Origin: Gammaproteobacteria bacterium
GTDB taxonomy: Bacteria; Pseudomonadota; Gammaproteobacteria; Steroidobacterales; Steroidobacteraceae
Assembly (NCBI GenBank): GCA_016874055.1
Contig: VGVG01000006.1
Span: forward strand, 1-64,000
Reading direction: 5' to 3'
DNA: 64,000 nucleotides
Shown here in pieces: positions 1 to 64,000 of the stretch. Within the stretch, counting starts at the first letter, position 1; the number at the start of each line of letters is the position of its first letter. The notes beneath the pieces were generated by a model. It saw nothing but the letters and a program-made list of their open reading frames with translations, was not told the origin of the DNA and made no database searches. Both the position numbers and the translations under genes were made by a program.

Positions 1-138
1 ATGCATTACGACTTTAGGTTCTTCGACCACGAGAGCGCTCACTTCGAGTGCGCCCCGAACCCCTTCGATGCTAAGGTGTTACCGATGTCTCCGGAATAAT
101 CCGTTACCCATGTGGTCGGAATAGACACAAGAAAAAAA
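1..138. other. Unassigned stretch before tRNA-Thr
   Basis: No gene is supported here. The plus strand can be read as a 32-residue open stretch from base 1 to a TAA at 97-99, but it matches nothing I recognise and may only be the tail of something outside the window. The wording of the stretch around 80-125 reminds me of insertion-sequence ends, from memory only and without any alignment. Confidence 0.3.
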
Positions 139-214
139 TGGTGCCGGAAATAGGATTCGAACCTACGACCTACGCATTACGAATGCGCCGCTCTACCAAC
201 TGAGCTATTCCGGC
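139..214 (-). tRNA. tRNA-Thr (anticodon CGT)
   Basis: Read on the minus strand, the 76 bases fold as a full cloverleaf. The acceptor arm starts GCCGGAA and pairs with TTCCGGC near the 3' end. The D-arm has AGCTCAGTTGGTAGAGC, the anticodon loop is TTCGTAA (anticodon CGT) between GCGCA-type stem halves, and the T-arm contains GGTTCGAATCC. The CCA is encoded. It lies downstream of ispH on the same strand, separated by about 230 bases. Confidence 0.95.
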
Positions 215-445
215 GTCCAAACCCGGGCTCGGCCGAGGCCGGGAATCTTAAACGCACTGCAGGCCGATGAAAAGTTCGACCCTGACGTACTCCAGTTCGT
301 TTGAGGACGGTGGCCAACGACCTCCGACGCGGTTGTCCCTCAGACCACGGCACAGAAGTCCCACAGAGCGACCGCCTCAGGCGCTTTGCGTGGCCCTACC
401 CCACCCCAAACGCGGGGAGGCCGCGCACGGGAGGAGGAAGTAGTG
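215..445. other. Intergenic, ispH to tRNA-Thr
   Basis: There is no credible gene between the ispH stop and tRNA-Thr. A GC-rich imperfect inverted repeat (CCCGGGCTCGGCC with GGCCGAGGCCGGG) lies at about 223-243 and has no clear T-tract, so I do not call it a terminator. Confidence 0.4.
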
Positions 446-1420
446 TCAGTGATTGGTGAAACGCCCTCTACGCACGGACGGCACGGGCACGCGCAACTCG
501 CGCGGCAACCCGAATACCATGCGCTCCTCACGCCCGACCAACTCACGCGGCGCCGTGGCACCCCACTGCCGCAGTCGATCGATGACATCGCGCACCAGAA
601 TCTCGGGCGCCGATGCTCCCGCAGAGAGTCCCACGCACCGCCTGCCATCAAACCATTCGCGACGTAAGTCGTCCGCGCCGTCAACGAGGAATGCCGGTGT
701 GCCAACTCGCTGACCGAGCTCAACGAGACGATTGGAGTTAGAACTTGCGACCGAGCCAACTACGACAAGTACGTCGCACTTGCGCAGTAAATCTTTGACA
801 GCGTCCTGCCGGTTCTGTGTGGCATAGCAGATATCTTCTTTATGTGGACTCGCAAGTTGTGGAAAGCGCTTTCGCAAGGTGTGAATAATCTCGGCGGTAT
901 CGTCAACAGAGAGAGTAGTCTGCGTCACAAAAGCGAGATTGAAAGGATTATCCGCCTTAAGTTTAGTGGCATCTTCCACCGATTCGACAAGATGGATCTT
1001 GCCTCCGAAGGAAGTATCGAAACGACCGAGCGTCCCCTCCACCTCAGGATGACCATTGTGACCGATCAGAATGACCTCTCGCGCCTCGCACGAATATCGA
1101 CGTACCTCCATATGGACTTTGGTGACGAGCGGACAGGTGGCATCAAACACAGTAAGCGCGCGTCGCGCCGCCTCGTCCTCGACCGCCTTCGATACACCGT
1201 GAGCAGAAAAAATGACCGTGGCCTTTTCGGGTACCTCGTACAGTTCGTCGACGAATACCGCCCCCATCGAGCGCAGGCGCTCGACAACGTGCCGGTTATG
1301 AACCAGTTCGTGTCGAACATAAATGGGTGCGCCGAAGAGCGCGATTGCCCGCTCGACGACATCGATGGCACGTTCGACACCGGCACAAAACCCACGCGGG
1401 TTGGCGAGTAGGATGTTCAT
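446..1420 (-). CDS. ispH: 4-hydroxy-3-methylbut-2-enyl diphosphate reductase IspH
   Basis: This is the last enzyme of the MEP isoprenoid pathway, reducing HMBPP to IPP and DMAPP with a [4Fe-4S] cluster in the cytosol. The 324-residue product has the three cluster cysteines where expected: C12 in PRGFCAG, C96 in DATCPLV and C198 in [11 protein letters not shown]. The substrate-binding His41 (RHELVHN), His124 in [10 protein letters not shown] and Thr167 in VTQTT are also present. I chose the ATG at 1420, which gives the family N-terminus [10 protein letters not shown]. It overlaps the lspA stop as ATGA, so the gene is translationally coupled as the last member of murJ-ribF-ileS-lspA-ispH. The FKBP-type gene that sits between lspA and ispH in enterobacteria is absent. 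Confidence 0.97.
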
Positions 1421-1941
1421 CGGCTGCGACTCCAATCAGTAAAAGCATCGCAGAGGAGAAAAACAGCGCCGACGGTGATAGCCGCATCAGCAATATTAAA
1501 CGCCGGGAAATACACCGGTCCCCAATGTACGTGGATAAAGTCGATGACGAAGCCGTGCTCGAAGCGATCGATGACATTTCCAATCGCCCCAGAGAGCACC
1601 AACGCGAGCGCAACTGCTAGCACACGCTCCCCGCGCGCGTGTAACGTCCGCAACCAGAGAACGAGCACCGCGCTCACGATGACGGCCAGAATACTGAAGA
1701 AATGGCGCTGCCAGCCGCCGCCGTCCGCCAAGAAACTAAACGCCGCTCCCCGGTTGTGTAAACGCGTGATGTCGAGCCAAAAAAATACCGGCTCGGAGTC
1801 GCCGAGTGCGTAGTGCGTTTCAACCCAGGCCTTACTCATCTGGTCGGCGACGATGAGCAGAAGCGACAGCCACAGCCAGCGCCAACCACTGTCCCGCCAA
1901 CTTACGGCAACCAGAGCCTCGCGCAGGGATAACCCGCTCAT
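1417..1941 (-). CDS. lspA: Lipoprotein signal peptidase II
   Basis: LspA is the inner-membrane aspartyl peptidase that removes signal peptides from diacylglyceryl-modified prolipoproteins. The 174-residue product has the expected four hydrophobic segments and the family motifs: VADQMSK near residues 31-37, [13 protein letters not shown] at 58-70, GNVIDR with catalytic Asp125, and FNIADA with catalytic Asp152. Its ATG overlaps the ileS stop as ATGA and its own stop overlaps the ispH start in the same way, so it sits in the middle of a coupled operon. The window encodes at least one likely client lipoprotein, the beta-propeller at 15834-16925. Confidence 0.97.
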
Positions 1942-4739
1942 GCGTAACGACGCTCCTCACCGGACCCCAAGACATTGACGACGCAGCGGCCACAAAGTTC
2001 AGGGTGTTCGGCCTGCTGACCGACATCGTCGCGACGGTGCCAGCAGCGCACGCACTTGGGCGCGGCGGTCGCCTTCACGCGAACCGTAAACGCAGACACG
2101 TCAGGATCAACGACGACCTGCGCTGCTGACGTAATCAAAAAGAACCGAAGTTCATCACCGAGCGCGCCATAGCGAGCCTGCTCACTCGCCGGTATGACGA
2201 TTTCGACCTCAGCCTCTAGGGGCGAGCCAATCCCGCCCGCCTCACGCAAGCGCTCGAGTTCGCGCGCGACCTCGCTGCGCAAAGCAAGCAAGGCATTCCA
2301 GTCGATGGTGTCTGTCGGTACTTCGGGCAGTGCGTACCAAACTGAGTGGAACACCGAGGCCTCGCGTCGAGCAGGCAGCTGCGACCAGATTTCTTCGGCA
2401 GTAAACGCCAATACTGGTGCGAGCCAACGCACCATAGCTTCGACGATATGAAACATCGCCGTCTGCGCAGAGCGTCGCGCATGGCTTTTTGTAGGTGTCG
2501 TGTAGAGGCGATCTTTGAGGATATCGAGATAACAACCACCGAGCTCAACGACGCAGAACCCGTGCACTCTCTGATAAACGAGATGGAACTGGTAGTCACG
2601 ATAAGCAGTGGCAATCTCCTCTTGCAGCGCCTTGGTTCGATTGAGCGCCCAGCGATCGAGAGCGATCATATCTTTGACTGGGACCGAATCGGTCGTAAAG
2701 TCGAAGCCGGTGAGATTGCCGAGCAGAAAGCGCACCGTATTACGAATACGACGATAACTGTCGGACGTGCGCTTGAGGATTTCATCGGATACGCCCATTT
2801 CGTTTGCGTAGTCGGTCGAGGCGACCCACAGACGAAGCACGTCAGCTCCGAGGCTCTGCATCACCTTTTGCGGAGCAATGACATTACCGAGGGACTTTGA
2901 CATCTTGCGACCCTTATCGTCCACCGTGAAGCCGTGGGTCAGCACGCCCTTGTAAGGCGCACGACGATGCAAGGCCTCCGACATCAATAGCGAAGAGTGG
3001 AACCAGCCGCGATGCTGATCCGACCCTTCGAGATAAAGATCAACAGGGCCTTCGATTTCGGGGCGCTGCGCAGCTACGCACTCGAACGACAGCCCCGAAT
3101 CCATCCAAACGTCCATGACATCGGTGACTTTGTCGTACTGCGCCGCCTCGGCACCGAGAAGTTCCGCCGCGTCGAGCGCAAACCACGCCTCGATGCCGCC
3201 CCGCTTCACCTTCGCTGCCGCAAGCTCTATGAGCGCGACAGTATTGGGATGCAAGTCACCCTTACTCTTGTGCACGAAGAGTGGAATGGGTACGCCCCAG
3301 ATGCGCTGTCGTGAGATGCACCAATCGGGACGGTTTTCGATCATACCTGTGATGCGCTGCTCGCCCCACGCAGGAGTCCAGGTCACTTTTCTGATGTCCT
3401 CGAGGCCGCCTGAGCGCAGCCTGCGTTGATCCATGCTGATGAACCACTGCGGCGTCGCACGGAAAATCACTGGCGTCTTATGGCGCCAGCAGTGCGGATA
3501 ACTGTGGCGGTACAGCACGTGCTTCACAAGCGCTCCGCTCTCGCGCATGAGACTGATCAGGGTCTCACCAGCTTCGTTCAGCTTAAGCCCTGCGACGAGA
3601 GGTGTACCCTCGACAAACCGACCGTCACCGCCTACGGGGTTGCTGACCGGGAGCCCATATTTTTGACCGATAGCGAAGTCTTCCTGACCATGCGCCGGGG
3701 CCGTATGCACGGCACCCGTGCCCGCATCGAGAGTGACGTGATCACCCACAATCACCGGCACTTCGTAATTAAGAAACGGATGCTTCAACATCAAGCCCTC
3801 GAGCGCCACACCTTTGAAGTACGCTACCTGCTTAACGCTCTCTACTTCGATGTCATATCGACCGGCGATGATCTCGAGCAGATCGCTGGCAAGGACGACA
3901 AGACGCGAGAGGAACTCCCCCTGCGCGGGTATATGTACAAGGGCGTAGTCAATTTCTGAGCCGACTGCGACAGCCTCGTTCGCAGGCAGCGTCCACGGAG
4001 TCGTGGTCCAGATGACGATCGCAGGCTGAAGACCCTTAGCCATTTTCTCGCCTGGGCGCATACCAATACGTGCGCGAAGGTCATCGACGTCCACCACCTT
4101 AAAGGCGACGTCGATCGCCGGAGACGTTGTGTCTTCATATTCGACTTCCGCTTCGGCGAGCGCTGAGCGACAGTCCAGACACCAGTGTACCGGTTTCACA
4201 CCTTTGTACAGGTGGCCGGCCTTTACGATGCGACCAAAGGCCCGCATCTGCTCGGCTTCATAGGCCGGATCCATGGTGCGGTAAGGATGATCCCAATCAC
4301 CGAGCACGCCGAGTCGCTTGAAATCGGAACGCTGTAGTTCGATTTGTTCAGCTGCGAATGCACGACACGCTGCGCGGAACGCGTTGACATCAAGTTTCTG
4401 ACCCGGTCGTCCGTATTTCTTTTCGACGGCGAGCTCGATAGGGAGCCCATGGCAGTCCCAGCCGGGGATGTACGGCGCGTCGAACCCGTCGAGCGTACGC
4501 GACTTTACGATGATGTCCTTCAATATCTTGTTGAGCGCGTGACCGATGTGGATACTGCCGTTTGCGTAGGGCGGGCCATCGTGCAACACAAAGCGTGGAC
4601 GACCCTTCGCGATGCGACGCAGTTCGCCATAGGTGTTGTTCGCTTGCCAGTGCTCGACGAAGGCGGGTTCGCGCATGGCGAGATCGGCCTTCATCGGAAA
4701 GTCAGTCTGCGGCAGATTGATTGTCTGCTTATAGTCCAT
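1938..4739 (-). CDS. ileS: Isoleucyl-tRNA synthetase
   Basis: This class I synthetase charges tRNA-Ile and edits misactivated valine. The 933-residue product has the HIGH signature in [15 protein letters not shown] (about residues 56-70), the KMSKS motif in [14 protein letters not shown], and the C-terminal zinc site with paired cysteines (CVRCWHRR and CGRCVVN). That C-terminal zinc site is typical of bacterial, E. coli-type IleS. The ATG at 4739 is preferred. A GTG directly before it (4740-4742) overlaps the ribF TAG by one base, so coupling to ribF holds with either start. Confidence 0.97.
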
Positions 4740-4741
4740 CA

Positions 4742-5686
4742 CTACTTTTTCACCAACTCACGCGCCGTTCGCGAATCCGCCTGCATCTGAACCACCATCA
4801 AGTCGACATTCTCAAATCGCAACTCGTCGCGCAGGTGGGCAACAAACTCGATCTCGAGCTCGCGACCATAAAGGTCGCCTGAAAAATCGAACACAAACGT
4901 CTCAAGTAAAGGCTCGAGTCCGCCGACCGTAGGACGCGTGCCGAGACTCGCTACGCCGCCGAGGGGCGACCGCTCGATACCGTGCACCCGAACGGCAAAG
5001 ACTCCGCTTAGGGGGAGTCGACGCCGACGGACGCGAATGTTAGCCGTCGGGAAGCCGAGCGTGCGGCCAAGTTGCTGACCAACCACCACCCGACCTCGCA
5101 TCGTGTACGGCCGCCCGAGCAGATACGCCGCCCGGGGCAGATCGCGCTCGGACAAGGCAGCGCGCAATTCCGAACTGCTGACACGATCGATGCCGAGCCG
5201 CACGGACTCGATGACCTCCACCCAAAATTTACCTCCCTCGCTCGAGGCTTGCAGGAAGGCGGCATCGGCCTCGCCATCCCGACCAAATCGGAAATCGTGG
5301 CCAACGATAATACCCGCGACACCGAGATCTTTGACGAGCAGCTGTAGGAAGGCTGTGCCCGACAGCCGCCGCAACGCCTCGTTGAACCGCATCAAGACGA
5401 AGGCATCTAGCCCCGACCGCTCGAGGAGCCGCCAGCGCTCGCGGAAATTGGTAAGACGCGCGGGCGCCGTGTCGGGGGACAAATACTCGCGTGGCATCGG
5501 CTCGAAGCTCACGATGACGGCCGGTCGACCTTCAGCACGCGCTCGTTCGAGCGTACGTGAGATCAGAGTTTGATGACCACGATGCACTCCATCGAAACTA
5601 CCGAGAGTGACAATACCACCGTACAGAGCTTTGGGCACCCCACGCGTGCCGCGCAGCAGCCGCAGAAACGATCGTGCCGATATCAT
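4742..5686 (-). CDS. ribF: Bifunctional riboflavin kinase / FAD synthetase
   Basis: RibF converts riboflavin to FMN and then FAD. The 314-residue product begins with the nucleotidyltransferase domain ([17 protein letters not shown], with the class I HxGH-like signature). It ends with the riboflavin kinase domain, visible as [20 protein letters not shown] followed by GVFAVRVHG and later [19 protein letters not shown]. The open frame runs about 50 codons further upstream, into murJ. I chose the ATG at 5686 because it forms an ATGA overlap with the murJ stop and gives the usual family length. Confidence 0.95.
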
Positions 5687-7239
5687 GCGCTTCGCAGGTG
5701 CGCAGGGCGCAGCCCGAGCAGCACGAGCGTGAGGACATAGGTCACCCCGCCTGCGAGGATACAGCCCGACAAGAGTATCGCGCGATCGATCGGTGAGGCG
5801 TCGAGCCAATAGCTGAGCGCTGGGCTCACCAACCAAAGCGTAACCGCCATCAAAAAATTAGCGATTAGCACGCGCAGTCCGAGCGATCCCCAGCCGGCAG
5901 ACGGGTGGTAGACGCCCTCGCGTCGCAGTCCGCGCCAGAGCATGAAACTATTGAGTGCCGCCGAAAGACAGGTTGAGGTGGCAAGAAGCACGAAGGGCGT
6001 GGCAAAGCCTCCAAAATGTGCGGGCAGAACCACGACGAGGTTGAAAGCCATATTGACAGCGAGCGCGATGAGCCCGACGCGAACTGGCGTTTTGGTGTCC
6101 TGCCTGGCGAAGTATCCCGGCGCGAGTAACTTGACGAGACTAAAACCGATGAGGCCCCAAGAGTATGCCATGAGGCCGTATTGGGTCATCATCACATCCC
6201 GATGGGAGAATTGACCGTAGCCGAAGATAGTGGCGGTTATGGGGCCGGCGAGCACGAGCAGCCCCACCGTCGCCGGTGTAACGACCAAGAGCACGAGGCG
6301 AAACGACCAATCGAGCGTCGCCGAGAAGCGCGCGGCATCGCCCGCCGCATGCTGCGCAGAAAGCCGCGGTAAAATCACGGTCGCAAGCGCGATACTGAAT
6401 ACGCCGAGCGCGAACTCCATCAAGCGATCGGCGTAGTAAAGCCAAGCGATGCTACCCGTCATTAGAAACGACGCGATGAGCGTATCGAGCAACAGACTCA
6501 CCTGTGCCATGGACGAGCCGAAGATTCCCGGGATCATCAGCTTGCCGATTCGGCGTACGCCCTCGGCTGTCGGCCGCCAACGCGGCATCGATAACAAACC
6601 AAGTCGCGCCACCGACGGCAACTGGAACACCACTTGTGCGACGCCCGCGAAGAACACGCCGATGGCTAGGGTCACTCCGGGGTTAGCCGAGTTCGCGGCA
6701 ATCACCACGGCGAACAGAATCATCACGAGATTCATTACGACCTGCGTGAACGCTGGTACGGCGAATCGATCGTAACTGTTGAGCACACCACTAAAAAGAG
6801 CCGTCAAAGAAACGAAGAAGAGATACGGGAACGTCCAGCGCAGCATGTCGACAGCAAGCTCATACTTTCCCGCTTCCTGAGTAAAGCCGGGGGCGAAGAG
6901 CAGAATAACGACTGGGGCAGCGATGACCCCGATCGCAGTCACGATGAGTAGCACGCAACCTAGGGTACCGGTCACGCCCGCCACCAGCTCCCGCACGTCG
7001 TCCTTCTGACGGAGAACTTTGTACTCGGAGATTACGGGTACGAAGGACTGTGAAAAGGCCCCTTCAGCGAATAGTCGGCGCAGGAAGTTCGGGATCTTGA
7101 AAGCGACCAGGAACGCGTCCACCAGCGTGCCGGCGCCAAAGGTCTGAGAATAGACCATATCACGCATCAGCCCAGTGACCCGGGACAGCAAAGTGGTTAG
7201 ACCCGCCACTGAGGTGCTCTTGAAGATCGCGCGACTCAT
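5683..7239 (-). CDS. murJ: Lipid II flippase MurJ
   Basis: MurJ moves lipid II across the inner membrane for peptidoglycan synthesis. The 518-residue product is almost wholly hydrophobic with about fourteen segments. It starts with the family hallmarks (a TTLLSRVTGLMRDM segment, then FLVAFKIPNFLRRLFAEGAFSQSFVPV). It is the first gene of the coupled minus-strand operon leading into ribF. Its start faces rpsT across about 115 bases, so that gap must hold promoters for both directions. Confidence 0.96.
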   Translation of the reverse strand: MSRAIFKSTSVAGLTTLLSRVTGLMRDMVYSQTFGAGTLVDAFLVAFKIPNFLRRLFAEGAFSQSFVPVISEYKVLRQKDDVRELVAGVTGTLGCVLLIVTAIGVIAAPVVILLFAPGFTQEAGKYELAVDMLRWTFPYLFFVSLTALFSGVLNSYDRFAVPAFTQVVMNLVMILFAVVIAANSANPGVTLAIGVFFAGVAQVVFQLPSVARLGLLSMPRWRPTAEGVRRIGKLMIPGIFGSSMAQVSLLLDTLIASFLMTGSIAWLYYADRLMEFALGVFSIALATVILPRLSAQHAAGDAARFSATLDWSFRLVLLVVTPATVGLLVLAGPITATIFGYGQFSHRDVMMTQYGLMAYSWGLIGFSLVKLLAPGYFARQDTKTPVRVGLIALAVNMAFNLVVVLPAHFGGFATPFVLLATSTCLSAALNSFMLWRGLRREGVYHPSAGWGSLGLRVLIANFLMAVTLWLVSPALSYWLDASPIDRAILLSGCILAGGVTYVLTLVLLGLRPAHLRSA

Positions 7240-7355
7240 GACTGCCGTGTGGGACCCCGCCTTCGAACTATACCGGAGCTGCTATTTTTAAACGTTGACA
7301 ACTCCACGTCACAAACAGAAAATGTCGGACCCTTCAACGTCGCTAAACACTATTC

Positions 7356-7625
7356 GTGGCCAATACTAAGTCCGCCGAAAAAGCAGCTCGTCAGGCCGTC
7401 AAACATCGCGCCCGCAATGTTGCGCTGCGCTCTCGTTCCCGCTCCGCGATTCGCGAAGCGACCGAGACCATCGCCAAGGGCGACAAAACGGCCGCTCCGG
7501 CTGCCGTGCGCCGAGCAGGTTCTCTGGTCGACTCGATGGTTAACAGGGGCCTCGTGCACCGTAACAAGGCTTCACGCCACAAGAAGCGTTTGGCTGCGAA
7601 ACTCAAAAGTCTTGCTGGCAAGTAG
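7356..7625 (+). CDS. rpsT: 30S ribosomal protein S20
   Basis: S20 is a primary 16S rRNA-binding protein. The 89-residue, lysine/arginine-rich product starts MANTKSAEKAARQ and ends [12 protein letters not shown], the classic S20 pattern. The start is GTG at 7356; no in-frame ATG gives this N-terminus. It is divergent from murJ, the conserved gammaproteobacterial arrangement. Its last 23 bases overlap the end of the convergent TfoX-C-like gene, and I see no clear hairpin terminator of its own. Confidence 0.96.
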   Translation: MANTKSAEKAARQAVKHRARNVALRSRSRSAIREATETIAKGDKTAAPAAVRRAGSLVDSMVNRGLVHRNKASRHKKRLAAKLKSLAGK

Positions 7626-8163
7626 CACTCTCGCGAGCCCCCTTTCTACAAAATCGGCCTACAGGTGGTTTTTTCTTCTTTCGTGCCCTTACCGTCCGCT
7701 CTCTGCGACCCGCCTCGAAAGGGAGCCCCGGCACCCATGGAGTCTCCATCGCCGAAATAGACGCACGGGCCGCGCTCTTTTCCGGTCGCTTCGCATCACC
7801 CTTCTCTAAAACACCCCTAGCCTCAAGTGTGCTGCGTCGTGCTGCAAGGCGGGCTTCGACAGCGAGCAGCAGCGGTAATCGAGACTCGCCTGTGGCGACT
7901 TTCCGCCAGTCCCGCCCCTCCGGCCACGGTTCTAGGGCCCCGACGAGCGCCCAAAGCAAATTTAGCGTGCGGGTCAGTCCCGCGTGGCGCACCGAGAGAT
8001 AGGCTTCAAGCGCGCCACGTCGACGCAAGGTCTCAACGTCGTCGATGCCGATAATCGAGAGTAGACGCTGCGATTGAGGCCCGAGGTTGCGCAAGTCGCA
8101 CAGGCGCAACCGCAGTTTGCCCTGCGCCAGCCGGCGACGAACCTTCGGATTACGATCGGGCAT
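7603..8163 (-). CDS. TfoX C-terminal-domain protein
   Basis: The 186-residue product carries a TfoX_C-like helix-hairpin-helix module at about residues 22-85 ([20 protein letters not shown], then [17 protein letters not shown] and [12 protein letters not shown]). Stand-alone TfoX_C proteins are common in proteobacteria and their role is mostly unknown; full TfoX regulates competence. The TfoX N-terminal domain is missing. The C-terminal 90 residues are basic, low in recognisable structure (RARKKKKPP near the end), and overlap the rpsT stop on the other strand. The ATG at 8163 overlaps the obgE stop by 14 bases. The real C-terminus could be a read-through of an ancestral stop. Confidence 0.75.
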
Positions 8164-9175
8164 CTTTCGTCGATTCGAGGAACCGCATGACCGCCTCGGT
8201 GAGTTCGCGTGTGCCGGTGCCAGTGATGCCTGAGATTAAAAACCACGGATCTTTGAAGCGCAGCGAGCGCACGATGGTTTTCGCTTTTTGCTCTGCTTCG
8301 CCGGACGGCAACAAATCGCTCTTATTAATGACGAGCCAACGCGGCTTCGTCGCCAGATCTTTAGAGAATTTTTTGATCTCGGCAACGATCGATCGCGCAT
8401 CTTTGACGGGATCGGCATCCGGATTGTAAGGCGCGATCTCGACGAGATGCAGCAGCACTCGCGTGCGCTGTAAATGTCTTAAAAAGCGAATGCCGAGTCC
8501 CGCACCCTCGGCTGCACCCTCGATGACACCGGGAATGTCGGCCATCACGAAGCTTCGATGCTCGCCGCAATAGACGACACCCAGATTAGGGTACAGCGTC
8601 GTAAAGGGATAGTCGGCAACCCTCGGACGTGCCGACGACACGGCACGGATAAACGTCGATTTGCCCGCGTTCGGCAAGCCGAGTAATCCCACATCTGCGA
8701 TAACTTTAAGCTCGAGCTCAAGAATACGCTTCTCGCCGCGTAGACCGGTACCGAATTGCCGCGGCGCGCGATTGGTACTGGTCTTGAATCGGGCATTACC
8801 CCAACCGCCCTTGCCACCATTCGCGACGAGTAAGGTATCGCCCTCGTATAAAAGATCGCCGAGTTGCTCACCGGTTTCTGAATTGAGAATCACCGTGCCT
8901 ATTGGCACCGGCACATACAAATCATCACCGCTGCGACCGAAGCAGTCGTTGCCGCTGCCACTCTCACCTGATTTCGCCTTGAAAATTCGCTCGACACGGA
9001 AATCGGCCAAGGTATTGATGCCGGGCGCAGCCCGCAAATAGACGCTGCCGCCATGACCGCCGTCGCCACCATCTGGTCCGCCGAAAGGCACAAACTTCTC
9101 GCGACGGAAGCTTAGGCAACCCCGTCCTCCGTCGCCGGCCTGCACCCGGATTTTGGCCTCATCGACGAACTTCAT
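8150..9175 (-). CDS. obgE: Obg family GTPase (ribosome assembly)
   Basis: ObgE is an essential GTPase of 50S maturation and stress control. The 341-residue product has the glycine-rich Obg fold ([20 protein letters not shown]), then the G domain with G1 at about 166-173 (GLPNAGKS), G3 as DIPGVIEGA and G4 as NKSD. The ATG at 9175 (MKFVDEAKI) is the family start; the open frame continues upstream only into non-conserved sequence. It follows rplU-rpmA on the same strand, but a strong hairpin with a T-rich tail lies between rpmA and obgE, so it may be attenuated or have its own promoter. Confidence 0.96.
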
Positions 9176-9198
9176 GAACACGTCCTCTGCAAAAACCA

Positions 9199-9227
9199 CA
9201 AACAAAAACCCCGGCACGCAGCCGGGG
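9199..9227 (-). terminator. Rho-independent terminator after rpmA
   Basis: On the minus strand CCCCGGC-type arms (9209-9215 and 9221-9227) close a 5-base loop and are followed by TTTTTGTTT. It lies between rpmA and obgE and would end or attenuate the rplU-rpmA transcript. Confidence 0.8.
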
Positions 9228-9253
9228 CACTGAATGCGGGAGGTATGTCGCCG

Positions 9254-9511
9254 TCAGTCGGCAACCACGCTCACGTACATCTTATTCTCGGCGCCCCGGC
9301 GCTTGAAGGCGATCTTGCCGTTGGTCAGGGCGAACAGCGTGTGGTCCGTGCCCATGCCAACATTGGTTCCGGCGCGGTATTGGGTGCCACGCTGACGGAT
9401 AATGATGTTACCGGCGAGCACCTGCTCACCGCCGAACGCCTTTACGCCGAGTCGCTTACTGTGAGAGTCGCGGCCATTTCTGGTGCTGCCGCCCGCTTTT
9501 TTATGTGCCAT
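9254..9511 (-). CDS. rpmA: 50S ribosomal protein L27
   Basis: L27 is a small protein of the peptidyl-transferase region of the 50S subunit. The 85-residue product starts [16 protein letters not shown], the typical proteobacterial N-terminus without the cleaved Firmicutes-type extension, and contains [18 protein letters not shown] chose the ATG at 9511; five more codons are open upstream but are not conserved. It follows rplU by about 15 bases in the usual rplU-rpmA operon. Confidence 0.96.
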
Positions 9512-9526
9512 GTGTCCGCTCCGCAA

Positions 9527-9841
9527 TCAGCCGACGTTGATACCGTTAACCTTTATTTCAGTGAATTGTTGCCGATGGTTTTTCATACGCAGGTAATGCT
9601 TGCGGCGCCGGAATTTGATCACGCTTACCTTATCTCTCTGACCGTGACACTGCACTGTCGCTGAAACCGAGGCTCCTGACAGCCTGGGAGAGCCAACTTT
9701 AACCGAATCGCCGGAACCAACGAGAAGGACTTCACCGAAACTCACCTCACAACCAGGCTCCAAGGGAAGCTTTTCGATGCGGAGTACACTACCTTCCTCG
9801 ACCCGATATTGCTTTCCACCCGTGGCAATAACCGCGTACAT
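9527..9841 (-). CDS. rplU: 50S ribosomal protein L21
   Basis: L21 binds 23S rRNA in the large subunit. The 104-residue product starts MYAVIATGGKQYRVEEG and ends with the conserved RRKHYLRMKNHRQQFTEIKV segment. It is the first gene of rplU-rpmA and divergent from ispB, with about 130 bases between the starts. The same arrangement is found in many Gammaproteobacteria, so the shared gap probably holds both promoters. Confidence 0.96.
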   Translation of the reverse strand: MYAVIATGGKQYRVEEGSVLRIEKLPLEPGCEVSFGEVLLVGSGDSVKVGSPRLSGASVSATVQCHGQRDKVSVIKFRRRKHYLRMKNHRQQFTEIKVNGINVG

Positions 9842-9974
9842 TTGAATAGCTCCGGAAAAGGCTGCGGAGTTTACTGAGCGACCGTCAAACGGTCAAACCC
9901 CTCCGTCAGAGACGATTCCTCAATGGATCAAGGACTTACCCTTTTGGTGTCCAAGTCGGCTACCATCATCCTCG

Positions 9975-10952
9975 GTGAATACGCTGCTGGCCTCGGTCAA
10001 GGAGCTGGTTCGTCAGGATCTCCAAGCCGTCGATGCTGTGATCCGCGCCAGCATGAAAAGCTCAGTCGCCCTGGTCGATCAGGTTACTGAACACATCTTT
10101 TCAAGCGGTGGAAAGCGGCTTCGCCCACTTATCGTACTGCTCGCCGCCCGTTCGGGTAACTATCGTGGTACGAGCCATATTGACGTCGCGGCATTCATAG
10201 AGTTCATCCACACCGCGACCCTCCTGCACGACGATGTCGTCGATGGCTCATCGCGCCGCCGCGGACGCTTCACGGCGAACCACTTATATGGCAATCAAGC
10301 GAGCGTCCTCGTCGGCGACTTCGTTTACTCGCGAGCGTTTCAGATCATGGCGGCAATCGGCTCGCAGCGCGTGATGGAAATCATGTCGCAAGCTACTAAC
10401 GTCATCGCCGAAGGCGAAGTACTGCAACTCATGAATGCAGGCGATCCCGACACGACGCAGCAGCGTTATTTAGAGGTGATCTACCGCAAGACCGCAAAAC
10501 TTTTTGAAGCAGGAGCGGAAGTATCTGCGGTGATCGCTGGAGCGAGCCCGAGTCAACAACGTGCATTGGCCGACTTTGGCCGACATCTCGGTACTGCGTA
10601 CCAGCTGATCGACGACGTGCTCGATTACCAATCAAACCCCGATGAGCTTGGCAAAAATTTAGGTGCCGATTTGGCTGAAGGTAAGCCTACCCTCCCCCTA
10701 ATCCAGGCCCTACAAAAAGCCTCGGATCCGAACATCCGGTCGATCATCCGCGGTGCCATCGAGAATGGCGGCGTCGAGCAACTTGATGCCATCGTGGGCG
10801 CAATTGAATCGACCGGCGCTATTGAGTACACTCGCGCTATCGCTCAGGACGAGGCCGATCAGGCACTTGCAGCCATTCAAGCGCTGCCAGAGTCGCCGTT
10901 CAAAAAAGGTCTCGCCGCGCTCGCGCGTTTCGCCGTCGAGCGCACTTCCTGA
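9975..10952 (+). CDS. ispB: Long-chain polyprenyl (octaprenyl) diphosphate synthase
   Basis: IspB makes the side chain of ubiquinone. The 325-residue product has the trans-prenyltransferase motifs: GGKRLRP at 46-51, the first Asp-rich motif DDVVD at 86-90 followed by RRRG, and the second Asp-rich motif DDVLD at 213-217. The chain length, eight or more isoprene units, cannot be read from the sequence. The start is GTG at 9975; a later ATG would remove the conserved N-terminal helix. It uses IPP, which the IspH encoded at the left end helps to supply. Confidence 0.93.
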   Translation: MNTLLASVKELVRQDLQAVDAVIRASMKSSVALVDQVTEHIFSSGGKRLRPLIVLLAARSGNYRGTSHIDVAAFIEFIHTATLLHDDVVDGSSRRRGRFTANHLYGNQASVLVGDFVYSRAFQIMAAIGSQRVMEIMSQATNVIAEGEVLQLMNAGDPDTTQQRYLEVIYRKTAKLFEAGAEVSAVIAGASPSQQRALADFGRHLGTAYQLIDDVLDYQSNPDELGKNLGADLAEGKPTLPLIQALQKASDPNIRSIIRGAIENGGVEQLDAIVGAIESTGAIEYTRAIAQDEADQALAAIQALPESPFKKGLAALARFAVERTS

Positions 10953-10979
10953 CATCGGCCCCCGCGGGTCCGCCAGCAT

Positions 10980-11056
10980 CGGGATGTAGCTCAGCCTGGT
11001 AGAGCACTACGTTCGGGACGTAGGAGTCGGAGGTTCAAATCCTCTCATCCCGACCA
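10980..11056 (+). tRNA. tRNA-Pro (anticodon CGG)
   Basis: The 77 bases fold as a cloverleaf. The acceptor arm is CGGGATG with CATCCCG, the D-arm contains AGCTCAGCCTGGTAGAGC, the anticodon loop is TTCGGGA between CTACG and CGTAG, and the T-arm contains GGTTCAAATCC. The CCA is encoded. A truncated integrase lies about 800 bases downstream, which makes this tRNA the likely integration site of the accessory region that follows. Confidence 0.95.
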
Positions 11057-11101
11057 TCTCCCGCCAAAGAAAACAATCAGTTAGCCTGATGTCGGGATTG
11101 T

Positions 11102-11133
11102 CCGAGTAGAATACTCGGGACTATTCTACTTTT
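11102..11133 (+). terminator. Possible terminator of tRNA-Pro
   Basis: Two overlapping hairpins can form: CCGAGTA/TACTCGG (11102-11118) and GTAGAAT/ATTCTAC (11106-11129), the latter followed by TTTT. The position just after tRNA-Pro suits a terminator, but the U-tract is short. Confidence 0.4.
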
Positions 11134-11213
11134 CAGTGACTTTGATATGCGCGTAGGCGTCACTCTCTGAGACAAAGTTCAGGATTCACAGGTCACCGAA
11201 AGAATAAAACTCT

Positions 11214-11753
11214 ATGGACATCACCACAGCCCAACTTGAACTGCGCAACTCTTATTTACGGGGCGGTCCAGGAACGATCATCTCGGGTATCGTTTGGCTC
11301 TTCGCTGGAGTCGCAGCGAACAATACGGACATTCCGACAGCATTTGCGGTTTTATTCTTTGGTGGAATGTTGATTTCCCCACTTTCAACGCTGCTCAGGC
11401 GCAGTGTTTTCCGTCGCAGTCCGCCGCAGAAAGGCAACCAAGGCGGCTTGACCGTCATAGAGACGACCTTTCCTATGATCGGCGGTCTTATCGCGGCATG
11501 GCTGATGCTGCCTTTCAGACCAGATTTTGTGTTCCCGCTGGCGGCAATCGCAGTCGGAACCCATTACTTCGGATTTCGGACTGCTTATGGCGACTGGACG
11601 TACTGGATCCTCGGTGGCGCGTTAGTCGTTGTTGGTTCTACGTCTATCTTCGTCGGAGTGCCCAGCGCCAATATCGCACCCCTCTTGGTCGCAGCAGTAG
11701 AAGTGATTTTCGGTATCTGGCTAACCCGACAAAGCGTTATCCGTGACCAGTGA
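11214..11753 (+). CDS. DUF7010-like membrane protein
   Basis: The 179-residue product has about five or six hydrophobic segments separated by short loops. The general pattern (an early SGIVWLFAGV segment, a central LLRRSVFRR turn, a late WTYWILGGALVVVG) resembles the uncharacterised DUF7010 membrane family; I make this comparison from memory. No catalytic motif is visible. It is the first gene after tRNA-Pro and on the same strand as the degraded integrase, so it is probably cargo of the decayed island. Function unknown. Confidence 0.6.
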   Translation: MDITTAQLELRNSYLRGGPGTIISGIVWLFAGVAANNTDIPTAFAVLFFGGMLISPLSTLLRRSVFRRSPPQKGNQGGLTVIETTFPMIGGLIAAWLMLPFRPDFVFPLAAIAVGTHYFGFRTAYGDWTYWILGGALVVVGSTSIFVGVPSANIAPLLVAAVEVIFGIWLTRQSVIRDQ

Positions 11754-11797
11754 AACCTAAAGTCGCCAAAGTACTCCCATTACAATGCTGACCGTGA

Positions 11798-12170
11798 TTT
11801 CTTCTCTGCGAGAGAACTCTGGACGGACAATCATCAACTGATTGCTCAACTCGTCATCGCTCTTGCCCCTTCAAGAGCAGCATCACCAGCATACCTGGCT
11901 ACCCTCGCAAACAGATCATCTTCAAGATCGCAGCGTCTTCCTTCTATTGGACGCGCTACTTTTATCAAGGTAAGGTCTATAAGCGTTCAACGCGAACAGC
12001 AAGCAAACGCGATGCGATTGAGTTCGCAAAGCCCTTCTACGACAACATCAACTACAAGCAACACGCAAGTCTTTTGCGTGGGAAAAAGCAGAACTTCGTC
12101 GCCTGTGTTCATGATGTATTGAAGCAGCAGCACTATGCTGTGCTGGCAGGCGAACTGTCAGCAGAGAACT
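11798..12170 (+). pseudogene. Truncated tyrosine integrase (N-terminal fragment)
   Basis: From about 11864 the plus strand encodes a piece typical of the arm-binding N-terminus of phage-type integrases: PGYPRKQIIFKIAASSFYWT, followed by RYFYQGKVYKRSTRTASKRD and AIEFAKPFYDNI. The frame is open from 11798 but has no convincing start codon. The similarity stops at about 12165-12170, where the DNA becomes the 3' end of an opposite-strand membrane gene. The core-binding and catalytic domains (the R-H-R-Y residues) are missing, so it cannot recombine. Its position downstream of tRNA-Pro(CGG) is the classic sign of tRNA-targeted integration followed by deletion. Confidence 0.7.
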
Positions 12171-12691
12171 ATCCGCCTATCCGCCGCGTACACGAAGGCT
12201 GCTGCCGCCACAGCGACCGCTACGGCCACGACGCCGAGCAAGGCGGCGTAGGTCCAACCCATTGTTCGCATGGTGCGAAACATCTCAATCGGATTGGCGG
12301 CGGCAAGAATCCTGCCGGACGCCCAAAGAATCGCGGTGGAGGTGGGGAGCAGCATGGTGGCGATCACGACGATCGCGATGGCCAGCGGGCCCTCGATCCA
12401 CAGCACGAGCGCCACGACGCTGAGAATGATGGCGAGTTGGAACAGGGGACGCTGCTCGACCGGGTTCACCATCTCCACGGACAGCACCGGCGGTTCGTCG
12501 ATACCGTTGGCCACGTACTCGAGCAGCACGTAGGCGTATTTGAGTGTCCATGAGAAGGCAATCAGAAACAAAGGCAGGCCGAGCAGCCCCGCCGCACCCG
12601 CAATCGCAAACAGCAAAGTGAACACAGCGACCAGCAGCAGCGTGGTCGGGTGAAATGGCCGCAGTATGTGGCGCAACAGTAGCGGCATCAC
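12158..12691 (-). pseudogene. Membrane protein, probably 3'-truncated at integrase junction
   Basis: The 177-residue reading starts MMPLLLRHILRPFHPTTLLL and has five or six hydrophobic segments. I do not recognise the family with certainty. Its last four residues and stop codon come from DNA that on the other strand still encodes the integrase fragment. The original 3' end has therefore been lost at a junction near 12165-12175, and the present stop is accidental. It may still be transcribed. It shares strand and GC-rich character with the DUF4386 and M48 genes beside it, and the three probably arrived together. Confidence 0.5.
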
Positions 12692-12750
12692 CGTCTAGGT
12701 TTCACCGATGCAGCGATGCAGCCAAGTCGCGCCGATGGCGCGCTGGCTGG

Positions 12751-13473
12751 TCATGCCGCCACACGCTGCTGCCACTTCGGCAGATTGACGCCCTTGATGA
12801 GTAGCCAAATGGCAAGACTCAACTCGCCGACGAACGCTGGGATCAGTATCGCCGGAAACAGGGTTCGGGCGACATCCGGCGCAAGAATCAATGCAAAGCT
12901 GTTGATGAGATAGCTCGCACCTGCGAATTGCAGCAGAACGCCCAGAGTGGCGGGCAGGTAGGACGACTTGTAGATCAGGTAGCCGCGAATCAGGCAGGTG
13001 AAACCGAAGAAAATCAATCCGATGCCGAATCCATGGCTGTGCAGCTGGTTGGCCAGATACGACAGTTGTTGCTACTGCTCCGCCGCGAGGCTGCCTGCCT
13101 GGCCGGCGTTGCCCATGACCGCCACCGGCGCGTCAGCAGTGCCAGCTTGTTGAGCGCTAGGACCGCCGTCTGGATCAGATTGAACGCGGTCGACATCAGC
13201 GCGAGGCTCCTGCTGATGGGTCGTAACAGCAGGTAGAAAATGATGATCGTCAGAATGTCCGCGACCTGCATGAGCAGGTCGCCTGCGATGCCCGCTCGCC
13301 ACAGCAATTCATTGGCCGCGATGTTGTTGGCCGTCGCCGCGGGATCGCCGCCCCGCGACCAGTACTCCGCGCATGATCAACTCGCCGAACATGCCGAGCG
13401 CGATGATTGCGAGATAGATCAACCCGCAGGCACGGGCATAGGTTTGAGGCGAGCGCTCAAAGGATGAGTTCAT
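12751..13473 (-). pseudogene. DUF4386 membrane protein, broken by two frameshifts and a stop
   Basis: Three reading frames together spell a DUF4386-type membrane protein. The N-terminus MNSSFERSPQTYARACGLIY starts at 13473. A frameshift at about 13350-13360 moves to the frame with NELLWRAGIAGDLLMQVADI. A second one near 13118 moves to PVAVMGNAGQAGSLAAEQ, which meets an in-frame TAG at 13072-13074 and then continues QQLSYLANQLHSHGFGIGLI and IFFGFTCLIRGYLIYKS to 12751. The pieces join without gap or overlap, so this is one gene with at least three lesions. A single sequencing error cannot explain it. Confidence 0.8.
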
Positions 13474-13771
13474 GTCGTGCGTGATCCCGCATTGAGTTCG
13501 GCGCCAGGCGCCGATGGGATGGATTCGACCCTGATCGAATCCGGCGAGCAATAGAGGCGACATCGACGACGACGCCGGAAGCAGAAGGTCCCACGTCGAT
13601 CCCGTGCAACGCACGTGCTCCAAGTCATGCGCACGCGCAATGCGTCGCCTGGCCGAGTCAATGGGACGACCCGGCTTCCGCGCACTGTGCGCGCCATGGC
13701 CGTTCGAAGCAACGAACAAGCCTATCGAGTGACCACGCTGCCGTCGACGACGCCCGGATCCAGCTCGAACA
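13474..13771. other. No recognisable gene
   Basis: About 300 GC-rich bases between the M48 gene and the DUF4386 pseudogene. Several frames are open, as expected at this GC content, but none gives a recognisable protein. Given the decay on both sides, this may be an unrecognisable remnant. Confidence 0.4.
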
Positions 13772-14932
13772 TTACCGTCGGAGTCCGCTGGCTTTCCAAT
13801 CCATCGCCCGGCGTACGCGTCGCTCGACCGACGGGTGCGTATAGAACAGCACTTCCTGCAGCCAGCTCGGGCGTGGATTGCGGTACTCGGCCGTCTTGAC
13901 CAGCGCCGTCGCGAGGGCATCGGGCAGGTTCACGGTCTCGAGTGAGTACTGGTCGGCCTCGTTCTCGCCGTGGCGGATCGAGGCGTTGACCAGCGGCTGC
14001 GTCAGCAGGAAGAACAGTGACATCAGGAACGCCAGCACCGGCAGGCCGGTCGGCTCGTCGATGCGCGCCGCGCTGCCGAACGCCCGCGCGACCCGGGGGA
14101 ACAGCCGGTCGGCCAGGAAGAAGAACACCATCGCGAGCGCCGACATCAGGAACACCATGCGCCAGACGTGACCGAGTACGTAGTGACCGATCTCATGGCC
14201 AGTGACGGCCTTGACCTCGTCCAGCGATGCGCCCTTGAATGCGACGTCCGAGATCGCAATGCGCGCGGACCCGGCGATGCCAGACACGTTGGCCGTGAAG
14301 TTGTTCGATTGCCGTGAGCCGTCGTAGACGAAAATCCGCTCGGCCGGCACGCCGGCCTGTCCGGCCAACGTCACGAGCGCGTCGCGAACCTCGCCGGCGG
14401 GAACTGGCCGATAGTCGTTGAAGAGAGGCTCGAAGACGACCGGTCCGGCAAGCAGGAAGGACGACAGTGCCACCGCGGTCAGGCCGCCCGCCCAGGCCCA
14501 CCAGTACTTGCCCGCGCGCCGCATCAGGGCGTAAACGCCGACGAAGAAGAGGCCGACGAGTACCGCGAAGATCGCGGTCGACAGACCAGCCTGACCGAGA
14601 AAGTCCGCGAGCGGCTGGCTGGTGCGGCCGTAACTGCGTTCGCGCCAGAACTCCTCGTACAGGGCCCAGGGCAGCGAGATCAAACTGGCCAGCACAAAAT
14701 AGGCCGCAGCAACGACCCACGCGCGGAGATTCAGCCCGCGTCGCGCCAGTTTCGCGTTGAGGCGATCCAGCACGCCCGTGCGCACGAACAGCCAGGCCAC
14801 GACGGCCGACACCAGCAGGTTCCAGAGCAGCAGCCAGTGATTGCCGGCGGTGTAAGCAGCGGCCTGGGCCAGTGCGTCGGCGCCGAGCGAGTCGATGTAA
14901 GCGGCGGTAGCCGCGGCGGGGTCGAATGCCAC
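13772..14932 (-). CDS. M48 family zinc metallopeptidase (Ste24-like)
   Basis: The 386-residue product resembles Ste24/CAAX-prenyl-protease-1-type M48 proteases, integral membrane zinc peptidases. Several hydrophobic segments come first. The zinc site is HEIGH (His246, Glu247, His250), and the third ligand is in ENEAD (Glu323). Two more hydrophobic segments separate these motifs. All catalytic residues are present, so unlike its neighbours the gene appears intact. Its substrate in this bacterium is unknown, since farnesylated CAAX proteins are not expected. It sits at the upstream end of the decayed minus-strand group. Confidence 0.9.
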   Translation of the reverse strand: MAFDPAAATAAYIDSLGADALAQAAAYTAGNHWLLLWNLLVSAVVAWLFVRTGVLDRLNAKLARRGLNLRAWVVAAAYFVLASLISLPWALYEEFWRERSYGRTSQPLADFLGQAGLSTAIFAVLVGLFFVGVYALMRRAGKYWWAWAGGLTAVALSSFLLAGPVVFEPLFNDYRPVPAGEVRDALVTLAGQAGVPAERIFVYDGSRQSNNFTANVSGIAGSARIAISDVAFKGASLDEVKAVTGHEIGHYVLGHVWRMVFLMSALAMVFFFLADRLFPRVARAFGSAARIDEPTGLPVLAFLMSLFFLLTQPLVNASIRHGENEADQYSLETVNLPDALATALVKTAEYRNPRPSWLQEVLFYTHPSVERRVRRAMDWKASGLRR

Positions 14933-14940
14933 GCGCCAGT

Positions 14941-15070
14941 CTACCAGCTGTCCTTCGCTTGCAGCAATTCAGTCACTTCCAGCCAGCGGGTTTCCGCCTT
15001 ACGAACCAGGGGGTCGGGACTTCGACGAGGCGCGCGAAGCCCGCGAGCCATCTCTCCGGGCGCGCCAGAA
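14941..15070 (-). pseudogene. Possible C-terminal remnant of an ABC-F ATPase
   Basis: Directly upstream of the M48 start the minus strand reads LVRKAETRWLEVTELLQAKD followed by SW and a stop at 14941-14943. This recalls the charged coiled-coil tail of ABC-F proteins (Uup/YheS type), but the piece is short and no ATP-binding motif lies upstream. I treat it as a weak remnant call. Confidence 0.25.
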
Positions 15071-15220
15071 TCATCGAAGGCTTACGCAGTGCGTGAGCCT
15101 TTCAATTTTTTCCAGCGTAGGGAAATCGTAGAGTTGTTTTCTACGAACGCCCACATCCGTTCAATTCGACCAGCTGCCTGCGAGATGATCGGGTGCCAAG
15201 TGCGCATAGGGAAGCACCAT
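15071..15220. other. No gene seen
   Basis: A short AT-richer stretch separating the GC-rich M48 group from the small membrane protein. It may contain the edge of the inserted segment. Nothing else is visible. Confidence 0.35.
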
Positions 15221-15454
15221 CTAGCCAATGTCGCTCCAGCTCCAGCCAGATGACTTGAGGATCCTATCTAAGATGGCGATCTGGGCCATGTACCAGAACG
15301 TGATCAGCAGCCAGAAGGCTGTGAAGAAATCGAGGCCGGTCCAAGAGAAAGCGCCTCGATCTAGAAGCAGCAAGGAGATCAGCGTCGAGACAATCGGGAA
15401 TCCGCTAAGGACTGCGATGATCTTTGACGCAGGCATCGCGCTTTGTTGATTCAT
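15221..15454 (-). CDS. Small two-helix membrane protein
   Basis: The 77-residue product starts MNQQSAMPASKIIAVLSGFP and has two hydrophobic helices (about residues 11-27 and 33-55), then a short polar tail ending WSWSDIG. I do not recognise a family. The ATG at 15454 places the first helix near the N-terminus; an upstream extension of 33 codons is open but looks non-coding. It is isolated, with the inverted-repeat structure at 15560-15640 upstream of its start, so that structure could lie in its 5' leader. Confidence 0.5.
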   Translation of the reverse strand: MNQQSAMPASKIIAVLSGFPIVSTLISLLLLDRGAFSWTGLDFFTAFWLLITFWYMAQIAILDRILKSSGWSWSDIG

Positions 15455-15559
15455 AAAGTGTCCGTCCTTCGAGGAAATCGGTGGCCGCCTAACGCGATGG
15501 TGTGCCAACCACCCCCCATTTCCCAATCCCTCTCCGACACTCGGATTCCCCACGGTGTC

Positions 15560-15640
15560 TGTAGTAAATCGTGTACTACATCGACTTCATTCCACCAACG
15601 TCAGAGGGGGGACGAATTCTCGTCCCCCCTCATGTAGTAC
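15560..15640. repeat. Nested and competing inverted repeats
   Basis: A perfect 12-bp stem, GAGGGGGGACGA with TCGTCCCCCCTC around the loop ATTC, occupies 15604-15631. It is enclosed by a perfect 9-bp inverted repeat, GTACTACAT (15573-15581) and ATGTAGTAC (15632-15640), the right arm touching the inner stem. The left arm can instead pair with TGTAGTA at 15560-15566 across a 7-base loop, so two folds compete. There is no U-tract, which argues against a simple terminator. Confidence 0.75.
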
Positions 15641-15833
15641 GAATGTAGGACGATGACCCCTACCGAAACCACGCTCGTATGCGCAACGGATGGGCGCTAC
15701 CGCAATGCCGGCCCCGGCAAACGTATCGCGAGGTCGACGCGGATCGAGCTCGAGGTAAAAACCTAGGATGCACGGCAGCTCGGCGACATAACCTCACGCG
15801 TGATCCACCATGGACTGCATCAGGGCGACACCG
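15641..15833. other. No gene seen
   Basis: About 190 bases between the inverted-repeat structure and the end of the beta-propeller lipoprotein gene. No recognisable coding or RNA signal. Confidence 0.4.
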
Positions 15834-16925
15834 TCAGCGCCAAGCGATGCGATCACCAGCAAAGGTGCCGAGATACAGCCGACCCTTGAATGGCAGCGCA
15901 ACCGTCGCCGCGCCGATGGGCGGCCCTTGCTGATCGAGTATGACGCGCGAGTATAAGGATTCGGGGTCGACCTCAACAATCTGAAATCGGAAGCCGCAAT
16001 TCCCGCGCTCGATACCGAGGCACTTGATGAGATCGAAGGTGCTGGCATGGTGCGAGGCGACGAGAAGACGCCCATCCTCGGACCAAGTGACGTTGTCTGG
16101 TCCCATCACCCGGACCTCGCCGACACGTTGACCGGTCATCGTGTCAACTTTGATTAGGGCGTTTTCAAAGTAGCCATTTAGGTAGAGATAACGCCCATCT
16201 GGCGAGGACTCGATGCCGTTGGCATAGCCCGTGTCACTTCCGATTACGCGCGAGTATCCTTTACCCGGTCGCCACTCCCACGCGAATCCGGGGCGGTGCG
16301 AGCCAAAGCGCATGCGCAGTCCCGAGACGACCATGTTCTCGCCACGCCGAAAGCTGTCCGACACTCGAAAGCCACCATCGCTTAACACGACGACGTCATT
16401 CGTGGTCGCATCGGGTGGTGCAAGTACGCAGCCACGCGCTTTGAGTGCCACCTCAAGACCATCATCGATGATTTCAAAAATTTCGATCGACTCTCGCGTA
16501 CCATGATTGACGACGTACAACATCTGACGCCCATCCTCAAGACGGCGGGCGTTGATGCCGTGCGGGGCGAGTGCAGCAGACCCAAGCGAGGGGCATGTGG
16601 GATCACCGACGAGCTTCGCCTGCTCCAACGCAGCGACGATCGTCCGAGAGCTTGACGCGCGCGGCCATAGCGGACGGATGTCTCCAGCAGCTCCTGCGGC
16701 ACCCGGTACATAAGCAACGAGCCGACCGACGCGTGACTCGACGCCGCCTCGCCCCATTTCACTAATGATCAGCGCAGTGCCACGCGGACTCGCGGCAAAG
16801 TCCTCAGGGTTTTGAAATCGGCAATCCGGGGTAAGTCCGTTACCAGCACGACAATCGAGTATATCGGGTGTCGTACATGCTCCAAGCGAGAGCAGCAGAG
16901 TGGCGAGACACATACGAATCAGCAT
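15834..16925 (-). CDS. Lipoprotein with SMP-30/paraoxonase-like beta-propeller
   Basis: The 363-residue product starts MLIRMCLATLLLSLGACTTP, a clear lipoprotein signal with lipobox LSLGAC. It should be cleaved by LspA and anchored in the membrane facing the periplasm. The rest reads as a propeller of the SMP-30/arylesterase type: APHGINARRL, VVLSDGGFRVSDSF, GYANGIESSPDGRYLYLNGY and GPDNVTWSEDGRLLVASHH are typical blade and metal-site segments. It is probably a calcium-dependent lactonase or esterase; the substrate is unknown. Its start overlaps the end of the upstream VOC gene by seven bases, so the two are one transcript. Confidence 0.8.
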   Translation of the reverse strand: MLIRMCLATLLLSLGACTTPDILDCRAGNGLTPDCRFQNPEDFAASPRGTALIISEMGRGGVESRVGRLVAYVPGAAGAAGDIRPLWPRASSSRTIVAALEQAKLVGDPTCPSLGSAALAPHGINARRLEDGRQMLYVVNHGTRESIEIFEIIDDGLEVALKARGCVLAPPDATTNDVVVLSDGGFRVSDSFRRGENMVVSGLRMRFGSHRPGFAWEWRPGKGYSRVIGSDTGYANGIESSPDGRYLYLNGYFENALIKVDTMTGQRVGEVRVMGPDNVTWSEDGRLLVASHHASTFDLIKCLGIERGNCGFRFQIVEVDPESLYSRVILDQQGPPIGAATVALPFKGRLYLGTFAGDRIAWR

Positions 16926-17929
16926 TGGAATATCTCCACCGGAAAACCATCAGGAGTTGCGAGTACCATGGAATGTCGGCGGCCGAATCCAAGCGCATCA
17001 ATATCGGCAGGCGCGCTCAGCACCTTCACGCCGTGACGCGCGACTTTGTCCGCAACTTCGGCGAACTTTGCGGTGGGGAAAGACCACAAGCCAAGACCGC
17101 GATTGTGCAAACCCAGTCCGTTCGGCGCTCGCAAGCCGCCCGAGAGTAGTTGCATAATCACGAGGTATCCCGTCCGCGAGCCGGGCGCGAACCATTGCTG
17201 GAATCGTACTCGGGTGCCTGCCGGTAAGCGCATACCACCCTTAGGCCCATCACTCTCAAAGGTAAATTCGCGACGTAATTCGTAGCCGAGAACTTGATCA
17301 AAAAATTCGCCGTCACGATCGATATCGCTGACGAGCGCACTCGAATAACTCGGACCACCTATTCCGACCGCGGGATCGATAGGCCCCACCGGTTGCAGAT
17401 GTGCCCGATCGACACCAGGTACCATCACGTCATCGGGTGCGATCCAATGAGTCTCACCAATGTCATACGTCGTGCCGTCCGCACGCGGAAAGCTCATAGT
17501 GGTGACACCCGCATTAGCCTTAAAACCGTAGGCCTCGACGATGGCGTGTCGTTTGATGAGGTCTCGCACTGGCACGCCGAGACCCAAGGCGCCATCGGCA
17601 CAGCAGTCGAGCGCAGGGCGCGCGGTGGGTCGTCCGGCATCGAGACGCACGATGCGCACGCGGAGCGCCTCGGGAATGCCCGAGCGCCTCAACAGTAGGA
17701 CATCGAGGTTGTCTTGCTCAGGGATGCCCCAATGCCTGCATGCACCCTGCGACGACGCTCGGTCATAGCGCAGTAGTTCGGTATCCAGATCAAGGGCCCC
17801 GCCGTAAAAACGCCGGCAACGCCCGAGATCCGCCGCTGCGAGCGTGATCTCGGCAAGTGGCTCGCAGAGCATTACGCGCCCATCCTGCCGAGGCGTCATG
17901 GGATCGAGGGGTACAGAGGGCTCGGTCAT
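16919..17929 (-). CDS. Two-domain VOC (glyoxalase/dioxygenase-fold) protein
   Basis: The 336-residue product has two vicinal-oxygen-chelate modules. The first runs from about residue 22 (LAEITLAAADLGRCRRFYGG) and the second from about 185 (SYSSALVSDIDRDGEFFDQVLGYE), ending in VLATPDGFPVEIFQC. Such proteins are metal-dependent glyoxalases, extradiol dioxygenases, epimerases or resistance proteins; this one cannot be assigned. I chose the ATG at 17929. The open frame extends 60 codons upstream into the phoD region without conservation. It is divergent from phoD with about 60 bases between the starts, and overlaps the lipoprotein gene downstream. Confidence 0.8.
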   Translation of the reverse strand: MTEPSVPLDPMTPRQDGRVMLCEPLAEITLAAADLGRCRRFYGGALDLDTELLRYDRASSQGACRHWGIPEQDNLDVLLLRRSGIPEALRVRIVRLDAGRPTARPALDCCADGALGLGVPVRDLIKRHAIVEAYGFKANAGVTTMSFPRADGTTYDIGETHWIAPDDVMVPGVDRAHLQPVGPIDPAVGIGGPSYSSALVSDIDRDGEFFDQVLGYELRREFTFESDGPKGGMRLPAGTRVRFQQWFAPGSRTGYLVIMQLLSGGLRAPNGLGLHNRGLGLWSFPTAKFAEVADKVARHGVKVLSAPADIDALGFGRRHSMVLATPDGFPVEIFQC

Positions 17930-17990
17930 CGATTTGTATCCTGCGAACTCTTCGCGAAAACTAGCACGTCGAGGACTACACTTGGCAGTC

Positions 17991-19565
17991 ATGACGGCTC
18001 GTCGTGATTTTCTCTCCGCCACACTGCTCTCGGCGGCTCTACAAAGCGCCGGAACCGCCCTCCCTGCTTGGGGTTGCCAGTGGTTATCGATGCGACAACC
18101 GCAATTCAAGAGCGATCCGTTCGTGCTTGGCGTCGCCTCTGGCTACCCCGCGAGCGATGGTATGGTGCTCTGGACTAGGCTCGCCACGAATCCCACGACA
18201 CCCGAGGCGAGTCACGGGCCATACGATCTCGCCGTCGTCTATGAAATATCGACTGACCCGAGCTTTTCGAAGGTCGTACAAGGCGGGGTCACGCGAGCCG
18301 AGGCAAATTATGCGCATTCGGTTCATCTCGAAGTTCATGGGCTCGCGCCGGGGCGCGATTATTTTTATCGGTTTCGCGCCGGCGATTACGTGAGCTCCAT
18401 TGGTAGAACGTGGACGTCACCCGACGGCGAGCGACAGACTCCCCTGCGGATTGCAGTCGCGAGTTGCCAGCACTACGAACAAGGATACTTTCATGCGTAC
18501 TCCCATATGGTGGAGCACGGGATCGATCTCATCTTACACGTCGGTGATTACATCTATGAAAACAACACCGCTTCGCCGGTACGCCGACACGATACTGGCA
18601 AATGTAAAAAGCTTGATGATTATCGTCGTCGGTATGCGTGGTATCGAAGCGATCCACTCTTATGCGCAGCTCACGCCCACTGCCCGTGGCTCGTAACCCA
18701 CGACGACCACGAGGTCGAGAACGACTACGCAGGTCTCATAGCCGAAGATCCGGATAGCCAAGAAGGCTTTATCGACCGCCGCGCCGCAGCCTATCAAGCG
18801 TATTGGGAGCACATGCCGCTGCCTCGCTCTGCGATGCCCAGAGGCTCCGACATGCAGCTCTACATGACGCGTACGCTTAGCGATCTGCTGGGTATCCATC
18901 TGCTTGATGAGCGTCAATATCGGTCACCGCAGGCCTGCCCGACTCCGCCCCGCCGCGGTGGCAGCTTACCGGTGTATGTCGACAGCTGTCTCTCCTGGAG
19001 AGATGAATCGCGCAGCATGCTCGGTATCACTCAAGAGCGTTGGATAGACGGTCAACTACGGATTTCGAAGGCACGCTGGAACTTTATCGTTCAAGGTGTC
19101 GTGATGACACAAGTCGACGAGGATCCAGGCCCGCGAGAGCTTTACTGGAGCGACAGTTGGGCGGGATATCCCGCCGCAAGGCGACGCTTACTCGAGTCAG
19201 TCGCTGCGAGCCAATGCAGAAACCCAGTGTTTTTGAGTGGTGATATTCACGCGTTTATCGTCGCCGATCAACGCATCGTTCCGCACACGATCGATTCACC
19301 GCTGATTGCAAGTGAAATCGTGACCACCTCAATCAGCTCGGACCCACCACCGGCGAGGGTGATCAGGGAGTATGATCGAGTCGATTTATCGGACGTCTTC
19401 TTCGCTAACGGTTCGTACCGCGGCTATACCAGGCTGACCTTGACGCCCTCTCAACTTGAAGCCGAACTCATTGGCTATGCCTCCGTGCGTGGATCCGAGG
19501 CGACGGCGCAATCACTCGCGCGCTTCGCAATTGAGAGCGACCGTCCAGGACTGCAAAGAGCCTGA
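17991..19565 (+). CDS. phoD: PhoD-family alkaline phosphatase/phosphodiesterase
   Basis: The 524-residue product starts MTARRDFLSATLLSAALQSA, a twin-arginine signal (ARRDFLS then a hydrophobic stretch), so it is exported folded. The PhoD N-terminal domain is seen in PFVLGVASGYPASDGMVLWT. The metallophosphatase domain shows VASCQHYEQGYFHAYSHM, ILHVGDYIYEN and THDDHEVENDYAG, the metal and active-site segments, with LSGDIHAF near the C-terminus. PhoD enzymes release phosphate from mono- and diesters in the periplasm. The frame is open further upstream but the Tat signal fixes the ATG at 17991. No Pho-box was identified. Confidence 0.92.
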   Translation: MTARRDFLSATLLSAALQSAGTALPAWGCQWLSMRQPQFKSDPFVLGVASGYPASDGMVLWTRLATNPTTPEASHGPYDLAVVYEISTDPSFSKVVQGGVTRAEANYAHSVHLEVHGLAPGRDYFYRFRAGDYVSSIGRTWTSPDGERQTPLRIAVASCQHYEQGYFHAYSHMVEHGIDLILHVGDYIYENNTASPVRRHDTGKCKKLDDYRRRYAWYRSDPLLCAAHAHCPWLVTHDDHEVENDYAGLIAEDPDSQEGFIDRRAAAYQAYWEHMPLPRSAMPRGSDMQLYMTRTLSDLLGIHLLDERQYRSPQACPTPPRRGGSLPVYVDSCLSWRDESRSMLGITQERWIDGQLRISKARWNFIVQGVVMTQVDEDPGPRELYWSDSWAGYPAARRRLLESVAASQCRNPVFLSGDIHAFIVADQRIVPHTIDSPLIASEIVTTSISSDPPPARVIREYDRVDLSDVFFANGSYRGYTRLTLTPSQLEAELIGYASVRGSEATAQSLARFAIESDRPGLQRA

Positions 19566-19606
19566 GTTGCGCGGTCAATCTCTCGCGTCGTCAGGTTTAT
19601 GCTGGT

Positions 19607-20422
19607 TTAAGAACGTAGATAACTGACGATTTCTCGCACCCACTTTTCGGACTGCTCGTCAATGATATCGTGCGAGCCACCTTGTAACTCGGCATATTCA
19701 AAGAAATCAGGACGAAGCCCATACGCGCGCTTTGTCGCTGCATATAAATCCTCGCCGGTGTTGGTAAACATCAGTGTCGGCACCTCAATGCGCCTCAGTA
19801 CCGCCGCAAGATCTGTAGAGATCACGAGCGGAAATACTCGCCAGTTGCTCCCGTCTCGATGCAGTCCCTCGACTGTATATCGATGCATCAGTCGAATATC
19901 GGTCCAGTCCGGTGTCGAGCGCAGTCGGTTTTCCCAGGCGATGAGCAGATGCGAACCATCGGGCTTGAGCTCTTTAGGACCAAAGTAAAACGTCGCGAAG
20001 TGGTCGCGCTCGGCTTCGTCGAGCAACGGGAATCCGTTGAGCACTAGCTTGCGCACGGCGCGAGGATGCGTGGCAGCGAATACGGCTGCGAGTACCGCTC
20101 CAGAATGATGCCCGACAATATGCGCATCAGCCCGAGCCATGGCGCCTAAGCCTGCCGAAATGATGCTCGCGAAATCTTCGAGGGTGGCGTCCTCGGCGGC
20201 GACGTCCGACATGCCAAAACCTGGCATGTCGAGGGCAAGGACATCGAAACCCGCCTCAGCGAGAGAAGGCATAACCGCCTCGAACTGGACCGACGATAGC
20301 GGTGACTGGTGAAGCAATATGAGAGGCTCAGATGCGCCTTCCGATAAGCACCGACGGTAGTGGATCTGCCCCGCCGCGCCGTCGAGATAACCGCGTCGGA
20401 TCACCAGAGTTGTGGTCGACAT
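19607..20422 (-). CDS. Alpha/beta hydrolase
   Basis: The 271-residue product is a single alpha/beta-hydrolase domain without signal peptide. The oxyanion region is LILLHQSPLSS, the nucleophile elbow is VGHHSGAVLA (Ser107), an acidic residue lies in GEDLY (Asp225) and the histidine in GGSHDIID (His251). It resembles C-C bond hydrolases and haloalkane-dehalogenase/epoxide-hydrolase relatives, but the serine indicates esterase or C-C hydrolase chemistry. I chose the ATG at 20422; 23 more codons are open upstream but overlap the start region of the divergent transporter gene. Substrate unknown. Confidence 0.85.
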   Translation of the reverse strand: MSTTTLVIRRGYLDGAAGQIHYRRCLSEGASEPLILLHQSPLSSVQFEAVMPSLAEAGFDVLALDMPGFGMSDVAAEDATLEDFASIISAGLGAMARADAHIVGHHSGAVLAAVFAATHPRAVRKLVLNGFPLLDEAERDHFATFYFGPKELKPDGSHLLIAWENRLRSTPDWTDIRLMHRYTVEGLHRDGSNWRVFPLVISTDLAAVLRRIEVPTLMFTNTGEDLYAATKRAYGLRPDFFEYAELQGGSHDIIDEQSEKWVREIVSYLRS

Positions 20423-20483
20423 AGACTCGAGTGTAGCCGGCCATCCCGAATTTACGCCTACAATCGCGTTGATCCGCCTCAGC

Positions 20484-22082
20484 ATGAACATGAGTACCTC
20501 GCACAGTGCACCAATGACCCGGGTCGTAGTCGCCTCGTCTGCCGGTACGGTTTTTGAGTTCTATGACTTTTTCCTCTACGGTAGTCTCATTACGTTTTTC
20601 GGTGCGCTTTTCTTTCCGCCCGGTAACGAGACCGCAGCGCTGCTTGCGAGTCTTGGAGCGTTCGGCGCGGGCTTCGCCATTCGGCCACTCGGTGCTCTAC
20701 TTTTCGGCCGACTCGGTGATCGAGTCGGTCGCAAGCAAACCTTTCTGATCACCATTGTGCTGATGGGGTTATCGACTGCTTTTGTAGGTCTGATCCCGAC
20801 TTTTGAAGTCATTGGCTGGTGGGCGCCCACGTTGCTCGTCGGGCTTCGACTCATTCAAGGTCTCGCTCTCGGCGGTGAGTATGGCGGCGCGGCGATTTAC
20901 GTCGCCGAGCACAGTGACCCGGCGCATCGCGGATATTTCACAAGCTGGATCCAGACGACGGCGACGCTCGGGCTTGTCTTGTCTTTACTCGTAATCCTCG
21001 GTTGTCGTTACACGCTTGGCGAGGGGGCCTTCCGAGAATGGGGATGGCGGATCCCGTTTTTAGTATCAGTAATCCTGCTTGGTCTGTCCGTCTATATCCG
21101 CCTGCAAATCGCCGAGTCGCCGCTCTTCGAGAAACTCAAACGCGAGGGCGGCCTCGCGAACGCCCCAATCCGCGAAACACTGCTCGGCGCTGAGCATCGT
21201 AAACCTATGGCTGCAGCACTCATCGTGGCTGCGGGCATGGCCCTCAGTTGGTACACGGCACAGTTTTATTCTTTGGTATTTCTGCAGACCGCTCTGCTCA
21301 TCGATAACGCTACGGCCTCGGTGCTAATCGTTAGCGCATTGATCATCGGCATGAGTGCGTTCGTTCTCGCTGGCACGCTCGCCGATCGCATCGGACGACG
21401 ACCCGTCATGCTCGCTGGTATGTTGATCTCGGCGGTCTCGATCATACCGGTGTACTCGGGACTGCTCGTCGTGGGTAATCCAACGCTCGCGACCGTGCAA
21501 ACGACAGCCCCGGTGAGCGTCTACGCCACACCCACGCGATTCGACCCCTTCGCAAGTGCTGCCGAACTCGACGAAGCGACCCGCGCGCGCGATTACCTCG
21601 CCAAGCGCGGTATCTCCTATTCCAACGCCGCTCCACTCAATGAGGCGGACCTTGTCATCGCTGTCAACCAAACGCGCATCGTTGGCTTCGATCGCGAGCG
21701 TTTGCAGCAAGCCCTCGTTGATGCAGGTTATCCCGACAAGTCCTCCGTGACGCGACTCGAGTCGCTCTCAGACTTAAACACCGTTCATCTTACACTCGTC
21801 GGCCTCATTCTCATTATGATCGTCGGCGCCGGCTTCACCTGCGGACCTGGCGCCACCTTCCTCGCTGAAGTCTTCCCGACACGTATTCGCTACACCGCCC
21901 TGTCGGTGCCGTATCACCTGACGAGCGCATGGTTTGGCGGCTTCATGCCGCTCACCGCCGCTTGGCTAGTGGCTCGCTCCGGCGACGTGCTTGCGGGCCT
22001 TTGGTATCCTGTTGCAGTGATGGGTACGGCCTTCGTGCTTACGCTCTGGATCGTCCCGGAAACACGAGGCCGCAACCTGTGA
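20484..22082 (+). CDS. MFS transporter, metabolite:H+ symporter (MHS) type
   Basis: The 532-residue product has the MHS pattern: an early AGTVFEFYDFFLYGSL helix, GRLGDRVGRK between helices 2 and 3, and GLALGGEYGGAAIYVAEHS. The MHS family (ShiA, ProP, KgtP) imports small carboxylates or betaines with protons. It is about 100 residues longer than typical because of a hydrophilic insert at about 355-430 (from ATVQTTAPVSVYATPTRFDP to SVTRLESLSDL), probably in a periplasmic loop. The next gene, a CurA-type reductase, starts two bases after its stop, so import and reduction of the same class of molecule is likely. Confidence 0.88.
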   Translation: MNMSTSHSAPMTRVVVASSAGTVFEFYDFFLYGSLITFFGALFFPPGNETAALLASLGAFGAGFAIRPLGALLFGRLGDRVGRKQTFLITIVLMGLSTAFVGLIPTFEVIGWWAPTLLVGLRLIQGLALGGEYGGAAIYVAEHSDPAHRGYFTSWIQTTATLGLVLSLLVILGCRYTLGEGAFREWGWRIPFLVSVILLGLSVYIRLQIAESPLFEKLKREGGLANAPIRETLLGAEHRKPMAAALIVAAGMALSWYTAQFYSLVFLQTALLIDNATASVLIVSALIIGMSAFVLAGTLADRIGRRPVMLAGMLISAVSIIPVYSGLLVVGNPTLATVQTTAPVSVYATPTRFDPFASAAELDEATRARDYLAKRGISYSNAAPLNEADLVIAVNQTRIVGFDRERLQQALVDAGYPDKSSVTRLESLSDLNTVHLTLVGLILIMIVGAGFTCGPGATFLAEVFPTRIRYTALSVPYHLTSAWFGGFMPLTAAWLVARSGDVLAGLWYPVAVMGTAFVLTLWIVPETRGRNL

Positions 22083-22084
22083 CG

Positions 22085-23089
22085 ATGAATACACAGTGGG
22101 TACTGGCCGCCAGACCTGTCGGCGCGGTCAAAGAGAGTGACTTCAGACTCATCGAAGCGCCACTATGTCCCCTCGCTGACGGCGAGTTTCGCATCGAGGT
22201 TCTCTATCTCGGCGTTGCTGCGGTGATGCGCGGCTACATACTGAATACCGAAAAATTCGAGCGTCCCCTCGAAATCGGTGACGTGATGCACGGACGTGGT
22301 GTCGGTCGAATCGTCGAGTCTCGCAATGCTGATTGGCGGATCGGCGAGATCGTGCACGGAAAGATGGGCTGGCAACGTTACGCCATCGCCGACGGCTCAC
22401 CGCATTATTTGATGTTTAAAGTCCGCCAACGTGTGGTACCGGTGTCCACTGCGCTCGGCGTTCTTGGACTAACGGGCTTCACCTCTTACCTTGGGCTCGT
22501 CGATGTCGGTGCCGTGAAAGCGGGCGATCAAGTGCTCGTATCAGGCGCTGCGGGAGGCGTGGGTTCTAACGTCGGACAAATCGCCCGCAATCTCGGCGCC
22601 GAGGCCGTCGGCATTGCAGGCTCCGCAGAGAAATGCTCGTTGCTGACGAGTTCGCTTGGCTATCGTTCCGCCATTGACTATAAGCTGGAAAACATCGAGC
22701 AGCGTATCGGCGAACTCTTTCCGAACGGACTAGACGTATTCTTCGATAACGTGGGCGGACCCACGCTCGATGCCGGACTTGCGCACCTTCAACGACACGC
22801 CCGCGTCGTACTCTGCGGCGCGATTTCGCAATACATTGTCGGTACAGAACAGCCGTACGCCCTCAAAAATGCCTTCGCCATCTTCAAAAAAATGGCGCGC
22901 ATGGAAGCTTTTTTCATTTACGAGATGAGCGAACGATTCGAGCTTGCGGAGGCTCAACTGGCCAACTGGATCGCCGCAGGCAAACTGCACTATCAGGAAG
23001 ACATCCTCGAGGGACTGGAGCAGATGCCTGCTGCGCTCATTCGGCTCTTCGAGGGGCGCAACGTTGGCAAACAACTCGTACGCGTATAG
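22085..23089 (+). CDS. NADPH-dependent alkenal/one reductase (CurA / LTB4-dehydrogenase type)
   Basis: The 334-residue product belongs to the zinc-independent medium-chain reductases that reduce alpha,beta-unsaturated carbonyls. It has the GDVMHGRGVGRIVES catalytic-domain segment and the cofactor motif LVSGAAGGVGSNVGQIAR at about 151-168, with GIAGSAEKC following as the NADPH-selecting region. It ends MPAALIRLFEGRNVGKQLVRV, the family C-terminus. It is translated from the same mRNA as the MHS transporter (2-base gap) and is followed by a strong terminator. Confidence 0.9.
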   Translation: MNTQWVLAARPVGAVKESDFRLIEAPLCPLADGEFRIEVLYLGVAAVMRGYILNTEKFERPLEIGDVMHGRGVGRIVESRNADWRIGEIVHGKMGWQRYAIADGSPHYLMFKVRQRVVPVSTALGVLGLTGFTSYLGLVDVGAVKAGDQVLVSGAAGGVGSNVGQIARNLGAEAVGIAGSAEKCSLLTSSLGYRSAIDYKLENIEQRIGELFPNGLDVFFDNVGGPTLDAGLAHLQRHARVVLCGAISQYIVGTEQPYALKNAFAIFKKMARMEAFFIYEMSERFELAEAQLANWIAAGKLHYQEDILEGLEQMPAALIRLFEGRNVGKQLVRV

Positions 23090-23098
23090 CGCGTAACA

Positions 23099-23133
23099 AT
23101 AAAAAAGGCCCGACAGTTAATCGGGCCTTTTTT
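23099..23133. terminator. Bidirectional rho-independent terminator
   Basis: AAAAAAGGCCCGA and TCGGGCCTTTTTT form a long stem around a short AT-rich loop, with T-tracts in both directions. It lies between the convergent CurA-type gene and the RRM gene and would end both transcripts. Confidence 0.92.
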
Positions 23134-23163
23134 CAACCGCGATGCGGTAACTGACAGCGCGCT

Positions 23164-23502
23164 TTACCAGCGACCACCGCCGCCACCGCCGCCGGGGCCG
23201 CCACGGTAGCCACCGCCGCCGCCTCGGAAGCCACCCGGACGACCGCCGCCGCCAGTTCGGGGACGATCCTGCGCCTCGTTAACGCGCAGCGGGCGACCGT
23301 TCAACGAGTGGCCGTTGAGAGCCTGAATGGCGCGCGCAGCGTCATCCTGACCCATTTCAACAAAGCCAAAACCGCGCGGACGACCGGTATCACGGTCTAT
23401 CGGAAGGGCGACCGAAACAACCTCGCCGTGTTGAGCAAACAGCGCGCGAACTGCCGCTTCATCAGCGGTAAAAGGCAGATTGCCTACGTAGATTTTTGCC
23501 AT
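23164..23502 (-). CDS. RRM RNA-binding protein with glycine-rich tail
   Basis: The 112-residue product is one RRM domain (RNP2 IYVGNL at 4-9, RNP1 RGFGFVEM at 43-50). A 30-residue tail of glycine, arginine and tyrosine follows (GGGRPGGFRGGGGGYRGG). This is the layout of bacterial cold-inducible RNA-binding proteins (Rbp type), which act as RNA chaperones. The ATG at 23502 gives the canonical MAKIYVGNLPF. About 230 bases lie between this start and the divergent exporter gene, so a long, possibly thermosensitive 5' leader is possible; I cannot show that from the bases alone. Confidence 0.92.
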   Translation of the reverse strand: MAKIYVGNLPFTADEAAVRALFAQHGEVVSVALPIDRDTGRPRGFGFVEMGQDDAARAIQALNGHSLNGRPLRVNEAQDRPRTGGGGRPGGFRGGGGGYRGGPGGGGGGGRW

Positions 23503-23735
23503 TTCTGGAAACACTCTCTCACTTAGCGGAACACAAACGCTTCAAAACCAGCGTCGCCTTACGACAACGACAGCCTTCTCAGCCTCCTAATCGATGTCGA
23601 TTCAGCAATGCAGACCGGCGTTATAGCGCCTGAAGATGCAATCAGAAAGGCCACGATCCCTAGCGAGTCTAACACCGAATAGCGGCGCTGTGACACCATA
23701 ATTGGACACGCTATAGTGCCGAATTCGCTCCAATA

Positions 23736-24830
23736 ATGACTGTTGCTGCTCGCCAACAGACCGTCCTATCCCACCGAAGATCCTTCGCGATGACCCCTGC
23801 TACCCCATCCCCCAAGGCCTCGGCGGGCCTCGCCCGCCAGCTCCCGGGGCTGTTACTCGCAATAGGCGTGGTAACGACCGCCTTCGGGGTCTGGGCGCTC
23901 GATCTGCTTGGACTTTCGAAGATCAACCCCCTGATGCTCGCCATCCTGATCGGTATAGGACTGCGTAACACCTTGGGACGACCAGAGTTCACCCAAGCCG
24001 GCATCGCGATGTGTCTTCGCAGACCGTTGCGCGCGGGGATCATATTGCTCGGTTTGCAAGTCACGCTCGCCGAGACACTTGAAATTGGTATTCCCGGCCT
24101 CCTTATCCTCGCCTTCGCGCTACTCGGTACGTTCTTGTTGACCCAGAGACTAGGCGCTCGACTTGGCGTGCGACCGGGTCTCGCGACGCTCATCGCCACG
24201 GGCACCGGGATCTGCGGCGCGTCCGCCATCGTTGCCGCCAACACAGTAGTTCGCGACGACGAGGAGATTGTCGCGTACGCGCTCGCCACGGTCACATTCT
24301 TCGGTACGCTTGCGATGTTCGCGTACCCGATGATCGGTAACTTACTGGGGCTCGATGCGCGTAGTTATGGCCTGTGGACTGGCGCTTCAGTGCATGAGGT
24401 TGCTCAGGTAATTGCCGCAGGATTCGCACGAGGTGAGGCCGCCGGCGAGTTCGCCACGGTCGCCAAACTCGCGCGTGTGTTGATGCTCGCACCCCTCGTC
24501 ATTGGCATGGGGCTTTGGGCGCAGCGGCAACTCGCTCGTCGCGAAGGCACGGATACTGCCGCCCAAGGGCGGGCGCCAATGCCTTGGTTCGTGTTCGGGT
24601 TTCTCGGTATGGTGCTGCTCTCGGGCAGCGGCTGGGTACCGACCGAGGCGAAGCAGATCGCTGCGCCGACTGCGCAAGCTCTGTTGGCACTCGCACTCGC
24701 AGCCGTAGGGCTCGAGACCGATATACGCAAGCTGGTCGCCCAAGGCTGGCAACCTCTCGCACTCGGGGCGCTCGCCACCGCGTTCATCGCTTCGAGCACA
24801 CTTGGTCTCACCCTACTTTGGCGGGGCTAA
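23736..24830 (+). CDS. YeiH/UPF0324 family putative sulfate exporter
   Basis: The 364-residue product has about ten hydrophobic segments and family landmarks: NPLMLAILIGIGLRNTLG, LRAGIILLGLQVTLAE, ATGTGICGASAIVAANTVVR and TGASVHEVAQVIAAGF. The family is annotated as sulfate exporters from work on taurine and cysteate degraders, but transport has been shown for few members. The ATG at 23736 is used; an ATG at 23790 is an alternative that would remove 18 non-conserved residues. It converges with the RND permease gene, six bases between stops. A link to the sulfatase in this window is conceivable but untested. Confidence 0.85.
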   Translation: MTVAARQQTVLSHRRSFAMTPATPSPKASAGLARQLPGLLLAIGVVTTAFGVWALDLLGLSKINPLMLAILIGIGLRNTLGRPEFTQAGIAMCLRRPLRAGIILLGLQVTLAETLEIGIPGLLILAFALLGTFLLTQRLGARLGVRPGLATLIATGTGICGASAIVAANTVVRDDEEIVAYALATVTFFGTLAMFAYPMIGNLLGLDARSYGLWTGASVHEVAQVIAAGFARGEAAGEFATVAKLARVLMLAPLVIGMGLWAQRQLARREGTDTAAQGRAPMPWFVFGFLGMVLLSGSGWVPTEAKQIAAPTAQALLALALAAVGLETDIRKLVAQGWQPLALGALATAFIASSTLGLTLLWRG

Positions 24831-24836
24831 TCGCGA

Positions 24837-27800
24837 TCAGGCCGAAGGGGTCTCGCCCGAGGTCAACCACTTCAAAAATCGCGGTGCTGCCCAACGCTCC
24901 ACGTCGTCAATCACCGAAAACATTGATGGGACGATGACGAGCGTGAGGGCCGTCGAAGTGATGAGCCCACCGATTACGGAAATAGCCATCGGTGCGCGGA
25001 AACCTGCCGCCGCAGAGCTGATGGCGACCGGCAACATGCCCGCAACCATCGCGACCGTGGTCATGATAATCGGGCGTGCGCGCTTATGACCTGCCTCGAT
25101 GAGCGCATTGAGCTTAGTTTTCCCGGCCCGTATCTCTTCGATGGCGAAATCGACGAGTAGGATGGAGTTCTTGCCTACGATACCCATGAGCATGAGGAAT
25201 CCGATAACGACCGGCAAGGAAAACGGTTTGCCCGTCAGCATCAGCGCAATGACCGCACCGCCGACCGATAGCGGTAATGCCGACAAAATGGTGATGGGCT
25301 GGAAGACTCGTGTAAAGAGCAGCACCAGCACCGAAAACACGAGCAGTACGCCCGCTACGATAGCGAGCGTGAAATTTGAGGCGAGCTCTTTGAGGAACTC
25401 CGCCTGCCCCACTTCGACGAGCCTCACACCTTCAGGCAAATTTCTTATCTCGGGCAGCGCGTAGACTTTGGCAAGCGCAGGTCCGATCTCAATACCCTTC
25501 GCAAGATCCGATTCGATTACCACCCGTCTAGTCTGGTTGTAACGACGAATGACTGATGGGCCCTCACCGAAGCTGATATCCGCGACCGCCTTGAGTGGTA
25601 CCGTTGAACCCATCGCCGTACGCACCGGTAGATTTTCGAGTGTGGCGAGATCCCGTCGGGACTCCTCGAGTAGACTCACGCGAATCGGCACCAAGCGATC
25701 AGCGAGCGAAAACTTGGCTGCGTTCTGCGGCAGATCGCCGAGCGTTGCGATACGAATTGTTTGACTGATGGCAGCGACCGAAACACCGAGCTCAGAGGCG
25801 AGGTCGAGTCGCGGTCGCACCAGTACCTCAGGGCGTTGCATGTCGCCATTGACACGCGGACCACGTAACTCGGGTAATGCCCGCATGGCCGCGACGGCAC
25901 GCTGCGCGGCGGCCTCGATCTTTACTGGGTCCTCACCCGTCAAATATAGCTCCACCGGACGACCGGGGGGGCCCCCATCGTCGCCACTAAACGTTACACG
26001 GGCATCAGGGATGTCGGCAAATAGCGGGGTCACTCGATCCTGCCATTCTTTTTGAGAGACCGACCGGTCACTCCGCGGGACGAGCGTCACGTAGAGCGAG
26101 GCGGTGCGTACGTCGCCATCGCCGATATCCTCGATGATGTCCGTCACTTCCGCTTGTTTTGCAATAAGCGAAGTGATCTGCTCGGAGACTCTGGCAGTCT
26201 GCTCAAGCTGTACGCCTGGCGGCAGCTCAATACTGATCTGCACCGACGAGAATTCCTGTGGTGGAATCAGCGCTTTGGGAATTGAGATCAGCAGCCCAGC
26301 CGAGAGCAGAAAAAACACCGTGCCACCGATGAGCGTAAGACGACGGCGCTCGAGCGTCCATCGCAGGGTATCGAGGTAGGTCGTCATCAGCGGACCGTCG
26401 GCCGAACGTATTTCGTCGTGCGGCTTCAGCGTGTATGCAGCAACCAACGGCGTGATGAGTCGCGCGACCAGTAGCGAGAAGAATACGGCAGCCGCAACGG
26501 TCAGGCCGAACTGCTTGAAGTACTGACCCGTGAAGCCTCCCATGAAGCTCACCGGTACGAAGACAGCGATGATGGTGGCTGAGGTCGCCACCACAGCAAG
26601 ACCAATTTCATCGGCAGCATCAAGAGCCGCCTGGTATCCACTCTTCCCCATGCGCATGTGGCGCACGATGTTCTCGATTTCAACGATCGCGTCATCGACG
26701 AGCACGCCCGCCACGAGCGACAGCGCGAGCAGATTGATACCATTGAGCTTGAAATCCTGCCAATACATGACTGCAAAGGTCGGAATAGCCGAGAGCGGAA
26801 TGGCGAGCGCCGAAATTACGGTAGCCCGCCAATCACGCAAGAAGATGAACACGACGAGCACCGCGAGAATCGAGCCTTCGATCATCGCCATGAGAGCCGA
26901 CCGATAGGTCTCGCGGGTGTACTCCACCGTGGTGAACACCCGCTTGATGCCGACATCCGAATTTTCTTTGAGGATCTTGCCGATTTCTTCCTCGACGGCA
27001 TCGAATGTCGACACATCCGAGGCGTCCCGCGCCTTAAACACACCGAAATTGGTGGCCTGACGACCGTTTAGTCGCGAGATCGACCGCTGCTCACCAACTG
27101 CATCGCGGACTTCCGCGACATCTTGCAGGCGAACGCTCGCACCGTTGGCAAGCCGAATCTGTGTGGCGCCAAGCTCGAGTGCCGTTGATGCTGCGCCAAG
27201 CACACGAATCGACTGTTCACCGCCTCCTACCTGCGCACGACCGCCCGGCGCATTAAGGTTGAGCACACGAAGCTGTTGATTGACTTCGACCGCCGTGATG
27301 CCGAGCGCCTGCATACGCGCAGGATCAAGTTCGACGCGAATCTCGCGCGACACACCGCCACCGCGAACTACCTGAGCCACACCGAGCACGGCGAGCAATC
27401 GCTTGCTGACAGTGTTGTCCACAAACCAGCTGAGCTGCTCGGGTGAGCGCTCCGTCGTCGAGACGGCGTACCAAGCAATCGCCCCGCCCTCGACGTCGAT
27501 ACGATTGACCTGAGGCTCATCGACGCCATCAGGCAGATCCGAGCGAACCTTACTAACAGCGTCACGCACATCGTTCAGGGCGCGATCGATCGGGGTACCA
27601 ATCTGAAATTCGATGGTCGTTACCGAGGAGCCTTCGGATGCACGCGACCTGATGCTGCGTACATCGGAGACGCTGCGTACCGCACCCTCAACCTTCTGGG
27701 TGATTTGCGTTTCGATTTCAGACGGCGCCGCGCCAGGCTGCGACACCTGCACAGACACGAACGGAAAGCTGACATCCGGATTAAGGTTGATCGGCAATCG

Positions 27801-27893
27801 TTGAAAGCTCACGAGGCCGATGAACGTCAGCACCATGAAGAGTACAATCGGCAGCGTTGGATGACGGATCGCCCATGCGGACATGTTCTTCAT
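24837..27893 (-). CDS. RND efflux pump, inner-membrane permease
   Basis: The 1018-residue product has the AcrB/MexB-type architecture: N-terminal helix with RHPTLPIVLFMVLTFIGLVS, two large periplasmic loops, and two six-helix blocks. Helix 4 contains LSLVAGVLVDDAIVEIENIV with the paired Asp of the proton relay. A family C-terminal segment, MTTVAMVAGMLPVAISSAAA, is also present. It is proton-driven and exports drugs, detergents or metabolites. Its ATG overlaps the stop of the upstream fusion-protein gene as ATGA. No TolC-type outer-membrane channel is adjacent, so the pump must use one encoded elsewhere. Confidence 0.94.
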   Translation of the reverse strand: MKNMSAWAIRHPTLPIVLFMVLTFIGLVSFQRLPINLNPDVSFPFVSVQVSQPGAAPSEIETQITQKVEGAVRSVSDVRSIRSRASEGSSVTTIEFQIGTPIDRALNDVRDAVSKVRSDLPDGVDEPQVNRIDVEGGAIAWYAVSTTERSPEQLSWFVDNTVSKRLLAVLGVAQVVRGGGVSREIRVELDPARMQALGITAVEVNQQLRVLNLNAPGGRAQVGGGEQSIRVLGAASTALELGATQIRLANGASVRLQDVAEVRDAVGEQRSISRLNGRQATNFGVFKARDASDVSTFDAVEEEIGKILKENSDVGIKRVFTTVEYTRETYRSALMAMIEGSILAVLVVFIFLRDWRATVISALAIPLSAIPTFAVMYWQDFKLNGINLLALSLVAGVLVDDAIVEIENIVRHMRMGKSGYQAALDAADEIGLAVVATSATIIAVFVPVSFMGGFTGQYFKQFGLTVAAAVFFSLLVARLITPLVAAYTLKPHDEIRSADGPLMTTYLDTLRWTLERRRLTLIGGTVFFLLSAGLLISIPKALIPPQEFSSVQISIELPPGVQLEQTARVSEQITSLIAKQAEVTDIIEDIGDGDVRTASLYVTLVPRSDRSVSQKEWQDRVTPLFADIPDARVTFSGDDGGPPGRPVELYLTGEDPVKIEAAAQRAVAAMRALPELRGPRVNGDMQRPEVLVRPRLDLASELGVSVAAISQTIRIATLGDLPQNAAKFSLADRLVPIRVSLLEESRRDLATLENLPVRTAMGSTVPLKAVADISFGEGPSVIRRYNQTRRVVIESDLAKGIEIGPALAKVYALPEIRNLPEGVRLVEVGQAEFLKELASNFTLAIVAGVLLVFSVLVLLFTRVFQPITILSALPLSVGGAVIALMLTGKPFSLPVVIGFLMLMGIVGKNSILLVDFAIEEIRAGKTKLNALIEAGHKRARPIIMTTVAMVAGMLPVAISSAAAGFRAPMAISVIGGLITSTALTLVIVPSMFSVIDDVERWAAPRFLKWLTSGETPSA

Positions 27894-28990
27894 CGAGCCA
27901 CCCTCACCAACTCACCGGGACGCAGATAAGGTCCTGCGGTCGTCACGACCTTCTCGCCCTCCGAAAGTCCGCTACCGATGACCACGCCGTTTGCGCGAGA
28001 GCCCTGAACGCGAACGTTGCGTCGCTCGACTTTGTTGACGGCATCGACGATGAAGACGTAGTTACCCGTCGTATCGCTCATCACTGCCGTCTGCGGCAGA
28101 AGTGGACGCCGAGCGGTGCCTATCGAAATTTCTCCACGCGCAAAGGCACCTGGTCGCAAGTTACGATGCGTCGGTAAATCGATGCGCACGCTGCCGAGTC
28201 TGGTTTGCGGGTCGATGACCGCACCGATCAATCGAACCTTACCCTCGAAAGCCTGCTCGACGCCCGTCACGCGAACACGAGCCATCTGACCCGGCACGAG
28301 TTGCGGCAAATCACGCTCGGCCACATTACCCCGCATTTCGATTCTGCCCGCACGACCGATGCGAAAGAGCGCGCTGCCGCTAGGACCCGCGAGTTGACCT
28401 ACTTCAGCTGAGCGCATCAGCACGATGCCATCGAAAGGCGCGCGGACTTCAGTCCTGCGAAGACGCGCCTGCGCTTCAGATAGTTGAGCCGATACGACTT
28501 TTACTTTGGCGCCAGCCGCGATCGCTGCAGCGCCTCGACGTTCGATTTCTTGGGCCGACAACGCGCCCGTGCTGGCTACGGCTTGAGCGCGTCGATAATC
28601 GGCGTCGGCGACTGCGGCATTCGCTTTCGACTCCTGCAAGGACGCTGCGAGACTCGCCACCTGCGGTGCGACGAGAGAGGTATCGAGCCGCGCTAAGACC
28701 TGACCCGTGCGAACCCGATCACCGACCTCCGCGAGGAGCGCCGATACGCGACCGCCCTCTCCCTCAGCGCTGATTGCCGCCTCATCCCGTGCTGCAATCG
28801 CCCCCGAAAAGGTCACCACATCGGCCATTTCGAGAGCCTCGACCATCGAGACGGACACAAGGGGCGACGGCGTCACGACGCCGTCGTCACGACCCGAGAA
28901 CACAAAAGTACGAATTAGCCCGAAGATGGCGAGCAAGCCGAGCACCGCGATCGTGTAGACGATGCTGCGTGGCACGTTATCGAGAAACAT
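27890..28990 (-). CDS. RND efflux periplasmic adaptor (membrane fusion protein)
   Basis: The 366-residue product starts MFLDNVPRSIVYTIAVLGLL, one N-terminal helix that tethers it to the inner membrane rather than a lipobox. The biotinyl-lipoyl half-motifs are seen in RVSALLAEVGDRVRTGQVLA and VRAPFDGIVLMRSAEVGQLA, with the alpha-helical hairpin between them and the beta-barrel after them. It ends GLSEGEKVVTTAGPYLRPGE. The ATG at 28990 gives this anchor; the open frame extends nine codons upstream. It is the first gene of the two-gene pump operon. Confidence 0.93.
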   Translation of the reverse strand: MFLDNVPRSIVYTIAVLGLLAIFGLIRTFVFSGRDDGVVTPSPLVSVSMVEALEMADVVTFSGAIAARDEAAISAEGEGGRVSALLAEVGDRVRTGQVLARLDTSLVAPQVASLAASLQESKANAAVADADYRRAQAVASTGALSAQEIERRGAAAIAAGAKVKVVSAQLSEAQARLRRTEVRAPFDGIVLMRSAEVGQLAGPSGSALFRIGRAGRIEMRGNVAERDLPQLVPGQMARVRVTGVEQAFEGKVRLIGAVIDPQTRLGSVRIDLPTHRNLRPGAFARGEISIGTARRPLLPQTAVMSDTTGNYVFIVDAVNKVERRNVRVQGSRANGVVIGSGLSEGEKVVTTAGPYLRPGELVRVAR

Positions 28991-29173
28991 GGCAACCGTC
29001 GGTGGTCGGTAACACACCGATATTACTATATGTGGGCATTACTTAAAGGTTAACGCAGGCTGACTCAGAGAGCGTAGTTTATACTCTTGATGGTCTCCGC
29101 ATTACAAAAATGTTGCTGCTCGTCAGTGCCCTGATGTGGACGCTGCTCAGCGTGCTTGGCGGATTTTCACAGC
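28991..29173. other. Intergenic, pump operon to outer-membrane barrel gene
   Basis: About 180 bases that should contain the pump promoter on the minus strand. A 39-codon plus-strand frame (29110-29229) starting MLLLVSALMWTLLSVLGG is hydrophobic but overlaps the barrel gene's 3' end, and I do not call it. Confidence 0.3.
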
Positions 29174-30010
29174 CTACCGAGAGCCGGATTCGCGCGGATG
29201 CCAGCGAACGGAAATTCCTGCACTCGTAAACGAAGCGAAGGCGTAGACCTCGTCGTTGTCGGCACCACCGTCGAGATAACGAAAACTGGCACCAACTAAC
29301 CACTCGTCGTTGATTGGCTTCATCAACTTGATTCCTCCATCGACTGCATAACCCAGGCCACCGGCCAGCGCATCGATATCGCCTTCGAGTCTCCAACCCG
29401 AACCGAGCGGACGCTCGAATGCACCGTGTAGCAAAGGAACGAAGCCGGTGTTGTCCTTCTCGGCTGATCTTGCATTCTGTCGGAGTCGGATGCTGGCATC
29501 ACGAATCTTCGCCGTGATGCCGATTTTGACGACAAGATCTTCACGATCGATCCAACGCCATCGCACCGTGCCGCGCCACGAGTTGAATTGATAACGCGCA
29601 TTAACCATGCCCGAAGCAAACGTCGTGCCCCGGAATTGGATCACAGATGCGGTTGAGCCATCGTTTGAAAGAGCTAACGGCGCAAGTAGCACTCGCCATT
29701 CTCGTCGGTCGCCAGTAAGTCGAGACAACTGCACACGAGGCGCGACGTAGGGACCACCGCCCGTCAAACCATCGAGCGAAAACCGCGATCCGCTCGAGTC
29801 GTTGGGTACTTGTACGTCGTTACGGCCCTGCCAAGTCGCGTAGGCATCGGTATCGATGATCCAGCCCTGACGGGCTGGCTCTGCCTGCGCCCACCCGCCA
29901 AGGACACAGACGCTAAAAGCAACCAGCAGGCCGTGATCAGCCCGTATCTTTAAGACCTTGCGCAATCCCGTTAACGCTCGCGAATAGTGCTTCGAGAAGG
30001 TCCGGGTCAT
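29174..30010 (-). CDS. Uncharacterised outer-membrane beta-barrel protein
   Basis: The product (278 residues from the ATG at 30010) has a signal peptide with hydrophobic core LLVAFSVCVLGGWAQAEP. The mature part alternates polar and hydrophobic residues, with aromatic strand ends such as VNARYQFNSWRGTVRWRWI and GASFRYLDGG, typical of a small barrel of eight to ten strands. I recognise no specific family. The start is uncertain: 30010 overlaps the ppc 3' end by 74 bases, and a TTG nearer the signal core would reduce this. It probably follows ppc in one transcript. Confidence 0.65.
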   Translation of the reverse strand: MTRTFSKHYSRALTGLRKVLKIRADHGLLVAFSVCVLGGWAQAEPARQGWIIDTDAYATWQGRNDVQVPNDSSGSRFSLDGLTGGGPYVAPRVQLSRLTGDRREWRVLLAPLALSNDGSTASVIQFRGTTFASGMVNARYQFNSWRGTVRWRWIDREDLVVKIGITAKIRDASIRLRQNARSAEKDNTGFVPLLHGAFERPLGSGWRLEGDIDALAGGLGYAVDGGIKLMKPINDEWLVGASFRYLDGGADNDEVYAFASFTSAGISVRWHPRESGSR

Positions 30011-32669
30011 CTCTCTCTCCTTCATACCAGCGGCGCAACAGATCGACCTGCATGAGGTGTATCGGGTCAACATATGGGTTACGAAGTGCAAGCGCACGCT
30101 GCTGCGTCCGATCGCCATCGAGTAGATTTTGTTGATTTTTTACCTGCAACAGAAGCTCGCAGGTTAATCGATACTCACGACACACCTCCGCAAAGAACCG
30201 ATCGTCTGAGCGGATGCGTAGGGCATCGTACTTAGCTGCGATGTTCAGGTCGGCACGCGCCAACATGACCTCGACGTCGTCGATGAGATTACGCAGAAAA
30301 GGCCATGCCTTCATCGCCTGCTTGAGGCCAAGAAGTCCGTATTTGTCAATGGCCGTCCGCAGTCCACTGCCCGCCCCGAACCAACCTGGTAGTAGCATGC
30401 GATTTTGTGACCAGGCTAACACCCAAGGCACAGCACGTAGCGCCGCAAGGCCCTGAAGACCCACACGCTCGATGGGACGACCACCAATTTGCATACGCTC
30501 GATCACGTGAATGGGTGTGACCTGCCGAAACCATTGATGGAACTCGTTCGAGTCATCGACGAGCCCGCGATAACACTCGGCACTCACGCGGGCCAAAGAT
30601 TCAGCGATTTGGAGACTCTGCGTATCGGGCTCCAGTGCCGTGCCATTATGCACTGCAGCTTTATTGATCGACAAAGCTCCAAACGCACGCTCGAGCGTAC
30701 GCAGCGCAATCGGACCCAGGCCATAGTGCTGGATAATCCCCTCACCCTGTTCCGTCAGCTTCAGCCAGCCGTTGATGGTAGAGCGCGGCGCTGAGGTCAC
30801 CAAGCCTTCGATACGGCCGCCGCCGCGTGCAATGCTTCCGCCGCGCGCGTGAACTAACCGATGTTGTTCACCCGTCGTCTCAAGCGAGGCGGCGATCGCA
30901 TGCTGCGCTCGATAAACCGCATACCGAGAAGCGATAATTCCCTCGCGTTTGTTGGCCTCTGAGTAACCCAAGAGCACTGTCTGCTGTCGTTCTTGAGCAT
31001 CGAGGTGCGCCCGATATACAGGCTCATTCAGTAACTCGCGCATGATTTCACCCGAACGCTCCAGAGCATCGGGTGACACGAACATCGGCGCGAAGTCGAG
31101 TGCGATTTCTTTGGTGTGCTTATCGAAGACGTCGGCCCAGCGCGCCAGGAGTAAGGCCGCGAGTACATCATCAGCGCCCTCGGCACCGTTGATGATGTAC
31201 GCACCAATCGTATCAGCCCCGTAACGTCGCCTGCACTGAAGCATCTCCGCGAAAACCGCCAGAGCGCGCTTTCCCTGAGCATCGAGCTCAACGCTCGGTC
31301 CAATATCCCGATCGATCAGGTCAACGAGGCGCGAGCAACGCGTCTGTCGATCAAGAGTATTCCATGCAGGCTCATCGAGCGCGCGAGTGAGTATTCCGTG
31401 ATGCACACCAGAGTGTTGGCGCACGTCAAGAGTCGCCAGATGGAATCCGAAGGTCGAAATACGACGCTGTAACCGACGCACCGCAAACAGGCCCGCGTAT
31501 TGACCGCGATGGGCGAGTAAACTCTCACCAACCAGATCAATGTCTTGTTGAAGTTGTACAGGATATTCGTATCCCGAAGGTCTGCCCTCGTAGGTAGCTC
31601 GCAGGCGCGCGGCAACTTGCGAAAGAAACTCGCGGTACGGCATGCGATCGTTCCTCACCGACGCAGACGATCGAGCGCTTGGAATCAGCGATGCATATTC
31701 TTCTTCGCTGCGTTTTTTTAAGGCGGCACTGATGTCTACCCGAGTCGCGCTCTGAGAGAGCAGTTGAGCGAGCGATTGGACTTCAAGTAAATAGGCATTG
31801 ATGATCGTCTGGTGCTGATGGGCTAAGGTGTCACGCACGCTCTTGGCGTGCACGTCGGGATTACCGTCCATATCGCCACCGACCCAGCTTCCAAAACGCA
31901 GGATGGTCGGAATGTCGACCACTTGAGGATCCACTCCATAGTGCTTACCAATTGCCGCGGCGATTTCCTCATAAAAGCCCGGTATGATTCGATAAAGCAC
32001 TTCTATGAGGAAGAACAGTACGTGCTCGCGCTCGTCAGCGACTGTCAAATGCTGACGCGGATGAGTCGCGGTCTGCCAATTCGTCGTCAATTCGACGCGA
32101 ATCTGTCCTGCAGAGGCACGACGCTCACTCGGGGCCAGCGTAGGATTGAGGCGGCCGTACAGCAATCCTGCAAGCTTCAGCTGTTTGCGGAGGATGGTAC
32201 GTCGCGTGGACTCGGTCGGATGCGCCATGAACACGGGCATTATGTGCATCGTGCGTAGCAAACCCATCAAGTCATCCAGCGTCAGTCCCTCCGCCTTAAG
32301 TCGACCTATGGCATCGTCGACTCCACCCGGTTGAGGACGTTCGGCATCGTCCTCAAAGTAAGCGCGGCGCCGTCGGATACGGTGAACTTGTTCGGCGAGA
32401 TTTACCGCCTGAAACCAACTCGAGAACGCACGCTCTAGCTCGCGAGCGAATGCAGGCTCACGACCTGCAACTCGTCGTTCGAGCTCTACACCGGCAGATG
32501 CATCGCCGCTCCGACGCGCGATGGCAAGCGTTCGATCTAGCTCAACCGTCTCGAATAATTCCGCGCCGCCCTGATCACGAAGCACCTCGCCGACCAGCGC
32601 ACCGAGCATGTGGACATCATCACGCAGGGCCGCGTGTTTGGATGGAAACTCGATGTCGTTGCGTCTCAC
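29937..32669 (-). CDS. ppc: Phosphoenolpyruvate carboxylase
   Basis: PEP carboxylase replenishes oxaloacetate from PEP and bicarbonate. The product is about 910 residues from the GTG at 32669, chosen because the following EFPSKHAALRDDVHMLGALV resembles family N-termini. Catalytic segments: FMAHPTESTRRTIL (active-site His), GSWVGGDMDGNP and QTVLLGYSEANKREG. The loop RGGSIARGGG follows. Two motifs differ from the usual text: the SD-S-x-K site reads SEANK, and the C-terminal tetrapeptide, usually RNTG or QNTG, reads KDTG. Overall length and conservation still support an active enzyme. Confidence 0.93.
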   Translation of the reverse strand: MRRNDIEFPSKHAALRDDVHMLGALVGEVLRDQGGAELFETVELDRTLAIARRSGDASAGVELERRVAGREPAFARELERAFSSWFQAVNLAEQVHRIRRRRAYFEDDAERPQPGGVDDAIGRLKAEGLTLDDLMGLLRTMHIMPVFMAHPTESTRRTILRKQLKLAGLLYGRLNPTLAPSERRASAGQIRVELTTNWQTATHPRQHLTVADEREHVLFFLIEVLYRIIPGFYEEIAAAIGKHYGVDPQVVDIPTILRFGSWVGGDMDGNPDVHAKSVRDTLAHQHQTIINAYLLEVQSLAQLLSQSATRVDISAALKKRSEEEYASLIPSARSSASVRNDRMPYREFLSQVAARLRATYEGRPSGYEYPVQLQQDIDLVGESLLAHRGQYAGLFAVRRLQRRISTFGFHLATLDVRQHSGVHHGILTRALDEPAWNTLDRQTRCSRLVDLIDRDIGPSVELDAQGKRALAVFAEMLQCRRRYGADTIGAYIINGAEGADDVLAALLLARWADVFDKHTKEIALDFAPMFVSPDALERSGEIMRELLNEPVYRAHLDAQERQQTVLLGYSEANKREGIIASRYAVYRAQHAIAASLETTGEQHRLVHARGGSIARGGGRIEGLVTSAPRSTINGWLKLTEQGEGIIQHYGLGPIALRTLERAFGALSINKAAVHNGTALEPDTQSLQIAESLARVSAECYRGLVDDSNEFHQWFRQVTPIHVIERMQIGGRPIERVGLQGLAALRAVPWVLAWSQNRMLLPGWFGAGSGLRTAIDKYGLLGLKQAMKAWPFLRNLIDDVEVMLARADLNIAAKYDALRIRSDDRFFAEVCREYRLTCELLLQVKNQQNLLDGDRTQQRALALRNPYVDPIHLMQVDLLRRWYEGERDDPDLLEALFASVNGIAQGLKDTG

Positions 32670-32703
32670 GTCGGATTTTAAACCTATAGGCGACTCTGAA
32701 ACG

Positions 32704-32737
32704 AAAAGGCCGGAGAGGATGCCCCTCCGACCTTTTT
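32704..32737 (-). terminator. Rho-independent terminator of the TonB receptor gene
   Basis: On the minus strand AAAAGGTCGGAG pairs with CTCCGGCCTTTT around a loop of about ten bases, with A- and T-rich flanks. It lies between the receptor stop at 32770 and the ppc start. Confidence 0.8.
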
Positions 32738-32769
32738 CATTTTTGCACCTTGAAGGGTGTGAAATTGGA

Positions 32770-35346
32770 TCAGCGGATTGAGTAAGTAAAGTCGATACCG
32801 TAGCTTTCGCCGGCTGAATTGTGAATAAACGACCCGCCAAACTCCGGAGCCGGGATGATTTCCTGCAAGTACTCCTCGTCTGTTACGTTGCGACCCCATG
32901 CAGTTGCGCTGAATGTACCGTTCGAGATCCCGATTCGCGCGTTGATCGAATTATAAGGATCACGCTTCATCTTCGAGAACTCGCCCTGACCGAAGCCGAA
33001 GTATGTAAACAGGTTCGGCAGCCGCTGCTTCTGAACCGGGTGGAACCAGGTTTCGCCAACGAACGAGCCGTCGAGCCGTGCGTTAACCGTCCAGTTCGCC
33101 GAAATTGGAAATTTAACGTCGACACCCGCGTTACCCGTGTACTTCGGAGCGTAAGGGACTTCGCCGCCCTTGGTATAGGGGCGACCGAGGTATTCGTCGA
33201 TTTCGCCGTCGGTGCCGGCGTAGCCCGCGAAGAGCGAAACGTTCTCGTTGACGTTCCAGCGAGCATCGAGTTCGTAACCCTTGATCGACACTTCATCGAT
33301 GTTGGTGACAACACGAAGTAAACCGAATGGACCCGCGAAGAAGTTGAAGAACTGCATGTCCTCAACCTTCGTCTGGAAGGCCGCCACGTTCACGCTGACC
33401 GTACGATCGGCGAAGAAGGACTTGAAGCCCACTTCAGCCGCCTTCGACACTTCTTTGCGGTAAAGGTCATTAACATCCGTGATGTTGAGCCTGGCATTCG
33501 CACCGCAGGTCGGCGCCGAGAAATCGGCACCCAAGCACAGTACCGTACCACCCGCACGGCCGTAAGCTGAGGCGATGGTCGCCGCACTACCCGAGGAGTT
33601 GAAACCACCGCTCCGGAAGCCGAATCCGTACGAGCCATACAACGAAAAATCCTCTGACGCTTTCCAATTGGCCGACACCTTCGGCTGCAACTGACTGAAA
33701 CTCTTTGAACGACTCGGAATCCCTGCAGCTGCGAAGGACGAATTCGCCGTGTACGCAGGGTTGATGTACGGATTCGAGAAGAAGCTAAAACCAACGGTTT
33801 GCGCTCGGCATGGGCCGGAGGCCGCAGAGGCACTCGAGCAGCGCGGAACGTTATTATCGACCGAGCGATCTTCCACGTCATAGCGCAACGCAATCGCAAC
33901 CTCGAGCGCGTCAGAGACGTCATAGGCCACCTGACCGAATGCAGCATAGACCTTGCTCGAGAAGTCGTCGTCGTAAAGCAAGTCGGTTGGATTCTTGCCG
34001 GAAGTGGGCACGAAACCCGCAGTCGTCAGGCCACGATCGAGGTCGGAGCCCTGCGACACGATGACGCGACGTTCGATATCGGCAGCGTAAACACCAGCGA
34101 TCCACCGCGGTGACTGATCACCGGCGGACGAGAGGCGCAACTCAAGGCTGGTATCCTGTTGGTCGCGCTGCTGGTACTGATAACCATCGCAGGTAGTCGG
34201 GCTGTACGGTGGCAGGAAGCCCGCCCCGTTATTACCCGCCGGAGTCAGCCAAATGTTCGACGGTAGGCCAAAGAATGGCGGTATGTACCCCGGACTCGTG
34301 AGCTTCGCATCGTTAGTGCGACGGCAGGTAGCATCTAAAGAATATAGTAAGAATCCGCCACTGGTGCCGTCCGTAAGGAAGTAGTTGGTCTGATCATTAA
34401 AAGCCAGGTAGCTTGAGAGCGTCCCAAGCGATATCTCCCACTCGCCCTTCATTGAAAAATTTAGGTTTTCCTGTTCGTTCTGCGGGGTGATGTTATTAAT
34501 GTAGCGAAAAGTATGCTCGTTCGGATTGGCATAGAACGCTGGGCCCACGAACGGCGCGACGTCCGCGAGCGCGATCGACGCGTTGAAGTTGATGGCGCCC
34601 GCGTCGATAGTCGAGTACTTGGCTTTTACGTCGACATTACCTCCGGCCACAGGAAATAAAAATCGAGCTTGGAAGCCCGACTCTTCGTAAAAATCAACAC
34701 AATCGTCGCACCGCAGATCAAGGTTGTTCCACTGTCCATCTGTCGTCCGGGTGTACGCTGAGATCGAGCCACGAGCCGTATCACCGATGGGGCCCCCAAG
34801 ATAGAAGTTACCTTTGAAGCTGCCATATTCGCCACCACCAATCCCTACATCGAACTCGACCGTATCACTCGGCTTTCGGGAGGAGATGATCATGGCACCA
34901 GCCACCGCATTTCGGCCGTAAAGTGCGCCCTGCGGACCCTTCAGAATTTCGATTTGCGACACCCCCGAGAGCTCCTGGTTGAGCGCGTTCGGGTTGGTCT
35001 GCAGGACACCGTCGATAACGAGTGCGAAGTTGGTTTCCGCGTCGCGCCCAGTATTGATTCCGCGGATGCTGACCTGCATATCGCCGGCTTCCGCCGTCTG
35101 CACCTGCGACACTCCCGCAGTGAGGGCGATAAAGTCCTGGGGACGTTCGATCCCGGCGTTATTGATTTCAGTTTGTGTGAACGCTGTGATCGTCACCGGC
35201 ACGTCTTCGATGCGCTCCGCGCGCTGGCGGGCGGTGACCACAATTTCTTCGAGCTGAGTCTCTTGAGCGTCGGACTGAACGGCTGCCAGCACCACGAGGA
35301 CGCCCCCCCCCACAAGGCAAAGCCTACGGTTGTTACGGTACGCCAT
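32770..35346 (-). CDS. TonB-dependent outer-membrane receptor
   Basis: The 858-residue product starts MAYRNNRRLCLVGGGVLVVL, a signal peptide ending near SDAQ. The TonB-box region EEIVVTARQRAERIEDVPVT follows, then a plug domain with VSIRGINTGRDAETNFALVIDG and LKGPQGALYGRNAVAGAMII, and a long 22-strand barrel ending in GIDFTYSIR (aromatic near the C-terminus). This ETQLEEIVVTA-type receptor is abundant in sphingomonads and Steroidobacteraceae and often takes up steroids, terpenoids or oligosaccharides. It faces the catabolic block divergently, so it may import that block's substrate. The ATG at 35346 gives the signal peptide; the open frame is longer. Confidence 0.92.
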   Translation of the reverse strand: MAYRNNRRLCLVGGGVLVVLAAVQSDAQETQLEEIVVTARQRAERIEDVPVTITAFTQTEINNAGIERPQDFIALTAGVSQVQTAEAGDMQVSIRGINTGRDAETNFALVIDGVLQTNPNALNQELSGVSQIEILKGPQGALYGRNAVAGAMIISSRKPSDTVEFDVGIGGGEYGSFKGNFYLGGPIGDTARGSISAYTRTTDGQWNNLDLRCDDCVDFYEESGFQARFLFPVAGGNVDVKAKYSTIDAGAINFNASIALADVAPFVGPAFYANPNEHTFRYINNITPQNEQENLNFSMKGEWEISLGTLSSYLAFNDQTNYFLTDGTSGGFLLYSLDATCRRTNDAKLTSPGYIPPFFGLPSNIWLTPAGNNGAGFLPPYSPTTCDGYQYQQRDQQDTSLELRLSSAGDQSPRWIAGVYAADIERRVIVSQGSDLDRGLTTAGFVPTSGKNPTDLLYDDDFSSKVYAAFGQVAYDVSDALEVAIALRYDVEDRSVDNNVPRCSSASAASGPCRAQTVGFSFFSNPYINPAYTANSSFAAAGIPSRSKSFSQLQPKVSANWKASEDFSLYGSYGFGFRSGGFNSSGSAATIASAYGRAGGTVLCLGADFSAPTCGANARLNITDVNDLYRKEVSKAAEVGFKSFFADRTVSVNVAAFQTKVEDMQFFNFFAGPFGLLRVVTNIDEVSIKGYELDARWNVNENVSLFAGYAGTDGEIDEYLGRPYTKGGEVPYAPKYTGNAGVDVKFPISANWTVNARLDGSFVGETWFHPVQKQRLPNLFTYFGFGQGEFSKMKRDPYNSINARIGISNGTFSATAWGRNVTDEEYLQEIIPAPEFGGSFIHNSAGESYGIDFTYSIR

Positions 35347-35579
35347 TGATCCTCCGTTTCGATACCCATGATACCTATGTACGCGGCAAAGGCAGTGTAG
35401 GGCCGTGCGCAACTAAATCGCAACGGAAAACCACGTGCGAGTCAATCTTTATTGTTGTTTTAACACAACACTTTTGCCCTGTGAAACGGCCAGCTGAACA
35501 TCCGAAAAGCAAATTGACGAGCCGTTACGGCATGATGCTAGGCAGATAAGCAGCTTTAGTGTGTGCTGAGGATCGACTC

Positions 35580-36446
35580 GTGGCCCAAACCTTTCCCGTC
35601 GCCGCCATCGACATTGTGAGCGGCATTTGGACCGAAGAAGCCATTTCGCATCGAGCGGGCTGGCAGGATCAATTCTTCGCCGGAAAGATGAAGTCCAAGA
35701 CGAGCATGAAAGGCGTTTCGCTCGAGGATCAACTCGCCCAGATGGCAGAGGCCGGCATCGAACGCGCATTTTTGTTTGCTCCCAAAGCGGGCCGTAAAGG
35801 CCTGCCGGGTTCGTTCCACCTACCCTATGAAGTGATCGCTCGGGCCATCGAAAAGTATCCCGGGCGGTTTTACGGTATGGCGGGTCTAGACCCTTACGAA
35901 GGTATGAACGGCGTGCGGGCGCTCGAGGACGCTGTGAAGAATATGGGTTTCATCGGTGCACATCTTTATCCCCACTGGTTCGATTTGCCGCCCGATCATG
36001 CGAAATACTACCCCTTCTACGCCAAGTGCTGCGAACTCGGCGTGCCGCTTCAGATGCAGGTTGGTCAGTCGATGGTGTATTCGAAAGAACAACCCATGCG
36101 CAGTGTCGGGCGGCCGATTCTGCTCGACGGCATCGCCTGCGACTTTCCTGAGCTCAAGCTCATTGGCATCCACGTCGGTATCCCATGGACCGACGAGATG
36201 ATCGCGATGGCATGGAAACACGAGAACGTGTTTATTGGTTCCGATGCTCACAGCCCAAAATATTGGCCGCGGTCCTTCGTGAACTACATCAACAGCTACG
36301 GGCAGGACAAAGTATTGTTTGGCACCGATTTTCCGGTGCTCGGGTTCAAGCGCACGATAGATGAGGTGCTCGCGCTCGAGTTACGTGTTGACCCGCTAAG
36401 GAAATTCTTGCGAGATAACGCACTGCGCGTCTATCAACTAAGGTAA
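35580..36446 (+). CDS. Amidohydrolase_2-family protein lacking the N-terminal HxH
   Basis: The 288-residue product has the layout of the ACMSD / gamma-resorcylate decarboxylase superfamily (PF04909): FYGMAGLDPYEG, GFIGAHLYPHWFDLPPDH, LKLIGIHVGIPWTDEMIAMA and VLFGTDFPVLG. The usual first metal motif IDxHxH is replaced by IDIVSGIW at residues 10-17, so two zinc ligands are missing. The later His in GIHVG and Asp in GTDFP are present. The GTG at 35580 is chosen because GAGG lies about eight bases upstream. It is divergent from the TonB receptor and next to a CoA-transferase gene. Confidence 0.8.
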   Translation: MAQTFPVAAIDIVSGIWTEEAISHRAGWQDQFFAGKMKSKTSMKGVSLEDQLAQMAEAGIERAFLFAPKAGRKGLPGSFHLPYEVIARAIEKYPGRFYGMAGLDPYEGMNGVRALEDAVKNMGFIGAHLYPHWFDLPPDHAKYYPFYAKCCELGVPLQMQVGQSMVYSKEQPMRSVGRPILLDGIACDFPELKLIGIHVGIPWTDEMIAMAWKHENVFIGSDAHSPKYWPRSFVNYINSYGQDKVLFGTDFPVLGFKRTIDEVLALELRVDPLRKFLRDNALRVYQLR

Positions 36447-36480
36447 ATCCGGGCGCTCACCAAGCCAACCCGTCGCTCGG

Positions 36481-37710
36481 TCAATCGCCACTGACCCCGA
36501 CCGACTTCGCCGCCCGGTCGACATTGAGTGCCGCTCCGCTCCTTCCGAGCTCAGCAATCGTCATCTGATCGAGACCCGCCTCGCGCAACACCTCTTCGGT
36601 ATGCTCACCGAGTCGCGGTGACGGAGAACGAATGGAAGCCGGCGTGACACTAAAATTGATCGGGAACGACGGCATGCGTAACCGCCCTTCCGTCGGATGG
36701 TCATAGGATTTCCAAAATCCCGTCGCGGTAAGATGTGGATCATCCGCTAGCCCCTCCAAAGTATTCACGACGATGTGCGGAATACCGGAATCGGCGAGCG
36801 CCTCAAGCCATGCCGCAGTGGTGCGTGTCTCCATGATCTTGGCAGTGGTCTGATTAGTGGCATCTATGTTACGCACTCGATCAGCCAACGTCTTGAAACG
36901 TTCGTCGTTGATGTACTCGCGGTAACCGGTGAGCTCACAGAACTTTACCCAATGCGCATTGAGGTAAGGCAGTATCGCGATGTAACCGTCCAAAGTTCTG
37001 TAGGGCTTTCGATCTTTGCTCATCAGGCGCGTGTATCCAGGCTTACCTTTTGGCGGCTCGAACGTCATGCCCCAGAGATGCTCGGCCATGACCCAGTTCA
37101 CCATCGTCTCGAACATCGGAACCTCGAGCTCCTGCCCCTCACCAGTGCGCTCACGATGAAAAAGTGCGGCAAGCACGCCGTACACTACCGTAATAGCAGT
37201 GGTCTTATCGGCGACCACGGTCGGCAAATATCTAGGCTCGCCGAGTACAGCGTCGTTGAGCATGGCGATGCCGCTGACGGCCTGAATGGAGTCGTCGAGC
37301 GCACCGAGCTGGCCATAGGGACCTTTCTTTGAGTACCCGTACGCGCCGCAGTAGATGATGCGCGAGTTGACCTCGCGCAGATCGGCGTAGTCGAGTCCGA
37401 GCTTGGTCATCACCTGCGGTCGATTGTTGTGAACAAAGACGTCGGCATTTTTGATGAGAGCCAAAAGGGCTTCTCGAGCTCCCGGCACCCCGAGGTCGAG
37501 CACGATGCTCCGCTTGTTGCGATTGCAGGTGAGATAAAGCGCCGCCATCCCGGGGTTGTTGGCCGCGCCGAGCGAGCGGTTGCTGTCGCCGCGCGGCTGC
37601 TCGATTTTGATGACGTCGGCTCCCATGTCGGCGAGCATCTGGCACGCCCAAGGCCCGAGTACGACGCTCGTCATCTCGACGACCTTGATCCCATTTAGCG
37701 GTCCGCTCAT
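36481..37710 (-). CDS. CaiB/BaiF family III CoA-transferase
   Basis: The 409-residue product is a family III CoA-transferase: LNGIKVVEMTSVVLGPWACQ at the N-terminus, LADMGADVIKIEQPRGD, and the catalytic Asp168 in LPTVVADKTTAITVVYG. It transfers CoA between carboxylic acids; the acids cannot be inferred. It is the only CoA-transferase of the block on the minus strand, convergent with the amidohydrolase-like gene and separated from the plus-strand pathway genes by an empty 775-base stretch. Confidence 0.9.
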   Translation of the reverse strand: MSGPLNGIKVVEMTSVVLGPWACQMLADMGADVIKIEQPRGDSNRSLGAANNPGMAALYLTCNRNKRSIVLDLGVPGAREALLALIKNADVFVHNNRPQVMTKLGLDYADLREVNSRIIYCGAYGYSKKGPYGQLGALDDSIQAVSGIAMLNDAVLGEPRYLPTVVADKTTAITVVYGVLAALFHRERTGEGQELEVPMFETMVNWVMAEHLWGMTFEPPKGKPGYTRLMSKDRKPYRTLDGYIAILPYLNAHWVKFCELTGYREYINDERFKTLADRVRNIDATNQTTAKIMETRTTAAWLEALADSGIPHIVVNTLEGLADDPHLTATGFWKSYDHPTEGRLRMPSFPINFSVTPASIRSPSPRLGEHTEEVLREAGLDQMTIAELGRSGAALNVDRAAKSVGVSGD

Positions 37711-38485
37711 CGGGCACCTCCCTGAATCAACCCCTCAACATCGATGATACGCTTGGTCCGTGTGCTCGGAACGCTTCCTCTTTCGGGCTTCCCTTCAGGC
37801 GGTCTCGGTTGCCTGGCATTGGCGAGTCTGGAGATCGAGAGGTTCTTTAGATTGTCGGGCAGCCGCTCATTCCGCAGTTCGGCCGTGTCTTCGACAACCC
37901 CATCGGGAGCGCAGGTCGATTCATCGGCTTCTCGCCGCGGCTCGAGGCAATCTCTTGGTCCCGCTTTTGGTTTTTACTGGTTATTCGGCTCTTAGCTAGT
38001 CGTGGCTGCAGGCTCAGTAGTTCTGCTTGCAGGGTTTGAGTAATGTGCGGTGCGCGACCCATACTCGAGTCTGCTCTCTAATTCTTGGCGCTGATGATGA
38101 ACCACTCACCGCACCCCTTCACCGATAAGCTCCTCCTGAGGGCGAAGTCGGTCTCATTTATTACCCAATGACCCCAATGACCGTATCAGCCAACACGCTT
38201 TGTATCGAAAGACAGGAAGTCATTCGCAGCTCGCGGCCGATTTCGTCGATTATCACCTGCTTTGCAGTGCTTGCCAGCGGAGCGCTGCTCTTAACGATAG
38301 GGCGCTTTTTTTTGGATGTTTTTGGGCCGCTCGCTGATACCGGCTTCAGCGATCCCGCCGCGGCACATCTTTAAGATGGACAACTTCAGTGGAATTCTGA
38401 CCGCCGGTTTTTATATCTGACCTCTCGCGCATTTGGCACGAGGTCACAAATCGAGTCGGCTCGCCCACTCCTCCGAGGCACTTCC
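37711..38485. other. Long intergenic stretch without a supported gene
   Basis: About 775 bases between the minus-strand CoA-transferase and the frameshifted EamA gene. Small open frames exist (for example 38168-38374, plus, 68 codons with one hydrophobic segment, and 37847-38062, minus), but none has a recognisable family. Promoters for the flanking genes should lie here; I cannot place them with confidence. Its length and lack of coding sense suggest decayed sequence. Confidence 0.45.
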
Positions 38486-39411
38486 ATGATCACAATCTCG
38501 CCTAACAGGACGAGTCATATCGACCCTTGGGGTGCACTTGCCTGCGCGGTTGCAGCTATGCTGTTCGCGGCCAAGGGGATTTTTGCGAAGGCGCTTTATG
38601 CGCACGGCCTGAGCTTCGAGGGCGTGGTCGCTATCCGCGCCATGATCTCCTTGCCACTCTTCTGGTGGTTTGCGCTACGACGAGAATCTCTGAGCGCTGT
38701 CGCCTCGACACCGCCCCGCGCCATCCTCATCGCAGCACTTGCAGGTGCATTGAGCTACTACCTTGGGGCACTGCTCGACTTTTTCGCACTCACCATGATT
38801 GACGCGAGCATCGAACGCGTCCTCATCTTCAGCTATCCGGCGATGGTAGTGATCTTTACCTCCGCGCGAGATAGGCACTGGCCCGAACCGCGGGTATTGG
38901 CCGCTACGCTCCTTGCATACCTCGGAATTTTTTTACTGTGGGTGGATTCGATTTGACGGAGCTGCGAGCAAACCTACTCAGCGCTCTGTTCGTAATCGGC
39001 TCTGCGCTCTCCTATGCTATCTATTTTTTGGTGAGCGAAACTTACACGCGCTCGGTCGGTAGTGCGCGCTTCACGCTCATCGCGATGACGGCAGCGACGG
39101 TCTGCCTCGGACCCCATTACCTCTTTTTGCACGGGGCCGAAGAGCTCGTAACAATCGCACCAACCGGATGGCTGCTGGTAATCGGTATCGCGCTCTTCTG
39201 CGTGTTTTTGCCCGTTTCATTACAGGCCGAGGGCGTGAGAAGAATTGGGGCCGAAAGAGGTGCCGTGCTGTCTACGGTTGGTCCGCCGACAACTGTAATT
39301 CTCGCGTACGTTCTGCTCGGCGAGCGTTTGTCGGCGTGGCAATGGGCGGGCATCGCGCTGACCGTGCTCGGTATTATGATGCTAGACCTCGCCCGCTCAA
39401 AAAAGCTCTGA
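38486..39411 (+). pseudogene. EamA/DMT permease split by a frameshift in a T-run
   Basis: Two frames together give a full DMT-type permease of about 308 residues with ten hydrophobic helices. The first half (38486 onward) has GALACAVAAMLFAAKGIFAK and RVLIFSYPAMVVIF and runs to LGIFLLWVDSI and a stop at 38954-38956. The second half continues from GGFDLTELRANLLSALFVIG to 39411. The switch lies at seven Ts (38928-38934); eight Ts would restore one frame. A GTG at 38938 could restart translation of the second half. Either the gene is inactive, it varies by slippage, or the base count is wrong. Confidence 0.85.
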
Positions 39412-39466
39412 GGCGCAGCGATCGATCGGTGGTGGCATACTTTCCCGTAGCAAGCGGAGATTCAAC

Positions 39467-39985
39467 GTGAGCCATACCCCTATCAAGGTTTCCCCGACTC
39501 GCTATCGCGAGTCCTTCGGCCGGTATTTCGAGGACTTTGTCGTTGGCGACACCTACGAGCACAGGCCCGGGCGAACCATCAGCGAAGCCGATAACACCTG
39601 GTTCACGCTGCTCACCATGAACACTCATCCCCTGCATTTCGATGCTGAGTACGGTAAGGCATCAGAGTTCGGTCGCTGTCTCGTCGCCTCCCCGCTCACG
39701 CTCGCGATCCTAGTCGGCATGAGCGTCACGGATGTCAGCCAAAAAGCGATCGCCAATCTCGGGTGGAAGGACATCCGCATGACTGCGCCGGTATTCCCTG
39801 GCGATACGCTGAAAGCCGAGTCCGAGGTCCTCGACAAGCGTGACTCAAGTTCCAGACCGACTGCGGGTGTCGTCACCGTACGCACGACCGGAAAGAATCA
39901 AGATTGCAAGGTGGTCTGCACTTTCGAGCGCAGCATCCTCGTCGCGAAACGCGGTCATGCGGTCGAGGACCGCATGGGCTACTAA
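39467..39985 (+). CDS. MaoC-family enoyl-CoA hydratase
   Basis: The 172-residue product has the hot-dog hydratase-2 signature: EDFVVGDTYEHRPGRTISEA, then DNTWFTLLTMNTHPLHFDAE with the catalytic Asp/His pair, and FPGDTLKAESEVLDKR. Its pattern resembles mesaconyl-CoA and beta-methylmalyl-CoA hydratases more than PhaJ, but this is a judgement by eye. The start is GTG at 39467 with GGAGA six bases upstream. It is the first intact gene of the plus-strand pathway run, 21 bases before the acyl-CoA dehydrogenase. Confidence 0.9.
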   Translation: MSHTPIKVSPTRYRESFGRYFEDFVVGDTYEHRPGRTISEADNTWFTLLTMNTHPLHFDAEYGKASEFGRCLVASPLTLAILVGMSVTDVSQKAIANLGWKDIRMTAPVFPGDTLKAESEVLDKRDSSSRPTAGVVTVRTTGKNQDCKVVCTFERSILVAKRGHAVEDRMGY

Positions 39986-40006
39986 AACACCGTCGGAGTT
40001 CGAACT

Positions 40007-41152
40007 ATGAGTGACAATGTCGATCAGGAAGTCATCGACAGCATCGAACGCTGGGTCCAGCGAGAGCTCAGGCCTGTCGCTAAAAAATTTGACCATGCTG
40101 ACGAGTATCCGGAAGACATCGTCGAGCAAATGAAAGAGCTCGGCCTATTCGGCGCCACGATACTACCTGAATATGGCGGGCTCGGGCTCTCCGCCTCCAC
40201 CTATGCCAGAATCGTGATAAGCATCGCCTCGGTTTGGATGGCACCGGTCGGTATCTTCAATTCGCATCTCATCATGGCGGCGTGCGTGCAGCGCCACGGC
40301 ACGAGCGAACAGAAATCGAGATGGCTACCCCGCTTCGCGAAAGGCGAAATCCGCGGCGGCGTCGGCCTCACCGAGCCAAACGCGGGCACCGACTTGCAGG
40401 CCATTCGAACGGTCGCCCGTCGTCACGGTGATCACTACGTTATCAACGGCACAAAGACCTGGATCACCAACGGCATCTACGGCAGTTGTTTCGGCGTGCT
40501 CGTGAAAACCGATCCTGACGCGCAACCTCGCCACAAGGGTATGTCGATGATCCTTTGTGAAAAAGGCGGAGGATTTAAAGCTTCTAGAAAAATTCGGAAA
40601 TTGGGCTATAAGTCCATTGATAGCGCCGAACTTTTATTCGCCGATTATAAAGTGTCGGCCGATAACCTCATCGGCGGTATCGAAGGTCGCGGCTTTCAAC
40701 AAGCGGTCGGCGGACTCGAGCTCGGTCGTATCAACGTGGCTGCGCGCGGAGCGGGCATCGCCGCCGGCGCTCTGCGTGACGCTCTGCGCTACGCCCAGGA
40801 GCGACAAACCTTCGGGAAGCCGATCGCCCACCATCAGGCGATCCAGCTCAAGCTCGCGGATATGGCGACGCGAGTCGAAGCGGCACGCCTGCTCATCGAG
40901 CAGGCCGCAAGAAAGTACGATACGGGCGAGCGCTGTGATCTCGAGTCGAGCATGGCGAAGCTTTTTGCTTCAGAGGCCGGGGTCGAAAACAGTCTCGAGG
41001 CCATGCGGATCTTTGGCGGCTACAGCTATTCCACCGATTTTGACGTCGAGCGCTACTACCGCGACGCGCCGCTCATGTGCATTGGCGAAGGCACCAATGA
41101 AATGCAGCGCATCATCATCGCGAAGCAGCTGATCGAGGGGAATCCCGTTTGA
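40007..41152 (+). CDS. Acyl-CoA dehydrogenase (first)
   Basis: The 381-residue flavoprotein oxidises an acyl-CoA at the alpha-beta bond and passes electrons to ETF. Visible signatures: GGVGLTEPNAGTDLQAIRTV (FAD/substrate segment), NGTKTWITNG, RINVAARGAGIAAGALRDAL, and RIFGGYSYSTDFDVERYYRD followed by GEGTNEMQRI, which carries the catalytic Glu. The ATG at 40007 has CGGAG upstream. Its last base pairs overlap the start of the next gene as TTGA, so it is coupled to the CoA-transferase pair. It looks closer to the short/branched-chain or glutaryl-type group than to long-chain enzymes. Confidence 0.93.
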   Translation: MSDNVDQEVIDSIERWVQRELRPVAKKFDHADEYPEDIVEQMKELGLFGATILPEYGGLGLSASTYARIVISIASVWMAPVGIFNSHLIMAACVQRHGTSEQKSRWLPRFAKGEIRGGVGLTEPNAGTDLQAIRTVARRHGDHYVINGTKTWITNGIYGSCFGVLVKTDPDAQPRHKGMSMILCEKGGGFKASRKIRKLGYKSIDSAELLFADYKVSADNLIGGIEGRGFQQAVGGLELGRINVAARGAGIAAGALRDALRYAQERQTFGKPIAHHQAIQLKLADMATRVEAARLLIEQAARKYDTGERCDLESSMAKLFASEAGVENSLEAMRIFGGYSYSTDFDVERYYRDAPLMCIGEGTNEMQRIIIAKQLIEGNPV

Positions 41153-42366
41153 GTGACGCAACAACCAAACAAGGGCCGCCGCTGCCGCTGCGAGGCTTAC
41201 GCGTGCTCACTTTCGAGGCCTTCGGCGCGGGCCCTTTCGGGTCCATGTATCTTGCCGATCTCGGTGCGGAGGTCGTCAAGATCGAGAACCGCCTACAAGG
41301 CGGGGATGCGACTCGTGGCATGGGGCCTTTTTTTCTCGGTGAGCACGACTCGTACTTCTTTCAGACCTTCAACCTCAACAAGCGCAGCGTCTGTCTCGAC
41401 CTGAAGACCTCGGACGGGCAATACGCTTTCCAACGAATCGTGGCGAAGTCCGATGCGGTGCTCAACAACCTTCGCGGGGATCAACCGGACAAACTCGGTC
41501 TCACCTACGCCGCGCTCAAAAGCTCTAATCCGCGCATCGTGTGCGCACATTTGTCGGCCTACGGCCGCGACAACGAACGTCGTGGCTGGCCGGGCTATGA
41601 CTACCTGATGCAAGCCGAGGCGGGTTACCTGCATGTCACCGGTGAGCCCGGCTCGCCGCCCGCCCGAATGGGTCTGTCAATCGTTGATTACATGACTGGA
41701 ATCACGACGGCTCTCGCCTTGCTCGCCGCGCTTTTCGGTGCCGCGCGCAGCGGGACCGGTCGAGATGTAGATGTCAGTTTGTTCGATGTTGCGCTCCATC
41801 AACTCTCGTACCCGGGAACCTGGTACCTCAATGACGGCCTCGTAACCGGTCGCATACCGCGCAGCGCTCATCCGACGGCAACGCCCGTTCAGCTTTTTAA
41901 GACTGCAGACGGCTGGATTTTCATCATGTGTATGACCGAAAAATTTTGGCAGGAACTGATACGCATCATCGACGCGCCACAGATCGGTAAGGATCCGCGC
42001 TTCACCACTATGCCGCTTCGGCGCGAGCATCGAGAATCTTTGACGCCGCTACTCGATGTGGTGTTCGAACAGCACCCCACCTCTTACTGGCTTGCCAAAC
42101 TTCAACGCGCACTGCCCGCAGCGCCAGTGAATGACCTGGCTCAAGCGCTGCAAAACCCCTTTCCCATTTCGACCGGCATGATCCGATCGACCCCGCATCC
42201 GTTGCGCGCAGATTTCCGCAGTTTCGCGAGCCCCATCAAACTCGATGGACAACGCCTCCCGACCAAGTCCGCGCCAGGCTTAGGCGCCGACACCGATACA
42301 GTACTTGCCGAGGTCGGTTACTCAGCCGAAGAAATTGAATCTCTGCGCGAGCGAGGCATCACGTGA
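41149..42366 (+). CDS. CaiB/BaiF CoA-transferase, first of an overlapping pair
   Basis: The 405-residue product starts from a TTG that overlaps the dehydrogenase stop (TTGA). It has LRGLRVLTFEAFGAGPFGSM, LADLGAEVVKIENRLQGGD and the position of the catalytic Asp in MGLSIVDYMTGITTALAL (Asp180). The N-terminal region differs from its neighbour's, so the two are not recent duplicates. Their overlap (GTGA) suggests co-translation and perhaps a two-subunit enzyme, as known for BbsEF and SmtAB in the same family. Confidence 0.9.
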   Translation: MSDATTKQGPPLPLRGLRVLTFEAFGAGPFGSMYLADLGAEVVKIENRLQGGDATRGMGPFFLGEHDSYFFQTFNLNKRSVCLDLKTSDGQYAFQRIVAKSDAVLNNLRGDQPDKLGLTYAALKSSNPRIVCAHLSAYGRDNERRGWPGYDYLMQAEAGYLHVTGEPGSPPARMGLSIVDYMTGITTALALLAALFGAARSGTGRDVDVSLFDVALHQLSYPGTWYLNDGLVTGRIPRSAHPTATPVQLFKTADGWIFIMCMTEKFWQELIRIIDAPQIGKDPRFTTMPLRREHRESLTPLLDVVFEQHPTSYWLAKLQRALPAAPVNDLAQALQNPFPISTGMIRSTPHPLRADFRSFASPIKLDGQRLPTKSAPGLGADTDTVLAEVGYSAEEIESLRERGIT

Positions 42367-43541
42367 AGCTTGAGGGCTTGCGCGTTGTCGATCTGTCGCA
42401 GTTCCTACCGGGACCGCAGCTCACATTGATGATGGCCGATCACGGCGCTGAGGTAATCAAAATCGAGCCGCCGGGCGACGGCGAACCCGGTCGATACATC
42501 GGGCCACGCGAAGGCCGCCATACCGTTTTTTTTCGTAATACTCAGCGCGGCAAGAAAAGCTTCTGCGTCAATCTAAAGTCCAACGAAGGACGCGAGGCAG
42601 TTTTACGTCTCGCAGATACAGCGGATGTTTTCATCGAGGCGTTCCGTCCCGGGGTCGTCGATCGCTTGGGTGTTGGGTATGAGGCTGTTTCGGCTCGTAA
42701 TCCGCGTATTGTTTACTGCTCGATCTCTGCGTTTGGGCAGAGCGGGCCGTACAGCGCCCTGCCCGCGCATGATCTGGCGACCGAAGCCTTGAGCGGCATC
42801 GTCAGCTTGAATGAAGGTAACGATGGCGAGCCAGTCATGCCGCACGTGCCGGTAGCAGACATCACCGCATCTCTGCACGCGCTCTCGGGCGTCCTCATGG
42901 CGCTGTTACGGAGAGAGAGAACCGGTCGCGGCGATTACATAGACGTTGCGATGCTCGACTCCGCTATCACCTGGACACTCAACATCACCGGCTCCACTTT
43001 CGCACACAAGACACCGCCCAAACCCAAAGAGGAACGAAGCCTCGGCGGTTCGGCTTTTTACAACATCTACCGAACGAGCGACGGACTTCACGTCGTACTC
43101 GCCGCGCAGGAGCTCAAGTTCGTACGAAAACTTTTGGGCGAGCTCGGTCGCCTCGACTTCGTCGAGCTTTGCGAGCGTGGTCCCGGCGTCCACCAAACCC
43201 CGCTCATTGCTTATTTGCGTGAGCTCTTTGCGACACGTACCCGAACCGAGTGGGTCGACTGGTTCCGAGGCAAGGACGTGGGGTTCGCCTGGGTCAATAA
43301 CCTCCGCGAGGCGTTTGACGACCCTCAAGTGCGGGCTCGAGGCATGCGCTTGCTCGACGAACAGGGTTACGAGCACATCGGCCCACCCGTGAAGTTTCGT
43401 CAGGAACCCGCCGCGCCGAGGCTTCGACTGCCAGAGATCGGCGAGCACAATTCCGAAATCTTCCGCGAACTCGGCTACGATGATGCGGCGATCAAGGCGT
43501 TTGCGAAGACCCTGGAAGCTGGCGGATCCAGCCATCGGTAG
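42363..43541 (+). CDS. CaiB/BaiF CoA-transferase, second of an overlapping pair
   Basis: The 392-residue product starts at a GTG overlapping the previous stop. Family segments: [40 protein letters not shown], and the catalytic Asp166 in [16 protein letters not shown]. The C-terminal part [20 protein letters not shown] followed by [12 protein letters not shown] is standard. Both members of the pair keep the Asp position, so either could be catalytic. Which CoA donor is used (succinyl-CoA would be typical) cannot be told. Confidence 0.91.
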
Positions 43542-43579
43542 CCACCGGCGAAACTGCCGCCGATCACACGGGAGACGGT

Positions 43580-44806
43580 ATGCACTTTGATTACAGCGAT
43601 CGCGTCAAAGTACTCCGCGGGCGACTGCTTGTATTCATGGACACGCACGTGTACCCGAGCGAGCAGAGCTTCTTTAACGAAATCGCTGTGCACCGCGCTG
43701 CCGGTAATCCCTGGGTTCCGACTAAAGTCGTCGAGGAATTGAAGATTAAGGCGCGCGCCGTGGGACTCTGGAATCTTTTTCTGCCGCACAGCGCCCGAGC
43801 CCCTGAAGGGCTCGACAACCTCGAATACGCACCGCTCTGCGAAATCATGGGTCGCGTGCCTTTCGCTGCCGAAGTATTCAATTGCTCAGCGCCGGATACG
43901 GGTAATATGGAAGTGCTCGAGCGCTATGCGAGCGAAGAGCTGAAAGATCGCTGGCTCGAGCCGTTGCTAAAGGGCGAGATCAGATCCGCCTTCCTTATGA
44001 CCGAACCGGACGTCGCTTCTTCCGATGCCACCAATATTGCCTGCCGCATCGAGCGCGAGGGCGACCACTACGTTATCAATGGTCGTAAATGGTGGGGGTC
44101 GGGCGCGGGAGATCCACGCTGTAAGGTCTACATCGTCATGGGACGCAGCAATCCGAATGCGCCGGTGCATTCGCAGCAGAGTATGGTCGTGGTACCGGCT
44201 GATACGCCAGGCATCAAGGTACTGCGTCCGCTGCCGGTTTTCGGTTACGACGACGCTCCGCACGGTCATATGGAGGTCTCGCTCACCGACGTACGAGTTC
44301 CTGTGAGCCACATGCTGCTCGGTGAGGGTTGTGGATTCGAAATCGCTCAAGGTCGCCTCGGCCCCGGACGCATCCATCACTGCATGCGCTCCATCGGCAT
44401 CGCCGAACGCGCTCTCGAGCTAATGCGCGACAGACTCCTACGGCGAGTTGCTTTCGGCAAACCGATTGCCACACAGGGGGTCTGGCGCGAACGCATCGCC
44501 GAATCGCGCATCGCGATCGAGCAAGCCAGACTGCTGACGCTTAAAGCGGCGTGGGTAATGGACGTTTCAGGCAATAAGGTCGCGCGAAATGAAATCGCGA
44601 TGATCAAGGTCGTAGCACCGAATGTGGCACTGCGCGTCATCGATTGGGCGATTCAAGCTCACGGCGGCGGCGGCGTAAGCGATGACTTCCCCCTCGCCTA
44701 CGCCTACGCCTCGCAGCGAACCTTGCGCCTCGCCGATGGTCCGGATGAAGTTCATCGCGATGCCATCGCTAAAGGTGAGTTCCGAAAATGCATTCCAAAA
44801 AACTGA
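43580..44806 (+). CDS. Acyl-CoA dehydrogenase (second, ACAD10/11-like)
   Basis: The 408-residue product is of the type with the C-terminal motif [20 protein letters not shown], as in ACAD10/11-like enzymes. Other landmarks are [40 protein letters not shown] and [20 protein letters not shown]. Such enzymes often act on unusual or 2-methyl-branched acyl-CoAs. The ATG at 43580 follows GGAGAC with normal spacing. It lies 38 bases after the CoA-transferase pair and 12 bases before the SDR, so it belongs to the same transcript. Confidence 0.92.
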
Positions 44807-44818
44807 GCACCCGATAAA

Positions 44819-45622
44819 ATGAAAAATCTGTTTTCTATTTCGGGCAAAGTAGCGCTCGTCACCGGCGGCTCTCGAGGCATCGGCGAGATGATCGCAGCGG
44901 GCTTCCTCGCTAACGGGGCGAAGGTTTACATCAGCGCTCGTAAGGCTGATGCCTGCGCCGAAACCGCCGCCCGCCTCGCTCGAACGCATGGCGGTCAGTG
45001 CGATGCGCTACCCGCTGATCTCTCGAAAATCGAAGGGGTGACCGCGCTCGCAAAAGCCCTCGCCGAACGCGAAACCCGACTCGACTTGCTCGTCAACAAT
45101 GCAGGCGCCTCGTGGGGCGCTCCGATCGAAGCCTTCCCGGAACGCGGCTGGGACAAGGTCATGAACACCAACGTCAAAGGCGCATTTTTTTTGATCCAGG
45201 CTGTGCTTCCAATGCTTCGCGCGGCGGCCACAAAAGACAACCCGGCGCGCGTCATCAATATCGGCTCCATCGACGGCATCGGTAAGCCACTATTCGAGAC
45301 CTACTCTTACGGTCCCTCGAAGGCAGCACTGCATCACCTCACTCGACTGCTCGCTGCTCGTCTTGTTCCTGAGCACATCATCGTCAACGCCATCGCTCCA
45401 GGCCCGTTCCCGACTTGGATGTTAAGCACCGGTGTCGGATTCGGCGGAAGGGTCGAGGGTGATGGGGTCGATTGGGATGCCGTCGGTCGCGCCAACCCGA
45501 GCGGTCGAGTCGGCACGCCTGAGGACATTGCGGGGCTCGCTATCTTTCTATCCTCGCGAGCCGGCGCCTACACCGTAGGAGAGGTCATTACTTGCGACGG
45601 CGGGTTACTCGTCTCACGTTGA
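44819..45622 (+). CDS. Short-chain dehydrogenase/reductase (RhlG-like)
   Basis: The 267-residue product has the classical SDR motifs: cofactor loop TGGSRGIGEMI at 15-25, NNAG at 93-96, and the catalytic Ser150, Tyr164 and Lys168 (NIGSIDG, SYGPSKAA). ISARKADAC after the second strand favours NADP(H). By eye it resembles RhlG-type beta-ketoacyl reductases. In this operon it is the natural candidate for oxidising a 3-hydroxyacyl-CoA or similar alcohol. Its TGA overlaps the ATG of the sulfatase (TGATG), so the two are coupled. Confidence 0.91.
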   Translation: MKNLFSISGKVALVTGGSRGIGEMIAAGFLANGAKVYISARKADACAETAARLARTHGGQCDALPADLSKIEGVTALAKALAERETRLDLLVNNAGASWGAPIEAFPERGWDKVMNTNVKGAFFLIQAVLPMLRAAATKDNPARVINIGSIDGIGKPLFETYSYGPSKAALHHLTRLLAARLVPEHIIVNAIAPGPFPTWMLSTGVGFGGRVEGDGVDWDAVGRANPSGRVGTPEDIAGLAIFLSSRAGAYTVGEVITCDGGLLVSR

Positions 45623-47424
45623 TGCACCGCCTCGCCCTCGCTGCTCGGTTGTTCCTCGCAGTATCGACCGTTGTGCCGGTGCAAGGTGCGACCGCTAACG
45701 AACTCCAGGCAGTATTACGCCCGAATATCGTCGTCATCGTAGCCGACGATCTCGGCTACAGCGATATTGGGTCTTTCGGCAGTGAAATCCCGACGCCCAA
45801 CCTTGATGCCCTCGCCAGAGAGGGCATGCGCTTCTCGAGTTTTCACGTATCTGGAGAATGCTCGCCCACACGCGCGATGTTACTCACCGGTATTCGTAGT
45901 CATCGAACTGGCGTCGGTGCCATGCACGAAACGGTACCTAAGGCGCTTGAGGGTAAACCGGGTTACCTCACCGTACTTAAACCTAACGTCGTCACCGTCA
46001 GTTCGCTGTTGCAACGCAGCGGCTATCGAACATATGCTGTCGGCAAGTGGCATGTTGGCAAAGAGGCACATAATCTTCCACCCGCTCGAGGTTTCGATCG
46101 TTCACTCATTCAGGGTGATAGCGGCTCGGATAATTGGGAAAGCGATCAGCGCTATCTTGCACTGACTGATCGAGTGTATTGGTTCGAAGATGGGAAGCGG
46201 GCGATGATGCCCAAAGAGTTTTACTCATCGCGTTTCTATGCCGATAAGGCTATCGACTATCTGCGCAATGACTGGGCTGGAAAGAAAGCTGCCAAACGAC
46301 CACCGTTCTTCCTTTATTTTGCCTTTCAGGCAAACCATATTCCACTCCAGGCCCCGCCAGAATTCATTGAGCGCCAACGCGGTCGCTACGACGCGGGTTG
46401 GACTGCGCTGCGAAATCAGCGCTACGCCCGAACGATAGAGCTCGGCCTACTCCCGATTGGCACTCCCCTTGGAGGCTGGCCAGGACTCGAAAACTGGAAC
46501 TTTCTGGATGCCAAGCGCCGCGCGTATGAGGCTCGTCGTATGGAGGTCTATGCCGGTATGGCCGAATCCATGGACTTCGAAATCGGACGTTTACGTGAAG
46601 CGATCCGCGCACTCGGTGCCGATGACAACACCCTCTTCGTCTTTCTTTCAGATAACGGCGCGGAACCCTCGGATCCATACGAATATTTTAGTGGTCGACT
46701 CTGGCTCGCGACTCAATACACCCGTAGCATCGATCGATTAGGCGCGAAAGGCGCTTATGCCTCAATCGGGCGCAATTGGGTCAGCGCTGCGGTCTCGCCC
46801 CTATCGACGCACAAGTTTTATGCCGGCGAAGGCGGACTACGCGTACCCCTCATTATTCGGTCGCCGTCGATATCCGCTCACAGCAAGACGCACGGACGGA
46901 TTGTCTCAACCTTCACGCATGTGACGGACATTACACCCACACTGCTCGAACTCGCAGGCATCACTCATCCTGGCGCACCCGGTGGTCTTGAGCCCATAAC
47001 CGGTCGGAGTCTCGTACCGCTGCTTCGCGACAATACCGCGCAGATTCGCGGACCCGCCGACACACTCGGCTACGAGCTCGCCGGCAACGCTGCGCTTTTC
47101 GAAGGCGATCTCAAGCTCGTGCGCAATCTTCCACCCATCGGCGATGGCGAATGGCGGTTGTTCGATATCGTCCGCGATGTGGGCGAAACCAAAGATCTTC
47201 GAGCTACTCGACCCCAAGACTATCGACGACTTCTCGCGGCTTACCAAAGATTTGAAATAGAAGACGGTGTACAGGCTCTGCCAGACGGCTACTCGCCGCA
47301 GCAGCAAATATCCATCAACGCCCTGCGTCGGGTCATCCTGCCCGAACTCGCGTGGCCTGCAGTGACCGTCGTCACCCTCTCGCTTTTTTGGCTTGCCCTG
47401 CGCAAACGCCGCCGACGGCGTTAA
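45622..47424 (+). CDS. Exported, membrane-anchored type I sulfatase
   Basis: The 600-residue product starts MHRLALAARLFLAVSTVVPV, a signal peptide, so it works in the periplasm or on the surface. Metal-site VIVADDLGYSDIG (Asp42, Asp43) and the sulfatase signature ECSPTRAMLLTG with Cys80 show it is of the formylglycine type and needs a maturation enzyme, not found in this window. GKWHVG is also present. It ends in a hydrophobic helix followed by five arginines (LALRKRRRRR), suggesting a C-terminal anchor. The ATG at 45622 overlaps the SDR stop. Confidence 0.9.
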   Translation: MHRLALAARLFLAVSTVVPVQGATANELQAVLRPNIVVIVADDLGYSDIGSFGSEIPTPNLDALAREGMRFSSFHVSGECSPTRAMLLTGIRSHRTGVGAMHETVPKALEGKPGYLTVLKPNVVTVSSLLQRSGYRTYAVGKWHVGKEAHNLPPARGFDRSLIQGDSGSDNWESDQRYLALTDRVYWFEDGKRAMMPKEFYSSRFYADKAIDYLRNDWAGKKAAKRPPFFLYFAFQANHIPLQAPPEFIERQRGRYDAGWTALRNQRYARTIELGLLPIGTPLGGWPGLENWNFLDAKRRAYEARRMEVYAGMAESMDFEIGRLREAIRALGADDNTLFVFLSDNGAEPSDPYEYFSGRLWLATQYTRSIDRLGAKGAYASIGRNWVSAAVSPLSTHKFYAGEGGLRVPLIIRSPSISAHSKTHGRIVSTFTHVTDITPTLLELAGITHPGAPGGLEPITGRSLVPLLRDNTAQIRGPADTLGYELAGNAALFEGDLKLVRNLPPIGDGEWRLFDIVRDVGETKDLRATRPQDYRRLLAAYQRFEIEDGVQALPDGYSPQQQISINALRRVILPELAWPAVTVVTLSLFWLALRKRRRRR

Positions 47425-47710
47425 TGGATGATGCCATTCGGTATCAACCAAGGATATCGCATGCACGTTATCGAGGCGCAGCGTTTCTCGTGCGTGCTGC
47501 TAGCGACGGAATTTCCGCCGTGATCGGGCCACGGGGTGAGTTTTTGGGTTTACGCCGGACTTCGAGCTGGTGGTTCGTCGCCCAACGATCACCCCTCGCA
47601 GCGGTGTTCTACCTTACCCATGATTCGGTAACTAGCCAGTACTTTGGTTTGTCGTACTCGGATTGCTGACCGCGCTGTCGGCCGGGCGCCGCCGCGCCGG
47701 TGTAACCTGA
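47424..47710 (+). pseudogene. C-terminal remnant of apolipoprotein N-acyltransferase
   Basis: Two frames together read like the last 90 or so residues of Lnt: RISHARYRGAAFLVRAASDG and ISAVIGPRGEFLG in one frame. After a one-base loss near 47549-47551, the other frame continues TPDFELVVRRPTITPRSGVL with PYP, a TGA (47621-47623), FGN, a TAG (47633-47635), and PVLWFVVLGLLTALSAGRRR to a TGA at 47708-47710. In Lnt this is the end of the nitrilase domain, the FGNWP turn and the final helix. It starts right at the sulfatase stop and has no catalytic domain. It is a dead fragment. Confidence 0.7.
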
Positions 47711-47742
47711 ACTTAAGTCAGCCGAACCTGTCTAGGAATTTG

Positions 47743-50199
47743 GTGCCGATCTGTCGGGTAATCACAATTACGTCCGCTCTTTTTTTAAAAACTCTCCCCT
47801 TTGCTCTGCTTGTCGCCGCGGTTGGCTCAGTGTCTACCGCCGAGGCGCAGACGCAGCAAAACGCCGCGCAAAGTGTCGTGGACGAGATGGGTCTTGAGGA
47901 GGTGGTCGTGACGAGTCGTCGCGAACCCGGCGCGGTCATCGGCGACATCACGCCCGAGTTCCAGCTTTCGGCCCAAGAGATCCGTGCGCTCGGCGTAGGC
48001 TCCGTCTCCGAACTGCTTGCCGTGCTCGGGCCGCAACTCGGCAGCAGTCGCGGGCGCGGCGGCGGGCGCCCCGTGGTGCTCATCAACGGCGTGCGCGTAT
48101 CAGGATTCGCCGAGATTCGCGATATTCCGGCGGAAGCCATCCTGCGTACCGATATCCTCCCGGAAGAAGTCGCACTGAAGTACGGTTATCGCGCCGACCA
48201 GCGCGTCGTAAACTTCGTGCTGCGCCCTCGCTTTCGTGCCTTCACATCAGAGGTTGGCGGAAGGGGCACAACTGACGGAGGACGCGAGGGTGCCGATCTC
48301 GGCGGCAACTGGCTTCGCATCCAACGCGATGATCGGCTGCAGTTCGATCTCAAAGCGCGTCGCGACGAGCGACTACTCGAAAGCGAGCGTCGTATCACGG
48401 CAGCCAACGGCTTTCCTAACGCAGACGCCGCCTTCCGCTCACTGGTGCCCACCGTGGATCAACTAACCGCGAATGCTGTGCTCGCGAGACCGATTTCTGA
48501 AGGGTCCTCCCTCACGCTGAACGCCGCGCTCGATGATACTCGACAACGCACACTGCTCGGTCTGCGCTCATCGATGACAGGTCCGCTGCCGTTGCAACGC
48601 GATGTCGATTCCCGCGACGTTCGTTTGAGCGGTTTACTTCAGGGGACTCGCGCTGGCTGGCGATGGTCCACAAACTTCAATTCCGAACGCACCGATTCGG
48701 GCACCTCAACAAGCGGCGACTCTCTCCTCGCTACCTCGCGAAGTGATTCGGCCGATATCGATTTCGTCGCCAACGGTTCGCCCATCGATCTTCCGGACGG
48801 ACCGCTAACTCTGACTGCCAAAGCTGGTGTCAGTACGCGAAGTATCGATAGCGTTTCTACGCGCTTTGGAACCCGACTCTCGACCGCTCTCTCGCGTAAT
48901 CAGAAAGATACACAGATTAACTTTGATCTGCCGCTCTGGCGCGACGAAGCTGAGCAGGCTACGCTCGGAGCTAATTTCAATTATGTGATCGAGGACATCT
49001 CCGATGTCGGCTCGCTACGCACGCTCGGTTATGGCCTCAATTGGGTCATGGCACGTAAGCTTCGACTCATCCTATCCGTGACCGATGAAGTGGGCGCACC
49101 CTCAATGCAGCAACTCGGTGGCGCCGTCGTCTCAACGCCGTTCTCTCGCATCTTTGACTCCTCGCGAAACGAAACCGTCGAGGTTGATCGTATCACCGGC
49201 GGCAACTCGCTACTGACGCCGGATCGACGCGAGGTATTTAAAGTTAGCATTGGCTCGCGGCCCCTTGAAGACGTCGACTTCGACGTCAACGCCGACTACG
49301 TACGTACCCGCTCTCGCAACATCATCGCCGACCTGCCGCTCGCTACTCCCGATCTCGAGCGCGCTTTTCCGGCCCGTTTTCAGCGAGACGCCTCCGGCCG
49401 ACTGATCACCTTCGATGCGCGTGCGGTCAACCTTCAAAGCCGTGATCGCGACGAACTGCGCTTCTCGCTAAACCTCAGTCGACCGTGGGGACCGCAACCG
49501 GAAGCCCCTTTCCCACAACGCGGCGGCGGGGGTTCGGGCGGTGCCGAGGGGCGGTCGCCGTTCGGCACACCAAATCCGACGAGATCGCCAACATTAGGAG
49601 CGCAAACATCGACTGAGGATGAGGCTGCCCGACGTGCCCGCGTGGCGCAAATCGGCGAGCGCTTTCTCGCTTTCGCGCGGCGCGGGAGCGCACAAATCTC
49701 CTTGAGCTATACACAGCGCCTACAGGATGAGATCTCGCTCGCTCCGGGTCTATCGACCCTCGATCTGCTCGGCGGTGATTCGCTTTTCGATACGGGGGCT
49801 GCCGCACGCCACGAGCTCGAGTTGGCCATCGGCGCGAATCGCGATGGCTTCGGAGGCCGACTCGTCACCAATTGCCGTAGCGGTAGTCGAGGCTCAGGAT
49901 CCACTGTCACGCAGCAGGGCGATCTCGACTTCTCGTCGCTAACCACGATCAACCTTCGCCTTTTCGTCGACCTCGGTTTGCAACGCTGGGCCCAGAACTA
50001 CCCTTCACTTCGCGGCGCACGGGTCAGCCTAGTCGTCGGTAACCTGTTCAATGAGCGGCAATCAGTACGTTCACAGAATGGCATAGTGCCGATCATTTAC
50101 CAGCCTGATCTCCTCGATCCGCAGGGCCGAGCCATCCGCATAACTTTCCGCAAAGTATTTTTCCCTAGCTTTCAGCTGCCGGGAGGTCGCACGGGCTAA
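47743..50199 (+). CDS. TonB-dependent receptor with low-complexity insert
   Basis: The product, about 818 residues from the GTG at 47743 (AGGA upstream), has a signal peptide with core LPFALLVAAVGSVSTAEA. A short TonB box LEEVVVTSRR and a plug with VVLINGVRVSGFAEIRDIPA follow. The barrel ends in RKVFFPSFQLPGGRTG. Near the C-terminus it carries a glycine/proline-rich stretch (GGGGSGGAEGRSPFG then TPNPTRSPTLG), probably an exposed loop. The plug lacks the common GPQGxLYG motif, reading DILPEEVALKYGYRADQRVV instead, which marks a less usual receptor subtype. It is alone on the plus strand before the aminotransferase genes. Confidence 0.88.
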   Translation: MPICRVITITSALFLKTLPFALLVAAVGSVSTAEAQTQQNAAQSVVDEMGLEEVVVTSRREPGAVIGDITPEFQLSAQEIRALGVGSVSELLAVLGPQLGSSRGRGGGRPVVLINGVRVSGFAEIRDIPAEAILRTDILPEEVALKYGYRADQRVVNFVLRPRFRAFTSEVGGRGTTDGGREGADLGGNWLRIQRDDRLQFDLKARRDERLLESERRITAANGFPNADAAFRSLVPTVDQLTANAVLARPISEGSSLTLNAALDDTRQRTLLGLRSSMTGPLPLQRDVDSRDVRLSGLLQGTRAGWRWSTNFNSERTDSGTSTSGDSLLATSRSDSADIDFVANGSPIDLPDGPLTLTAKAGVSTRSIDSVSTRFGTRLSTALSRNQKDTQINFDLPLWRDEAEQATLGANFNYVIEDISDVGSLRTLGYGLNWVMARKLRLILSVTDEVGAPSMQQLGGAVVSTPFSRIFDSSRNETVEVDRITGGNSLLTPDRREVFKVSIGSRPLEDVDFDVNADYVRTRSRNIIADLPLATPDLERAFPARFQRDASGRLITFDARAVNLQSRDRDELRFSLNLSRPWGPQPEAPFPQRGGGGSGGAEGRSPFGTPNPTRSPTLGAQTSTEDEAARRARVAQIGERFLAFARRGSAQISLSYTQRLQDEISLAPGLSTLDLLGGDSLFDTGAAARHELELAIGANRDGFGGRLVTNCRSGSRGSGSTVTQQGDLDFSSLTTINLRLFVDLGLQRWAQNYPSLRGARVSLVVGNLFNERQSVRSQNGIVPIIYQPDLLDPQGRAIRITFRKVFFPSFQLPGGRTG

Positions 50200-50244
50200 C
50201 GCGGGCTGCGATAATAGGCGTGATTCACGTTGTGTAGGCCCGCC

Positions 50245-51435
50245 ATGCTCGAGACACTCATTCGCGTTCCTCCCGACCCGATTCTCGGCGTTACTGCCGC
50301 CCTCCAAAAAGACGAGTCAACTGACAAAGTTGACCTCGGAGTCGGGGTCTACAAAGACGATTCGGGAAAGACGCCGATTCCTCGGGCCGTGAAGCGCGCC
50401 GAGCAGGAAATGCTCGCCGCTCAAACCACTAAGACCTATCTCTCGCCAATCGGTAACCCGGACTTCAATACTCAAATGGCTGCCCTCACCCTCGGCAGCG
50501 ACCTCGTCAATCGTAAGGGCGACTTGTCGCTGGCGCAGGCCCCAGGCGGCAGCGGGGCACTTCGACTCGGCGCCGAGCTCCTGCTTGCCGCTCGACCGGG
50601 TTCGAGCATCCACGTCAGCGATCCGACTTGGGCGAACCACGTTCCCTTGCTCGGTAACGCCGGACTGCGACTCGAAACATATCCCTACTACGACGCCGCC
50701 CGAAACACACTCGTATTCGATCGTATGATCGAACACTTTGATGCTCTGCCCGCCGGATCCGTCGTGCTGCTGCACGCCTGCTGCCACAACCCTACCGGCC
50801 AAGATCTCGACGGCGCGCAGTGGTCTGCGGTCGCCGAGGTCCTCGCGCGGCGCCGCCTCATGCCATTCATCGATATGGCTTACCACGGACTCGGCGAAGA
50901 TCTCGATCGCGATGCCGCATCGATTCGCCTCATCGCTAAAGCGGTTCCGGAACTACTGGTCGCGGTGTCGTGCTCAAAGAATTTCGGTATCTATCGCGAA
51001 CGAACTGGGATGCTCGCAGTGCTTTCGGCCGGCAGCGAACCGGCCTCGGTCGTCACCGGCCAGCTTAGCCGACTCGCCCGCTCCCTGTGGTCTATGCCGC
51101 CCGATCACGGTGCCGCGATCGTCGATCGGGTGTTGTCACAGCCTGAACTGCGGCAAGACTGGATGACCGAGCTGCATCACATGGCCAACCGCATCAATTC
51201 ATTGCGGTCTCTGCTAGCCGATCGGCTGAGCGAGGCGACCCAGCGCGACTTTGGCTGGATCAAGGCGCAACGCGGCATGTTCTCGCGTCTGCCACTCTCA
51301 GCAGAGCAAGTCATCAATGCTCGCGAGGCGCTGCATATTTACATGGCACCCGATGGTCGCATCAATGTCGCGGGCGTGAGCTCCGCTAACGTCGATTACC
51401 TGACGACGGGCCTCGCGTCTGTGATGCGCGGATGA
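50245..51435 (+). CDS. Aspartate/aromatic aminotransferase (class I)
   Basis: The 396-residue product is an AspC/TyrB-type enzyme: LGVGVYKDDSGKTPIPRAVK, SDPTWANHVPLL, HACCHNPTG and the PLP lysine in SCSKNFGIY (Lys245). It interconverts aspartate or aromatic amino acids with their keto acids. The residues that separate AspC from TyrB cannot be weighed by eye. The ATG at 50245 gives the typical start; the open frame is five codons longer. Its stop overlaps the ATG of the following class III aminotransferase reading (ATGA). Confidence 0.92.
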   Translation: MLETLIRVPPDPILGVTAALQKDESTDKVDLGVGVYKDDSGKTPIPRAVKRAEQEMLAAQTTKTYLSPIGNPDFNTQMAALTLGSDLVNRKGDLSLAQAPGGSGALRLGAELLLAARPGSSIHVSDPTWANHVPLLGNAGLRLETYPYYDAARNTLVFDRMIEHFDALPAGSVVLLHACCHNPTGQDLDGAQWSAVAEVLARRRLMPFIDMAYHGLGEDLDRDAASIRLIAKAVPELLVAVSCSKNFGIYRERTGMLAVLSAGSEPASVVTGQLSRLARSLWSMPPDHGAAIVDRVLSQPELRQDWMTELHHMANRINSLRSLLADRLSEATQRDFGWIKAQRGMFSRLPLSAEQVINAREALHIYMAPDGRINVAGVSSANVDYLTTGLASVMRG

Positions 51436-52768
51436 GCGGCGATCCAACTGCCGGACTCAGCGAGCCGGCGCTGCGTGCATGGTGGATGCCGTTTACGCAC
51501 AACCGATATTTCAAGACGCATACACGTCTCATCACCTCCGGTAAGGGCGCCTACTACATTTTGGCTGATGGCAGACGCGTGTTCGATGGTTTGTCGGGAC
51601 TATGGTGCTGCCCGCTCGGACACTCACCCGATCGCGTTGTCGAGGCCGTGCAACGCCAAGTGGCCACGCTCGACTTCAGCCCGAGCTTCCCCAAATGGGT
51701 CATCCCGCAGCGTTCTCGCTCGCTGAACGCATCGCCAAGTTTGCTGGCCGCCCCAACGATCGCGTTTTCTTCGTCAACTCGGGCTCGGAGGCCGTCGATA
51801 CCGCGCTCAAGATCGCCGTGGCCTATCACCGCGCTCGGGGTCAGAGCTCACGGACGCGTATCATCGGTCGTGAACGCGGTTACCACGGCGTCGGCATAGG
51901 CGGCATCTCGATTAGCGGAATCGTATCGAACCGCAAGATGTTCGCGCCGCTCATGATTCCTGGAGTCGATCACCTGCCACACACCTTCGATCCGAAGCAT
52001 ATGGGGTTCTCGCGTGGTCAGCCCGGGTGGGGTGAGCACCTTGCAGACGAACTCGAGCGCCTCGTCGCTTTACATGATGCCAGCACCATCGCCGCCGTCA
52101 TCGTCGAACCCATGCAGGGCTCAACGGGCGTAATCGTTCGTCCGCGCGGCTATCTACAAAAGTTGCGCGAAATCTGCTCGCATCACGGCATTTTGCTCAT
52201 CTTCGACGAGGTCATTACCGGTTTCGGTAGACTCGGCAAACCGTTCGCTGCAAATTTCTTTGACGTCAAGCCTGACCTCATCACTTTCGCCACGGCCGTC
52301 AACAATGCTGGTCCCCTTGGTGGCGTCATCGCCTCCGAGTCGATCTACGAAGTATTCATGAACGGGCCGGAGCACATGATTGAATTTTTCCACGGCTACA
52401 CGTACTCGGCGCATCCGCTCGGCGTCGCAGCGGCGCATGCTACCTTAGACGAATTGCAGGGGCGCGAGCTCATCGATCGCGCTGCCGCGCTTGCTCCCAT
52501 ACTCGAAGAGGCGATCCACTCGCTGCGCGGCGAACCACTCGTCACCGATATCCGTAATCTGGGTTTTGCGGCTGCCGTTGATGTGACGCCGGTACCGGGG
52601 AAACCCGCTTTGAGAGCGTTTCAGGTGTTCGAACAAGCGATCTCGCGGGGGCTGCTACCACGCTTTACCGGCGAGACGATCGCCCTAGCACCACCATTTA
52701 TTTCGACCGAGGACGAAGTCCGTAACGCCGTCGAAATCTTGAGGGCATCGCTCCGAGCAGCGTCGTAG
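51432..52768 (+). pseudogene. Class III aminotransferase, frameshifted and missing the PLP lysine
   Basis: The N-terminal part (51432 onward, LRAWWMPFTHNRYFK and ILADGRRVFDGLSGLWCCPL) ends abnormally after LDFSPSF. The rest continues in another frame as QMGHPAAFSLAERIAKFAG to 52768. The break sits at four Cs (51689-51692), where two fewer would restore FQMGHP. Independently, the PLP-binding lysine expected in FAKAVNN is Thr: the codon at 52292-52294 is ACG, giving LITFATAVNNAGPLGG. The Asp of FDEVITGFGR is intact. Two separate defects make this a pseudogene, or an inactive paralogue if the frameshift is an error. Confidence 0.85.
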
Positions 52769-52781
52769 ACCGCACTGCGGC

Positions 52782-53417
52782 CTAGATTACGCAAGACACG
52801 CCGGTCCCACCGAGACCGCAGTACCCATTCGGATTCTTGGCGAGGTACTGCTGGTGGTAGTCCTCAGCATAAAAAAAATTCGGTGCACAAATGATATCGG
52901 TGGTGATGGTGCCGAAGCCGCCGCCGGTCAGTCCAGATTGATAACGCTCACGACTTGCCTTGGCCTCCTCGAAATGGGCATCGCTCGTACAGTGGATGAC
53001 CGAGCGATATTGCGTACCTATATCATTGCCCTGCCGCATACCTTGAGTGGGATCATGCCGCTCCCAAAAAACGCGCAACAGTTCGCCATAAGACACCTTG
53101 GCGGGATCGAAAATTACGCGCACCACCTCAGCATGCCCGGTGAGACCGCTGCAGACTTCCTCGTAGGTGGGATTTGGTGTGTATCCGCCAGCGTATCCGA
53201 CCGACGTCGACACGACACCCGGGATTTTCCAAAAGAGTCGTTCGGCACCCCAGAAACATCCCATACCGAAGACGGCTTCGACCGTGCCCGCCGGAAACGG
53301 CGACTTCAGCGGCGCACCATTCACGAAATGCTGAGCGGGTACGGGCATGGGCGTAGAGCGCCCAGGCAGCGCTTTTACAGCATCGACGTTTTCAGCTTTG
53401 CGACGAAAGAGTGGCAT
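52782..53417 (-). CDS. msrA: Peptide methionine-(S)-sulfoxide reductase
   Basis: MsrA repairs oxidised methionine. The 211-residue product has the catalytic [10 protein letters not shown] (Cys54), the family segments [20 protein letters not shown] and [10 protein letters not shown], and two C-terminal resolving cysteines (Cys200, Cys209) in [11 protein letters not shown]. The ATG at 53417 is taken because [20 protein letters not shown] matches the common N-terminus; 18 more codons are open upstream. No signal peptide, so it is cytosolic. It converges with the aminotransferase pseudogene and is divergent from the small gene at 53500. Confidence 0.95.
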
Positions 53418-53499
53418 TTCGTGGAGTTTGGGGGCATACGGCAGTATCTTCAAGCGGTGGGTTGTCCTCAAACCAGACGCTGAGTAACCTTAGTAAGTT

Positions 53500-53769
53500 A
53501 TGACTGCCTGCCACGCTCACAACCTTAGGCGAGACCCCGTCTTAACGCCGAAATCGTTCGGGTTACGCGTTTCGCTCACGCCGGGCGACCCCTTTCGCAC
53601 GATGCTCGGGGCCGACTGGAGTCGCACCCACTGGTTCGCCACCGAACGTGAGCGCGACGCGGCACTCGTCGAGATGAGCCGTAAACATGAATATTCGCGA
53701 CCAGGCGATCGTCCCGCCCATGTCTACGAAAAGGTAGTAAGTCAGAACGTCCTGCCGAGGAATAAGTAA
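53500..53769 (+). CDS. Small conserved-looking hypothetical protein
   Basis: The 89-residue product is hydrophilic, with a central SRTHWFATERERDAALVEMS followed by RKHEYSRPGDRPAHVYEKV. This pattern of W-x-HWF and KHEYSR-GD is familiar from small uncharacterised gammaproteobacterial proteins, but I know no function. It has no signal or membrane helix. Its last 28 bases overlap the 3' end of the patatin gene on the other strand. Confidence 0.6.
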   Translation: MTACHAHNLRRDPVLTPKSFGLRVSLTPGDPFRTMLGADWSRTHWFATERERDAALVEMSRKHEYSRPGDRPAHVYEKVVSQNVLPRNK

Positions 53770-55928
53770 AACGTATTCTCGCCGCCTTCGCCGAACCCTG
53801 AACCGAGATAGACCGGTCCGAGTATCGTATCGAGACCCAAAAACATACTACCGTGGGTCAACGTCGACCCGAAGCTGATGTCGCCACGCTTATTCCAAAC
53901 ATTGCCGGTCTCGAGTGAGATGCCCGCGTAAGCCGGCACATTCAAAAAACCCTCCCCGCCCCGACCGATCTGTCGGTAGTAAAGAAGCCGCGCAATGGCG
54001 TAGTGTCGACCGTTTAACGAATTGGGCGCAAGTCCCGACAGGTTGAGAAAACCCCCAAGCGGAAACAGCGACCTAATAGTTTCTGGCTCCGAATCGACGT
54101 TGGTCCCGAAAGACGTCCACAGCACTCCGGTGTGACGCCCACGCGAACGAGCTGCAAGCCAGTCGATTGACACGAGATCTGCGCGTCGATCGGAGCCTAA
54201 GTTGGGTGCCTCGGCGCGCCATTCGGCCGTCAGATATTGTCCGCGCCGCGGGAAATTGCGGTTGTCGAGGACATCATAGGAGAACTTACCAAAGAACTCA
54301 CGCAGGTCGAAGTCTTCAACCGCAAGCGCGGTGTCATCGCCGATCCGTATCCGTGCCTGTCCCGATACCCGCCGAATGCCCGCGCGTATCTCGCCCCAAT
54401 TTAAAAATTCTCGGCCGATGCCTAGACCATATTCTGTAGTTCGGAGACGGTATTCAGCGAGGCGAACGCCGTCTTCGATAAGCGGCACGTTACGAAGATC
54501 AAAGCTGGCTTTCGGCGCTACGAACCAGCGCGCAGCATCACCGAAAGGCATGTAGAGCTCAGTCAGAATCTTCGGTTCGGAACCAATCTGAAAATCCCAT
54601 ACCCACTCGGCCGCAAGAGGACCGATATCGGCAAGCGTGACGCGAGCCGCAGCGTTATAGCTCGAATTTCCGTTGAAATCGTCTTCTAAGTTTAGCCCGA
54701 AGCGTACGTAGTTCGGCCCCCACGAATTGCGGCGCGCTCTAAGTTCGAGCACGTCACCGCTCGCGCCGTCGCGCAGTCGATAGTCGACGCTCTCGAAGTT
54801 ACCTCGGCCGAACAAGGTAGTGAGCCCGGCATCGAGACTCTCTGCAGTAGATAGATCGACGAGCCCGGAGCGCAGTAAGCGTTCGTATCGCGCCGAGTCG
54901 GCAGCCACGTGCACTTCTGCAACCCTCGGCGCTCCACCGCGCATCGCTGCCCGCGCGGTGAGAAAACGAGAGTAGTCAGCTTCGGAAAGCCGTAGCGCTG
55001 ATAGGCGATCGCTCGCCGCTCGCGCCGCGGCCTCGCCCAGCTGCACCGCGCGTTCAACAATACCGAAGTCGAAACTCGACGCTTCGCCAAGCTCGGGGGT
55101 CAGCAGCACATCGGCCGGCTGCAGCGACTTTAGCTGTGCATCACTCCCGCGGCGGATGAGGATCGAGAGCATCTGATTGGAGATAGTCGCGACCGAATCG
55201 AGCGTCTCGCGCTTCCTTAAGGGGAAACCGACATCGACGACGATCAGTACGTCTGCGCCCATCTCACGCGCGAGCTCGACGGGCAAATTATTGGCGAGAC
55301 CACCGTCGACGAGCAGACGACCGTCGATTTCGACGGGCGAAAATACTCCGGGCGCGGCAACGCTCGCACACATTGCCGACACGAGATCGCCGCGAGTGAG
55401 TTTGATCGGCTCGCCGGTCTCAAGGTCGGTGGCGACGGCACGAAACGGCGTCGGCAACGCATTAAAGACTTCGGTGCGAGCCACGGGTTGCGTGACCCGA
55501 CGCAACGCTTGCGAAAGCCGCTGGCCCGACAGTAACCCCTTTGGAAGTCGGAAGATGCCGCTCTTGAGTCCGAGCGGGAAATCAATCAGAAAATTTTGAT
55601 CTTCGCTCTTACGACGGAAACTCAGGCGGTCACGAGGACCGGGTTCTTGAAACGCCTCACGCCACTCGGGAGAATCGACGAACGCGGCGATCTCAACTGC
55701 GCTCAGCCCGGTCGCGTAAAGTCCACCGACCACCGCACCCATGCTGGTGCCGGCTATGGCATCGATGGGGATGCGCTCGGCCTCCAGAGCTTTGAGCACG
55801 CCGACATGCGCCGCCCCCCGTGCTCCGCCGCCCGACAAAACGAGCCCCACACGCAGACGTTCGGCGGCCACTTCCATTGAGACGGCGCATAGCGCAAATG
55901 CAATCCACAAAATTGATACTCGTATCAC
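53742..55928 (-). CDS. Patatin-like phospholipase with POTRA and outer-membrane barrel (PlpD type)
   Basis: The 728-residue product has a signal peptide (MIRVSILWIAFALCAVSMEV). A patatin domain follows: LSGGGARGAAHVGVL at 31-45, GTSMG with Ser62, and DGG with Asp208 before LANNLPVE. A POTRA-like region lies around 310-390 (VAEVHVAADSARYERLLRSG onward) and a BamA/FhaC-like 16-strand barrel ends in NTFYLFLGRTF. This is the type Vd secretion architecture of PlpD, in which the barrel exports the lipase domain to the cell surface. The Ser-Asp dyad is intact. It is divergent from a TonB receptor gene, 30 bases apart. Confidence 0.92.
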   Translation of the reverse strand: MIRVSILWIAFALCAVSMEVAAERLRVGLVLSGGGARGAAHVGVLKALEAERIPIDAIAGTSMGAVVGGLYATGLSAVEIAAFVDSPEWREAFQEPGPRDRLSFRRKSEDQNFLIDFPLGLKSGIFRLPKGLLSGQRLSQALRRVTQPVARTEVFNALPTPFRAVATDLETGEPIKLTRGDLVSAMCASVAAPGVFSPVEIDGRLLVDGGLANNLPVELAREMGADVLIVVDVGFPLRKRETLDSVATISNQMLSILIRRGSDAQLKSLQPADVLLTPELGEASSFDFGIVERAVQLGEAAARAASDRLSALRLSEADYSRFLTARAAMRGGAPRVAEVHVAADSARYERLLRSGLVDLSTAESLDAGLTTLFGRGNFESVDYRLRDGASGDVLELRARRNSWGPNYVRFGLNLEDDFNGNSSYNAAARVTLADIGPLAAEWVWDFQIGSEPKILTELYMPFGDAARWFVAPKASFDLRNVPLIEDGVRLAEYRLRTTEYGLGIGREFLNWGEIRAGIRRVSGQARIRIGDDTALAVEDFDLREFFGKFSYDVLDNRNFPRRGQYLTAEWRAEAPNLGSDRRADLVSIDWLAARSRGRHTGVLWTSFGTNVDSEPETIRSLFPLGGFLNLSGLAPNSLNGRHYAIARLLYYRQIGRGGEGFLNVPAYAGISLETGNVWNKRGDISFGSTLTHGSMFLGLDTILGPVYLGSGFGEGGENTFYLFLGRTF

Positions 55929-55958
55929 GAAGCAAGGATAACAAGCGATAATGCACTT

Positions 55959-57980
55959 ATGCTCAATCTTGCTGTTTCAGCGCTGCTTCTCACGCCTGGG
56001 ATCCCGCTCGAAGAGGTGGTCGTCACCGCTCGGCGGCGCGAGGAGCGGCTGGTCGATGTCGCAGCCAGTGTCTCGCGCCTGACGCCGGGTGATCTTGGTC
56101 GAATTGACTACTCCCACCACGCCGAAGGTCTAAATAAGATCCCCGGCGTGATCCTGCAGCGCGGTAGCGGTCAGGAGAGCCTGCTCGCGATCCGTTCTCC
56201 GGTGTTAACCGGGGCCGGCGCCTGCGGTGCCTTCCTGTTTCTCGAGGACGGTTTCTCGCTCAGACCCACCGGCTTCTGCAACGTCAACGAACTCTTTGAG
56301 ACTAACACGGCACAGGCGGCCGCCATCGAGGTGATGCGCGGTCCCGGCAGCGTAGTGCACGGGGCAAATGCCGTGCACGGCGTGATCAACATCCTTACTC
56401 CCATCGCCATAGACCTCGAAGGCTTACGAGTCACGGCGCTTGCCGGCGTTGATGCGTTCAGATCGGTGGGTCTTGCCGTCGGTGACGGACGATCTGCGGC
56501 GCAGGGACTCTTTCGCCGTGACGGCGGATTCAGAGACGACTCCACGGTCAGCGAACTTAAACTCAACTTACTGCACGATCGCGAACTTGCGGGAGGTCAG
56601 CTACGCTGGCGGATAACCACGACGCGCCTCAATCAAGACACGGCTGGATTCATTCGCGGCCTCGACTCTTATCGCAATGTCACGCTTCGCCGCTCGAACC
56701 CGAACCCCGAGGCTTTTCGGGATGCCGACAGCCTGCGCATGTCGACCACCTGGAGCCGCAGTGAGTGTTCGAACTGCTACGATGAGGCCAGATTGATTCT
56801 GCGCCGCTCGTCGATGGCCTTCCTGCAGCATTTTCTGCTCGGTAAACCGCTCGAGAAAAACTCGCAGACCAGTGCGGCAGTCGGACTCGCGCGCAGTCGA
56901 ACCCTCGCTTCCACAAGCTGGTCGTGGCGCGCAGGCTTCGATGCTGAGTGGGCCGATACCTCGCTACTCGAGATCCAGGATGGGCCCACGATTGAGGGCA
57001 GCGCCGCCGCTCGGGCGATACGACCTGCAGGTCGACACTATGACTATACGGTCGATGTCGCCTCTGTGGGCGCGAACGCATCACTTGAGCATCGCAGCGA
57101 AGCTTGGCTCTGGCGGGGATCCGTACGCGCCGATTACATTGAGTACTCGTATGACAACCTCATGCGTAACGGAAACACCGCCGAAGACGGCGCTAGCTGT
57201 CCTGGCGGCTGTCTTTACAGTCGCCCTGCCGATCGCAACGACTCCTTCTCACGCATCACGGCGCGGACCGAGGTTGTTCGTCATCTTAGTCCGACACAAC
57301 ATTTCTACGCAGTGCTTGCCGAGGGCTTTCGACCGCCAGAAATTACTGAGCTTTATCGACTGCAGCGTAACCAATCGGTTGCGGATCTCGATGCAGAGCG
57401 CATGCGCAGCGCCGAACTCGGCTGGAGATTCGCTTTCGGCAATCTCGTTGTTTATCGCGCACAAAAGGGCAACGTAATTCTGCGCGATGCGAACGGCTTC
57501 AATGTCATCGGCGGCCGTACGAGCCATGAGGGTATCGAGTACGAGCTCTCTTGGCAGGCGCTCCCGTGGCTGAGCGCCGATGCAGGCGGAACATTCGCCC
57601 GTCACCGCTACGATTTTTCCAGAGCGATCGAAGGCGGCGAGACCATTACAGCGGGTCGCGATATCGATACGGCCCCGCGACATACGCATCGTGTTGCACT
57701 GACCGTCCAACCATATCCCCTCGCCAAGGTTACGCTCGACGCCCGCGAGGTCGGCGCTTACTTTGCCGATGCGGCCAACACCCGCCGACATCCAGCGCAG
57801 ACCGTGCTTGGCCTCCGTAGCCACTGGAAAGTCTCCGCACAGCTTTCCCTCAACTTGGAGGTGGAGAACCTCGCCGATCGGCTACTCGCAGACCGTGCTG
57901 ACTTTGCCCAAGGCGACTGGCGTTACTTTCCGGCCCGTCGACGCAGCGCCTATGTCGGTATCGATTGGCGATCGCGCTAA
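55959..57980 (+). CDS. TonB-dependent receptor
   Basis: The 673-residue product has a short hydrophobic N-terminus (MLNLAVSALLLTPG) and a TonB box PLEEVVVTARRREERLVDVA. The plug has LLAIRSPVLTGAGACGAFLF and VMRGPGSVVHGANAVHGVIN, and the barrel ends in RRRSAYVGIDWRSR. Two cysteines in the plug (GACGAF and GFCNVNE) and two pairs in the barrel (ECSNC, CPGGC) suggest disulphides, not usual for all receptors. The signal peptide is short and the true start could be slightly upstream. The substrate is unknown. Confidence 0.9.
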   Translation: MLNLAVSALLLTPGIPLEEVVVTARRREERLVDVAASVSRLTPGDLGRIDYSHHAEGLNKIPGVILQRGSGQESLLAIRSPVLTGAGACGAFLFLEDGFSLRPTGFCNVNELFETNTAQAAAIEVMRGPGSVVHGANAVHGVINILTPIAIDLEGLRVTALAGVDAFRSVGLAVGDGRSAAQGLFRRDGGFRDDSTVSELKLNLLHDRELAGGQLRWRITTTRLNQDTAGFIRGLDSYRNVTLRRSNPNPEAFRDADSLRMSTTWSRSECSNCYDEARLILRRSSMAFLQHFLLGKPLEKNSQTSAAVGLARSRTLASTSWSWRAGFDAEWADTSLLEIQDGPTIEGSAAARAIRPAGRHYDYTVDVASVGANASLEHRSEAWLWRGSVRADYIEYSYDNLMRNGNTAEDGASCPGGCLYSRPADRNDSFSRITARTEVVRHLSPTQHFYAVLAEGFRPPEITELYRLQRNQSVADLDAERMRSAELGWRFAFGNLVVYRAQKGNVILRDANGFNVIGGRTSHEGIEYELSWQALPWLSADAGGTFARHRYDFSRAIEGGETITAGRDIDTAPRHTHRVALTVQPYPLAKVTLDAREVGAYFADAANTRRHPAQTVLGLRSHWKVSAQLSLNLEVENLADRLLADRADFAQGDWRYFPARRRSAYVGIDWRSR

Positions 57981-59074
57981 AGACTGCGAGGAATTTGCTG
58001 CGTGATGCAGTGGATGTTTCCACCACCCAATAAAATCTCGCGCGTGGATACGCCCACCACTCGTCGAGTCTTGAAGACCTGCTGCAACTGTGCGAGCACC
58101 CTCCCATCGAGGCGCGGATCGAGTAGCGGTACGACCACGCCGCCGTTCGCGATATAAAAATTGATATAGCTCGCTGCGAGACGCTCGCCGCCTCGTCTCG
58201 GATTTGTCCCCGGGTGCGGAACGAGTCCTGCGGCTTCGCTATCCGTCCTTTTTAGCGGGCCCGGCATCGGAATACGATGGATCTTAAAGCGACGCCCACG
58301 CGCATCGCGTGCATCACTCAATCGCTCAAATGCATCGTGCGAGATTATCGACTGAGGATCGCTGGAATCTTCACACCAAAGAAGGGCGACCTCGCCCGGT
58401 GCAACGAAGCACGCAAGATTATCGATGTGGCCATCGGTTTCGTCGTTGAAGACACCACACCCGAGCCAAATAATTTTTGATGTTCCGGTGTATGCCTTCA
58501 GTAAGGTTTCGATTTGCCGACGTTCAAGGTTCGGGTTTCGATTGCGGTTAAGCAAGCATTCTTCGGTGACAAGCAATGTGCCCTCGCCGTCGGTATGAAT
58601 CGCCCCACCCTCGCAGACGAATGGTGCTCGATATCTCTCGAGGCCTTCTTCGGCAAGTACACGACGGGCCACGAGTTCATCCCGATCCCACGACACATAG
58701 AGACCGTCCTCGAGTCCACCCCAGGCGTTAAAGTGCCAATCGACGCCACGTACAGTACCGTCCGACCCCACGACGCAGGTAGGGCCGACGTCGCGCAGCC
58801 ACGCGTCATCGCTCTCAAGTCGGACCACGCGGATTCGCGGCTCCAAAGCCCGTCTCGCTTCAACGAACCGGCTCGGTGTGACGCCCACGGTGACAGGCTC
58901 GAATTGGGCGATGGCATGGGCTACCGCCGTGAACGCCCGCTGCGCCGGCAGAGCCTGTTCGCGCCAATTATCGGGACGCACCGGCCATAGCATCCAGCAA
59001 CCACGATGCGGCTCGAATTCCGCAGGCATCCGAAAACCATCAGCCAGCGGTGATGAGAATAAGGGATCGTTCAT
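57977..59074 (-). CDS. aguA: Agmatine deiminase / porphyromonas-type arginine deiminase family
   Basis: The 365-residue product belongs to the PAD_porph guanidino-modifying family. It has FRMPAEFEPHRGCWMLWPVR, DDAWLRDVGPTCVVGSDG, GVFNDETDGHIDNLACFVAP and the catalytic Cys356 in GGGNIHCITQQIP. The family includes agmatine deiminase (agmatine to N-carbamoylputrescine) in the AguAB putrescine route; the usual partner aguB is not in this window. The ATG at 59074 is used, with a GTG directly before it as an alternative. Its stop overlaps the TonB receptor stop by four bases. Confidence 0.92.
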   Translation of the reverse strand: MNDPLFSSPLADGFRMPAEFEPHRGCWMLWPVRPDNWREQALPAQRAFTAVAHAIAQFEPVTVGVTPSRFVEARRALEPRIRVVRLESDDAWLRDVGPTCVVGSDGTVRGVDWHFNAWGGLEDGLYVSWDRDELVARRVLAEEGLERYRAPFVCEGGAIHTDGEGTLLVTEECLLNRNRNPNLERRQIETLLKAYTGTSKIIWLGCGVFNDETDGHIDNLACFVAPGEVALLWCEDSSDPQSIISHDAFERLSDARDARGRRFKIHRIPMPGPLKRTDSEAAGLVPHPGTNPRRGGERLAASYINFYIANGGVVVPLLDPRLDGRVLAQLQQVFKTRRVVGVSTREILLGGGNIHCITQQIPRSL

Positions 59075-59195
59075 CACTTGGATTCTATCGGAGCCGCCGT
59101 AAGAACGAACCGGAGGCGGACCACATGATAGGATTTACGCGGTCCAGCGGGAGTTCTTAATGAACGCCGGGCGCTCTAAAAGGAGTTCACTCAGC

Positions 59196-60503
59196 ATGAC
59201 ATCGGCTACGAAGGTCACCCTCACACCACCTGCCGGTGGCGCTAAAATTACGATCAAGGACGGCAAGCTCGTTGTTCCCAATAATCCAATCGTTCCCTTT
59301 ATCGAAGGTGACGGCACCGGTCCCGATATTTGGCGCGCCAGCGTCCGCGTCATCGATGCCGCGATTAACAAGGCCTACGGTGGCCATCGTAAGATCTACT
59401 GGCTCGAAGTCTACGCAGGCGAAAAGTCAAACAAAATGTTTAATACGTGGCTGCCCGACGAAACCGTCGCAGCCTGTCGCGAATACCTCGTGTCTATCAA
59501 AGGTCCGCTTACCACGCCAGTCGGCGGCGGCATCCGCTCGCTCAATGTCGCCCTGCGTCAGCTGCTCGATCTGTATGTCTGCCTGCGCCCGGTGCGTTGG
59601 TTTAAGGGCGTACCCTCACCCGTCAAGGCACCCGAGAAAGTCGACATGGTGATTTTCCGCGAGAATACCGAGGACATTTACGCTGGCATCGAGTTCGAAC
59701 TCGGCGCTGAGGAGAACAAAAAATTCAAAGAGCTGTTAAGGGCTAACTTCCCAAAGGCCTATGCCAAGATCCGGTTCCCCGAAACCTCGGGCATCGGTAT
59801 CAAGCCCGTGTCGCTCGAAGGCACGGAGCGTCTTTTCCGCGCAGCGGTGGAATACGCCGTTGTTAATAAGCGCACGAGCATTACCATCGTCCACAAAGGT
59901 AACATCCAGAAGTTCACCGAAGGCGCTTTCCGAAACTGGTCATACGCCTTGGCGGAGCGCGAGTTCTCAGGCCAGACCTACGGGTGGGAACAGTGGGAGC
60001 GGACCAAAGCTGAAAAAGGCGAGAAGGCCGCCAACGCCGAAATGGATGCCGCGAAAAAGTCGGGCAAAATCATCATCAAGGATGCCATTGCCGACATCAC
60101 GCTGCAGCAGGTGCTAACGCGGCCCAACGAGTTCGACGTGCTCGCCACCTGCAATCTCAACGGTGACTACCTCTCCGACGCCCTCGCCGCTCAGGTCGGT
60201 GGCATCGGCATCGCCCCGGGCGCCAACATCAACTATGTCACGGGTCATGCCGTGTTCGAAGCCACCCACGGTACGGCGCCGAGGTACGCAAACCTCGACA
60301 AGGTCAATCCGGGCTCGGTGCTGCTCTCAGGCGAGATGATGCTTCGTTATATGGGCTGGACCGAGGCGGCTGACGCCGTCATCACTGCCATGGACCGTAC
60401 CATCGATCAGAAGACCGTGACCTACGACTTCGCACGACTCATGGAGGGAGCCAAGGAAGTCAAATGCAGCGAGTTCGCCGACGCGCTCATCAGCAACCTC
60501 TAA
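59196..60503 (+). CDS. icd: NADP-dependent isocitrate dehydrogenase
   Basis: Icd oxidises isocitrate to 2-oxoglutarate in the TCA cycle. The 435-residue product has [20 protein letters not shown], the phosphorylation-site segment [16 protein letters not shown] with Ser115, [13 protein letters not shown] and the C-terminal [20 protein letters not shown]. The ATG at 59196 is fixed by AAGGAGTT eight bases upstream; an in-frame ATG at 59160 exists but has no such site. The serine is the target of the kinase/phosphatase encoded by the next gene, so the branch to the glyoxylate shunt is controlled as in E. coli, though aceA and aceB are not here. Confidence 0.96.
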
Positions 60504-60513
60504 AGGTATCGCG

Positions 60514-62160
60514 GTGACCGCCGAGACCCTAATCGAACAAGGATCTCGGCGGATCGCCGTGGCATTCGCTGCGTACAACCGCGAATTCCGCGATATTACG
60601 CGGCGAGCGCCCAATCGCTTCGATGCACGCGATTGGCGCGGTAGCCAGCAAGATGCCGTGGAACGCATCGAACTCTACGACCGCTGGGTCAACCAGACTG
60701 TTACTAGCTCCCGTCAGGGACTGGATGACTCCGCACTCAACCGAAAACTCTGGTCGGCAATGCGCGATCGATTCCACTCGCGCACTGCTGGTCTCCCTGA
60801 CGCGGCCTTCGCCCGTACCTTCTTTAGTTCGGTCTCCCGTCGCGTTTTTGGCACTGTCGGTGTGGCGACCGATATCGAGTTCGTCGGCATCGATCTCGAC
60901 CCACTCGAGGGCGCTGGCGATAATGCGGAGATCGAGTCTTACCGAAATCGGGGTAGCCTTGAGCTCGTCGTCGAGGAACTTCTCGGTAATATCCACCTGC
61001 GCAGCCCTTGGATCGATTTCGAAAAAAGTGTTCGCAATGTCACGATCGAAATCCGGGATCAGGTCCGGGGGCGTCTCCCGAAAAACATTGATGTCGATGC
61101 TGCCTTACAGCATATCGAAATCTTAAAGCTGCTATTTTTTCAGAGCACCCGCGCCTACGTTGTAGGTCAGTTGGTTGTCGATGGGCTGCGACTGCCATTG
61201 CTGCTCGCCCTAGAAAATACCGATCGCGGGCTCTACATCGACGCAGTGATGCTTGAGGAGGACGAGCTCAGTATCGTCTTCGGTTTCACGCGCTCATACT
61301 TCCACGCCGATATTGAGCGTGTCGTGGAGACCGTGGTGTTCTTGCGGCAACTTTTACCTCGCAAATCACTCTCGGAGCTTTTTACCGTTCTCGGTCGTGT
61401 ACGACAGGGTAAAGCCGAGCGCTATCGCGAGCTTGTGCGGCATCTGCAGAACTCGGATGATCTTTTCGCACACGCGCCGGGCGAACGCGGGCTCGTCATG
61501 ATCTGCTTCACTCGGCCCTCGCTGGATGTCGTCTTCAAACTGATCCGCGATCACTTTTCGCCCGTGAAGACGGTACGTCGGCAAGACGTTATCGACAAAT
61601 ATAAGTTTGTATTCCGGCATGATCGCGCGGGTCGACTCGTCGACGCACAGGAGTTCAAGCGGGTGCGGCTGCCGAAAGCACGCTTCACGTCAGAACTCAT
61701 CGAAGAGTTACTATCAGAAGCCGCCGAGACCGTACACATCGATGGTGACGATCTCGTCTTCGATCATATGTACATTGAACGACGTATGGCGCCGCTCAAC
61801 CTCTACCTGCGCGAGGCGGCACCTGAGGCCGCAGATAAGGCCATTCGCGATCGGGTGCTTTCAAATATCTTTACCGGTGATCTGCCGTTCAAAAATTTTG
61901 GCGTTACCCGTCATGGCCGCGTAATCTTTTACGATTATGACGAGCTTTGTCAGGTCACGGACTGCCGCTTCCGCGAGATGCCGCGCCCCCATAACGAGGA
62001 AGACGAATTTCGGGGCGAAACCTGGTTTTACGTTGCCGACAAGGATGTATTCCCCGAGACGTTCCTCAATTTCCTGGCATTCAACGATGCACAGCAGGCG
62101 CTTTTCCGTCGCACTCACGGCGATCTGCTCGCGGCCGATTTCTGGCGCAGTATCCAGTAG
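60514..62160 (+). CDS. aceK: Isocitrate dehydrogenase kinase/phosphatase
   Basis: AceK phosphorylates and dephosphorylates Icd, diverting isocitrate to the glyoxylate shunt during growth on acetate or fatty acids. The 548-residue product is of usual length and has the ATP-site region APGERGLVMICFTRPSLDVV with FKLIRDHF. HMYIERRMAPLNLYLREA and the catalytic-loop-like NFGVTRHGRVIFYDYDELCQ follow. The start is GTG at 60514, ten bases after the icd stop. In E. coli aceK follows aceBA; here it directly follows its substrate gene icd, which suits a shared transcript. Confidence 0.95.
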   Translation: MTAETLIEQGSRRIAVAFAAYNREFRDITRRAPNRFDARDWRGSQQDAVERIELYDRWVNQTVTSSRQGLDDSALNRKLWSAMRDRFHSRTAGLPDAAFARTFFSSVSRRVFGTVGVATDIEFVGIDLDPLEGAGDNAEIESYRNRGSLELVVEELLGNIHLRSPWIDFEKSVRNVTIEIRDQVRGRLPKNIDVDAALQHIEILKLLFFQSTRAYVVGQLVVDGLRLPLLLALENTDRGLYIDAVMLEEDELSIVFGFTRSYFHADIERVVETVVFLRQLLPRKSLSELFTVLGRVRQGKAERYRELVRHLQNSDDLFAHAPGERGLVMICFTRPSLDVVFKLIRDHFSPVKTVRRQDVIDKYKFVFRHDRAGRLVDAQEFKRVRLPKARFTSELIEELLSEAAETVHIDGDDLVFDHMYIERRMAPLNLYLREAAPEAADKAIRDRVLSNIFTGDLPFKNFGVTRHGRVIFYDYDELCQVTDCRFREMPRPHNEEDEFRGETWFYVADKDVFPETFLNFLAFNDAQQALFRRTHGDLLAADFWRSIQ

Positions 62161-62287
62161 CGAGTCAAGGAAGGGGCCGTCCTCGAGGTTCTGCCCTATC
62201 GGCCGCGGCAGTTCGGACAGTCACTGAACGCACCGAGTTCGCGTTGATTCGGTAGCGGATCGCCGTGTAAGGCGATAGACTCGAGTC

Positions 62288-63112
62288 GTGTCGTCTCTCA
62301 ATAATATCCGCGTCCGTCCTCGAGACATCCATTTCTCGATGGAGTCTGCTCGGGGGCGCTACTGGCTCGGGGGCGATCCAGTTGGAACCGCCGTGCTCAA
62401 TGGTCTGTCGCTGGTATTTCCGGACGGCGAAAAACTGTTCATGGATGCGGTACGTCACTTTCGCGACAAAGTCTCCGGGCAATTAGCAGATGATGTCCGA
62501 CACTTTCTCGTGCAGGAAGCCATGCACTCGCGAGAGCATGACGCTCTTAACGCCACCATCGACCGCAGTAAGTATCCGGTCAACGAGATTCTCGGGCGCA
62601 TCCAGATTCGTATTGCCTTGACTCGTTCCAAAGGTCCGTATGCGATGCTACTGTCGACCATCGCGCTTGAGCATTTCACGGCCATGATGGCCGATATGCT
62701 CATACAGAATCGGGGCTTATTCGCAAGTGTCGATCCCGAGATCGCACGACTTTGGCGCTGGCACGCGCTCGAGGAAACCGAACATAAGGCAGTCGCCTTC
62801 GACGTTTTCCTTGAGGCGACGAAACACTGGTCGCCGCTCAAGCGCTATCTGCTGCGCTGTTGGTCGATGATGTACGTCACCTACAACTTCACTCGGAACG
62901 TCGCCAATCACGCGAGTTGCTTGCTGCAGGCGGATGGATACAGCGATGCGGAGGCGAAAAAGGCTGTCTTAAGGTTTCTTTGGCGCGATCCGGGAATCTT
63001 TCGTCGGGTTTGGCGCAGTTACTTCGCTTGGTACCGCCCGGGGTTCCACCCCTGGGATCTCGACAACCGCGTCGCACTCGCCGAGTGGCGCGCGGAGTTC
63101 GACGTTACCTGA
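62288..63112 (+). CDS. Metal-dependent hydrolase (PF10118-like)
   Basis: The 274-residue, mostly helical product has three His/Glu-rich segments: HFLVQEAMHSREHDALNATI, TIALEHFTAMMADML and RLWRWHALEETEHKAVAFDV. Their spacing resembles the ferritin-like di-metal site of the PF10118 family. Members are called metal-dependent hydrolases, but their substrates are unknown and an oxygenase-like role is conceivable. The start is GTG at 62288. Its last 94 bases overlap the 3' end of the convergent diheme cytochrome gene. Confidence 0.82.
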   Translation: MSSLNNIRVRPRDIHFSMESARGRYWLGGDPVGTAVLNGLSLVFPDGEKLFMDAVRHFRDKVSGQLADDVRHFLVQEAMHSREHDALNATIDRSKYPVNEILGRIQIRIALTRSKGPYAMLLSTIALEHFTAMMADMLIQNRGLFASVDPEIARLWRWHALEETEHKAVAFDVFLEATKHWSPLKRYLLRCWSMMYVTYNFTRNVANHASCLLQADGYSDAEAKKAVLRFLWRDPGIFRRVWRSYFAWYRPGFHPWDLDNRVALAEWRAEFDVT

Positions 63113-64000
63113 TCGCAGCCCCGGGCGTCAGACCATGCGGCAATCCAACGCCTGATCAGTTCGACCCCCTCGTCATGGGGTAGCGCGCGGCCGAGCTCCG
63201 GCATCATCGCGTCGGGGTCGGTAGAAGCCATCCGATACACAGTGATCGATTCGTCCGGCTGTCCCGGCACGATGCCGAAGCGCCGGTTTCCCGTGCCCCG
63301 TCCAGCGGCAATCGGCGACTTGCACACGCCAAGGGCGACCGCAGAGGTCTCGGCGGCCTCCAGAGATAACCCTGAGGTGTCTGCGGGCCCCTGTCGGTTG
63401 TGACAGTGGCCACAATTGATATCAAGATAGGCGCGAGCACGAGCCTCGAACGGAGCCGCTGGATCATCCCAAACCGCTGCACGGGGCAAGGACACACCGA
63501 ACGACCTCGCTCGCGTCAAGGGATCGTCAGCGGGTATCGCGAGCTTCCCGAGCTCCGCCCAATGTTCGAGCTGATTTCGTCGGCCGAGCCTCCCACCGTA
63601 ATCATGATCGCGATTGAGGTGGCGCGCCTTGAGCCCGATTGGCCACAGCGACCCGCGCTTCACATCGGTGGCATGGCATCCGGCGCATTGGTTGACGTCG
63701 GGGACGACGTAATCGAAATCTACCATGCTCTGCACCGCACCTCCCCGCTCACTCACCAGTTGCAGCGCACGGACCGCCCCCGTACGTTCGCGTCGCGCCT
63801 CACGCTGAGCCGCGTCCCACACATACGTCGAAGCCGCCCAACCGGAAGCGCGACGCACCAGTATCCGGGTCTCGATCAAATGAACTGCATTGAGCACGAG
63901 ACGACCACCGGCCTCATGACCGAGCGCCTCAGATGTTTTGACGACTTGCGTACGATCGCCGGTCGTTGCGAGCGGGTAGTAGAAGGTTTTGCTAACGATG
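63019..64000 (-). CDS. Diheme c-type cytochrome, SO2930/TIGR03806 type (partial)
   Basis: Only the C-terminal part is present; the frame is open to the window edge (it reads IVSKTFYYPLATTGDRTQVV there), so the gene starts beyond 64000. Two heme motifs are visible, CAGCH in VPDVNQCAGCHATDVKRGSL and CGHCH in AYLDINCGHCHNRQG. Segments such as LIETRILVRRASGW and YVWDAAQREARRE agree with the SO2930 family found in proteobacteria. It should be periplasmic. The last 30 or so residues (after RRWIAAW) are basic and non-conserved, and overlap the PF10118-type gene, so the original stop may have been lost. Confidence 0.85.
   Translation of the reverse strand, partial: IVSKTFYYPLATTGDRTQVVKTSEALGHEAGGRLVLNAVHLIETRILVRRASGWAASTYVWDAAQREARRERTGAVRALQLVSERGGAVQSMVDFDYVVPDVNQCAGCHATDVKRGSLWPIGLKARHLNRDHDYGGRLGRRNQLEHWAELGKLAIPADDPLTRARSFGVSLPRAAVWDDPAAPFEARARAYLDINCGHCHNRQGPADTSGLSLEAAETSAVALGVCKSPIAAGRGTGNRRFGIVPGQPDESITVYRMASTDPDAMMPELGRALPHDEGVELIRRWIAAWSDARGCDQVTSNSARHSASATRLSRSQGWNPGRYQAK

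Follow-up and report, generated by a model that had tools for sequence, protein, structure and literature searches.

Hairpins with GTAG-like motifs nearby are encountered in REP sequences and the RAYT system. In the WebGeSTer database, hairpins that lack a U-tract constitute a terminator class designated 'I-shaped', and transcripts with I-shaped hairpins are reported to have shorter half-lives than those with U-tract hairpins (PMC7406221). Moreover, an enrichment of long inverted repeats at human deletion breakpoints has been reported (PMC4319165).

Here, we describe a nested hairpin in a window of 64,000 nucleotides (the whole stretch of DNA that was analysed) from an uncultured member of the Steroidobacteraceae. 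Comparison with related genomes places it beside a putative rearrangement scar, and its possible roles are weighed against the systems mentioned above.

Results

Structure and predicted folding of the hairpin

A preliminary description of this locus had claimed a perfect 12-bp stem at 15604-15631, a flanking perfect 9-bp inverted repeat of which the left arm can also pair with an upstream TGTAGTA, and the absence of a U-tract. All these elements are present in the sequence, and there is no T-run beside the 12-bp stem on either strand. The site comprises the following features:

15560-15580, no strand assigned: alternative pairing, a 7-bp inverted repeat TGTAGTA/TACTACA with a loop of 7 nt (sequence, pair probabilities)
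15573-15581 and 15632-15640, no strand assigned: outer perfect 9-bp inverted repeat GTACTACAT/ATGTAGTAC (sequence; predicted to be hardly used)
15579-15655, no strand assigned: extended imperfect stem enclosing the 12-bp stem (minimum-energy fold of the plus strand)
15604-15631 (arms 15604-15615 and 15620-15631), no strand assigned: perfect 12-bp G/C-rich stem GAGGGGGGACGA/TCGTCCCCCCTC with a loop of 4 nt (sequence, folding)
15632-15653 (15632-15642 and 15643-15653), plus strand: tandem 11-bp repeat ATGTAGTACGA/ATGTAGGACGA, alike at 10 of 11 positions (sequence)

The right arm ATGTAGTAC (15632-15640) directly abuts the 12-bp stem and is the inverted counterpart of the left arm GTACTACAT (15573-15581). 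The upstream TGTAGTA (15560-15566) can pair with 15574-15580, which is part of the left 9-bp arm, and the 9-bp and 7-bp pairings are mutually exclusive because both use these positions.

A 121-nt piece folded more stably than 200 of 200 shuffles on each strand (z of -3.99 and -3.06). The inner 12-bp stem has a predicted probability of 1.0 on either strand (-26.5 to -26.8 kcal/mol), the 7-bp alternative stem reaches 0.661 (plus strand) and 0.979 (minus strand), and the outer 9-bp stem, with 0.023 (plus) and 0.007 (minus), is outcompeted by the longer imperfect stem, the base of which pairs 15579-15583 with 15651-15655 in the plus-strand fold. The earlier proposal of two mutually exclusive pairings thus holds with respect to their exclusivity, whereas a balanced choice between them does not; since the predicted ensemble is one-sided, a switch between the pairings is not supported. 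Two comparable exclusive structures, as in a riboswitch or attenuator, do not emerge from the predicted pair probabilities.

Perfect stems of at least 12 bp with loops of 3-10 nt appeared in 8 of 100 dinucleotide shuffles of the 64-kb window, and with loops of 3-30 nt allowed, 1 of 10 shuffles reached 12 bp. The nested arrangement, defined as an inner stem of at least 10 bp with arms of at least 8 bp within 30 nt, was found in none of the 100 shuffles. Scanning of 626,812 real bases (the window, 20 stretches of the same genome, and contig C3 of genome G009) yielded two such cases, the hairpin described here and L115:12700-12728, a stem that has A/T tracts and resembles a terminator. Among 381,306 bases of its own genome there are 5 perfect stems of at least 12 bp, 3 of which have A/T tracts, and 18 copies of the 7-mer TGTAGTA/TACTACA. 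Four of these copies lie in the window, three of them within the 80 bp of the hairpin, and no second triple within 80 bp is present elsewhere in the 381,306 bases; based on the measured density, about 1e-5 such triples would be expected in 64 kb, a statistic chosen after the fact. The hairpin structure is real and unusual within the sample of its own genome, and it is more than plain chance, with the repeat statistic being post hoc.

Search for relatives of the hairpin

By similarity, the hairpin was found at a single place in its own, incomplete genome (G000), the four other matches being pieces of 17-21 bp (E 0.3-2.1). The DNA search of 24 genus genomes returned, over the hairpin, the stem matching itself and a weak match in G013 (24 bp at 15568-15591, E 0.81). 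In 217 family genomes many matches were obtained, none of those listed lying over 15560-15655 (at most 2 candidates per genome, E limit 0.01), and its own genome alone was matched among 369 class genomes (at most 2 candidates per genome, E limit 1e-4) and among 398 phylum genomes (at most 2 candidates per genome, E limit 0.001). These genus, family, class and phylum sets overlap, and each contains the hairpin's own genome. Plasmids and phages gave no match to the hairpin, neither the exact stem nor the exact tandem repeat occurs in the viral contigs, and Rfam yielded no family reaching the gathering score, the best of the weak matches having E values of 7 and 7.5.

The sequence TGTAGTANNNNNNNTACTACA was encountered in at least 120 stretches of the viral contigs, and 22 of the 80 loci listed have a perfect stem of at least 9 bp within 120 bp or extra copies of the 7-mer; these matches were read as chance, the nearby stem often being the palindrome itself. 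A conserved terminal hairpin in related loci was likewise rejected, as perfect stems of at least 10 bp occur in only 3 of 11 scanned loci (one in L098, one in L094, two in L096), these loci being drawn from 13 fetched ones and including some that are not mobile elements; three of the four stems have A/T tracts. In nine tRNA-Arg-site loci the 7-mer is absent and a stem is present in L248 only, with a T-run, while each of 16 related loci scanned has at most one copy of the 7-mer. The hairpin is apparently unique, with no convincing relative detected in the samples searched.

The right edge of the accessory region

In relatives, the gene order is tRNA-Pro, a variable stretch, a methyltransferase gene, and an SMP-30-like gene. 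The window is collinear with G009 at 137-11136 and then again from 15662. To the right of the hairpin, two features are recognized:

15656-15793, minus strand: methyltransferase stub with the first 46 residues kept and the rest missing (tblastn with proteins of G009, G011 and G010)
15834-16925, minus strand: SMP-30/gluconolactonase-like gene, located upstream of the methyltransferase gene in relatives (Pfam SGL below cut-off; orthologues)

The SMP-30-like gene has close orthologues in G009 (82%), G011 (79%) and G008 (71%), and a methyltransferase gene stands next to it in 4 of 5 fetched loci (L029-L032, not L033). In G011, the methyltransferase carries the Pfam domain MethyTransf_Reg. The corresponding frame of G008 contains two in-frame stop codons (L031:7350-7460), so that decay of this gene may not be confined to a single member of the genus.

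The hairpin is the last item before the methyltransferase stub, and tblastn detected no further convincing piece of methyltransferase in 11001-15800. DNA homology to the methyltransferase region stops at 15662-15663 and protein homology at 15656, so that the break falls within about 15656-15662. The extended stem has its base only 1-7 bp away, the junction position being uncertain by several bases. In G010 (L089), tRNA-Pro is followed by a DUF7010 gene, the methyltransferase gene in one open frame, and SMP-30, and similarity to the window reaches about 11946; based on this order, approximately 11947-15655 takes the place of most of the methyltransferase gene. The junction may be a misassembly, but both flanks are collinear with G009.

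The supposed position beside a decayed accessory region was borne out by the comparison with relatives. The hairpin had also been suggested to mark the right edge of a tRNA-Pro element, and it does delimit, on the right, the segment missing from relatives; a tRNA-Pro attachment site, however, finds no support, as a second core is absent from this edge. The window holds a single full copy of the tRNA-Pro core and none near 15655, so that the edge is read as a scar rather than as a tRNA-Pro attachment site. Among the facts about the hairpin, its place at a rearrangement scar is the best supported.

The presumably foreign segment

The segment to the left of the hairpin is read as foreign, namely as a mosaic of partly broken genes, and includes:

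11947-15655, no strand assigned: segment absent from relatives (left end versus G010, right end versus G009 and G011)
15000-15067, plus strand: 3' part of tRNA-Arg(ACG), with 24 nt inserted at 15026-15049; it resembles the attachment-site core of another element
15115-15222, minus strand: frameshifted remnant of a tyrosine integrase C-terminus (DNA identity to G031; protein match)
15221-15454, minus strand: 77-aa ORF with hydrophobic stretches (no relatives; 3' end possibly degenerate integrase)

A possible integrase-like frame at 11798-12145 has no Pfam match, and its identity as an integrase is a guess. A gene encoding a DUF4386 membrane protein is split over frames at 12751-13307, and between it and the tRNA-Arg part lies an M48 peptidase gene of which the nearest copies in the genus sample, in G019 and G020, are 67-68% alike.

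Positions 15050-15222 share 89.7% DNA identity with G031, where an intact tRNA-Arg gene adjoins a PF00589 integrase and both remnants of the segment find their match; the integrase remnant matches a PF00589 integrase at 83% over 24 aa. From these matches, 15000-15222 is taken as the trace of an integrative element of a different tRNA, inside the tRNA-Pro-associated region. A terminator-like stem with a T-run at 15076-15102 matches a terminator-like stem behind tRNA-Arg in G031. L245:1293-1548 and L248:1501-1753 each contain two neighbouring copies of the tRNA-Arg core; one copy is intact, and the other has a piece similar to the sequence at the junction of the 24-nt insertion (15026-15049).

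The hairpin lies 106-201 nt upstream of the ATG of the 77-aa ORF. Integrase similarity continues weakly past the stop into the 3' end of this ORF (41% over 39 residues, to 15295), so that part of it may be a degenerate integrase. No convincing relative of the ORF was found in 396 order genomes, where besides its own genome four gave matches, over short parts (E 0.004-0.008), and none in plasmids, phages and viral contigs. A similarity of 15270-15310 to G001 and G021 was read as chance, the frame there being one that we take to be NADH dehydrogenase. At the other side of the segment, tRNA-Pro and its 3' flank (10980-11177) share 94% identity with G010 and G015, while G022, G020, G021 and G012 contain an additional copy of pieces from the 3' half of tRNA-Pro.

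Discussion

Tentatively, the most likely reading is that the hairpin, which lacks a U-tract, would serve to end, protect or insulate a transcript. The hairpin would have arrived with, or have formed at the end of, the foreign segment between tRNA-Pro and the SMP-30-like gene. As RNA, it would end, block or protect the minus-strand transcript leaving the SMP-30-like gene and the methyltransferase stub, and the 77-aa ORF and M48 gene behind it would be insulated; prior to the rearrangement, its place was probably at the end of a gene of the mobile segment or in front of one. The strength of the inner stem argues for this reading, as do its intergenic site, 203 nt past the SMP-30 stop on the same strand, the end of homology directly beside it, and the description of U-tract-less hairpins as one terminator class (PMC7406221). 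It is weakened by the stems of at least 12 bp in this genome, which mostly carry A/T tracts and suggest that the usual terminators here look different, by the presence of TGTAGTA copies and of an 11-bp tandem repeat, neither of which a terminator needs, and by the shorter half-lives of I-shaped transcripts reported in that same source.

The repeats would be accommodated by a site acting as DNA, in which a protein encoded by the mobile segment would bind the TGTAG(T/G)A copies as half-sites, with the palindrome belonging to the putative site; this is possible, if doubtful. The protein could be a regulator of the 77-aa ORF, a recombinase, or a replication protein. Three exact 7-mers in 80 bp versus one elsewhere in 64 kb, a tandem repeat of approximately one helical turn, the location upstream of the 77-aa ORF, and the integrase and attachment-site remnants nearby are consistent with such a site. 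They are set against the lack of a second triple in the own-genome bases, the scarcity of the 7-mer in the 16 related loci and its absence from the nine others, the lack of a second copy by similarity in its own genome and of a known partner gene, and the lack of a sigma-70-like promoter match. A compact operator, TACTACA-N0-30-TGTAGTA, has no occurrence in its own genome; this pattern does not even fit the hairpin site itself and carries little weight.

Rather unlikely is a now functionless by-product of the rearrangement, with the palindrome formed by template switching at the junction or having attracted the break. The proximity of the extended stem to the point where methyltransferase homology stops would fit, and human deletion breakpoints offer a parallel (PMC4319165); arms that are perfect beside broken genes are as expected for a recent origin, and the family, class and phylum samples are free of relatives. 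Nevertheless, this is a single case with neither an ancestral nor an intermediate sequence, at a junction uncertain by several bases.

The preliminary description had considered a regulatory leader with competing stems, which could serve the 77-aa ORF by switching between the 9-bp and 7-bp pairings. Despite the positions shared by these pairings and a plausible ribosome site of the ORF downstream, it found no support: the predicted ensemble is one-sided, Rfam provides no family, and the ORF itself has no convincing relative, making a leader improbable. Slightly less probable again is the terminal repeat of a transposon, REP/MITE or integron-type element, to which its location right at the border of the foreign segment would point. 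REP/RAYT and MITE elements, expected in several copies, were rejected with the hairpin at one place only in its incomplete genome, and no Y1 transposase was found in this one genome (0/1; 83.65% complete). An integron attC was rejected as well, as the core pair RYYYAAC...GTTRRRY (spacing 30-160) is absent from both strands of 11901-15700, and comparison with the left border gave only weak matches (best E 0.13).

It is very improbable, although of consequence if true, that the hairpin and TGTAGTA repeats form the site by which the end of a mobile element is recognized, the element being of an undescribed kind in which hairpin and half-sites replace terminal inverted repeats. Such an element would have entered the methyltransferase gene and lost its opposite end afterwards; were the repeats a recombinase site, they would represent a new type of element terminus. 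Finally, chance is the least probable origin, since a perfect 12-bp stem does arise in some window shuffles but the nested case in none, and the triple 7-mer is added to it.

By itself, the hairpin matters little. It locates the right-hand limit of the tRNA-Pro-associated accessory region with a precision of a few bases, and this region is shown to be a mosaic including part of a tRNA-Arg element. In the genus, tRNA-Pro looks like an integration hotspot, as we infer, and other tRNA genes may serve as well.

Compared with known systems, the hairpin shares with REP/RAYT the GTAG-like motifs nearby, but it is present in one copy and no Y1 transposase was found in its incomplete genome. Like the attachment sites of tRNA-integrating elements it borders a tRNA-associated accessory region, whereas the edge here has no copy of the tRNA-Pro core. 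With Rho-independent terminators it has the G/C-rich 12-bp stem and 4-nt loop in common, but it has no T-run on either strand, and a terminator pattern scan of 15000-16000 gave two other sites only. The I-shaped terminators of WebGeSTer differ from this candidate terminator in that the latter carries repeated TGTAGTA; what they share with it is a strong predicted stem, the absence of a U-tract, and an intergenic position downstream of a gene.
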